Part shown: piece by piece, positions 1-35,684 of the stretch
How the letters are laid out: each line of letters opens with the position of its first letter
Position numbering within the stretch: the stretch's first letter is position 1
Source: Fibrobacterota bacterium
Lineage (GTDB): Bacteria; Fibrobacterota; Chitinivibrionia; Chitinivibrionales; FEN-1185
DNA: 35,684 nt
NCBI GenBank assembly: GCA_003165595.1
Contig: PLWQ01000030.1
Coordinates: forward strand, 1-35,684
Direction of reading: 5' to 3'
Notes under the pieces: model-generated
Told to the model about the DNA's origin: nothing
The model's input: only the letters and a program-made list of their open reading frames with translations
The model's database searches: none
Program-made: the position numbers and the translations under genes

Positions 1-9
1 GTGGTGCTG

Positions 10-109
10 CGGGGTCCTTCAATCCCGAAGTTTGCGCATTGGCTGTTCTCGGGGTGTACATCCAGTCGTAATCGCGGTCCTCGCAGCTCTGCTACGGGGT
101 CCTTCAATC
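10..109. repeat. pair of 15-bp direct repeats upstream of the first toxin-antitoxin operon
   Basis: The 15-mer CGGGGTCCTTCAATC occurs at 10-24 and again at 95-109. The flanks (GCTGC before the first copy, CCTCGCAGCTCTGCTA before the second) resemble the palindromic repeat CCTCGCAGC-TT-GCTGCGAGG found inside the glycosyltransferase gene at 8142-8161, so both are probably members of a dispersed palindromic repeat family. No gene is visible in 1-194. Confidence 0.6.
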
Positions 110-133
110 TTTCGCCGGGTGTCTGAAATCTTG

Positions 134-161
134 TTGCAATCTTCTTAGATTGTGGTATATT
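134..161 (+). promoter_or_regulatory. candidate sigma70-type promoter of the Phd/PIN operon
   Basis: TTGCAA (134-139) and TATATT (156-161) are separated by 16 bases. The predicted transcription start falls at about 168, inside the palindrome at 166-185, as expected for an autorepressed toxin-antitoxin operon. Inferred from sequence likeness only. Confidence 0.45.
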
Positions 162-165
162 TCAG

Positions 166-185
166 TGTAGGACATTTGTCCTACA
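166..185. promoter_or_regulatory. perfect palindromic operator overlapping the antitoxin ribosome-binding site
   Basis: TGTAGGACATTTGTCCTACA has two perfect 9-bp arms around a TT spacer. It ends exactly where the Shine-Dalgarno AGGAGG (185-190) begins, a few bases before the ATG at 195. Phd/YefM-family antitoxins are known to repress their own operon by binding short palindromes, so this is the likely binding site. The same palindrome could form a hairpin in the mRNA beside the ribosome-binding site. Confidence 0.6.
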
Positions 186-194
186 GGAGGAATC

Positions 195-476
195 ATGGAT
201 TCAGTTGCGGTGCGCGACTTTCGGGTCAATCCGGGCAAAGTCTGGAAAAGGCTTTCAAAATCCGGCAGGATGATCATTACGTCCACGGGGAAACCAATTG
301 CGCTGCTGACAAACATTAAGGGCAGCTCCATTGAACAGGAAATTCGTATCGATGCCATGGCGCGTGGCGCCACAGCCGTATCTAAATTGCGAGCTCACGC
401 CCAGAAACAGGGGCTTTCCAGGATGCGGGGAAAGGCAATCTTCGCTGAAATTGCGAAAAGCAGAAAAAGTCGCTGA
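195..476 (+). CDS. Phd/YefM-like antitoxin
   Basis: A 93-residue protein with the N-terminal layout of Phd/YefM antitoxins: V-RDFR-N near residues 5-12, then a strand-helix-strand ending in SGRMIITSTGKPIALL (about 23-38), which is the DNA-binding and dimerisation half of this family. The C-terminal 45 residues are basic and probably disordered until bound to the toxin. The ATG follows a strong AGGAGG at 6-nt spacing. The gene ends 8 nt before a PIN-domain toxin gene, giving the classical antitoxin-first order, and the palindrome at 166-185 supports autoregulation. In the family, the antitoxin neutralises the toxin and represses the operon; the specific target here is inferred from adjacency. 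Confidence 0.8.
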   Translation: MDSVAVRDFRVNPGKVWKRLSKSGRMIITSTGKPIALLTNIKGSSIEQEIRIDAMARGATAVSKLRAHAQKQGLSRMRGKAIFAEIAKSRKSR

Positions 477-484
477 ACGATTTC

Positions 485-883
485 ATGGAAGCGGTCATCG
501 ATACCAATGTTCTTGTCTCCGGTTTGCTTCGCGCAGACGGCCCTGCCGGAGAAATCGTTGACTGCATTTTCGGGAACGTCATCACGCCGGTTTTTGACGA
601 TAGAATTCTCTTTGAATATCGAGATGTACTTGCTCGCCCGAAGTTTTGCTTTCCCTTGGAAGTTGTAGAAGATTTGCTTTCCGCCGTAACGGTCATCGGT
701 AAACCGGTAATCGCCGAACATACTCACGTTCGGCTGCCCGATGAGAAGGACCGTTGTTTTTACGAGTGCGCTTTGTCGACAAAATCCGGATTCCTCATCA
801 CTGGAAACCGAAAGCATTTCCCGTTTCACACGTGCCGTGGGATACGAACCTGTTCTCCATCGGAGTTCCTCGCATGCCTTTAA
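485..883 (+). CDS. PIN-domain toxin (COG1569/PIN_3 type ribonuclease)
   Basis: A 132-residue PIN-domain protein, close to the normal length for this family. It starts with the hallmark VIDTNVLVSGLL (catalytic Asp6). A central FEYRDVLARPKF region carries the second acidic position, LPDEKDRCFYECAL the third acidic cluster around Asp86, and LITGNRKHF matches the usual 'vTGD/N..hF' segment. It ends in SPSEFLACL, the usual SP.EFL. terminus. PIN domains are Mg2+-dependent ribonucleases and, paired with Phd-like antitoxins, act as growth-arresting toxins. The ATG lies 8 nt after the antitoxin stop, so the two are cotranscribed. No truncation is visible and all family motifs are present. Confidence 0.85.
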   Translation: MEAVIDTNVLVSGLLRADGPAGEIVDCIFGNVITPVFDDRILFEYRDVLARPKFCFPLEVVEDLLSAVTVIGKPVIAEHTHVRLPDEKDRCFYECALSTKSGFLITGNRKHFPFHTCRGIRTCSPSEFLACL

Positions 884-1230
884 GAAAAGTCATGTGTCAA
901 CTATCTTTTGTCACCATCAGGCAACTTCATTGCACCTGGTTTGTTTTGCCATTATTTTTCATCTTCGACAACAAGGTGCAACTTTCCTTCTACCCTCCCG
1001 CCCATAAAGCCACGAGACCGGCATGGTTCGACGGGCCCACCACGGGTTCTCAGCTTTGACAATGGTGGGCGTAAATGTCTATATTGTTCTTTGAGGCCGT
1101 TCAAGATGTAGACGGCGAAGGCGGAAAACCGGGGAAGAATCGAACGCCTGCCTGCCGAAGCTTCGGCGGAGGCAGGTCAGCAAAGAAACCCTCTTTATAC
1201 GCCCGCCCGCTTGCGAAAAGTCGGATCACC
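884..1230. other. intergenic stretch with a promoter and a palindrome, no gene recognised
   Basis: No convincing coding sequence between the PIN gene and the lipoprotein gene. It holds the promoter described at 1056-1085 and, at 1155-1166, the 12-bp palindrome CCGAAGCTTCGG. That palindrome sits within a longer imperfect inverted repeat with CCTGCC/GGCAGG outer arms, of the dispersed type seen elsewhere in the window. Confidence 0.5.
1056..1085 (+). promoter_or_regulatory. sigma70-type promoter of the transglutaminase-like lipoprotein
   Basis: A perfect -35 TTGACA (1056-1061) and a -10 TATATT (1080-1085) are separated by 18 bases. The implied start near 1092 leaves a 5' leader of about 140 nt before the ATG at 1231. 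This also argues against an upstream in-frame ATG at 1075, which would lie inside the promoter. Confidence 0.6.
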
Positions 1231-2799
1231 ATGTTGCGCCGCCAATTCCACACCACTCGATGCCGTACCGGATTACCGCTTGCGTTGTGCGCGTCTGTTC
1301 TTCTCTTCTGCGCGCCGCATCAGCTTGTCAAACCCGGCGCGCCGCCTGCCTCCCCGTACGGGAACACCAACCTTGCCATCTGGAGCAATCTCACCGATTT
1401 TGAGATCATGGCGCTCGGGGGCGCAGCCAAGGCGCGTTGTGGAGATCCCGACGCGCTGTTCGCGCTCGCTCTGTTCGCCTCCGGCGACGTTCGCTCCATG
1501 GAGACTTATGCGGCGTATCACAAGCGGGTTCTTGACTTTATAGAAGAGGTCAGGCTCGATGTCGGCAAAGATTCCATTGATTTCAACCGGGGTAAGGTTC
1601 TGTACGACAACATGTTTCTGAAGTTTTTCGGACATCAGCCCGGGAGCGACGAGCTCAAAGGCTACGATTTTAGTCAATCGAAGCTGTCGGAGATATTCAG
1701 ATCGGCAACATACAATTGCATCAGCTCAACATTACTGTATGTGGTTCTTGCGCGCTATTTCGATCTGGACGTAGACGTTGCCGTCATTCCGTCTCACGTA
1801 TTTGTCCAGCAGAATCTGCGCGAAGGCGGGATGATAGAAATAGAGACCACCAGCAAGAACGGCTACAATTTCAAGAACGACAGGAGCAGCTTTGGACGCC
1901 TGCAGAGGGACTGGTTCAAAGCTCGCGGCCTTGTTATGCCTACCTACGAAGACTATACGAAACGGCAGATCTTTTCCCCGCTGCACGTCATTGTCAACAA
2001 CATGATAAACCAGCATACCGATCCCGCGCGCATGGCAAACGTCGACAGGTACCGGCTGTTTGAGGCCATGGGGTTCTGCTGTCCCGAAATCAAGGCGTAC
2101 GCTTACAGCCGCCTCGTGGCTCTCAATAACGAGGTCATGGAATTGCAGAATGCGAAAGATTTTGAATCGATGGGCCGGTTTTACGGCAAGATGCTGCCTG
2201 TGATCCAGGCACTCGATTCCGTGGGACGAAACGACACCGCGTTTTGCTGCCTGACCTCGTCGCTGCGGTTGAGCTACGGCTTTACGATTTTCAAAACAAC
2301 AGGCAGCGCAGCCTCGGAAGACACCATCGCCGCCGTGGCGGAACACCTTTTCGCAGCTATGCCGGATTACAAGATACTCGTTAACAATACGTGCGCGATC
2401 TTGCAGCAAATAATTGACAAGAAGATCAAGGAAGACAGGTTCGAAGAGTCGGCTGCCATTGCGGATCGGTTCTGCCGGTATCCGGACATCAAGCCGTCGA
2501 TGACGTATCTGGAATCGTTTGTCTACGGGAACTGGGCCTCCTCGCTGTGGCCCAAAAAGGACTGGGACACCGTGATACGGCTTTTGCGTAAGGCAATTTC
2601 CTTGGCAGACAAAGACGAAGTTCGTAAACCGTTTATCTTCAATATCAAGGGTGCGTATTTTAACTGGGCGGTCCAGCGGTACAACGAGAAAAACCTTACG
2701 GAATCGTTGATCCTGCTCAAGACCTGCGAAGCCGATTTCGGTCTCGACAGCGACGCGCTTGCGCTCAAAAACAAGATCGTAACGGCCGCGGCACGGTAA
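1231..2799 (+). CDS. exported transglutaminase-like protein with C-terminal helical repeats
   Basis: A 522-residue protein from the ATG at 1231. Residues 1-30 form a basic then hydrophobic signal peptide ending LLFCAP; a lipoprotein cysteine is possible but the lipobox is not canonical. The central part looks like the transglutaminase/SirB1-type papain fold: YNCISSTLLYVVLARYF with Cys163, then IPSHVFVQ with His189, then IEIETTSKNGYNF with Glu205 at the acid position. The last 150 residues are helical and TPR-like (FNIKGAYFNWAVQRYNEKNL). Such proteins are periplasmic or surface peptidases or acyltransferases of unknown substrate. An upstream in-frame ATG at 1075 is rejected because it lies within the promoter. 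The gene appears monocistronic. Function beyond the fold is inferred. Confidence 0.65.
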   Translation: MLRRQFHTTRCRTGLPLALCASVLLFCAPHQLVKPGAPPASPYGNTNLAIWSNLTDFEIMALGGAAKARCGDPDALFALALFASGDVRSMETYAAYHKRVLDFIEEVRLDVGKDSIDFNRGKVLYDNMFLKFFGHQPGSDELKGYDFSQSKLSEIFRSATYNCISSTLLYVVLARYFDLDVDVAVIPSHVFVQQNLREGGMIEIETTSKNGYNFKNDRSSFGRLQRDWFKARGLVMPTYEDYTKRQIFSPLHVIVNNMINQHTDPARMANVDRYRLFEAMGFCCPEIKAYAYSRLVALNNEVMELQNAKDFESMGRFYGKMLPVIQALDSVGRNDTAFCCLTSSLRLSYGFTIFKTTGSAASEDTIAAVAEHLFAAMPDYKILVNNTCAILQQIIDKKIKEDRFEESAAIADRFCRYPDIKPSMTYLESFVYGNWASSLWPKKDWDTVIRLLRKAISLADKDEVRKPFIFNIKGAYFNWAVQRYNEKNLTESLILLKTCEADFGLDSDALALKNKIVTAAAR

Positions 2800-2891
2800 A
2801 ACCTCCGCCTCTTAGTCCATCAAAAGGATCGTTTCGCGTCCGCGAATCTCGCGTTTTTGCAGAAAATTACGGGAGATTGCCGCGTCGCTAC

Positions 2892-2931
2892 GCTCCTCGC
2901 AATGACATTAAGGCAATTTTTAGAGGTGCCC
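2892..2931 (+). repeat. 40-bp dispersed repeat, copy 1
   Basis: This runs from GCTCCTCGCAATGACAT to TAGAGGTGCCC and matches 20426-20465 at 32 of 40 positions without gaps. The right end TAGAGGT(C/G)CCC also terminates a different repeat at 18827-18839, suggesting a common boundary for a repeat family. Confidence 0.6.
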
Positions 2932-2945
2932 ATAAATCCTTACTC

Positions 2946-3038
2946 GCCTCAGGGTTTGCAATAGGAACACGATCAGGGATGATCGTGGCACACAAACGCT
3001 TTGATCTACTTTCACGCGATGGTCTGGGCAGCCGTGCG
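2946..3038 (+). repeat. 93-bp dispersed repeat, copy 1
   Basis: Starts GCCTCAGGGTTTGCAATAGG and ends GGTCTGGGCAGCCGTGCG. It aligns without gaps to 5879-5971, with roughly 10-12 substitutions by eye. An internal palindrome-like GATCAGGGATGATC is conserved in both copies. Not recognised as a known element. Confidence 0.7.
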
Positions 3039-3107
3039 GGCCTCGCAGCTTACCGCGCTGGATTCCCGTGCGCGCGCCCGTCTTTGGGAAAATGGATTCC
3101 CTACGGA

Positions 3108-4223
3108 CTACGGGCAAGGCGTTTGAGATGTAAATACCGAGAAGACGCCGGAAATCGGTGCGCGCAGCGGCGGATAAATCGGATAGTTAAGGCCGAGATT
3201 TCTGGGATCGTCGGCGCCCACTAGGCCGGAAAATGTGCCGCTCACGAACGAGCCTATAATCGCCCCGTTGGAATATTTAGGAGCTTTAAAGGTAAGGTCA
3301 ACCGAAACCGAGAATACGTTGCTGCTGTCCATGTGCGAAAATGTGTCGGATGGCACTGAATCATTATCACTTTTCGAAATGCTGTCTATTACTGCAAAAG
3401 GTATCACACCTGCTTGATAGACAGTGGGCACTGATGGATCCCATGACTCTATCGTAGTGCCCGGAAGAGGGAAAAAAACGCACTTGACACGGTCCGGTCC
3501 GCTGTAGGTGCCGCCAACCCGAAAACCCGTTCCCGAAATTTCCAGGGTCAAATCACCGGCCATTTTGCTTAAGTCCGTGAGGCCCCACAGGGTGGTTACC
3601 GAACACACCGACACCGCGGCCCCGAATCCGTTATAGTTTATGGTTTGCCCGTTAAAAAGAACCGAGAGATAATTCGTATCGGTGGTCGGAGGATTCGTAA
3701 ACGGCATCGTGGAATCGATGTTGATGCGGAGTACCTTGAAGCTTCCGTCGGTTATGGAATCGATTTGCCCCAACGCGTTCTTTGCAACACCGGAAAAGGT
3801 GCCTTGGATATACCCGTTTACCGGCCCAAAGCTTGACACCGTGATAACAGGCTGAACGCTTGATAGCTTGGTGGTCGCTACATGCGTAACCGAAGTATCC
3901 GGGGTATAGGTAATTGAGGCCGTCGAATCGGCCCCGTGTGATCCGACACTGGTATCGTTAAAGGTAATGAAAAGTGCGATTTGGGAAGCCGTGCCCGCGT
4001 TGTTTTCACCGACCACGGCGGCAATGTGCCTGCCGTTAGACGTGTCGAACGCGCCGTAGGCCATTTGGGTGAGCTGTTGCTGAACGCCATTGACCTTGAA
4101 GGTTACAAAGGTTTGCGATTGTTGCGGCAGACTTCCTTTGGAGTTATTTGGCGAGGTGGGCAGGTTGCAGGAAAGCAAACTTGCCGTGAAAAGCGAAAAC
4201 AGGCATAGTACGGCGCGATTCAT
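3108..4223 (-). CDS. lipoprotein with two repeated beta-rich domains
   Basis: A 371-residue predicted lipoprotein. The start at 4223 is chosen because GAGGAG lies 5 nt upstream and the following residues form a lipoprotein signal with lipobox LLSC (Cys19), followed by a Ser/Asn/Pro-rich tether. The rest is beta-rich and duplicated. Residues around GPVNGYIQGTFSG...ITDGSFKVLRI and, near the C-terminus, GAIIGSFVSGTFSG...ISGVFSVFTS share the pattern '(G)..x.GTFSG....I.G.F.V', seen in small DUF6252-like lipoproteins. No enzyme motif is visible. It is probably anchored in the outer or inner membrane with a binding or structural role; a specific function cannot be given. Confidence 0.7.
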   Translation of the reverse strand: MNRAVLCLFSLFTASLLSCNLPTSPNNSKGSLPQQSQTFVTFKVNGVQQQLTQMAYGAFDTSNGRHIAAVVGENNAGTASQIALFITFNDTSVGSHGADSTASITYTPDTSVTHVATTKLSSVQPVITVSSFGPVNGYIQGTFSGVAKNALGQIDSITDGSFKVLRINIDSTMPFTNPPTTDTNYLSVLFNGQTINYNGFGAAVSVCSVTTLWGLTDLSKMAGDLTLEISGTGFRVGGTYSGPDRVKCVFFPLPGTTIESWDPSVPTVYQAGVIPFAVIDSISKSDNDSVPSDTFSHMDSSNVFSVSVDLTFKAPKYSNGAIIGSFVSGTFSGLVGADDPRNLGLNYPIYPPLRAPISGVFSVFTSQTPCP

Positions 4224-4543
4224 GGTTTCTCCTCTGTTGCAAACGGCTATGGCGATATCAAGACAGATAGGAATCGAAGCAGCTGAAAAGCAAATCCTGC
4301 CGAACGGTAAACACAGCAAAAATACGGGATATCGCAGCTCATGTCAACAGGGATCAGTCTTCGCGCGGGTGCCGAACATTCATGCTGCCTTCTTGTGCAG
4401 TCCATCCAGCCGGTGAACTTCGTGGTCAATTCGACGGTACGATTTGTGACGGGCGAAGTAAGATGCCGGACTACAACCGCATTACAATTTCGGCCGGTCG
4501 TGGCTTGACGGCCTTGTTTCCGGTTATTGTAAATTGTGTGAAT
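4224..4543. other. intergenic region, nothing recognised
   Basis: This lies between two minus-strand genes. It must hold the promoter of the lipoprotein gene (start 4223), but no clear -35/-10 pair stands out. No repeat copy or small gene was found. Confidence 0.4.
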
Positions 4544-4813
4544 TTATGCTGCTTTTAGCGGCGCTAGTTCTTGTTCGGAAATCGGGGAGACATGTAATTG
4601 ATGCAATACATCGTTAATTGCTGAAATGGGTGTTTGCGCAGGGGAGGTAATTTCCAAGCCGATAACATTATTTTCATTGTCAAAATCAGCAATTATACCT
4701 TCTGTAAATTTCTTTGTCGTTGAAACTGTTGAACCGGTCATCCTGGAAAGATAAATATATGCAGCGAACGGCTTGCCCTTACGAAAGGTTATTTCCAAGT
4801 ATCTGTCTTGCAT
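4544..4813 (-). CDS. DUF2283 family protein, possible orphan antitoxin
   Basis: An 89-residue protein. The segment GIIADFDNENNVIGLEI (about residues 39-55) is the signature 'i.vDfde.g.viGiEi' of DUF2283. Proteins of this family are short and are often encoded directly beside small RelE/DUF4258-type toxin genes, so an antitoxin role is plausible. The ATG follows GAGGG with normal spacing. The two bases between its ATG and the upstream TAA end a reading frame whose last 15 codons look like a toxin C-terminus (4815-4860), so its partner gene appears to have been lost. The C-terminus (ISEQELAPLKAA) is intact. Confidence 0.7.
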   Translation of the reverse strand: MQDRYLEITFRKGKPFAAYIYLSRMTGSTVSTTKKFTEGIIADFDNENNVIGLEITSPAQTPISAINDVLHQLHVSPISEQELAPLKAA

Positions 4814-4814
4814 A

Positions 4815-4860
4815 TTATCCCTCGATTGAATAGGCAGTGACCAATACCAATACTTTTTCC
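4815..4860 (-). pseudogene. C-terminal remnant of a DUF4258-like toxin gene
   Basis: Immediately upstream of the DUF2283 ATG, the minus strand reads QEKVLVLVTAYSIEG followed by TAA. This matches the usual end of DUF4258/RelE-like toxins ('..r.ivITvYe..'). The frame upstream (4861-4920) is replaced by a GC-rich, partly palindromic stretch unlike coding sequence, and then the HEPN gene. I infer that the body of the toxin gene was deleted by a repeat insertion or recombination. The match is short, so confidence is limited. Confidence 0.35.
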
Positions 4861-4920
4861 TGGGATGCTCTGGGCAGCCGGGCGCCGGTTTTCGCCTGAG
4901 CCGAGGTCGGGCGAAGGCGA

Positions 4921-5313
4921 TTATTTGTTTTGCAAAAGGAAAACAATGGCTTTGATAAAATTGTCTGTTTTCGCAATTCTTGGAAGAACTTGATCTTCTC
5001 TAAAAACAACAAAATCAGCATAATCACCTTCTTGACGTCTATCAAAAAGGTCATTATAGGTTTCGGCAGTTTCCTTTGAAATAACGCCTGTTTTTACAAA
5101 ATTAAGATTAAAAAGTGACCTTATGCCGGTATGTTTACTTGAACTAAAATCGTTTTTGGCAAGCAAAGCAGAAACAGCATAAAAACAGGCGTAATAAAGG
5201 CGATTCACGCAGGGATTCCATCGTTTGGCGTTTGCCAATAATTTGGCATCTTCCAAAGTCTGATTGGCTTTTTCCAACCTATATTGTATCAAATCCTCCA
5301 ACGTACCGCTCAT
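4921..5313 (-). CDS. HEPN-domain protein, HepT-like partner of an MNT antitoxin
   Basis: A 130-residue all-helical HEPN protein of the COG1895 type. Key segments are WNPCVNRLYYACFYAVSALL (about 32-51), SSKHTGIRSLFNLNFVKTG (about 57-75) and YNDLFDRRQEGDYADF (about 86-101). In HepT-type toxins the active motif is R-X4-6-H within the YYA..H helix. Here the His position is Tyr (NRLYYACFY), a variant that I believe also occurs in relatives of this subfamily, so RNase activity cannot be assumed. The ATG at 5313 overlaps the MNT stop by 4 nt (ATGA), so the two are translationally coupled. Known pairs act as a toxin (HEPN) and an AMP-transferring antitoxin (MNT). Confidence 0.8.
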   Translation of the reverse strand: MSGTLEDLIQYRLEKANQTLEDAKLLANAKRWNPCVNRLYYACFYAVSALLAKNDFSSSKHTGIRSLFNLNFVKTGVISKETAETYNDLFDRRQEGDYADFVVFREDQVLPRIAKTDNFIKAIVFLLQNK

Positions 5314-5621
5314 ATGGTAATACCCTCATGTTTTATGTTTTTATATAGAGGTACTATTCGATATTCAGGGCTGTCCCATTCGACGCGGCTTCGCACAATT
5401 GAACATAAAACATCTCCGGTTTGCCATTCAATTTCATAAAGCTGATGCCGGATATTATCCGTACGTTTATCATCAACCTGGCCATCCACAAGAATCAGGA
5501 AATCCCAGTCGGAACCTTCGTGGAAATCCTCCCGCGCGCGGGAACCGTAGAGAATAATCTCAGCGAAAGGCTCGATTTGCTTTACGGCGGTTTTTACTTT
5601 GTCCAGCAATGGTGATTTCAA
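5310..5621 (-). CDS. MNT nucleotidyltransferase, MntA-like antitoxin
   Basis: A 103-residue minimal nucleotidyltransferase. The core is IILYGSRAREDFHEGSDWDF, carrying the GS-x10-D-x-D active site (GSRAR...SDWDFLIL). MNT proteins paired with HEPN toxins transfer AMP to the toxin and so inactivate it. The start is TTG at 5621, supported by AGGAG 5 nt upstream; no better in-frame start is visible. It overlaps the downstream HEPN gene by 4 nt. Length is typical of the family and nothing is missing. Confidence 0.85.
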   Translation of the reverse strand: MKSPLLDKVKTAVKQIEPFAEIILYGSRAREDFHEGSDWDFLILVDGQVDDKRTDNIRHQLYEIEWQTGDVLCSIVRSRVEWDSPEYRIVPLYKNIKHEGITI

Positions 5622-6270
5622 ATTCTTCTCCTATATTCAACAATTCTTCCGAACATTCATGGTATAAACAAAAAATACATCATCCGGGGCGGGGATGACC
5701 AGCGGCATCACCACAGGCAGCCTTGTCTAAATAATTCCAATCCCTTGATGCTGAGGGTTGAGCATGAGCACCGGCATGTTGTATTTGTCCGGGATTACAC
5801 CTTGGTTTCTCGAACGTGCAAATGATGATGACTAACGGTATTCTTCGTTTGCCTGGATGCAAGTGATCTCCAAGATTTGCCTCAGGGTTTACAATAGGAA
5901 CACGATCAGGGATGATCGCGGCACACAAACGGTTGGATCTACTTTTAGGCGATGGTCTGGGCACCCGCGCGCTTTCACAGATAAGGTTGGGGGTCGATGT
6001 GACGGCCGGCGTAGGCTGCCGGTACAATTTCAGGGGCGGCGCTTTGGCCGCCGGGGGCCGGACCAATGCTTTTCATTCATCAATCTACAGTTTGCAATCT
6101 ATATTGAAAAGATGATTTTGGCTGAGGGTCCAAAGAAAATCTCCTGGGACCCCGTTCGCGCATTATTTATGTTGCAATCAAAGCAAAAACCGCTCGCCTA
6201 AGTCGGGCGTCGCCCACAGTGATTAATCGAAGCGGCATCGCGTGACGATCGAAACGGAAAGGTATCTTTC
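5622..6270. other. 649-bp intergenic region with one repeat copy, no gene recognised
   Basis: This lies between the divergent MNT gene and the radical SAM operon. It contains the 93-bp repeat at 5879-5971 and, near 6124-6154, a small inverted repeat (GGGTCC and GGACCC around an A-rich loop). Short reading frames here lack ribosome-binding sites and family-like features. The promoter of the operon beginning at 6271 should be in the last 200 bases, but I cannot single it out. Confidence 0.5.
5879..5971 (+). repeat. 93-bp dispersed repeat, copy 2
   Basis: Starts GCCTCAGGGTTTACAATAGG and ends GGTCTGGGCACCCGCGCG. It is the gap-free partner of 2946-3038 in the same orientation. Confidence 0.7.
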
Positions 6271-6606
6271 ATGGCTCACCAGTACTACGAAAGCGCGGAC
6301 CTGGCCGATTTTCCCAATATCGAGGAATTTGCGCGCGACCAGGGAAAGGCTTTTTTCGAGTATTACGGCAGTTCAACCGGAGCGGGGAAGCTGTCGGAGC
6401 GCGAAAAGTCGCTTATCGCTCTTGCGGTCGCCCACACCGAGCATTGCCCGTACTGCATCGACGCCTATACCACAAAGTGTCTTTCCCTGGGCCTCACCAG
6501 TGACGAGATGATGGAGGCGGTGCACGTGGGCGCGTCGATGGTTGCGGGCGCCGTTTTGGCTCATGCCACGCAGATGAGAAAAATCATCCGGAAGAATGAG
6601 ATGTAG
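6271..6606 (+). CDS. AhpD/carboxymuconolactone decarboxylase-like protein of the arsenosugar-type cluster
   Basis: A 111-residue all-helical protein of the CMD/AhpD fold. SEREKSLIALAVAHTEHCPYCIDAYTTKC (about residues 46-74) contains the redox CxxC pair (CPYC) preceded by Glu and His, the peroxidatic/proton-relay layout of AhpD. This is the family annotated as 'arsenosugar biosynthesis-associated peroxidase-like protein' when next to ArsS. The ATG follows AAAGG at about 8 nt. The next gene begins 11 nt after its stop, so it leads a five-gene operon. It probably reduces or transfers electrons to a pathway intermediate; the substrate is unknown. Confidence 0.8.
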   Translation: MAHQYYESADLADFPNIEEFARDQGKAFFEYYGSSTGAGKLSEREKSLIALAVAHTEHCPYCIDAYTTKCLSLGLTSDEMMEAVHVGASMVAGAVLAHATQMRKIIRKNEM

Positions 6607-6617
6607 CGCGGTCCGCG

Positions 6618-7619
6618 ATGGAACCACAAACAATTCCCGTACCGACCCCTTTTGAAAAGAAATTGCAGGCTGCATCGCTGTGCCCGCTTGTGAGCCGGGA
6701 CATTGTGACGCTGCAGATCAATGCGGGGAAGCGTTGCAGTCTTTTATGTAAACATTGCCATGTTGAGGCCGGGCCGGGGCGCACCGAGGAGATGTCTCGC
6801 GCTACGCTGGAAAAATGTCTCGCTATTGCGGCCGGGCAGTCCATAACCACCGTCGATATCACCGGCGGCTCGCCGGAAATGAACCCGCATATCGAGTGGT
6901 TCCTTGATGCCGCGGCCAAACTCGGCAAACGGCTTATTGTGCGCTCCAACCTGGTTATCCTTCTTGATAAGGAATACGAACAGTTCGTTGATGTTTACGT
7001 GCGCAACAGGGTGGAACTGGCAGCGTCGCTGCCGCACTGGAAGGCGGAAAAATGCGACCGCCAGCGCGGACAGGGCTCGTTCGACAAGATTGTTGCCGTC
7101 ATTCGGATTCTTAACGGGCAAGGGTATGGCCGTGAGGGGAGCGGGCTGGTGCTTGACCTGGTGCATAATCCGATGGGATCGTTTTTGCCCGGACCGCAGG
7201 CCGCGCTCGAACAGGAATACAAAGCCGAACTGGCGACTGTTCATGGTATCACCTTTAACAAACTCTTTTGCCTCACCAACAATCCGGTGGGCAGGTTCAG
7301 GGAGCATCTGGCGGCAAAGGGCAGCTACGAGGAATACATGGCGGCGCTCGAACGGGCGTTTAACCCTTTGGCCGCGGAGAACGTGATGTGCCGCACAACG
7401 CTGTCCGTCGGCTGGGACGGATCGATTTACGATTGCGACTTCAACCAGATGCTCGGCCTTCGGGTAGACCATGGCGCGCCCAACCATATAGAAGAGTTCG
7501 ACCTGGAGGCGCTGCGGCAACGGCGGATCGTGGTGGACGATCATTGCTATGCGTGCACCGCGGGTCAAGGGTCCTCGTGCCAGGGCGCCGTGGGTAAGGC
7601 GTCCGGTGTGCGCGGCTGA
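6618..7619 (+). CDS. arsS: ArsS-type radical SAM/Cys-rich domain protein
   Basis: A 333-residue radical SAM enzyme. INAGKRCSLLCKHCH holds the cluster-binding CxxxCxxC (Cys40, Cys44, Cys47). DITGGSPEMNPH is the 'GG.PE' SAM-contact strand. NVMCRTTLSVGWDGSIYDCDFNQML and the terminal HCYACTAGQGSSCQG provide the Cys-rich auxiliary region (DUF3641/TIGR04167). Family knowledge: these proteins form the rSAM/selenodomain group now linked to arsenosugar synthesis, where ArsS adds a 5'-deoxyadenosyl group to methylated arsenic. Some relatives contain selenocysteine; here all positions are Cys and there is no in-frame TGA before the final stop. The neighbouring TIGR04282/04283-like transferases strongly support the assignment. 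The arsenic substrate itself is inference, because no arsM is in the window. Confidence 0.8.
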   Translation: MEPQTIPVPTPFEKKLQAASLCPLVSRDIVTLQINAGKRCSLLCKHCHVEAGPGRTEEMSRATLEKCLAIAAGQSITTVDITGGSPEMNPHIEWFLDAAAKLGKRLIVRSNLVILLDKEYEQFVDVYVRNRVELAASLPHWKAEKCDRQRGQGSFDKIVAVIRILNGQGYGREGSGLVLDLVHNPMGSFLPGPQAALEQEYKAELATVHGITFNKLFCLTNNPVGRFREHLAAKGSYEEYMAALERAFNPLAAENVMCRTTLSVGWDGSIYDCDFNQMLGLRVDHGAPNHIEEFDLEALRQRRIVVDDHCYACTAGQGSSCQGAVGKASGVRG

Positions 7620-7628
7620 CAAATCCCC

Positions 7629-9623
7629 ATGAGTCCCGCACTTTTCATCGCATTCTACGGCTTTGCATTTATCGCCATGATCGGCCTGTGGCGTTTGTGG
7701 CCCAAACGCGGACCGTTGTGGGCCGTGTTCCTGATCGCACTTGCTTTTCGCGCCGCGCTCCTGCCGCTTCCGGCCAATAGCGATGTAAACCGGTATGTAT
7801 GGGAAGGGGAAGTCCAGAACGCCGGATTCAACCCCTACGCGCTTGCGCCGGACTCGCCCCGCCTCGCGCCGCTGCGCGATTTTGTATGGAAAGGGGTCAA
7901 CCATAAGGACGTGCCGGCCGTCTATGGTCCCTGTGCCGAAATCCTTTTCCGTTTGTGCGCCGCAATAGCAACGTCGCCGCTTTTCTTCAAGATCGTTTTT
8001 ATTTTGTTTGATATGGGGACCATGTTTTTTCTGGCCCTGCTCATGCGCACCTGGTCAATCCCAAAGTTTGCGGATTCCCCGAAGCAGGCTTCGGGGTTAG
8101 CAAACGACTATGAAATTTTTCTTCCTTGGGGATGGAAGATGCCTCGCAGCTTGCTGCGAGGTTCTTCACTGGAGCCGAGGCATCTTCTTTTGTATGCGCT
8201 TAATCCGCTCGTGCTGTACTCGATAGCTGCGGAGGGGCATTTGGAAAGCGTCATGCTTTTCTGGATTGCAGGCTGTTTCTATTTTTTTCGCAAACAAAAG
8301 CACGGCCTCACGTTTCTCTTCTTTGGCCTTGCCTGCGCCACAAAGCTCACGCCGGTGTTCCTGTTTCCGTTTTTACTCAGGAGAAACAACGCGGCCCGGT
8401 CGATTTTTGCGCTCGTGCCGATCGGCCTTTATTTGATGTATCTCGCGCCCGGCGTGTCGTTTCTTTCGGTACCGCTGCACTTTGCCACGCAGTTTCATTT
8501 TAACGGGTTTAGCGCGACAATTCTGTCGTGGCTTCTGCCTTTTTCACGGGTTCCCGCGCTTTGTCTGGCGTTGTTTGTCGCCGTTATGTTGTACCTGTTC
8601 TTCTTCACCCCGGATCGTTTACGGGCGGCATTTTTCGCGGCAGGCGCCTTTTTTCTGTTTTCACCAACCGCGCATCCCTGGTATCTGCTGCTCGTTACGA
8701 TTCTTTTGCCGTTCTACCGGTCGCGGCCCTGGATTCTGCTGCACCTGACCGTCGGGTTTGCGGCGCTTGTCAACATTGGCTACGTGCAAACCGGAGTGTG
8801 GAGAGAATCGCCCCTGCTGTGGGCCGCCGAATATGTTCCGTTTGCATTGCTTGGGCTGCGGGTCTTTGTCCGCGGCGCATCCTTTGCGCCGACGCGGTAC
8901 GCTCGTCCCTCGTTTCTCTCAATAGTCATTCCAACGCTTAACGAGCGGGAAAACATCATCGCGTGCATCGACGCCATTGCGCCGTGCACGGAGCTTGGCC
9001 ATGAGGTGATCGTGGCCGACGGCGGGTCGGCCGACGGGACTCTCGAAATTCTCAGGAACCGTCCGGCCGTGCGGGTCGTGGCGTCGGCGCAGGGACGCGG
9101 CATTCAAATCCGGCAGGGCATTGCGGCGGCACAAGGAGACGTCATTCTCGTATTGCACGCAGACAGCAGGCCGGACCAAACGCTGATTTCCCGGCTCGCC
9201 GCCGTTCTCGAAAAGAACCCGCATGTTTCCGGCGGCGCGTTCCGCGCGCGGTACAGGAGTACGCGGAACCGGTACGCGCTTACGTCGCTGCTCAACAGCG
9301 GCCGGGCAATGCTCACCGGGATTTCCTTTGGCGACCAGGCGCAATTTTTTCGTACAGCGGCGATTGGAGACCGGTTCCCGGCGTATAAGATCATGGAGGA
9401 CGTAGAGATTTCCTTTCTCATGAAGCAAAGCGGTTCGGTAGCGTTCCTTCCTTGCAGTATAAGCAATTCGGTGCGAAAGTGGGAGCGCGACGGCTATGTG
9501 CGCAATTGCGCGGTTGTCGTTTGGCTCACCATGAGGTACGTGCTGCAGCGAAGGTTCGGGCTCGTTTCACCCGATTGCGAAGACTACTATATTCGCTATT
9601 ATCAAGGAAGGCGGGGCTTATAG
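7629..9623 (+). CDS. fusion of a polytopic membrane glycosyltransferase with a TIGR04283-type glycosyltransferase
   Basis: A 664-residue two-part protein. Residues 1 to about 420 are a multi-helix membrane glycosyltransferase of the DUF2029/GT87 or mannosyltransferase type, with the lumenal acidic motif SDVNRYVWEGEVQNAGFNPY near residue 52. Residues from about 427 are a family-2 glycosyltransferase, LSIVIPTLNERENI...VIVADGGSADGT...VILVLHADSRPD...GGAFR...FGDQAQFFR, closest to the 'rSAM/selenodomain-associated transferase 2' group (TIGR04283). The two are usually separate genes. Between residues 150 and 190 the membrane part contains two palindromic DNA repeats translated in frame (8077-8096 and 8136-8186), which add a hydrophilic loop. 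The start is 9 nt after arsS. The stop overlaps the next start by one base (TAGTG). Confidence 0.75.
   Translation: MSPALFIAFYGFAFIAMIGLWRLWPKRGPLWAVFLIALAFRAALLPLPANSDVNRYVWEGEVQNAGFNPYALAPDSPRLAPLRDFVWKGVNHKDVPAVYGPCAEILFRLCAAIATSPLFFKIVFILFDMGTMFFLALLMRTWSIPKFADSPKQASGLANDYEIFLPWGWKMPRSLLRGSSLEPRHLLLYALNPLVLYSIAAEGHLESVMLFWIAGCFYFFRKQKHGLTFLFFGLACATKLTPVFLFPFLLRRNNAARSIFALVPIGLYLMYLAPGVSFLSVPLHFATQFHFNGFSATILSWLLPFSRVPALCLALFVAVMLYLFFFTPDRLRAAFFAAGAFFLFSPTAHPWYLLLVTILLPFYRSRPWILLHLTVGFAALVNIGYVQTGVWRESPLLWAAEYVPFALLGLRVFVRGASFAPTRYARPSFLSIVIPTLNERENIIACIDAIAPCTELGHEVIVADGGSADGTLEILRNRPAVRVVASAQGRGIQIRQGIAAAQGDVILVLHADSRPDQTLISRLAAVLEKNPHVSGGAFRARYRSTRNRYALTSLLNSGRAMLTGISFGDQAQFFRTAAIGDRFPAYKIMEDVEISFLMKQSGSVAFLPCSISNSVRKWERDGYVRNCAVVVWLTMRYVLQRRFGLVSPDCEDYYIRYYQGRRGL
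8077..8096. repeat. palindromic repeat inserted in frame in a coding sequence (first)
   Basis: CCCCGAAGC and GCTTCGGGG are perfect 9-bp arms around AG. It is translated as part of SPKQASGLA within the membrane glycosyltransferase domain. It precedes a second palindrome by 39 bp. Confidence 0.7.
8136..8186. repeat. nested palindromic repeat inserted in frame in a coding sequence (second)
   Basis: Outer arms AAGATGCCTC (8136-8145) and GAGGCATCTT (8177-8186) are perfectly complementary. Nested inside are CCTCGCAGC (8142-8150) and GCTGCGAGG (8153-8161) around TT, so the outer and inner arms compete for CCTC. The reading frame stays open through the element (KMPRSLLRGSSLEPRHLLL). Related sequence occurs at 3040-3060 and near 80-109 in non-coding DNA. 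Confidence 0.75.
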
Positions 9624-10240
9624 TGGCAGGAGCAGATGCCCGGCGCCGCACGGTAATAGTATTTGCAAAGGCGCCCGTAAAGGGCGCCGTCAAGACGCGG
9701 ATCGCAGCGACCCACGGCGACGATTGCGCGCTGGCAATTTACAGCGCCATGCTGCGGCGCACCGCGCAAACGCTCGTGCGGTTTCGCCATCACGTTGCGT
9801 TTACGGGCGCAAGGGCCCCCGGCGATCTTGCCCGGTATTTTCCCAAGGCAACGTCGTTCTTCCGGCAGCGGGGGAGAACGCTGGGAGAGCGCCAGGCAAA
9901 CGCGTTTCTGCACTGCGCCGGGCTTGGATACCAAAGGTTCTGTCTTGTCGGATGCGACTGTCCGGGCCGCACCGGCCGCGACATCGCGGCCGCGTTTGCA
10001 GCACTTGACAATGGGTACGACGCGGCAATCGGGCCGGCCGCCGACGGCGGCTACCATCTTATTGCCGGATCGGTCGCATGCACCGGTCTTTTCGACGTGC
10101 AGGGCTGGAGCACGCCCCATCTTCTTTCAGAAACGCTTGAAGCGGCAAAGCGGCTCGGGATTTGCTGCTGGTTATTGGAACCAAGAAGCGATGTCGATAC
10201 CTACGCCGATTATCTCACCTGGAGAGGCTTGGCTCGATGA
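9623..10240 (+). CDS. TIGR04282-type transferase (DUF2064, CofC-like nucleotidyltransferase fold)
   Basis: A 205-residue protein. It begins VAGADARRRTVIVFAKAPVKGAVKTRIA, where FAKAPVKGxVKTR is the signature loop of DUF2064/'rSAM/selenodomain-associated transferase 1'. It continues with FCLVGCDCPGRTGRDIAAAF (metal and nucleotide-binding Asp) and AAIGPAADGGYHLIA, which fits the GPA.DGGY..IG motif. The fold is that of GT-A/CofC nucleotidyl- or glycosyl-transferases. The start is GTG at 9623, overlapping the preceding stop by one base, with AAGGAAGGCGGGG upstream. The next gene starts at ATGA with a 4-nt overlap. Role: probably activates or transfers the sugar part of the product with its TIGR04283 partner; this is inference from family co-occurrence. 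Confidence 0.8.
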   Translation: MAGADARRRTVIVFAKAPVKGAVKTRIAATHGDDCALAIYSAMLRRTAQTLVRFRHHVAFTGARAPGDLARYFPKATSFFRQRGRTLGERQANAFLHCAGLGYQRFCLVGCDCPGRTGRDIAAAFAALDNGYDAAIGPAADGGYHLIAGSVACTGLFDVQGWSTPHLLSETLEAAKRLGICCWLLEPRSDVDTYADYLTWRGLAR

Positions 10241-12660
10241 AAACCCCGTTTCTCTACTTTGACTGGCTCCAGAAAGACAACCCCAGCGGCGCGGTTGAGC
10301 GGCTGCCGGCGCTTGCCGGCCGGTTCGAAACGTCCGTGCCGGGCCTGTATTGCATCGGCGACCTTACCGGCGTCCCTCTTATCAAGCTTGCCGCGGAATC
10401 GGGAAGCCGCTTTATGGAGCAATTGTCCTCCGACGAAGCGTTCGCGGCGGAGCGGAAAGGGAAAGCCGGGGACTTCTACGACCTGATCGTCATCGGCGCC
10501 GGGCCTGCCGGCGTTTCGGCGGGCGTGCGGGCCCTGGAACTGAATTACAAGCATCTGATTATCGAGTCGTCGCGTGCGTTCAACACCATTAACAACTTTC
10601 CGGCGGGCAAGCCTATCTATGTAACGCCGGCCGGCCCGGTGCAATCGCCGCTTGCGTTTACCGACGGTTCCAAGGAAACGCTCATTGCCCAGTTACAAGC
10701 GGGCAAGGACGCGCACGACATCCAGCTTCACGAAGGCGAAATGGTCAAAAGCATCGCCGGGAGCTCGGGCAGTTTCTTTGTGGAAACGTCGGCGGCGACG
10801 TATCGGGCGCTCAGGGTGGTGATTGCAATCGGCACAACAGGGGCAACCCGGAGGCTCGGCGTTGCGGGTGAGAATCTTCCAAAAGTGTTCTCACGCCTCA
10901 TCGATCCGGGTCTGTATCACGACCAGGATATACTTGTTGTGGGCGGCGGCGACAGCGCCCTCGAGGCCGCGGTCGCGCTTGCAAAGAGCGGCAACCGAGT
11001 GACTCTATCGTATCGCAAGGCAGCTTTGGGCAGGCCCAAAGAACGCACCCTTAGGAACTTTAACGAGCTGGTACGGGCAGGCGCCGTAACGCCCCTGTTC
11101 GAATCGCGGGTGAAGGAGATTCGCGAAACCGACGTGTTGCTTTCTACAAAGCGCGGCGACACCGCTCTTTCCAACGCGGTTGTTTTTGTTTTGATCGGCT
11201 CCGAGCCGCCCATAGAGTTTCTCAAAAAGGCGGGAGTACGGCTGCACGGCCAATTCTCCTTGCCGGACAAAGTCGGGCTGGCCGCATTCCTGTTTTTCGC
11301 GATGATGCTTTACTTTGGGAAAAAGGCCCCGGTCGCGGCGGTATCGGGCTTTGGCGATTTCGTGCGATTGCCGCTCTTGCTATCCGGCCTGGCGTGGCCG
11401 CAGCAAATAGACGGCCTGGCGGCGTGGCTCGGGTTTGTATGCTTCGCAATAACCGGGCTCGCGCTCGCGGCGTATTCCGTGAGGAAGATCAAACGGAATG
11501 CCCGGGGCGTTTGGCATGATTTCAAGCTCGGTTACTATGCCGCGATTTCGGTTCTTGTCTGTTACCTTTACATAGCGTACAAACTGCTCGGGCAGCGGCC
11601 GCTGCTTTCCGACATGGGCGACTGGTATGCCGCGCTGTACTCCCTTACCATTGTGATCTTCGGGTTCCGGCGCATGTATGTGAGGCGCACCGGGTACATC
11701 GCGAGGCAAACCCTTGCGCTGATGGCGTTCCAGGTGCTGCCGCTTTTTGTTCTGCCGCTGCTGGCGCTTCCCTTCATGGGGTCGCATCACCTGCTGCCGG
11801 CCCGGGTCATGGAAACGGTCTTTCCGGACCAGTCCTACTGGCGCGCATTCGGATTTGTTTTGGCATGGCCGCTCTTCATTTACAATGCGGCAACGGGTTC
11901 TCCCGCGCTGTTCTGGCTGGTTTTGGGAATTGTCCAGACCTTTGTAATAGTTCCGTTCATAGTGTACAAATGGGGCAAAGGCGCGTATTGCGGCTGGGTG
12001 TGCCCGTGCGGGGCAATGGCCGAAACCCTCGGCGACGAGTATCGGACGCGCGCGCTGCACGGCCCGGCTGCCAAGAAGGCGGAGAATTGGGGACAAGCGG
12101 TTCTGTGGTTTGCGGCGCTGGTCACGCTGGCGAGCCTTGCCGCAGGGACCGGCAGCCGCGGTTCAAACAACGCGCTTGAGGTATATGGCATCATCATTGA
12201 TGTCGTGCTTGCCGGCGTGATAGGCCTGGGCGTCTATTTCCATTTCTCGGGCCGCGTCTGGTGCAGGTTTTTTTGTCCGCTTGCCGCCCTCATGCATATC
12301 TACGCCCGTTTCTCGCCGTATCGCATCATGGCAAACAAGAAGCGCTGCATCTCGTGCAACATCTGCACAAAGGTTTGTCACATGGGAATAGACGTGATGA
12401 ACTTTGCAAACAAGGGCATTCCCATGAACGACGTGCAATGCGTTCGCTGCAGCGCGTGCGTGGTGAATTGCCCGTTGCAGGTGCTCACGTTCGGCGCCGT
12501 GGGATCGACCGATTTGGAAAACAAGAAGTACAAGAATACCGGTTTCCCTCTGGCGCGGGGCTGGCAAAGCGGGCTCTTGCAAAAGGACATCGACATGCTG
12601 GTTGCGGAAGAAGAAACCCCACCGGCCGACCCCTTAAGGAGGCCGGCCCGGGCATTGTAG
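10237..12660 (+). CDS. FAD/NAD(P) oxidoreductase fused to a NapH/CcoG-like membrane polyferredoxin
   Basis: An 807-residue fusion, coupled to the preceding gene by an ATGA overlap at 10237. Residues 82-100 hold the FAD Rossmann motif VIGAGPAG (87-92). ILVVGGGDSALEAAVALAKSG (about 228-248) is the NAD(P) site, as in thioredoxin-reductase/YpdA-like enzymes. From about residue 345 come several membrane helices. YCGWVCPCGAMAE (about 585) follows, then CRFFCP, and two ferredoxin-type clusters CISCNICTKVCHMG and CVRCSACVVNCP (about 705-755). An odd feature is the FAD-binding 'GLYCIGDLTG' motif (GD at 41-42): it lies before the GxGxxG site instead of after the NAD domain, a circularly permuted order. 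It probably passes electrons between NAD(P)H, a membrane carrier and the radical SAM or redox partners; the direction is unknown. The last two codons and stop lie in a perfect hairpin shared with the opposite gene. Confidence 0.75.
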   Translation: MKTPFLYFDWLQKDNPSGAVERLPALAGRFETSVPGLYCIGDLTGVPLIKLAAESGSRFMEQLSSDEAFAAERKGKAGDFYDLIVIGAGPAGVSAGVRALELNYKHLIIESSRAFNTINNFPAGKPIYVTPAGPVQSPLAFTDGSKETLIAQLQAGKDAHDIQLHEGEMVKSIAGSSGSFFVETSAATYRALRVVIAIGTTGATRRLGVAGENLPKVFSRLIDPGLYHDQDILVVGGGDSALEAAVALAKSGNRVTLSYRKAALGRPKERTLRNFNELVRAGAVTPLFESRVKEIRETDVLLSTKRGDTALSNAVVFVLIGSEPPIEFLKKAGVRLHGQFSLPDKVGLAAFLFFAMMLYFGKKAPVAAVSGFGDFVRLPLLLSGLAWPQQIDGLAAWLGFVCFAITGLALAAYSVRKIKRNARGVWHDFKLGYYAAISVLVCYLYIAYKLLGQRPLLSDMGDWYAALYSLTIVIFGFRRMYVRRTGYIARQTLALMAFQVLPLFVLPLLALPFMGSHHLLPARVMETVFPDQSYWRAFGFVLAWPLFIYNAATGSPALFWLVLGIVQTFVIVPFIVYKWGKGAYCGWVCPCGAMAETLGDEYRTRALHGPAAKKAENWGQAVLWFAALVTLASLAAGTGSRGSNNALEVYGIIIDVVLAGVIGLGVYFHFSGRVWCRFFCPLAALMHIYARFSPYRIMANKKRCISCNICTKVCHMGIDVMNFANKGIPMNDVQCVRCSACVVNCPLQVLTFGAVGSTDLENKKYKNTGFPLARGWQSGLLQKDIDMLVAEEETPPADPLRRPARAL

Positions 12661-12690
12661 GGGCAGGTTTCGAACCTGCCCCTACAATGC
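12652..12690. terminator. 39-bp perfect hairpin shared by two convergent genes
   Basis: Arms of 18 bp (12652-12669 and 12673-12690) are perfectly complementary around TCG; the centre reads GGGGCAGGTTTCGAACC. Each arm contains GCATTGTAG, so both the plus-strand oxidoreductase and the minus-strand DUF1499 gene end with codons GCA TTG TAG drawn from the element. It probably acts as a bidirectional terminator, although there is no U-tract on either side. The sequence type resembles dispersed palindromes common in uncultured genomes. Confidence 0.7.
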
Positions 12691-13131
12691 CGAATCGAAT
12701 CTTTCCCTGACCGTCTCCATTCTCTTTCTGTTGACTCCCATGTCACCCTTGCCGAGCCGGGAAGCCGATCTGAACTGAATTGTCTTTGCGCTGTCGTCGA
12801 ACGCGAATTCCACATCGTCGACAAACCGCCACAGTTGCGAAGTGAATTCAACATCGAGATAGTCGCCCTTGTCCGAAATGATCCTGGTGCGGGGCAGGGA
12901 ATTGATGACCGTAATGAGCTTTTGCTTTGCCTGATCCATGGTCCCGGTGTAGGACAACGGTTTGGCTGCATGGGTCTTGTCGGTTGCAAAAGTCGATACG
13001 CAATTGGGTGATTCGGGGCATGGCGCGAGCTTGCCGTCGTGCACGCCGAGATTGGACGGGCGCGTGCCGGAGCAGGTGCACAAAACCAGGATAATGCAGC
13101 AGCCCAGAGCTTTTGTAAACGTCTGATGCAT
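12682..13131 (-). CDS. DUF1499 family exported protein
   Basis: A 149-residue protein. The start at 13131 is chosen for AGGAG 6 nt upstream and the following signal peptide (residues 1-20, LGCCIILVLCTCSG; Cys20 may be lipidated, though the lipobox is imperfect). The mature part has the DUF1499 layout: LAPCPESPNCVSTFA near residues 34-48, then a long stretch with GDYLDVEFTSQLWRFVDDVEFAFDD and a terminal GVNRKRMETVRERFDSAL. The usual family pattern 'PnCVsS..' and 'R.GysD.G.NR.R.e.ir' is present. The function of DUF1499 is unknown. It is the last gene of a minus-strand trio, 41 nt after the DUF547 gene, and its stop is inside the shared hairpin. Confidence 0.75.
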   Translation of the reverse strand: MHQTFTKALGCCIILVLCTCSGTRPSNLGVHDGKLAPCPESPNCVSTFATDKTHAAKPLSYTGTMDQAKQKLITVINSLPRTRIISDKGDYLDVEFTSQLWRFVDDVEFAFDDSAKTIQFRSASRLGKGDMGVNRKRMETVRERFDSAL

Positions 13132-13172
13132 GTGGATCTCCTTTGGAGGCGTTTGAACCGGCACAGCTCGTT

Positions 13173-13907
13173 TCACGGGCACCTGCTAACCTTGTTGAGC
13201 GACCAGTCGTATTCGTTAAAATGAATTTCCGGTCCTACCGGCCGCGACAAAATCGCCGCAATAAACGATGAGAATGACCCGAAAGACATCTTGAAATCGT
13301 CGCCGTACCAGTCGAATATTTTCGAAACGTTCATTGAATGAGTTGTGAAAGTGTTCCGGGTTGTGTCCGTGAGAAAATCGAAGGCCGCGCGCTTTAGTTG
13401 CATGTTGAGACTGTCTCCCGTGTAGGGCGCGTTTTGCAAAACGGGGCAGCTTCTTGAAGCACACACCAGGGCGAAATGAATACGCGCGTCTTTGAACCGC
13501 TTCCGAAGAATATCGGTTTCGATGTTGTCAAGCGACACCAAGTCGCCGAAGAGCGGCACGAATTTGGCTCCCCACGGATTTGAAATGTTCTTGATGCCGG
13601 TTCTGAGGGGGAGATGCCGTACAACAAGGTCTATGGTATACAAGTTGTAAAGGTTGATGTAGTAGGCGATTTGTCCGTTTGGGGAAAACGCGGCGACGTC
13701 GGCGCGTTTGACCGAACTCAATTCGGCCCTGGCTTTGTCCAGAATGGCCGGGTTCTTTGCAAGCATGTCGTACGCAACCCCTCCCCGGCACACATATTCC
13801 AAAAGCAATCTACCATAATCGCGGTACATGGGATCGGACCCGCGCGACGGGACTGCTATGGAAATTGTTGATAAAAAAGAGAACGCCAAGAGCGTTGCGC
13901 GGTTCAT
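13173..13907 (-). CDS. DUF547 family exported protein
   Basis: A 244-residue protein with a signal peptide (residues 1-23, ends VPSRGSDP). The DUF547 core is clear: FSPNGQIAYYINLYNLYTIDLVVRHL (about 73-98), IHFALVCASRSCPVLQNAPYTGDSLNMQL (about 142-170) with the conserved Cys-Pro, and VSKIFDWYGDDF (about 194-205). The Y.INLYN and HFAL.C.S.SCP motifs are diagnostic. The DUF547 fold has been likened to transglutaminase/NlpC-type enzymes with Cys and His; no reaction is established. The ATG is preceded by AAGGCAGCAGGAA. It lies 23 nt downstream of a secreted unknown and 41 nt upstream of the DUF1499 gene, so the three form one operon. DUF547 genes also accompany rSAM/selenodomain transferases in some genomes, but the orientation here is opposite. 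Confidence 0.8.
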   Translation of the reverse strand: MNRATLLAFSFLSTISIAVPSRGSDPMYRDYGRLLLEYVCRGGVAYDMLAKNPAILDKARAELSSVKRADVAAFSPNGQIAYYINLYNLYTIDLVVRHLPLRTGIKNISNPWGAKFVPLFGDLVSLDNIETDILRKRFKDARIHFALVCASRSCPVLQNAPYTGDSLNMQLKRAAFDFLTDTTRNTFTTHSMNVSKIFDWYGDDFKMSFGSFSSFIAAILSRPVGPEIHFNEYDWSLNKVSRCP

Positions 13908-13930
13908 TTCCTGCTGCCTTTACCAATCGT

Positions 13931-14638
13931 TTACTTCGGCGTAAGCCAATCGTTGGAACCTTTCAACTGCACCGCGACGTTGGTGAACCAGACGCGGAAC
14001 GTGCTGTCTGCGCCGGGCCGGTCGAGCGACACAAGCAACGGTCCCAGGCGCCTGTTTTCTTCCCACAGGTTGGTGCGGGTGGGAACCGTCGCATTTCCCC
14101 GCCGATAGGCCCATTGCTTTACGTGATTGCTCTTGTCGACAAAAAGATCGAATGCGTCACCCGGCGTATAGCCGCCTGCGGATGGAAAGGCGATGGTAAC
14201 CCGGGTTGCGGTTCCCGTGCCGATTGGCACGGGCTGGTCCGCGGCAACGGTGATGGCGCCTGAAGCGTCCCACGCAAGATGCAAGGGGAAGAGCAGCCAG
14301 TACTGGTCGTTGATGAACTGCGCGTCAACCTTGCGGACATTTTCCCCGCCCGTATCCGGCATTCCGCTGCGGGCGTACGAAACCGGCTCGAAGCCCGGCT
14401 GCTGCATCGTTACGCGCCCGCCGCTCACATCCCACAGCCACGACCGCGAAATGGTTTTTCCATTGAACGTGACGTTAAAAGTATACTTTATCTTGCCGAC
14501 AAGGAAGAACGAATCGAGGCCGTATGCCTTTGCCACCTGTAAAGGAAGGCCGTTCTCTTCCGCTTGGGGAGTCGCGCGGGCAATGCCCAGAACCAGGAGC
14601 AGGAGAGCCGACTTTGTGAAAGCGCGCGGCAAAACCAT
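13931..14638 (-). CDS. secreted protein of unknown function
   Basis: A 235-residue protein. The start at 14638 follows AAGGAGG at ideal spacing and opens a signal peptide (AFTKSALLLLVLGIARATPQA). The mature protein is beta-rich with no cysteine. Segments such as IKYTFNVTFNGKTISRSWLWD and FINDQYWLLFPLHLAWD resemble uncharacterised proteins found in Bacteroidota and other diderms that follow a 'KYTFNV...RSW.W....FINDQYWLLFP' pattern. No catalytic motif is recognised. It leads the operon with DUF547 and DUF1499 genes, which are also exported, so it probably acts in the periplasm. The C-terminus FTNVAVQLKGSNDW is conserved-looking and intact. Confidence 0.65.
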   Translation of the reverse strand: MVLPRAFTKSALLLLVLGIARATPQAEENGLPLQVAKAYGLDSFFLVGKIKYTFNVTFNGKTISRSWLWDVSGGRVTMQQPGFEPVSYARSGMPDTGGENVRKVDAQFINDQYWLLFPLHLAWDASGAITVAADQPVPIGTGTATRVTIAFPSAGGYTPGDAFDLFVDKSNHVKQWAYRRGNATVPTRTNLWEENRRLGPLLVSLDRPGADSTFRVWFTNVAVQLKGSNDWLTPK

Positions 14639-14779
14639 GAAGACCTCCTTTGCGTGCAGGAATGAAAAGATCCCCGGTACCGCCGGTTCCTTGCCGCGAA
14701 TATATCGGGACAATACTTTCCGCGGTCCCGCCCATGAGAAGCTCGTTTAGGCAATTGCTCCGTCTTTGGAAACGGGAGG

Positions 14780-15328
14780 CTATTTTCCTTGGCTCAACCT
14801 TTCAATAGTTTCAATGACCGATTTGTATCTTTCATGAATCATTTTCCTGTCGAATTCCCGGAATTCGCTGAGCATCGATTGCTGCTCCGTTTCCGAGAAA
14901 TATGACATGGAGGAGGGGAAAAACACCTCATCTTCCTTCTCAATGTGTTTGGGATAAAAATCAACAAACTGCCGTAAGTACTTCGTAATTTGGGGCAATG
15001 CCGTCTCATCACCCTTTTGGTATGAATCGGCCGCCTTGACAAGTTGAGCCGTCGTGTTTCGGCCGACTATGTGTTCCTGAATCAGCTCGCTCATGATCCT
15101 GTTGTCGTCCTTTGAAAGTTTCTTCCTTGCCAGGTCCCTGAACAAGATTTCTTCCTCTTTGCCGTGATGCGTCCGGTCGGCGTAAAATCGAATGAAATCA
15201 ACGGCGGTATCAATAAACAGTTGATTTACAACGTTGCTGTTTTCAATTCGTGTCGCCTCTTTGTCAATCAACGAAATCATGCGCATTATGAGACGATGTT
15301 CGATCATTAAGGGGCCTCTTGGCTGCAT
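14780..15328 (-). CDS. hemerythrin HHE-domain protein
   Basis: A 182-residue four-helix protein. Metal ligands are visible: LMIEHRLIMRM (His9 region), RFYADRTHHGKEEEILF (HHxxEE), LIQEHIVGRNTTAQL, and FVDFYPKHIEKEDEVFFPSSM (HxxxED). This spacing fits hemerythrin-like O2/NO/peroxide-binding di-iron proteins. The start at 15328 has AAGGAAG upstream and is confirmed by the rubredoxin gene ending 46 nt before it; a longer reading frame would run into that gene. The soluble protein is predicted to be cytoplasmic. The pairing with rubredoxin suggests a role in oxygen or peroxide sensing and scavenging in an anaerobe or microaerophile. Confidence 0.85.
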   Translation of the reverse strand: MQPRGPLMIEHRLIMRMISLIDKEATRIENSNVVNQLFIDTAVDFIRFYADRTHHGKEEEILFRDLARKKLSKDDNRIMSELIQEHIVGRNTTAQLVKAADSYQKGDETALPQITKYLRQFVDFYPKHIEKEDEVFFPSSMSYFSETEQQSMLSEFREFDRKMIHERYKSVIETIERLSQGK

Positions 15329-15374
15329 AAGGCATTCTTCCTTCCTCAAGAACTTCCCGGTATCGTATCCCTCG

Positions 15375-15542
15375 TTAAGCTCCTTGCATTTTCTCAAACT
15401 GGTCTTTTGGCACACCACATTCAGGGCAAACCCAATCGTCGGGAATATCCTCGAATTTCGTTCCCGGGGCTACGCCGTAATCAGGGTCGCCTTGAGCAGG
15501 ATCGTAAATGTAATCGCAAGCCGTGCATTTCCATTTGTCCAT
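15375..15542 (-). CDS. rubredoxin
   Basis: A 55-residue protein. It reads [19 protein letters not shown], then [20 protein letters not shown], then [15 protein letters not shown]. The two CxxC knuckles (Cys6-x2-Cys9 and Cys39-x2-Cys42) bind a single iron. The aromatic and PGT/DDWVCP.CG motifs are fully conserved and the length is typical (52-56). The start ATG has AGGAGG 6 nt upstream. It is a small cytoplasmic one-electron carrier. It lies 27 nt after the stop of the anchored unknown and 46 nt before the hemerythrin gene, so it is likely cotranscribed with both and may donate electrons to the hemerythrin-like protein or another oxygen-defence enzyme. Confidence 0.95.
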
Positions 15543-15569
15543 TATAGGCCTCCTCGGAATTGAGTAACT

Positions 15570-16178
15570 TCAGGACGCCGGATGGGCTTTCGCATCGCCC
15601 TGCGGATGTTTCTTGAGATACTCCTCGAACGACTGAAGATACTTTGGGTTTCCCGGAACCACCACATGGGTTTCGGCATAGCGCCGGCCCAGAGAATGGG
15701 CATCGCCCATGTAAATCTTGTCGCCGTTGACGAATCTGTTGGCAAGGCCGCCCAACGCCTTTGCCCGCCGTTTTGCGTCGTCGTAGGCTTTCTGGAGCGC
15801 GGCCCGCGTTTCCTGGTTGCCATTGTCATACAAATCGGCAATGGACCACGTCAAATGCCAAACGTTGAAACTCTGCTTTAGCAAGCCGATATGCGAGAAA
15901 TAGATGTCGCTGATTTTGGATGCCTGCTCTGTTGTTACGACCTGGTCGCGAATTGCCCAAACGCCCAGGACGCATCCCGTGGTGCCTTTGTCGATTTCTA
16001 TGGCGGCGATCTTGAGCGTCTGGTCGATGTCGACGCCCGGCAGCAGAACCTTTGAGCGATCGTGCGTGATATAGCGCAGGCATCCCGCCAGGCTCACGAG
16101 CACCACAACAACAAGAATCTGCAGCAGAACTACGAGGACCTTCTTTGAACGGATCGACCATGTGCGCGACGTCTTCAC
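15570..16178 (-). CDS. membrane-anchored protein of unknown function
   Basis: A 202-residue protein starting at GTG (16178) with AGGGAG 6 nt upstream. Residues 1-33 form a long basic-hydrophobic segment, VLVVLLQILVVVVLVSLAGC. It ends in the lipobox-like LAGC (Cys33), so it is either a lipoprotein or anchored by one helix. The mature part is helical and polar (DLYDNGNQETRAALQKAYDDAKRRAKAL; YLQSFEEYLKKHPQGDAKAH). I do not recognise the family. It leads a likely operon with rubredoxin and hemerythrin, which suggests a stress or redox connection, but nothing in the sequence shows its activity. Confidence 0.6.
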   Translation of the reverse strand: MKTSRTWSIRSKKVLVVLLQILVVVVLVSLAGCLRYITHDRSKVLLPGVDIDQTLKIAAIEIDKGTTGCVLGVWAIRDQVVTTEQASKISDIYFSHIGLLKQSFNVWHLTWSIADLYDNGNQETRAALQKAYDDAKRRAKALGGLANRFVNGDKIYMGDAHSLGRRYAETHVVVPGNPKYLQSFEEYLKKHPQGDAKAHPAS

Positions 16179-16317
16179 AAGTTACTCCCTAATCTAGTGC
16201 GGCGTTTCTTAATTGGCTGTCTTAGCTGTGATGCCCGTGAAAACGTGCATCCATAAGAAAAATGACCAGATTGGCAAAGCCTCTGCTCCCGTCATGGGTA
16301 TGCAGTCAAAGTCGCGG

Positions 16318-16333
16318 TCCCGCTTTCGCGGGA
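16318..16333. repeat. dRS3-like short palindromic repeat
   Basis: TCCCGC-TTTC-GCGGGA followed by ATGACA. The same core is at 18780-18799. It is similar in form to the Neisseria-type ATTCCC...GGGAAT repeats and common in many genomes. Upstream TGCAGTCAAAGTCGCGGT resembles TGCCGTCAAAGTCGTGGT at 20321-20338. Confidence 0.6.
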
Positions 16334-16367
16334 ATGACACTTGTATTGACATCTACGCCACACTACC

Positions 16368-16793
16368 CTAAAACGTAAACAGGATCAGCGGTGCCGCCGC
16401 AAAAACGGTGTGGGCATAGTCGGAGTAGCGCGCGGTCTTGGGAACGCCCTTATCAAGCGATCCTTCGATGCTGAGCCATAATCCCGTAGCGATTACGCTT
16501 GCGCCGACTATCCTGTGAATGAGCCTGACCACTGGAGGAAGATCGTCGCTGGTGAAAAGGATGGTCGCTCCCAAGGCGGTCTGAACTCCCAGGAGGCTCA
16601 GGTTGGTAATCGCCCCGGCTTTTGTTCCGGTCTGTTGGGCATCATGCAGTATCCAGACGTCCGAGTAAATGCCGGTTGTTGCGATAAAGGGAACCGCGCA
16701 CAAATGGACGGCGCCTTTCCACGAATGAATCTTGCCAAAGGAAGTTCCGGATGCCAAGAGAACCAACATCGAACAGAGAATCACCCCGCGCAT
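16368..16793 (-). CDS. small polytopic membrane protein, possibly cytochrome b561-like
   Basis: A 141-residue protein. The start at 16793 follows AAAGGAG with good spacing. Four hydrophobic helices are visible: residues 3-20, 28-45, 58-75 and 90-108, with a fifth short one at the C-terminus. Histidines near helix ends (KIHSWKGAVH, LIHRIVGAS, DYAHTVFAA) could bind haem, as in cytochrome b561-like proteins, but the spacing does not prove it. It is the downstream partner of a predicted beta-barrel gene, 215 nt away, and the entire gap is occupied by a 184-bp repeat. Related proteins often accompany DUF5777-type barrels; that link is from memory and moderate in confidence. Confidence 0.55.
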   Translation of the reverse strand: MRGVILCSMLVLLASGTSFGKIHSWKGAVHLCAVPFIATTGIYSDVWILHDAQQTGTKAGAITNLSLLGVQTALGATILFTSDDLPPVVRLIHRIVGASVIATGLWLSIEGSLDKGVPKTARYSDYAHTVFAAAPLILFTF

Positions 16794-16820
16794 AGACGCT
16801 CCTTTGTAAAATGAGGATTC

Positions 16821-17004
16821 ATGGACATAACTAATGGTCTCCCGTAGATGTGCAATTGCTATGCCACCCCATCCGCTCATTGCGTTTATGCCTGTCACAC
16901 ATGCCGCTTGCTTGCCGGAGGTTGACGGTCTCCCTGCCCACCCTGGTTCTTGTTAATGGGAATTACTTTGTCGATAATGGGAAGAACGGTTCCAAGGGAC
17001 ACAG
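16821..17004 (-). repeat. 184-bp direct repeat, copy A (candidate structured leader)
   Basis: Identical in length to 17886-18069 and 167 of 184 bases match with no gaps. It fills the gap between the beta-barrel gene (stop at 17009) and the membrane protein gene (start 16793). On the minus strand GGCATAGC can pair with GTTATGTC using two G-U pairs; the plus strand would have A-C mismatches instead, which favours a minus-strand RNA. Confidence 0.65.
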
Positions 17005-17008
17005 AGGG

Positions 17009-17755
17009 CTAAAATGAAAACAGCCTTTGAATAGTGAAGCCGTAAAACAGCGTATTGTCGGCCGTGCCGCGCATGAGCCTGCGCATCGTCATGTCGCGGG
17101 AATTCGAAACGTTTATCATAAAATGATGCCCAAGGGTTGTGAACCCTACGCCGGCCAGGAAACAATTGACAAGTGAAGATCCGGTATACAACAGAGTGTC
17201 CCTTTTCCCCAATGCCGGATAGTATTCTCCTATGACGTCGATGTTGTTCCACACCATGACGTCGAGACCGGTGCCTATGCCGAACTTCTTCGACATGCCG
17301 TCGAACGCCACGTTTGCAACCGGGTATATCCTTCCCAGAATCGCGGTGCTCTGGAGGTTGACCCGGTACAGCGCGTTGTAATTCCAGTTTGTCGACACGT
17401 CCGATTGCGCGCCGTAGTATTGAACATAGGCCTGCGCCCTCAGGAAGAGCCGGGGAAAAGACATGGAATAGCCCGCATCAATGGTAAACTCCTTGGGAAT
17501 GAACACATATTCGGCCCTTACTTCAAGCCCCTGCCAAATGGCATACCTGAGCCCGGCCTTGACGTTCGCACCGGCAATAAAATTGTCCGGAAACATCGCC
17601 GTGGGTTCGCGGTAAAATCTGTGGGTCACATTTACTTCAAGGCTCGGTGCGGTGATTTGTTCCGGTACTATCAGGTCCGGCATAGACTTTTCGTCGTAGC
17701 CAAACACGATGGAGCTTCCCAAGATCAGGAAAAGTGCGCAGGGACTGAGTTTCAT
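17009..17755 (-). CDS. predicted outer-membrane beta-barrel protein (DUF5777-like)
   Basis: A 248-residue protein. The start at 17755 has AAGGA upstream and opens a signal peptide (KLSPCALFLILGSSIVFG). The remainder alternates polar and hydrophobic residues in beta strands (LEVNVTHRFYREP, AGLRYAIWQGLEVRAEYVF, RLFLRAQAYVQYYG, NYNALYRVNLQSTAILG). It ends in Phe (FTIQRLFSF), the usual C-terminal aromatic of outer-membrane barrels. The T-HRF segment and overall size resemble DUF5777 barrels. Role unknown, possibly a pore or anchor for a membrane redox partner. It lies between two 184-bp direct repeats. Confidence 0.65.
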   Translation of the reverse strand: MKLSPCALFLILGSSIVFGYDEKSMPDLIVPEQITAPSLEVNVTHRFYREPTAMFPDNFIAGANVKAGLRYAIWQGLEVRAEYVFIPKEFTIDAGYSMSFPRLFLRAQAYVQYYGAQSDVSTNWNYNALYRVNLQSTAILGRIYPVANVAFDGMSKKFGIGTGLDVMVWNNIDVIGEYYPALGKRDTLLYTGSSLVNCFLAGVGFTTLGHHFMINVSNSRDMTMRRLMRGTADNTLFYGFTIQRLFSF

Positions 17756-18207
17756 AACGGGTCCTTCGGTTGAAAGATTGGCTGCATCGGACATTTCTCC
17801 CATTCTTAGCGTCACCACGGGTTCCGGGGAATGCGAGCGGATGGGGTGAACCAAAGCCACGGCCAATGGCCGTGGTTGTTTGCTCATGGACATAGCCAAT
17901 GGTCTCCCGTAGCTGTGCAATTGCTATGCCACCCCATCCGCTCATTGCGTTTAGGCCTGTTACGCATGCCGCTTACTTGCCGGAGGTTGACAGTCACACT
18001 GTCCTTCTTGGTTCTTGTTAATGGGAATTACTTTGTCGATAACGGGAAAGACGGTTCCAAGGGACACAGGTGCGTATCTGGTTTATGAGGTCAGCAAATT
18101 GCAACATCCGCTGAGAAAACATCGTGGCACGATTGGTTAGGAGCCGAGGCGGAGGTGAGAGCTTAGCGGCACCACTACCAAACCCTTACGTGGGCTAACA
18201 AAAAGCC
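17756..18207. other. intergenic region with the second 184-bp repeat
   Basis: No gene seen. It contains copy B of the repeat (17886-18069). The 130 bases between the repeat and the barrel start carry a GCCACGGCCAATGGCCGTGG palindrome at 17857-17876. Confidence 0.5.
17886..18069 (-). repeat. 184-bp direct repeat, copy B (candidate structured leader)
   Basis: Gap-free partner of 16821-17004 (17 substitutions). It lies upstream of the beta-barrel gene on the same strand. On the minus strand the GGCATAGC...GCTATGTC stem has one G-U pair where copy A has two, so one substitution preserves pairing. Confidence 0.65.
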
Positions 18208-18693
18208 TCAACGGACATGGGTTACCTTAACCAGAGCGATAACGTAGCCGTCCGGATCGCGCACAAACGCCTCGGTTCCCCAATCGTACTTTCGCGGCTC
18301 CTGGACAATTGCATACCCCGCCTTCCGGAAACGCTCGACCATGGCTGCCGCATCGTCCACCTCAAAATGTGGGTATATGCCCAGGCCTTTTGGAGAACCG
18401 TGTCCGCCTTCCCAGTCCCAGTGGTTCTGCCATAGGTAAACCCCTGCGTTGGCCGATTCCAGTGTGGCAAAATCGTTTGATTGCGAGGTGAGCGAGAGAC
18501 CGAGGCAGTCGCGGTAGAACGGAATGGACTTTCCGATGTCGGTGACCTCAATGAGAATGTGATGGAGTGAGGGCCGGCTGCTCACCGGGTGAGGACCAGA
18601 GTCGCCCTGGCCCGCGCATTCCCGGCCGGACCCGGCAACGAGAATCAGCCAGGCGGAAATAATTCCGATTGTCACAAACCCATTCTTACGCAT
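18208..18693 (-). CDS. exported glyoxalase/VOC-superfamily protein
   Basis: A 161-residue protein from 18693 (GGAGG 4 nt upstream); an in-frame ATG at 18708 is the alternative. Residues 1-28 resemble a signal peptide (GFVTIGIISAWLILVAGSG). The rest is one VOC module: LHHILIEVTDIGKSIPFYRDCLGL (about 43-66), then GVYLWQNHWDW, YPHFEVDDAAAMVERFRKAG, and EAFVRDPDGYVIALVK. Metal-ligand positions His at the start and Glu/Asp near the end are as in glyoxalase-like dioxygenase/isomerase proteins. The substrate cannot be deduced. The longer upstream frame comes from the repeat at 18754-18799 and is not coding. Confidence 0.7.
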   Translation of the reverse strand: MRKNGFVTIGIISAWLILVAGSGRECAGQGDSGPHPVSSRPSLHHILIEVTDIGKSIPFYRDCLGLSLTSQSNDFATLESANAGVYLWQNHWDWEGGHGSPKGLGIYPHFEVDDAAAMVERFRKAGYAIVQEPRKYDWGTEAFVRDPDGYVIALVKVTHVR

Positions 18694-18997
18694 GCGGCCT
18701 CCATTCATTTGCCTTACGGGCACCTCTATTAATTCGGTAGAAAGTTTCGTCATCCCCGACAGATCGGGGGTCCATTTGGATTCCCGCTTTCGCGGGAATG
18801 ACACGCAAAGCAGCGATAACTGAATTTATAGAGGTCCCCTTTATTAGGATATGCGCGCAAACTTCGCGCCCGGTGCTTGCCAAAACAGTCGGCCTTGGTA
18901 TGTGAATTGCATTTGGTTGAAATTGGTCCCGCTCACACAAACAAGGGGCGGGGCGATGGGTAATGGTATTTCGAGCGCGAGAAAAGGAGGACTTCTT
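18694..18997. other. divergent intergenic region with repeat
   Basis: This lies between the VOC gene (minus) and the MsrAB gene (plus). It holds CCCCGA-CAGA-TCGGGG (18754-18769) and the dRS3-like palindrome at 18780-18799, ending in TTATAGAGGTCCCC at 18826-18839, the same right end as the 40-bp repeats. The MsrAB promoter should lie in the following 150 bp but is not obvious. Confidence 0.5.
18754..18839. repeat. composite palindromic repeat (dRS3-like) with TAGAGGTCCCC end
   Basis: ATTCCCGC-TTTC-GCGGGAAT (18780-18799) is perfect. It is preceded by a CCCCGA/TCGGGG hairpin and followed 27 bp later by TAGAGGTCCCC. The shared right end links it to 2892-2931 and 20426-20465. Confidence 0.6.
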
Positions 18998-20092
18998 ATG
19001 GGTCGAACACTCTTGATGGTCGCTTTGTGCCTGGCGGTATTCTGCTGGACCAAACCCATGTCGCAAACGCAGGCAACAACCCCGGTCTTTTCGCATGATG
19101 CAGCGACCGCGACATTCGCCGGAGGCTGCTTCTGGTGCATGCAGCCCCCGTTTGAAAAGATCCCGGGCGTCACCAAGGTGCTTGCCGGTTACACGGGCGG
19201 AACAAGGAAGAATCCCACCTACGAGGAAGTCGGCGGCGGCGGTACAGGCCACATGGAATCCATCCAGGTGACGTACAACCCGACGCAAACGAGCTATCTC
19301 AAACTGCTCGATGTGTTCTGGAAAAGCATGGACCCGACCGACGCCGGCGGCCAGTTCGTGGACCGCGGAAACCAGTACAGGTCCGCGATTTTCTACCATA
19401 CCCTGGAACAGCGGGCGCTGGCCCTGGCAACGGAAGCAAGCCTTGCGCATTCCGGAGTGTTTGGAAAAAACGCAATTGCCACCATGATTGTGGGCGCCTC
19501 TGCATTTTACGAAGCGGAAGGATATCATCAGGACTACTACAAAAAGAACCCGGGCGATTATGGCCGGTATAGAAACGGCTCGGGCCGCGACCAGTTCCTC
19601 GAAAGAACCTGGAAGCATGCCTCCTGGAGCGCGGACACGGTATCGGTGGATACGTTTTCCAAACCGGAAGAGTCGGTCATCAGAAAAATGCTCTCCCCGC
19701 TGGCGTACAAGGTGACGCAGGAAGGCGGCACCGAACCCTCGTTCCGCAACGAATACTGGAACAACCACGCGCAGGGAATCTACGTGGACGTGGTGACCGG
19801 AGAGCCCCTGTTTTCTTCGCTGGACAAATTTGAATCCGGCACGGGCTGGCCCAGCTTTACCCGGCCGCTGGCGGACGGGAATGTCGTGGAAAAGGATCAT
19901 TTGGCAATAGCAAGAGGCGGCACCGAAGTGCACAGCCGCCACGGAGGCTCGCACCTGGGAGACCTGTTCGACGACGGCCCTGCGCCGGAACATCTGCGGT
20001 ATTGCATCGACTCCGCGGCCTTGCGGTTTATTGCAAAAGAAGACCTGGAGCGGGAGGGATACGGAAAGTTCAGGGCGGCGTTCGGGAAATAG
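18998..20092 (+). CDS. msrAB: exported MsrA-MsrB fusion (peptide methionine sulfoxide reductase)
   Basis: A 364-residue fusion. The start at 18998 follows AAAAGGAGG. Residues 1-26 form a signal peptide, so it repairs oxidised methionines outside the cytoplasm. Msr[21 protein letters not shown] with catalytic Cys44 in GGCFWC, followed by GYTGG and YRSAIFY. MsrB begins near residue 228 ([18 protein letters not shown]), with [27 protein letters not shown] and [11 protein letters not shown] (catalytic Cys336). The two Zn-binding CxxC pairs found in many MsrB proteins are absent, replaced by VVTGEPLF; this is normal for one MsrB subclass. The A-then-B order is the common fusion. It stands alone in its orientation, upstream of repeat-rich DNA. 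Confidence 0.9.
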
Positions 20093-20105
20093 GCCGGCAA
20101 TAGAG

Positions 20106-20133
20106 GTAGGGGTTTGCCATGGCGAACCCCTAC
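20106..20133. repeat. 28-bp palindrome, copy 1
   Basis: GTAGGGGTTTGCCATGG and its inverse give 14-bp arms with one mismatch, centred on CCATGG. Its relative at 20203-20230 has the same length and outer GTAG/CTAC ends. Confidence 0.65.
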
Positions 20134-20202
20134 CACAAAAATATCCCCGCCAATTGAGATTAATGCCCACCGGCGAAATCGCGAAAAAATATTGGACGGT
20201 AT

Positions 20203-20230
20203 GTAGAGGTTGACCATGGTCAACCCCTAC
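20203..20230. repeat. 28-bp palindrome, copy 2
   Basis: The core GGTTGACCATGGTCAACC is an 18-bp perfect palindrome within GTAG/CTAC ends (one A/C mismatch pair between). It lies 97 bp from copy 1, with differing but paired arms. Confidence 0.65.
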
Positions 20231-20425
20231 GACAGGCGCCGCAAACCATGCATCGTTATCAATATCAAAACATCGGGCGGGGTACATTGGCCGCGGTCAT
20301 TTCGCAATACAAATGAATGCCGTCAAAGTCGTGGTGCCACGTCGCTTGGTTCACGCTTCGCCTCCAGCTTCGCGCCCGTAGGGCGCACTTCGTGCGTGGT
20401 CTCCGCACGTCCTATGCTGCGGCTC

Positions 20426-20465
20426 GCTCCTCGCAATGACATCGGAGTAATTCCTAGAGGTCCCC
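20426..20465 (+). repeat. 40-bp dispersed repeat, copy 2
   Basis: GCTCCTCGCAATGACATCGG to TAGAGGTCCCC. It matches 2892-2931 at 32 of 40 positions without gaps. It forms the right part of a longer mosaic beginning near 20321. Confidence 0.6.
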
Positions 20466-20857
20466 TCAATACTTTCCCGATTACTTTCACTTCTCTCGTG
20501 TCGACGAATTTTGTTTTGCAACACGCAGATAATATCTTTGTTACAACCCCATAAATGTCGTTCGCGCTTCTTGCTTTGTTAATCATACGCGCCATGTTCA
20601 TTTGAAAAAAGCAATAGAACCGGGCCAGCAGCAAAAGACACTGACGATACATTATTAGATTTTGTCAAGATTGCAATCTTCCGGGGAATTTTGCAATCAA
20701 GACCATTTAGGAGACCGCAAAAATGGCTAAAACACGCTCCGACTCTGGTGCGTAAACTTCCGGAGCCGGTGCGCAAAATTATCGGAGACCTCTCGAATAC
20801 CGAACGGGTGCTCGTGGGTTTGGACCTTCGGCCTCGTCAACGTTAGGAAGGGTTGTC

Positions 20858-21637
20858 ATGGCAAAAAAGCGGGAAACTGCGGACAACGCCGACGCTTTCG
20901 AAAGGGCGGCAAACGATCTGAGTGAACTGGAGAACTCGACAGAGTTGATCCAGCAGCTCCGCCGTCAGCAAGAGGCGCTGCAGGCAGCCAACGAGGAGCT
21001 GGCTGCAACCGAGGAAGAATTGCGTGTTCAGAATGAGGAACTTGCAGCCTCCCGTGCCGAACTGGACCGAACGCGCGCGCGGTATCAGGACCTCTTCGAA
21101 AGTGCTCCGGACGGATACGTGGTCACCGATCCCGAGGGAACGATTCAGGAAATGAACCATGCAGCAGCCCGTCTTCTGGGTCGTCCTGCCTCCGAATTAA
21201 GGGGAAATCCGTTCTCAGCCCTTTTCGCTGAAACGGCGAAAGAAGCATATCTACAGATACTGACCTCCCTGACCAGGGGAGCATCAGCGATCCCGAAATG
21301 GGAAGTGGAAACACAAAGAGCCAAAGGAGCGCCGTTCTGGGCTTCGGTTACCATGGCCGCGGCCCGTGACGAAGATGGCAAAACTATCAACCTGCGATGG
21401 CTTGTTCGCGACGTCACCGACCTTAAGCAGGCGGAGGAGAATCTGCGCAACAAGGCAGAGGAATTGCGCAAGTCCAATGCAGAGCTCGCATACTTCAACA
21501 AGATCATGGTCGGCCGCGAGCTTCGCATGATAGAACTCAAGAAAGAGATCGACCACTTGTGCCGTCAGTTCGGTCAACCGCCGCGCTACGGATATGGCGA
21601 CCATGAAGTCGTTGATCCCGGACACCGTGATCAATGA
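20858..21637 (+). CDS. PAS-domain sensor protein without an output domain
   Basis: A 259-residue protein. Residues about 20-70 form a coiled coil (LRRQQEALQAANEELAATEEEL). A PAS domain follows from about 75 to 190 (RYQDLFESAPDGYVVTDPEGTIQEMNHAAARLLG ... LRWLVRDVTDLKQAE). A second coiled coil ends in FNKIMVGRELRMIELKKEIDHLCRQFGQPPRY, a tail often seen where PAS sensors precede a kinase core. No histidine kinase, GGDEF or other effector is present and the stop is clean. The ATG has AGGAAGGG upstream. It overlaps the CheB-CheR gene by 4 nt (ATGA), so the two are coupled. It probably senses a ligand or redox state and signals through its partner. Confidence 0.75.
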   Translation: MAKKRETADNADAFERAANDLSELENSTELIQQLRRQQEALQAANEELAATEEELRVQNEELAASRAELDRTRARYQDLFESAPDGYVVTDPEGTIQEMNHAAARLLGRPASELRGNPFSALFAETAKEAYLQILTSLTRGASAIPKWEVETQRAKGAPFWASVTMAAARDEDGKTINLRWLVRDVTDLKQAEENLRNKAEELRKSNAELAYFNKIMVGRELRMIELKKEIDHLCRQFGQPPRYGYGDHEVVDPGHRDQ

Positions 21638-24255
21638 ACCAGGAGTTTTCTTTTCCTAAACCGCAAGCCGCTGAGGTCGCAGGAATTCCGGTCATTGGCT
21701 TGGGCGGTTCCGCGGGCTCCCTGACATCGCTTGAAAGTTTTTTCGCGGCCATGCCAAAGGACTCCGGCGCCGCGTTTGTCATTATCCAGCACGTTTCGCC
21801 GAACCACAAGAGCCTTTTGCCTGAGCTGTTGGCCGCACATACGAAAATGCGTGTTCTGCACGCCGTTGATGCGATGCACGTCGAACCGAATTGCGTCTAC
21901 ATAATTCCTCCTAATTATTATCTTGGTCTTCGAAACGGAACGCTGTTTCTCGCCGACCCTGCTCCGGATTACGGCAGACACATGCCGGTCGATTTCTTTT
22001 TTCGCACTCTGGCAGATGACCGGGAACACCTTGGCGTCGGCATCCTTTTTTCCGGAATGGGAACCGACGGCACGTTCGGAGCCAGAGCCATCCGGGGCGC
22101 CGGCGGCCTGGTGGTTGCGCAGGATCCCGCTACCGCCCAGTTTGGCGATATGCCCAGAAGCGCGGTTGCCGCGGGCCTGGCCGACTATGTTCTTGCACCG
22201 GCCTACATGCCCCAAGTTGTCCAACAGTACCTACAACACCCGTACGTCAAGGGCGCTACGGGAACCCGCCTCATTGACATTAATGAATACTCCGCAAGAA
22301 TACGGGAAATCCTCTCGCTGGTCCTGGACCAGACCGGCAACGACTTCCGGTGTTACAAACCGGCCACTATGTCGCGGCGTGTCGGCCGACGCATGGGACT
22401 GTTGCACGTTGCGAACACGGCAAACTATCTGGCCCTGTTACATCGCGACCCGGGCGAGATCAAGCTTCTGCTCAAGGACCTGCTCATCAATGTCACGGCG
22501 TTCTTCCGCGATAAGGATGCGTTCGATGAGCTGCGGGACAAAGTCCTCGCATCGCTTGCCGAGGCGAAAAAGGGCGACGAGCCGCTGCGGATATGGGTCC
22601 CGGCGTGCGCGACAGGCGAAGAAGCTTACTCCCTGGCCATTCTTCTCATGGAGCAACGCGCAAAGTTCGGCAAGACCTGCTCTCTGCGCGTATTCGCGAC
22701 CGACCTCGACGAAGAGGCGCTGGAAGTGGCAAGATCGGGATTCTACCCGGAAAACATCGTGGGCGATATCGGCAAAGAATACCTTGCTTCGTACTTTGTC
22801 CGTAAGGAAAATGGCTTCCAGGTAAAGGATTCCCTGCGGGAGATCCTCACATTTGCCGCTCAAAACGTGATCACCGACCCGCCGTTTTCGAAAATGGACC
22901 TGATAAGTTGCCGCAATCTTCTGATATACCTGAATGCCGATGCGCAGGCAAAATTGATGGCGCTATTCAACTTCTCTTTGAAACCCGGCGGGTATCTCTT
23001 TCTTGGCAGATCAGAAACGGTCGCAGGCCAAAGCGACCTTTTTGAGGCTGCCTCAAAGAAGGCCAGAATCTACAGGCGTCTGACCCCGACCCGACCGCTG
23101 CTCCTCGATTCCCCGATCCTGCCCGGCAAGAGACGAATGATCATGCCCGGCCACACGGCCGGAGGGATGCACGTTGCTTCCAACTTTGCGGATGCGATTC
23201 GGCTGGAAATCCTGAAGCACTTTGGGGCGAGTGCCGTCCTGATAGACCGGAAAGGCAGCGTACTTCAGTTTCATGGCCAAACCGAGCGTTTCCTGAATCT
23301 TCCGGCGCCAGGTCCGAACTTCAACGTCTTTGACTTGGCGAAAGAGAACCTACCCACCAAACTTCGGTTGGCAGTGCACAAAGCAGTCCAGGACGATAAG
23401 CCCGTAATCGTCGACAATGTTTCGTGCATGTACAATGGAGTACCGGCATTTGTCCGGGTTACCGTTGTTCCCGTTGCGCAAAGGATTCCTTTGGAGCCGC
23501 TGCTCGTTGTGTTTTTTGAAGATGCCGCCGGACCCGCCACGAGCGGAGCCGAAGTGATCCAAATCCCGGAGAACGAAGCCGCGGTCAAACGCCTGGAGGA
23601 TGAGCTGCGGGCGACCCAGCAGGACCTTCAGGCGACCATCCAGGAATTGCAGTCTTCAAACGAGGAGCTTCGTGCTGCCAATGAGGAGGTCATGTCCACC
23701 AACGAAGAACTGGAATCCACAAACGAAGAATTGGTGAGTTCGACCGAGGAACTCCAGTCGACGAACGAGGAGTTGACGACCGTCATCAACCAGCTCCAGG
23801 AGAAAGTCGATCTGCTGGAGCAGGCAAGGGCCGAACGCAAAAAGGCCGAGGACGCGCTTCGCGTGAGCGAGGAGCGGTTCCGCGCTTTGGTGGAGTCATC
23901 ACCAAATGCCGTACTGCTTGCAAAAAGAGACGGCATGATCACGTTTGTCAACAGCCAGGCGGAAGTCATGTTCGGATACCCCCGCAATGAACTGATCGGC
24001 CAGGCGGTAGAGACGCTCGTTCCAGAGCGATTCCGTACAAAGCATCCCGGGTACCGTGGCCAGTTCGCCGCCCGGCCCGAAAAGCGCCCCATGGGCGCCG
24101 GTCGCGATCTATTCGCGGCACGCAAAGACGGAACCGAGTTCCCTGCGGAAATCGGCCTGACGCCTCTTGATATGCCGGAAGGACCGGCTACGCTCGTCAC
24201 CATCACTGATATTACGATACGCCAATCTCTCGCACCCAAGGGGCCGACACCATGA
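21634..24255 (+). CDS. CheB-CheR-coiled coil-PAS fusion protein
   Basis: An 873-residue protein. Residues 17-200 are a CheB methylesterase domain: PVIGLGGSAGSLTSLESFF with Ser26, IIQHVSPNHKSLLPELL with His53, and FSGMGTDGTFGARAIRGAGG with the catalytic Asp. A CheR methyltransferase domain follows (about 220-490): VTAFFRDKDAFDELRD, RIWVPACATGEEAYSLAILLME (SAM site), FAAQNVITDPPFSKMDLISCRNLLIYLN. A PAS-like linker (about 515-640), a heptad coiled coil with repeated 'TNEELESTNEELVSS' (about 650-735) and a terminal PAS (about 745-860, FGYPRNELIGQAVETLVPERFR) complete it. No kinase domain follows. Such fusions adjust receptor methylation or act as PAS-linked signalling hubs; no receptors or CheA are in the window. 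The stop overlaps a further ATG (ATGA at 24252). Confidence 0.9.
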   Translation: MNQEFSFPKPQAAEVAGIPVIGLGGSAGSLTSLESFFAAMPKDSGAAFVIIQHVSPNHKSLLPELLAAHTKMRVLHAVDAMHVEPNCVYIIPPNYYLGLRNGTLFLADPAPDYGRHMPVDFFFRTLADDREHLGVGILFSGMGTDGTFGARAIRGAGGLVVAQDPATAQFGDMPRSAVAAGLADYVLAPAYMPQVVQQYLQHPYVKGATGTRLIDINEYSARIREILSLVLDQTGNDFRCYKPATMSRRVGRRMGLLHVANTANYLALLHRDPGEIKLLLKDLLINVTAFFRDKDAFDELRDKVLASLAEAKKGDEPLRIWVPACATGEEAYSLAILLMEQRAKFGKTCSLRVFATDLDEEALEVARSGFYPENIVGDIGKEYLASYFVRKENGFQVKDSLREILTFAAQNVITDPPFSKMDLISCRNLLIYLNADAQAKLMALFNFSLKPGGYLFLGRSETVAGQSDLFEAASKKARIYRRLTPTRPLLLDSPILPGKRRMIMPGHTAGGMHVASNFADAIRLEILKHFGASAVLIDRKGSVLQFHGQTERFLNLPAPGPNFNVFDLAKENLPTKLRLAVHKAVQDDKPVIVDNVSCMYNGVPAFVRVTVVPVAQRIPLEPLLVVFFEDAAGPATSGAEVIQIPENEAAVKRLEDELRATQQDLQATIQELQSSNEELRAANEEVMSTNEELESTNEELVSSTEELQSTNEELTTVINQLQEKVDLLEQARAERKKAEDALRVSEERFRALVESSPNAVLLAKRDGMITFVNSQAEVMFGYPRNELIGQAVETLVPERFRTKHPGYRGQFAARPEKRPMGAGRDLFAARKDGTEFPAEIGLTPLDMPEGPATLVTITDITIRQSLAPKGPTP

Positions 24256-24585
24256 AAACCGCCTCAAAGGTCTTAGAGAGAAGGCGCAGAAATTGGCAAC
24301 CGAGACCGTGCCGAAGCAGACGGAGCCGATCGCGGTGGAGATAATCCCCTGCTTTTCGTAGCTGTTGACAATAATGTGACGTATAAAGGCCGCCCGGTTC
24401 TTTTTTGTCCTTAGCCAGGCAGACACCCTCTTCGGCAATATTATCGTTGTGTCAAGCCGCTCCGTGGGTTCGTGGAGCGTTTCGGACAGCTTTTTGCGGT
24501 GTCCGCGTTCATGGGCCTTGATAACGTACCGCTTCCACGCCTTGCGGGTTTGTTTGCGTTCCCTTTCGGTCTCGGTCTTGAACAC
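24109..24585 (-). CDS. possible ribbon-helix-helix protein (questionable ORF)
   Basis: From a GTG at 24585 the minus strand encodes a very basic segment (FKTETERERKQTRKAWKRYV) followed by LDTTIILPKRVSAWLRTKK and NRAAFIRHIIVNSYEKQ. The latter fits the strand-helix-helix pattern of RHH DNA-binding domains of antitoxins. The frame has no stop until 24109, inside the antisense of the CheB-CheR PAS domain, so the last 80 codons are probably not native. The start has only a weak ribosome-binding site. It is either a degraded antitoxin gene or a coincidental antisense frame. Confidence 0.3.
   Translation of the reverse strand: MFKTETERERKQTRKAWKRYVIKAHERGHRKKLSETLHEPTERLDTTIILPKRVSAWLRTKKNRAAFIRHIIVNSYEKQGIISTAIGSVCFGTVSVANFCAFSLRPLRRFSWCRPLGCERLAYRNISDGDERSRSFRHIKRRQADFRRELGSVFACRE
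24252..24361 (+). pseudogene. truncated and frameshifted start of another sensor gene
   Basis: An ATG at 24252 overlaps the CheB-CheR stop as ATGA, as expected for a third cotranscribed gene. The ATG frame soon gives arginine-rich nonsense. The neighbouring frame reads NRLKGLREKAQKLATETV, resembling the 'L..LR.KAE.L' opening of PAS sensor proteins, and stops at 24361. A one-base indel plus loss of the remainder would explain this. The evidence is short and suggestive only. Confidence 0.3.
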
Positions 24586-24672
24586 GAGATCTTCGGGGCG
24601 CGGTCGGCCCCTTTCCTGCCCACGCCCATCAAACCCAAATTCCGAAATCCCGCCTGTTGTAATTTCCGTTGC
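24256..24672. other. junction region between sensor operon and helicase gene
   Basis: No intact plus-strand gene. It holds the truncated sensor start and the RHH-like minus-strand frame. The base composition is more AT-rich around 24340-24450 than the neighbours, consistent with a recombination scar. No promoter for the helicase stands out. Confidence 0.4.
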
Positions 24673-26403
24673 ATGAACTTTACCCCCGAGCAGGACGCCG
24701 TTCTTTCCAGTTCCGGAGATATCAAGATAAACGCGGTCGCGGGCAGCGGCAAGACAACCGTGCTGCTCGAATACGCGCGGAGGCAGAAGAAAGGATCGCG
24801 TACCCTTTATCTTGCCTTTAACCGCTCGGTGCGCATGGAAGCCCAGCGCCGCTGTGAAGAGGAGCGTATTGCCGGTGTCGACGTTCAGACCGCGCACTCG
24901 CTTGCGTTTCGCCGCATTGCGCTGCCGCTCGGGTACCGGGTTACCAAGGGGTACAAGGTTCACGATATCGTGACGATGCTCGGCATCGGGCCGACGGGCC
25001 GCGATCCGCATTCTCCTTTTGTCATTGCAAGCCATATCCTCAAGACGGCATCGCTGTTTTGCAACGGCAACACGGCGAGGGTGTCCGACATTGACTACTG
25101 CGCAACTATTCCCGACGAAAAAGAACGCGAGGCGGCGCGTCGCCTGTATCCGGTCATCGAAAAGGGCGCGCAGATATTCCTCGCCAGGATGGACAGGAAG
25201 GAAATCGACGCGACGCACGATTTCTACCTGAAGAAGTTCCAGCTGTCGCGTCCGTCGCTGCCGTATGACGTTGTTCTGTTCGACGAAGGCCAGGACGCCT
25301 CGCCGGTGATGCTCGACGTGTTCCTGTCGCAGCAGGCGAAGAAAGTGATCGTGGGGGACGTTCACCAGCAGATCTACGGCTGGCGTCACGCGATAAACGC
25401 GCTGAACCTGGTCGACTTCCCGTGCTTGGCGCTCACCACCAGCTTCCGCTTTAACGATCGCGTTGCGGGGCTGGCGCAGCGGTGCCTCGGGTGGAAGCGG
25501 CTGCTGGGCGCCTTCGACCCGGTGCGCATCCGGGGCGTGGGCACCACGAAGGCCGTGTCGTCGCGGGCAACCATTGCGCGAACCAACCTCGCGCTCTTGA
25601 AAACGGCCATAGACACGGTGGTGAACGACCGATCGGTGAAGACCATCTATTTCGAGGGCAACATCAATTCGTATACCTATGCGGCCGACGGGGCGTCGGT
25701 GTACGACGTGCTGAATCTCTATCTTGACAACAGGGGCCGGATCCGCAACCCCGTGATCGCCTCCATGCGGGATTTCGGCGACCTCGGCCAGTACGTTGAA
25801 GCGTCCGGCGACCAGGAGCTGGGCATGCTCATGGATATCGTCAAGACGTACGGCAAACAGCTTCCGTATTATCTCAAGAGGCTCGGCGACATGCATGTGA
25901 CCGACGACAAGCGCGAAAAGGCCGACATGATTTTTTCCACCCTGCACCGCTGCAAGGGCATGGAATACGACATGGTGACGCTCACCGACGACTTTGTCAC
26001 CGAGGAGCGCGTGCGCAGGATTGTGGCTAAGGAGAAGGAAGAACCGTTCGACCGTGCCAGGATCGGCGAGGAAATCAACCTGGCCTACGTGGCCGTGACG
26101 CGGTCGAAGAACTTCCTCAAATTTCCCGAGGCCATGTTCCCGGGCGAGGACGGCGCCGGGTTTTTGCCGGGAAAAAGAAAAACAGGCGGCGCCGGCCGGT
26201 TACGCTTTGACAAGGCGGGCCAGGTCGGGGGCAAGCGGAGCGATCACGCCAATGCCTATGCGCCGTGGACCAAAGCGGACGACGACCTCCTCAAGAAGCT
26301 GTATTACGGGGGCGCCACGGCGCGCGAACTCGCGGCGCGGTTCGGCAGGAACGACGGAGCCATCAGGTCGCGGCTCAAGAAGCTTGACGCGTGGGATTTC
26401 TGA
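24673..26403 (+). CDS. UvrD/Rep-like superfamily 1 helicase with a C-terminal helix-turn-helix
   Basis: A 576-residue protein. The start at 24673 is chosen because the helicase N-terminus MNFTPEQDAVLSSSGDIKINAVAGSGKTT (Q motif and Walker A) begins there. Other motifs in order: LYLAFNRSVRMEAQRR, TAHSLAFRR, VVLFDEGQDASPVML (DExx box as DEGQD), VGDVHQQIYGWRHA, ALTTSFRF, FSTLHRCKGMEYDMV and INLAYVAVTRSKN. This is the compact family related to FBH1-like ATPases, about 480-580 residues long. The last 45 residues (WTKADDDLLKKLYYGGATARELAARFGRNDGAIRSRLKKL) form a Myb/SANT-like or HTH module that could bind DNA. Role: 3'-5' unwinding in repair or recombination, by family. No nuclease or AddAB/RecBCD partner is adjacent. 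Confidence 0.85.
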   Translation: MNFTPEQDAVLSSSGDIKINAVAGSGKTTVLLEYARRQKKGSRTLYLAFNRSVRMEAQRRCEEERIAGVDVQTAHSLAFRRIALPLGYRVTKGYKVHDIVTMLGIGPTGRDPHSPFVIASHILKTASLFCNGNTARVSDIDYCATIPDEKEREAARRLYPVIEKGAQIFLARMDRKEIDATHDFYLKKFQLSRPSLPYDVVLFDEGQDASPVMLDVFLSQQAKKVIVGDVHQQIYGWRHAINALNLVDFPCLALTTSFRFNDRVAGLAQRCLGWKRLLGAFDPVRIRGVGTTKAVSSRATIARTNLALLKTAIDTVVNDRSVKTIYFEGNINSYTYAADGASVYDVLNLYLDNRGRIRNPVIASMRDFGDLGQYVEASGDQELGMLMDIVKTYGKQLPYYLKRLGDMHVTDDKREKADMIFSTLHRCKGMEYDMVTLTDDFVTEERVRRIVAKEKEEPFDRARIGEEINLAYVAVTRSKNFLKFPEAMFPGEDGAGFLPGKRKTGGAGRLRFDKAGQVGGKRSDHANAYAPWTKADDDLLKKLYYGGATARELAARFGRNDGAIRSRLKKLDAWDF

Positions 26404-26515
26404 ACAGGCGGGCAGCACTCTCCGGGCGCGAATCAATTGCACTCAAAGCTGTTGGCATGCCGAACTGATTCTTCTCTCCCGGCCGTTGCTGGAAACGTAT
26501 TTTTATCCTGCAACC

Positions 26516-27832
26516 ATGAAAACACCCAAAGAAATCGCCGCATTCGAAATTGTCAAGACCCTGGTCGAGCACGGCCACCGCGCCCTGTACGCGGGGGGGT
26601 GCGTGCGCGACATGGTGATGGGAATGCCGTCGACGGGCGATATCGACATCGCCACCTCGGCCACGCCGGAAACCGTGCGCAGGCTGTTTGAGAACGTTAT
26701 TCCGGTGGGCGAGCACTTCGGCGTGGTGATCGTGGTGCGCCGCGACATTCCCTTTGAGGTCGCCACGTTCCGCAGGGACAAGGGCGCGGCCGACGGCAGG
26801 CACCCGGATTCCGTTGAATTCGTAAACGAGAAGGAAGACGCGCTCCGCCGCGATTTTACCATCAACGGCATGTTCTACGACCCGCTCACCGAGACGATCC
26901 TCGACTACGTGGGCGGCGGGCAGGACATTGCGGGCAAGGTGGTGCGCGCCATCGGCGACGCGCGGCTCAGGTTTACCGAAGACTACCTGCGCATGATACG
27001 CGCGGTCCGGTTCGCCGCCAAGTTCGAATTTACAATTGAAGAAGCAACGTGGGCATCGCTGCGCGCAAATGCCGCGGGGATCCTGCGGATATCCGCCGAG
27101 CGCGTGTTTATGGAACTTGACAAGATACTCCTTGGTTTGCACGGCGACAGGGCTCTGGTGCAGCTGCACCAGAGCGGGCTGCTCGGCGTGATCCTGCCGG
27201 AGGTGGAGAAGCTTGCGGGCGTGGAGCAGCCCAAAGAGTTTCATCCCGAGGGAGACGTGTTTGCCCACACGGTGCGGGCGCTTTCGCTGCTGTGCGCCCC
27301 GTCGCAGGTGACGGCGTGGAGCGTGCTGCTTCATGACATCGGAAAACCGGCGACCATGGTCGTTGCCGACCGCATCCGATTCTCCAATCACGATCACGTG
27401 GGCGCTTCCATGGCGGAGCGCCTGCTTCGCAGGCTCAAGGCGCCGGGCGCGCTGCTCGAAAACGTCTATGAGGTGGTGGACAACCACATGAACTTCATCA
27501 ACGTGCAGAAGATGCGGCTTTCCACGCTCAAGCGGTTTCTGTCGCGCCCCACCATGGTCGACGAACTCGAGGTCCACCGGGTCGACTGCCTCGCCAGCCA
27601 CGGCGACATCTCGAATTACACCTTTATCAAGCAGCGGCAGGCCGAGCTGTCGGTGGAGGAGATACGGCCGCCCGCGTTGATTTCGGGGAAAGACCTCATT
27701 GCGCTGGGGCTATCGCCCGGCCCGCAGTTCGGAAAGATCCTGGGCGAGGCATACGATTTGCAATTGGAGGAGAAGCTGACGTCGCGGGAAGAGGCGCTGG
27801 CGTGGGTGAAGAATAGTTATATAGTGAAATAA
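26516..27832 (+). CDS. cca: CCA-adding/poly(A) polymerase-type tRNA nucleotidyltransferase with HD domain
   Basis: A 438-residue protein. The N-terminus has the nucleotidyltransferase signature LYAGGCVRDMVMGMPSTGDI followed by DIATSATPE (the DxD pair), then VATFRRDKG, RRDFTINGMFYDP (RRD) and DYVGGGQDIAGKVVRAIGDA, with RFTEDYLRMIRAVRFAAKF (flexi-loop and RNA-binding helices). The C-terminal half holds an HD domain (FAHTVRALSLL...WSVLLHDIGKP; VDNHMNF). It repairs or completes the 3' CCA end of tRNAs. Standard length. The upstream Shine-Dalgarno is weak. It lies 112 nt after the helicase gene and 452 nt before rimP; the gap holds a multi-hairpin element. The substrate choice CCA versus poly(A) cannot be settled by sequence alone, but CCA is the default in such clusters. 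Confidence 0.88.
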   Translation: MKTPKEIAAFEIVKTLVEHGHRALYAGGCVRDMVMGMPSTGDIDIATSATPETVRRLFENVIPVGEHFGVVIVVRRDIPFEVATFRRDKGAADGRHPDSVEFVNEKEDALRRDFTINGMFYDPLTETILDYVGGGQDIAGKVVRAIGDARLRFTEDYLRMIRAVRFAAKFEFTIEEATWASLRANAAGILRISAERVFMELDKILLGLHGDRALVQLHQSGLLGVILPEVEKLAGVEQPKEFHPEGDVFAHTVRALSLLCAPSQVTAWSVLLHDIGKPATMVVADRIRFSNHDHVGASMAERLLRRLKAPGALLENVYEVVDNHMNFINVQKMRLSTLKRFLSRPTMVDELEVHRVDCLASHGDISNYTFIKQRQAELSVEEIRPPALISGKDLIALGLSPGPQFGKILGEAYDLQLEEKLTSREEALAWVKNSYIVK

Positions 27833-27945
27833 GTAGCGTGGCGGAGGAAGTGCGCTTTCCGCCCTTCCTGATGGGTGTGCGCATGTCAACTCCCGCCTTT
27901 GCGAAAGCCTTTTTGTCAAGTGTGGTATGCACCCGCTGCCAGGCG

Positions 27946-28134
27946 TCCTTCCAAAGAGGTTGCGTTGCGAAGGGGCGACGCCTCGCGAGCGCCAAGCGAG
28001 CGACTTCGCGCGCCCCTTTGCTGGAAGGGGTGTGCCCCCGGATCGCCGCCGCACCCCTCAAGAATTTGTCGAAAAACCCGGGTGCGGCGGAAGCCGGGGG
28101 CCAGGGGAAACCGCGAAGTGGTTTCCCCACCAAC
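27946..28134 (+). repeat. modular four-stem hairpin element, copy 1 (upstream of rimP)
   Basis: Closing stem CCTTCCA (27947-27953) with TGGAAGG (28022-28028). Inside it, GCGAAGGGGCG (27967-27977) pairs with CGCCCCTTTGC (28011-28021). After GGTGT, GCCCCCGG (28034-28041) pairs with CCGGGGGC (28094-28101), enclosing CCGCCGCACCC (28046-28056) with GGGTGCGGCGG (28080-28090). After CA, GGGGAAACC (28104-28112) pairs with GGTTTCCCC (28120-28128), then ACCAAC. It shares junctions, but not most arm sequences, with 34313-34475. Confidence 0.75.
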
Positions 28135-28226
28135 ATTCCAAACCTGCCGAATTTTTTATAGTGCCCCGCGTTTCCATATCATATATTTAAACCCGGGTTA
28201 CGGAGATATGCACCTTGGGTTGATGG

Positions 28227-28246
28227 CGGGCGAAAGCCCGTTTTTT
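28227..28246 (+). terminator. attenuator-like intrinsic terminator before rimP
   Basis: CGGGC-GAAA-GCCCG followed by six T. A GNRA-capped stem and U-tract 38 nt upstream of the rimP GTG start fits the transcription attenuators known in front of rimP-nusA operons, which can be controlled by NusA. It could also end transcription from upstream genes. Confidence 0.7.
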
Positions 28247-28284
28247 GTTATGCAGGGTGAAACCGGTCACAAAGGCGATACAGA

Positions 28285-28740
28285 GTGAAACTTGAGGAAT
28301 TGACTCCGCTCATTGAAGAAAAACTCAAGTTCATGCGGATGGAGCTGTACGATATCAAGTTCGTCGCCGCCGGCAGGCACTCGGTGCTGCGGGTATTTAT
28401 CGACAAGGAAGGCGGCATCTCAATTGACGACTGCGAAAATGCGAGCCGCGAGCTGTCGATGCTCCTCGACGTGGAGAATTTCTCCGACTCCCCGTACACG
28501 CTCGAGGTCTCGTCGCCGGGGGCCGACAGGCCGCTTGCCTCGCAGCGGGACTTTGCAAAGGTGATAGGGCAGTATGTTCGTGTCGAACTCGCGTCTGAAG
28601 AAAAGCTGAAGCCCGTCGTTGTTGGCAAATGCGTTTCCTGCGCCGACAAGGTACTCACTCTTGAGCTCGACGACGGCAGCGAAACAAAGATTGATCTCGA
28701 TGCAATAGCACGTGCAAGGTTGGATATCCGTTTCAAATAA
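28285..28740 (+). CDS. rimP: ribosome maturation factor RimP
   Basis: A 151-residue protein starting at GTG (28285). The N-terminal alpha/beta domain contains LYDIKFVAAGRHSVLRVFIDKEGGISIDDCENASRELS, the hallmark of RimP, and YTLEVSSPGADRPLASQRDF (the 'LEVSSPG.dRpL' signature). The C-terminal SH3-like domain starts near residue 85 (GQYVRVEL, LTLELDDGSETKIDLDAIARARL). It assists 30S maturation in the cytoplasm. First gene of the translation block; nusA follows after 20 nt. Downstream of a multi-hairpin element and an attenuator. Confidence 0.95.
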   Translation: MKLEELTPLIEEKLKFMRMELYDIKFVAAGRHSVLRVFIDKEGGISIDDCENASRELSMLLDVENFSDSPYTLEVSSPGADRPLASQRDFAKVIGQYVRVELASEEKLKPVVVGKCVSCADKVLTLELDDGSETKIDLDAIARARLDIRFK

Positions 28741-28760
28741 TTCTTAAAAGGAAACAGACT

Positions 28761-30125
28761 ATGAAGGCCAAGAGCAAAAACGAAAATGTCAAAGCACTGG
28801 ATATCGCGGCGGCGCTTTCGAGCGTCACCAAGGAAAAAAGCATCAGCATGGACCTGGTGTCGGACACGCTCAGGGACGCGCTGGTAACCGCGGCAAAACG
28901 GTATCTGGGCAAACCCACCAACGTCGAGGTAAAGGTGGACAAGGAGAAGGGGATCATCGAGGTGTACACCCGGCAGACCGTGGTGGAAACCATTGTTGAT
29001 CCGGAAAAGGAGATATCGGTGGAAGAGGCCAAGAAGGCCGACCCCGAGCTCGAGATTGGCGACGAGCTGATGCAGGAACTGGACATCGACCGGTTCGGGC
29101 GCACCGCCATCCAGACCGCCAAGCAGGTGATCGTGCAGCGCGTACGCGAGGCCGAGCGCGAAAAGGTGTTTGCCGACTACAGCGAGCGCAAAGGCGAGCT
29201 GGTGACGGGCACGGTTCAGCAGATTGACAAGGGCAACATCCTGGTGAACCTTGGCCGCACCGAGGCGCTCCTGCCGTTTAAGGAACAGATCCGCAAGGAA
29301 CGGTACCGCCAGGGCGACCCGATACGCGGGTGCATCGTGGAAGTCAAGAACAATCCCAAGGGCCCCCAGGTGGTAATCTCCAGAACCGCTCCCGAATTCC
29401 TCGCGCGGCTGTTTGAGCTGGAAGTCCCCGAAATATTCGACAAGACCGTTAAGATCGTAAAGGTGGTGCGCGACCCGGGCTTTCGCTCGAAGATCGCGGT
29501 TACCACGAGCGACGACCGCGTCGATCCCGTCGGCGCGTGCGTGGGCATGCGGGGCAACCGCGTGCAGGCCATTGTGCGCGAACTGTCGAACGAGCGCATC
29601 GATATTATCAACTGGACCGAGGAGCTCTCGCTGCTTGTTCGGCGCGTGTTCTCGCCCGCCGAGGTGAAGCGCGTTGTGCCGGTGAGCGAAAAGAAAATCG
29701 TGGTGATTATCCGCGAGGATGATCTGGCCCAGGCCATCGGCAAGGAGGGCCAGAATATCCGGCTCGCCTCCAAGATGATCGAAAAAGACATCGACGTGTA
29801 CGGCGACGAGGAATTTGCCGCATTTACGGAAGAAGAACGCACGGCGATACTCGCGGGCCTGCCGCCGAAGGCGGCGGCCGAGGAATCCAGGGATGCCGCA
29901 CCGGCCGAATCGGGCGAGACCGACGAGGTTCGCGACACCGAGGCGCCCGAGGCGGTCGTGGAGACGGAAATCGAACCGGAATCCTCCCTCGAAGCTCTCG
30001 TGGAGAACGCCGTGGAAAATGAATCGGAATCCGAAATAGTGATCGATCCGGACAAGGCCGCTCCGGGCGGCGAAGCGATAGCCGGCGAAGAACCAGTTGA
30101 AGGCGGAGTGGACGAAGAAGCATAG
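28761..30125 (+). CDS. nusA: transcription elongation/termination factor NusA
   Basis: A 454-residue protein with AAAAGGA upstream of its ATG. Domains in order: N-terminal RNA polymerase-binding domain (about 1-130, VVETIVDPEKEISVEEAK), S1 domain (about 145-215, ELVTGTVQQIDKGNILVNLG), KH1 (about 240-290, DPVGACVGMRGNRVQAIVREL) and KH2 (about 310-350, AQAIGKEGQNIRLASKMI). The last 85 residues are a low-complexity, acidic Glu/Ala/Pro tail. The C-terminal acidic repeats of E. coli NusA are absent, as in many phyla. It promotes pausing, termination and antitermination and often regulates its own operon. No YlxR gene lies between nusA and infB. Confidence 0.95.
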   Translation: MKAKSKNENVKALDIAAALSSVTKEKSISMDLVSDTLRDALVTAAKRYLGKPTNVEVKVDKEKGIIEVYTRQTVVETIVDPEKEISVEEAKKADPELEIGDELMQELDIDRFGRTAIQTAKQVIVQRVREAEREKVFADYSERKGELVTGTVQQIDKGNILVNLGRTEALLPFKEQIRKERYRQGDPIRGCIVEVKNNPKGPQVVISRTAPEFLARLFELEVPEIFDKTVKIVKVVRDPGFRSKIAVTTSDDRVDPVGACVGMRGNRVQAIVRELSNERIDIINWTEELSLLVRRVFSPAEVKRVVPVSEKKIVVIIREDDLAQAIGKEGQNIRLASKMIEKDIDVYGDEEFAAFTEEERTAILAGLPPKAAAEESRDAAPAESGETDEVRDTEAPEAVVETEIEPESSLEALVENAVENESESEIVIDPDKAAPGGEAIAGEEPVEGGVDEEA

Positions 30126-30186
30126 TGCGATGGCGCCCGCCCGATCAAGGCCGCGTTGCCGCTTTACAAACCAGTAGAGGTTAACA

Positions 30187-32601
30187 ATGGCAAAAGAAAA
30201 AGTGTACAAGCTCGCCCAGGAATTCAAGGTGTCGAGCGAAGCGCTCGTCCAGATGCTTCGCCAGATGGGCATTCCCGTCAAGAGTCACATGAGCACCGTG
30301 GACGAAAACCTGCGCGATGAAATCAAGAAGAAATTCGAATCGGAACGGGCCGAGATCAAGAAGGAATACGAGCGCAAGAAGCAGATGATCGTGAAGGCCA
30401 AAGAGGATCTCCTTACCAAAGTGGAAAGGCCGGAGGTTGTACCCGAGCCGCCCAAGGAGGTCAAGAAGCCCCAGCCTGCGCCGGCTGCCGTCATCGCGGC
30501 CGAGGAACAACGCGAAAAAGACCGTCGTCAGCGCAATCGCGAATTCGCCGCCGCCGAGTTCCACCGTGAAGAGCAGTCGCCGAGAATCAAAACCATGGCG
30601 TTCATGCCCGTTGCCGCTCCAGCAGCGGGGGCACCGCCGTCGTCGACCGGCAGAGCCGATTCACGGCCGTCCTTCAAAAAGGGCAAGAAGAAGGGGAACA
30701 AGAAGAAGACGGATCGGCCCGAAATAGACGAAATGCAGCTTAAGGCGAATGTCAAGAAAACGCTCGCTAGGATCGGCAGCGGATCGGAGCGCAAGAAGTA
30801 CAAGAAAGAGGCGCGGCCCAAGGAAGACGGGGCAGTCGAGGACAAGAAAACTCTGAACGTGAGCGAATTCGTGACTGTCGCCGAAATGGCGAACATGATG
30901 CAGGCTCCGGTTTCGGAGGTAATTGCCAAGTGCCTGGAACTCGGCCTGTTCGTCACTATCAACCAGCGGCTCGATTTCGAGACGATTGAGCTTGTCGCAG
31001 ACGAATTCGGCTTCATAGCGCAGCTGATGACTGAATACGCAACCGAGAACGACGACCTCGATGATGAGGCGGCTGGCGGCAAGCTTGAGCCGCGCGCGCC
31101 CGTCGTGACCGTCATGGGCCATGTCGACCACGGCAAAACGTCTCTGCTCGACTACATCCGCAAGACCAATGTGATTGCCGGCGAGGCCGGCGGAATCACT
31201 CAGCACATCGCGGCGTACGAGGTCACCACGCCGCACGGTACCGTCACGTTTCTCGATACGCCAGGCCACGAGGCATTTACCGCAATGCGCGCGCGCGGAT
31301 CGCAAATCACCGATGTTATTGTTCTTGTTGTGGCAGCCGACGCAGGCGTGATGCCGCAGACCAAGGAAGCAATCGACCATGCTCGCGCAGCGAATGTGCC
31401 GCTCGTGATAGCGATCAACAAGGTCGACCTGCCCACGGCCAACGTGGATCGCGTGAAGAACGAGCTTGCTCAATATAATGTGCTTGTGGAAGGCTACGGC
31501 GGCCAGGTAACGTGCGTTGAGATTTCGGCGAAAACGGGCAAGGGCGTCGACAAACTGCTTGAAATCCTGTCGCTCGAAACTCAGATCATGGAGCTCAAAG
31601 CAAATCCCGAGGGCCGGGCCCGCGGCGTGGTGATCGAGTCGGAACTGGACAAAGGCAGAGGTCCCGTCGCCACCGTGCTCATCCAAAAAGGTGTACTTGT
31701 CAAAGGCGATGCGTTCGTCACCGGAATACACAACGGACGCGTGCGCGACCTGTTTAACGACCGCGGCAAAATTGTTGAACGCGCCCTTCCGTCGCAGCCG
31801 GTGCTCGTGCTCGGATTGTCGGGCACGCCGCAGGCAGGCGACTCATTCCGCGTGGTGGAAGACGAAAAAGAGGCGCGCGAGATCAGCGCGCGCCGCAGGC
31901 TCGCCCAGAAAGAGCGGGAACTGCGCCGCATGGGCGGCGTATCGCTCGATCATCTGTACGAGCAGATCCAGGCCGGCAGCGTCAAGACGCTCAACCTCAT
32001 TATCAAAGGCGACGTCGACGGATCGGTCGAAGCGCTGGCAGCGTCGCTGGAAAAACTTTCCACGGCCGAAATCAAGATTCGCGTTATCCACAAAAGCGTG
32101 GGAGCCATCAAGGAAACGGACATCAATCTCGCGGTTGCGTCCACGGCCATCATCATCGGGTTCCATTTGAGCCCCAACAGCAAGATACGTGAACTTGCTA
32201 AAAAAGAAGGCGTCGACATCCGGACCTATCGCATCATTTACGAGGCGATCGACGCGGTAAAGAAGGCCATGGAGGGTATGCTCGAACCGGAGACAAAGGA
32301 AACCGTGGTGGCCCAGATGGAGGTGAAGCAGGTATTCAAGGTTTCGAAGGTCGGAACCATCGCCGGCTGTTTCGTTGTTTCCGGAACCGTCAAGAGCGGC
32401 AGCAAGGCGCGCGTCATCCGCGACGACGTGGAAATCGCCGACACCAAGATTTCCTCGCTGCGAAGGCACAAGGACGACGTCCGGGAAGTGGCGTCCGGTT
32501 TCGAGTGTGGATTGACATTAGACAATTTCTCGGATTACCACGACAACGACCGCGTCGAAGTATACGAGGAAGTCCAGGTCGCAAGGAAATTGTCACTCTG
32601 A
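30187..32601 (+). CDS. infB: translation initiation factor IF-2
   Basis: An 804-residue GTPase. The N-terminal IF2_N domain is [20 protein letters not shown], followed by a charged linker with Lys-rich runs ([12 protein letters not shown]). A second IF2_N-like segment starts [15 protein letters not shown]. The GTPase domain has G1 GHVDHGKT (311-318), G3 DTPGH and G4 NKVD. C-terminal beta-barrels and IF2_C end at [13 protein letters not shown]. It brings fMet-tRNA to the 30S subunit. AGAGG lies 6 nt before the ATG. The gap to rbfA (150 nt) contains a terminator-like structure, which is unusual within this cluster. Confidence 0.97.
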
Positions 32602-32606
32602 GGGTT

Positions 32607-32697
32607 GATGGGTTGACGAGAGTGCGGGTCACGGGGGCTTGCGTTCCGCGGGAACGCGCCCGGACGCGCCGTATCCCGTTAGCCCATCGGTTTTTTT
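32607..32697 (+). terminator. terminator-like stem between infB and rbfA
   Basis: GATGGGTTGAC (32607-32617) can pair with GTTAGCCCATC (32678-32688) over 11 bp, with two G-U pairs, followed by GG and seven T (32691-32697). The 60-nt apical region contains its own hairpin, GGGC-TT-GCGTTCC-GCG-GGAACGC-GCCC (32635-32661). It starts 6 nt after the infB stop. It may reduce read-through into rbfA or act as an RNA processing site. Confidence 0.55.
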
Positions 32698-32751
32698 CGC
32701 TCGTGCCGCCGGCCGGATGCGGCCCGGAAGCCCGGCAACAACGGTGAAATC

Positions 32752-33102
32752 ATGAACTGGCATGTTCAAAGGCTGCGTGAAGAACTCCGCAAGGAGCTCG
32801 GGCTTGCAATCGCAGAGCAAATGAGCGACCCGCGGATCCCCGACGTGGTGACCATCACCGAGGTCCGCCTCGCGCCCGATTGCCGCAACGCAACCGTTAT
32901 GGTGAGCGTCCTGGGCGACGACGCAGCCAAGAATACCGCGCTCGGCGTACTCAACCACGCGGCGCCCTTTCTGCAGCACATCGTGGCAAAACGGATCGTC
33001 ATGAAATTTATTCCAAAACTGTACTTCAAGCTCGACAAAACGCTTGCAGAAAGCGAGCACATGAGTCAACTCTTCAAAGAAATCCAAGATGATCTGGCCT
33101 GA
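32752..33102 (+). CDS. rbfA: 30S ribosome-binding factor RbfA
   Basis: A 116-residue single KH-fold protein: VQRLREELRKELGLAIAEQMSDPRIPDVVTITEVRLAPDCRNATVMVSVLGDD and LNHAAPFLQHIVAKRIVMKFIPKLYFKLDKTLAESEHMSQLF, covering the full family signature (D.R.....it.V..s.D...A.V). It binds the 30S subunit during 16S rRNA maturation. It overlaps nrnA by 14 nt (33089-33102), so the two are coupled. The weak Shine-Dalgarno (ACGGTGA) follows the terminator-like stem. Confidence 0.95.
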   Translation: MNWHVQRLREELRKELGLAIAEQMSDPRIPDVVTITEVRLAPDCRNATVMVSVLGDDAAKNTALGVLNHAAPFLQHIVAKRIVMKFIPKLYFKLDKTLAESEHMSQLFKEIQDDLA

Positions 33103-34039
33103 ACTCGACGCTCTACTGGAAAAGCATTCTTCGTTTCTCATTTCGTCGCACAGGGGCCTCGACGGCGATTGCATCGGTTCGCAGCTTGCCATGTACTGGT
33201 ACCTCACGTCGATCGGGAAGCGCGCGGTTGTTTACAACCACGACCCGCTGCCCACCAAGTTCGGGTTCCTTACCAATGCGGGCGTCTTTTCCACCGAGCG
33301 TCCCGGGGACCGGTTCGACGTGCTCGTGGTGCTCGACTGCTCCAACCCCAGCCGCCTGGGCTGGGAGCGGCTGTCCGACATGAGCGACACCATCGTCAAT
33401 ATCGACCACCACCGCGACAACGCGCTGTTCGGCGCGCTTAACATCGTCAAGAAGGACGGCGCCGCAACCGGCCAGATTCTCTACGATTACTTTGCCTACA
33501 AGAAGCTTTCGTACCCGCCGCACGTTGCCGAGTCGCTGTACGCCGCCATCATGACCGACACCGGCGCGTTCCGTTTTTCCAACACGAGCGGCGTCATCCT
33601 CAGGATGTGCGCCGATCTCTGCGACCGGGGCGCCGATTCGGCGCTCATTTACGACAAGGTGTATGCTTCTTTTTCGTCAAACGGACTGCTGCTGCAGTCG
33701 AAGATCTGGTCCACGCTTGCGTTTTACCACAACGGCGAAATCTGTTCCATGGAAATGCCCTACGCGCTTATCAAGGATCTGGGCGCCACCTACGGAGATT
33801 CCGAAGGCATGGCCGATTTCACGATCATGGGCGGGGGCGTCGAAGTGGGCATGCTCATCAAGTACAACGACAAAGAAACGCATTTTTCGCTCCGGTCAAA
33901 AGGCCGCGTCGACGTGGGAAAGATCGCGGCCAGCATCGAGGGCGGCGGCGGCCACTCCAGCGCGGCCGGCTGCACCATGACCATACCGTTTGCCGAGGCC
34001 AAGGCGAAGATGCTGGCGATAATTGAGAAAGCGCTGTAA
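33089..34039 (+). CDS. nrnA: DHH-family phosphoesterase, NrnA-like nanoRNase/pAp phosphatase
   Basis: A 316-residue protein. The N-terminal DHH domain has SSHRGLDGDCIGSQLAMYWY (HxxxDGDxxGS), VLVVLDCSNPSRLGW, VNIDHHRDNALFG (DHH motif), ATGQILYDYF and LYAAIMTDTGAFRFSNTS. The C-terminal DHHA1 domain ends in EGGGGHSSAAGCTMTIPF (GGGHxxAAG). NrnA degrades 2-5-nt RNAs and dephosphorylates pAp. Its position between rbfA and truB is the common arrangement. Length standard. Confidence 0.92.
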   Translation: MIWPELDALLEKHSSFLISSHRGLDGDCIGSQLAMYWYLTSIGKRAVVYNHDPLPTKFGFLTNAGVFSTERPGDRFDVLVVLDCSNPSRLGWERLSDMSDTIVNIDHHRDNALFGALNIVKKDGAATGQILYDYFAYKKLSYPPHVAESLYAAIMTDTGAFRFSNTSGVILRMCADLCDRGADSALIYDKVYASFSSNGLLLQSKIWSTLAFYHNGEICSMEMPYALIKDLGATYGDSEGMADFTIMGGGVEVGMLIKYNDKETHFSLRSKGRVDVGKIAASIEGGGGHSSAAGCTMTIPFAEAKAKMLAIIEKAL

Positions 34040-34103
34040 AGTTGCTCTATATTCTTTGCGAAGATCAAGAAGATCGGGCGCCCCGCCGCTTTGCGGCGGC
34101 GGC

Positions 34104-34216
34104 CCTCCCTCCGGACTCGGCCTTCGGCCTCGGTGCCGGATCGTCCCATGCCTAACGGCGGGGTCGACCGGCACTGCGCTCCGGCGCTCCTTTCGGTCCT
34201 GCCTAACGCGTGGGCA
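34104..34216 (+). repeat. GC-rich dispersed repeat, left copy
   Basis: Shared blocks in order: CTCCCT, CTCGGCCTTCGGCCTCGGT, GCGCTCCGGCGC, CTTTC.G...CCTG and CGGTCCTGCCTAACGCG-TGGGCA. The reverse complement of 35514-35656 carries the same blocks in the same order, with longer spacers. CGGCCTTCGGCCTCGG is itself palindromic. Confidence 0.5.
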
Positions 34217-34312
34217 GAAGATGATAGCCACGTTTCAAGTTTCCCTTTTGGTAAGGGTCGTCGGAACGGGAGCTTCTCGCCACTAAGGTGAAGAACTCGA
34301 ATTCGGAGGGTT

Positions 34313-34475
34313 CCATCCACAAAGAAGGCGTTGCGGGAACACGGCACGCGCATTGCGCAAGCAATGCGCGTGCCGTGTTCCCGCTGGATGGGGTGTGCCC
34401 TTTACGTAGAGACGCCATGGCATGGCGTCTCTACGTAAAGGGCCAGGGGAAACCCGTTAGGGTTTCCCCACCAAC
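34313..34475 (+). repeat. modular four-stem hairpin element, copy 2 (upstream of truB)
   Basis: Closing stem CCATCCA (34313-34319) with TGGATGG (34385-34391). Inside it is a perfect 24-bp hairpin (34333-34356 with 34361-34384, loop GCAA). After GGTGT, a perfect 22-bp hairpin follows (34397-34418 with 34422-34443, loop GGC). After CA, GGGGAAACCC (34446-34455) pairs with GGGTTTCCCC (34460-34469), then ACCAAC. It ends 26 nt before the truB start. Junctions match copy 1. Confidence 0.78.
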
Positions 34476-34501
34476 GAATCCAATTTGATAGGAATAAGCA
34501 A

Positions 34502-35362
34502 TTGACCGGCTTCCTGCTCATCGACAAACCATCCGGCCCCACGTCGCACGACATCGTGCGGCAGGTGCGCAGGCTGTGCAACGGCGCAAAGGCCGGGCAC
34601 AGCGGCACGCTCGACCCGCTGGCGAGCGGCCTGCTGCTGTGCGCGGTCGGCGACGCAACCAGGCTCCTGCCCTTTTTGCCCGCCGAACCCAAGCGATACT
34701 CGTTTTGCATCACGTTCGGGACAGAGACCGACACGCTTGACAGCGAGGGAAAGGTCGCGGCGCAGGGCGGACGGCTGCCCGGCGCGGAGGAACTCGCGGC
34801 GGCGCTTCCCCGGTTTGTGGGCGCGATCACGCAGATGCCGCCGAGATTTTCGGCGGTGCTGGTGGACGGCGAGCGCGCCTATCACCTTGCGCGCGCCAAC
34901 CGGGAGTTCACGCTCGAAAAGCGCTCCATCACGATTTTTGCTCTTTCGCTTGTAAAGTACGATGCCGCCGCGTCCTGCGCCGCGCTGGACGTCACCTGCT
35001 CCGGCGGCACGTATGTGCGCTCGCTGGTGAAAGACATCGCCGCGGCCCTGGGCACGCTCGGCTACGCGTCGTTTATCCGGCGGCTCGGCATCGGGCCGTT
35101 TGCGGTTGAGGCTGCCGCGACGCCGGATGCCGTTGCGGCCGACGTTGCCGCGCACATCGTTCCCGTGCGCCGCGCCCTGTCGTCGCTGCCGTCCGTGAAG
35201 CTCGACAGCCGGCAAATGGAAGCCGTGGCAACAGGGGCGAACATCCGGATCGACAGGACCGAAGCCGTTGTTATTGCGTATGACGAAAAAGAAGAAGTCG
35301 CGGCAGTGCTCCGCAAAGACGGCCAGGAGTTTCACCCGGACAAGGTATTTGTGAGGGCGTAG
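34502..35362 (+). CDS. truB: tRNA pseudouridine-55 synthase TruB
   Basis: A 286-residue protein starting at TTG (34502), with AGGA 7 nt upstream. The N-terminus GFLLIDKPSGPTSHDIVRQV is diagnostic. AGHSGTLDPLASGLLLCAVG contains the catalytic Asp38. YSFCITFGTETDTLDSEGKV and VTCSGGTYVRSLVKDIAAALG complete the TruB core, and a shortened C-terminal PUA-like segment follows. It converts U55 to pseudouridine in tRNAs. In many genomes ribF and rpsO come next; here the following 320 bp contain only repeats up to the window end. Confidence 0.95.
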   Translation: MTGFLLIDKPSGPTSHDIVRQVRRLCNGAKAGHSGTLDPLASGLLLCAVGDATRLLPFLPAEPKRYSFCITFGTETDTLDSEGKVAAQGGRLPGAEELAAALPRFVGAITQMPPRFSAVLVDGERAYHLARANREFTLEKRSITIFALSLVKYDAAASCAALDVTCSGGTYVRSLVKDIAAALGTLGYASFIRRLGIGPFAVEAAATPDAVAADVAAHIVPVRRALSSLPSVKLDSRQMEAVATGANIRIDRTEAVVIAYDEKEEVAAVLRKDGQEFHPDKVFVRA

Positions 35363-35475
35363 GCCTGCCGCCGGCGCGTTCTAGGAGTGCGCCGCCTCAT
35401 CAATTATTTTTAAGCGTCTTTTTCATGATTTCTGCATCGCGTTTTCTTGACATAAGGAATTGTTCGGAAAAGAAA

Positions 35476-35525
35476 TAACGCTGGGCCGATTTGACAAGTG
35501 TGGCAATTTCGGTTGCCCAGCGTTA
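35476..35525. repeat. perfect 11-bp inverted repeat with 28-nt loop
   Basis: TAACGCTGGGC (35476-35486) and GCCCAGCGTTA (35515-35525). The loop adds CCGA/TCGG potential pairs. It adjoins the GC-rich repeat and may be its terminus. Confidence 0.6.
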
Positions 35526-35656
35526 GGTGGACCGGCGCATGCGCCCGCCCAACAGGAAGGGCGGAAAGCGCTGCCGGAGCACGGGGCCGCCTGACCACGG
35601 CCCGCAGGGCCTTTGTGGCAGGCGGCACCGAGGCCGCAGGCCGAGCCCATAGGGAG
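35514..35656 (-). repeat. GC-rich dispersed repeat, right copy (inverted)
   Basis: Inverted relative of 34104-34216. On the minus strand it contains CTCCCT, CTCGGCCTGCGGCCTCGGT, GTGCTCCGGCAGC, CTTTCCGCCCTTCCTG and CGGTCCACCTAACGC-TGGGCA in order. The two copies flank truB and are oppositely oriented. It may extend beyond the window. Confidence 0.5.
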
Positions 35657-35684
35657 ACCGACCCCGGGTTGTAGAGGCGCACGG

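Follow-up and report, generated by a model that had tools for sequence, protein, structure and literature searches.

Among described bacterial repeats, those closest to the element reported here are the PIT, BoxC, and TM_ECO intrastrand triplex repeats, the pneumococcal BOX elements, and the REP, REPIN, and BIME sequences. The PIT/BoxC/TM_ECO repeats are intergenic, show no strand bias, sometimes occur as inverted pairs, and have the potential to form a triplex of the purine (reverse-Hoogsteen) motif, in which an antiparallel third strand makes the triplets G·GC, A·AT, and T·AT (PMC4666352). The order third strand-purine-pyrimidine is called "class I" by Holder et al., while TM_ECO, a highly conserved sequence of 37 nt, is class II (pyrimidine-purine-third strand) (PMC4666352). 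The case for triplex DNA in bacteria has so far been based mainly on sequence potential and on folding in vitro. BOX elements (boxA-boxB-boxC) are modular, intergenic, non-coding, strongly folding, and presumed mobile, with many copies per genome and a varying number of boxB units between boxA and boxC (PMC3049150). The REP/REPIN/BIME sequences are extragenic palindromes with mosaic clusters, inverted arrangements, and compensatory changes; REPs are 20-40 bp in length, conserved in sequence, and adjoin a RAYT (PMC3116915).

The window analysed here is a stretch of 35,684 nucleotides from a Fibrobacterota bacterium (assembly GCA_003165595.1, contig PLWQ01000030.1), in which two copies of an element, called family A below, lie on the + strand at 27946-28132 (copy 1) and 34313-34473 (copy 2), with the hairpins and junctions that a first-pass annotation of the sequence had described. 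By analogy, family A appears to work like a mosaic non-autonomous repeat (BIME, BOX, MITE) and resembles E. coli TM_ECO in placement and triplet rule; however, it lacks, or does not clearly show, the sequence or partner features by which each of the families tested is defined. The antiparallel third strand with G.GC and A(T).AT that marks triplex repeats is found in family A as sequence covariation, and the predicted order is that of class I, twice per element. Unlike TM_ECO, family A is a three-hairpin mosaic in which the stem sequences are variable and change together with the third strand. It does not fit the ITxF search rule (three stems of >=6 nt, loops of 1-6 nt), as the X match has 3-4 layers beyond GCG, and the GGAAGGGG/H3 match of about 6 layers has the whole of H2 as its connecting segment. 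In contrast to BOX, the three modules are fixed in number and the sequence in each is drawn from many unrelated ones; the sequence is also different, and the two are set apart by description. Compared with REPs, family A is far larger, its stem sequence is free to vary, its backbone is without GTAG, and no RAYT is associated with it. The H2 hairpin of copy 2 (a GTAGAGACGC...GCGTCTCTAC palindrome) looks like the GTAG-tagged palindromes (PMC3733652), yet it fills one module of a larger element. A covariance-model scan of Rfam gave no match to family A at the gathering threshold, and loosening the threshold brought up only miRNA-like chance matches of the palindromes, all sub-threshold; one scan of viral contigs gave no match, and a literature search for repeats in Fibrobacterota found no papers. 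No such family was found in Rfam or in the literature searched, in line with the first-pass annotation, whose author did not recognise the element.

Anatomy and distribution of family A

The plan of the element was drawn from 150 collected copies in eight genomes, gathered via searches and regions of the genomes, and consists of an X strand of 4 nt, GCGTT, hairpin H1, C[T/A]GGAAGGGG, TG[T], hairpin H2, CCA, hairpin H3, and ACCA, with a total length of 160-190 nt. The fixed pieces of the backbone are GCGTT, C[T/A]GGAAGGGGTGTG, CCA, and CCCCACCA; among copies in the genome of the window, similarity stops at the terminal ACCA. Most of these copies have an extra upstream hairpin, H0 (GCCGCGAAGCGGC), which is missing from copies 1 and 2, and copies in the genome G030 have TTTTCTACC in its place. 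The H2 hairpins are of several mutually unrelated kinds (GATC/GAAG, GACCCCGC/GCGAGGAGG, long multibranched, and GTAG palindrome), with further kinds in G030 (TGAAGACGC, TAAAGACGC, AAAGACCCC, CGAAGACCC, and GGAGACGC), and the H1 and H3 types vary much as H2 does.

In copy 1, the X strand GGTT (27958-27961) has the mirror partner AAGG at 27970-27973 (T.A, T.A, G.G, G.G). The conserved GCGTT turn from X strand to H1 (27962-27966) is followed by H1 of the "AAGG" type (27967-28021), the GGAAGGGG strand proposed as the third strand of H3 (28023-28030), an H2 of the GATC type with an enlarged apical loop (TG[T]GCC...GGCCA, 28031-28103), H3 (GGGGAAACC...GGTTTCCCC, 28104-28128), and ACCA (28129-28132). 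Copy 2 lies between an nrnA-like DHH gene and truB, and has the X strand GAAG (34324-34327) with the mirror partner GGAA (34336-34339), the GCGTT turn (34328-34332), an H1 with a perfect 24-bp stem and a 4-nt loop (34333-34384), a GGATGGGG strand as the proposed third strand of H3, with T opposite A of H3 (34386-34393), an H2 replaced by the perfect 23-bp GTAGAGACGC palindrome (34397-34443), H3 (GGGGAAACCC...GGGTTTCCCC, 34446-34469), and ACCA (34470-34473). All of these features are on the + strand. Folded as single-stranded DNA, both copies are considerably more stable than their dinucleotide shuffles, with a z of -6.0 for copy 1 and of -16.1 for copy 2.

A covariance model of the 3' half, built from 26 aligned copies, matches copy 1 at 28020-28132 (E 3.7e-13) and copy 2 at 34383-34473 (E 2.4e-8). 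The search of this genome and its relatives with such a model, which had been proposed at the outset, returned 59 matches in the genome of the window (G000) at E up to 0.01, or about 57 copies once split matches are joined, scattered as intergenic DNA repeats; an exact 14-base junction is present 19 times in the same genome. By the model search, family A is present in 8 of 168 Fibrobacterota genomes, all eight in one order. There are at least 25 matches listed for the sister species (G001), 26 scored matches and about 80 pattern matches in G030, which belongs to another family within the order, seven matches in G006, and one to three each in G002, G007, G015, and G035.

Some copies carry additional sequence. 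Long multibranched inserts with repeated GGAYGYG and GAAG junctions are found in H2 (L008, L014, L017, L019) and H1 (L008, L040), and resemble a further structured module. The H1 of several G030 copies (L058, L211, L216, L236) is interrupted by a common insert of 60-70 nt, TTTGGA..GCTTTTAT..GAGAGGTCCGGC..GGGCCGGGGTGAGGTT. The assemblies have NN at palindrome centres (L013 H2, about 1480; L015 H1, about 1420; L052, L046, and L212), and many G030 contigs stop within an element; the centres of perfect palindromes may be assembly-limited.

Selected pairing and exchange of hairpins

Hairpin pairing within copies is under selection in the three copy-rich genomes compared, which are that of the window, that of the sister species in the same genus, and G030. 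Across all three, pairing is 0.89-0.98 within copies vs 0.75-0.83 with swapped arms for H1, 0.73-0.89 vs 0.66-0.70 for H2, and 0.79-0.87 vs 0.76-0.82 for H3; none of 200 swaps reaches the observed pairing, except for H3 in the sister species (2/200). Covariation in the 26 aligned 3' halves is 0.247 vs 0.110 when shuffled, with 0 of 500 shuffles reaching the observed value, and all slid structures are also lower. The observation that the arms of H1 and H2 differ between copies 1 and 2 and pair within each therefore extends beyond the window, with own arms above nearly all swapped combinations, and H3 behaves likewise, less strongly. Arms that lose complementarity, or a lack of both further copies and a transcript, had been named as evidence against a selected structure; instead, there are roughly 57 copies, and H1, H2, and H3 are complementary within copies and not between them. 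Among mismatches in the stems of the + strand, G.T exceeds A.C (154 vs 52; in distinct contexts 72 vs 43, p=0.009), so that the + strand is indicated as the folded one, whether as DNA or as RNA.

The H1, H2, and H3 types reassort almost freely. There are 33 distinct triples in 45 G030 copies, and for the four commonest types 11-13 of the 16 possible combinations are found in that genome. At two orthologous sites with family A in both the genome of the window and the sister species, the X and H1 types differ, and at one of them H2 differs too; modules have been exchanged in place at these two sites. The insertion at C32:107701 is the same in both species, because the upstream flank and H0 still align. 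Family A thus records the exchange of hairpins at orthologous sites, with structure kept while sequence is lost. One of the two possibilities raised by the first-pass annotation, that of a DNA repeat with exchangeable hairpin cassettes maintained by selection for pairing, is supported by the many copies, the 33 triples, and the exchange at orthologous sites.

A covarying 7-bp closing stem, the other prominent claim about the two copies, did not hold up. The 7-bp complement is found only in the window's two copies, and in 39 copies from the same genome the longest stem between the upstream 22 nt and CTGGAAGGGGTG has a mean of 3.62 bp within copies vs 3.67 bp swapped (3.62 vs 3.62 in G030). With own equal to swapped, CCTTCCA/TGGAAGG vs CCATCCA/TGGATGG was rejected as a compensatory closing stem. 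The T-A to A-T change on which the claim was based falls in the GGA[A/T]GGGG strand, at a position that covaries family-wide with H3 by the triplet rule and not with a closing stem.

Covariation by the triplet rule

In a mutual-information scan, the strongest associations beyond Watson-Crick partners are those of the X strand with the 5' strand of H1, in mirror order outward from GCGTT, and of the GGAAGGGG strand with the fifth pair of H3. At the level of sequence, X with H1 and the GGAAGGGG strand with H3 covary according to the purine-motif triplet rule (G·GC, A·AT, T·AT, antiparallel), and this is the part of the analysis that would surprise a specialist. Position 2 of the X-H1 match is G·G, A·A, or T·A in 97 of 104 distinct rows and position 3 in 101 of 104, and over positions 1 to 3 the T of X faces A in 69 of 70 cells, although such cell counts overstate independence because the copies are related. 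Position 1 includes 31 A.G cells that fall outside the DNA rule, and in copy 2 the X rule is obeyed at only two of four positions. Of all the offsets and directions compared, mirror order at offset 0 has the highest z (13.8); a direct reading, without mirroring, at +1 has a z of 9.5, which is a caution. Watson-Crick pairing of X with H1 at offset 0 shows no association (z 1.0). The layers that vary number three or four at H1 and one at H3, and the remainder are constant and uninformative.

For the GGAAGGGG strand, C7 equals H3a5 in 49 of 59 G030 copies, and shuffling H3 among copies of one H2 type gives 39.4 (0/5000). In the genome of the window and the sister species together, 61 of 72 copies follow the rule at C6, the position before it, compared with 43.8 (0/5000). 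The register at H3 is shifted by one layer, being at C6 in the window's own genus and at C7 in G030. Because the association survives shuffling within H2 type, it persists though the exchangeable H2 intervenes.

These results bear on whether family A could be an ordinary MITE- or REP-type repeat, with pairing due to homogenisation of palindromes or to terminators, and a mirror association due to block linkage and purine richness. REPINs and BOX elements are similarly distributed (PMC3116915, PMC3049150), and X and H1 are adjacent and seemingly exchanged together. However, when H1 types are relabelled with the linkage of X and H1 type kept, the observed score is reached in 0 of 20000 trials (each type pair once) or 13 of 20000 (weighted), the H3 association persists on shuffling within H2 type with H2 lying in between, and the unpaired junctions are constant across genomes from several bacterial families. 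An ordinary repeat of this kind is considered improbable.

The explanation that accounts best for these patterns, and in which belief is evenly divided, is that family A is a mosaic repeat, non-autonomous and subject to gene conversion, in which selection favours a single-stranded fold whose two stems are in part triple-stranded. The fixed backbone X-GCGTT-[H1]-C[T/A]GGAAGGGG-TG[T]-[H2]-CCA-[H3]-ACCA would carry the three hairpin modules, and the + strand would become single-stranded as the lagging-strand template or as an intermediate of transposition or recombination. The two purine-rich strands would then occupy the grooves of H1 and H3 in antiparallel orientation and give short intrastrand triplexes of class I (reverse-Hoogsteen, purine, pyrimidine), and a putative mobilising or recombining enzyme would recognise that fold. 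As the fold alone would matter, hairpin sequence could vary freely, and modules would be replaced via gene conversion or nested insertion. Further, and more tentatively, selection on the triple-strand contacts may be what is visible as covariation, such that single-stranded DNA folds in vivo into a specific, partly triple-helical tertiary structure needed for spread, with the hairpins as interchangeable cassettes. If so, the covariation of third strand and stem would be evolutionary evidence for selected three-stranded contacts.

The main rival, which is regarded as doubtful, is a structured RNA, in which copies would be transcribed, X and GGAAGGGG would take part in base triples as in the D-stem core of tRNA, and the RNA would act in trans or be the mobile form. 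Isolated RNA triples also include G.GC, A.AU, and U.AU, with similar preferences, and the excess of G.T over A.C on one strand also counts for this reading. The asymmetric internal loops conserved in H2 (GATC/GAAG; GAC/GGC) and the multibranched inserts look RNA-like, and a few copies lie 13-40 nt ahead of a start codon in the same orientation. Against this, the copies have no orientation relation to genes, Rfam is without a match, the turnover of sites is high, and purine-motif triple helices have been reported unable to form in RNA (PMC4666352), which would favour DNA. If family A is RNA instead, it would be a structured RNA not described before, containing base triples and present in as many as about 100 copies in one genome.

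Genomic placement, turnover, and neighbouring repeats

Family A copies are intergenic, with 3 of 143 overlapping coding sequence, and favour neither orientation with respect to genes, the 3' neighbour being co-oriented in 63 cases and opposed in 67. Where it is opposed, its stop codon is a median of 25 nt from ACCA. Copy 1 lies ahead of rimP and copy 2 ahead of truB, each oriented like its gene, and in the sister species the two genes that flank copy 2 adjoin directly with no spacer, as might be expected of an element acting in cis on the adjacent gene as a regulatory leader or terminator, such as a translation-gene leader. The two orientations are, however, about equally frequent, there is presence/absence turnover at orthologous sites, and neighbours are of all functions, including leuA-like, seryl-tRNA synthetase, T6SS, peptidase, and glycosyltransferase genes, so a cis-regulatory role is very improbable. 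On the orientation counts and the unrelated neighbours, a translation-gene leader was rejected; the link to translation-machinery genes drawn by the first-pass annotation does not extend to the family, and the placement beside such genes is coincidence.

Compared with the sister species, the truB site has copy 2 and a family-B element vs no spacer, the rimP site has copy 1 vs other elements, the 5' side of serS has family B vs family A, and the site upstream of a gene that may be pyrR-like, judging by the carbamoyltransferase gene next to it, has family A vs families C and B. Presence and absence at orthologous sites is a property of non-autonomous mobile elements, and movement of family A is inferred from this turnover together with its patchy presence. 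The right end CCCCACCA is sharp, and a GTGGGG-like left end is confined to composite arrays; truB, the one empty site, is too diverged to show a target-site duplication. Several candidate mobilisers were rejected. For RAYT/Y1 mobilisation, Y1 transposases occur widely within the order but show no correlation with copy number, and the one strong Y1 match in the genome of the window has no family-A copy within its 3.3 kb locus. Reverse transcriptase was rejected since the sister species, with its 25 or more copies, has no RVT_1 match, and an autonomous parent element between neighbouring copies was rejected since the genes sampled there are housekeeping genes. Among Y1, RVT_1, and these sampled genes, no mobilising enzyme could be tied to family A.

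Other repeats were noted as well. Family B has the form GGGCG[hairpin]GGTCGGCCCTCC...GCGTTAGG, is often bounded on one side by TTGACAATTGTGG, and is frequently head to head with family A. In the window, a family-B element on the - strand (34076-34218) is head to head with copy 2, in the same stretch inserted relative to the sister species, and others are found at L003, L006, L007, L011, L012, and L029. Upstream of the element at L010 and L017, CCCCTCTCC..GGAGAGGGG sequences resemble the TM_ECO/BoxC triplex motif. The window also has further perfect or near-perfect palindromes of unrelated sequence at 20105-20230 and 12651-12691. Family C, GTGGGGGAAGT..CCCCCTCGCTTCAGCC..GGCGTCTTCCGCTACCCCCTC, is found at L013, L015, L021 (about 250-350 nt upstream of the copy), and L303; on its reverse strand, a G-rich strand and a module are likewise accompanied by a GGGGGA..TCCCCC hairpin that ends in CCAC, and family C may share the third-strand plan.
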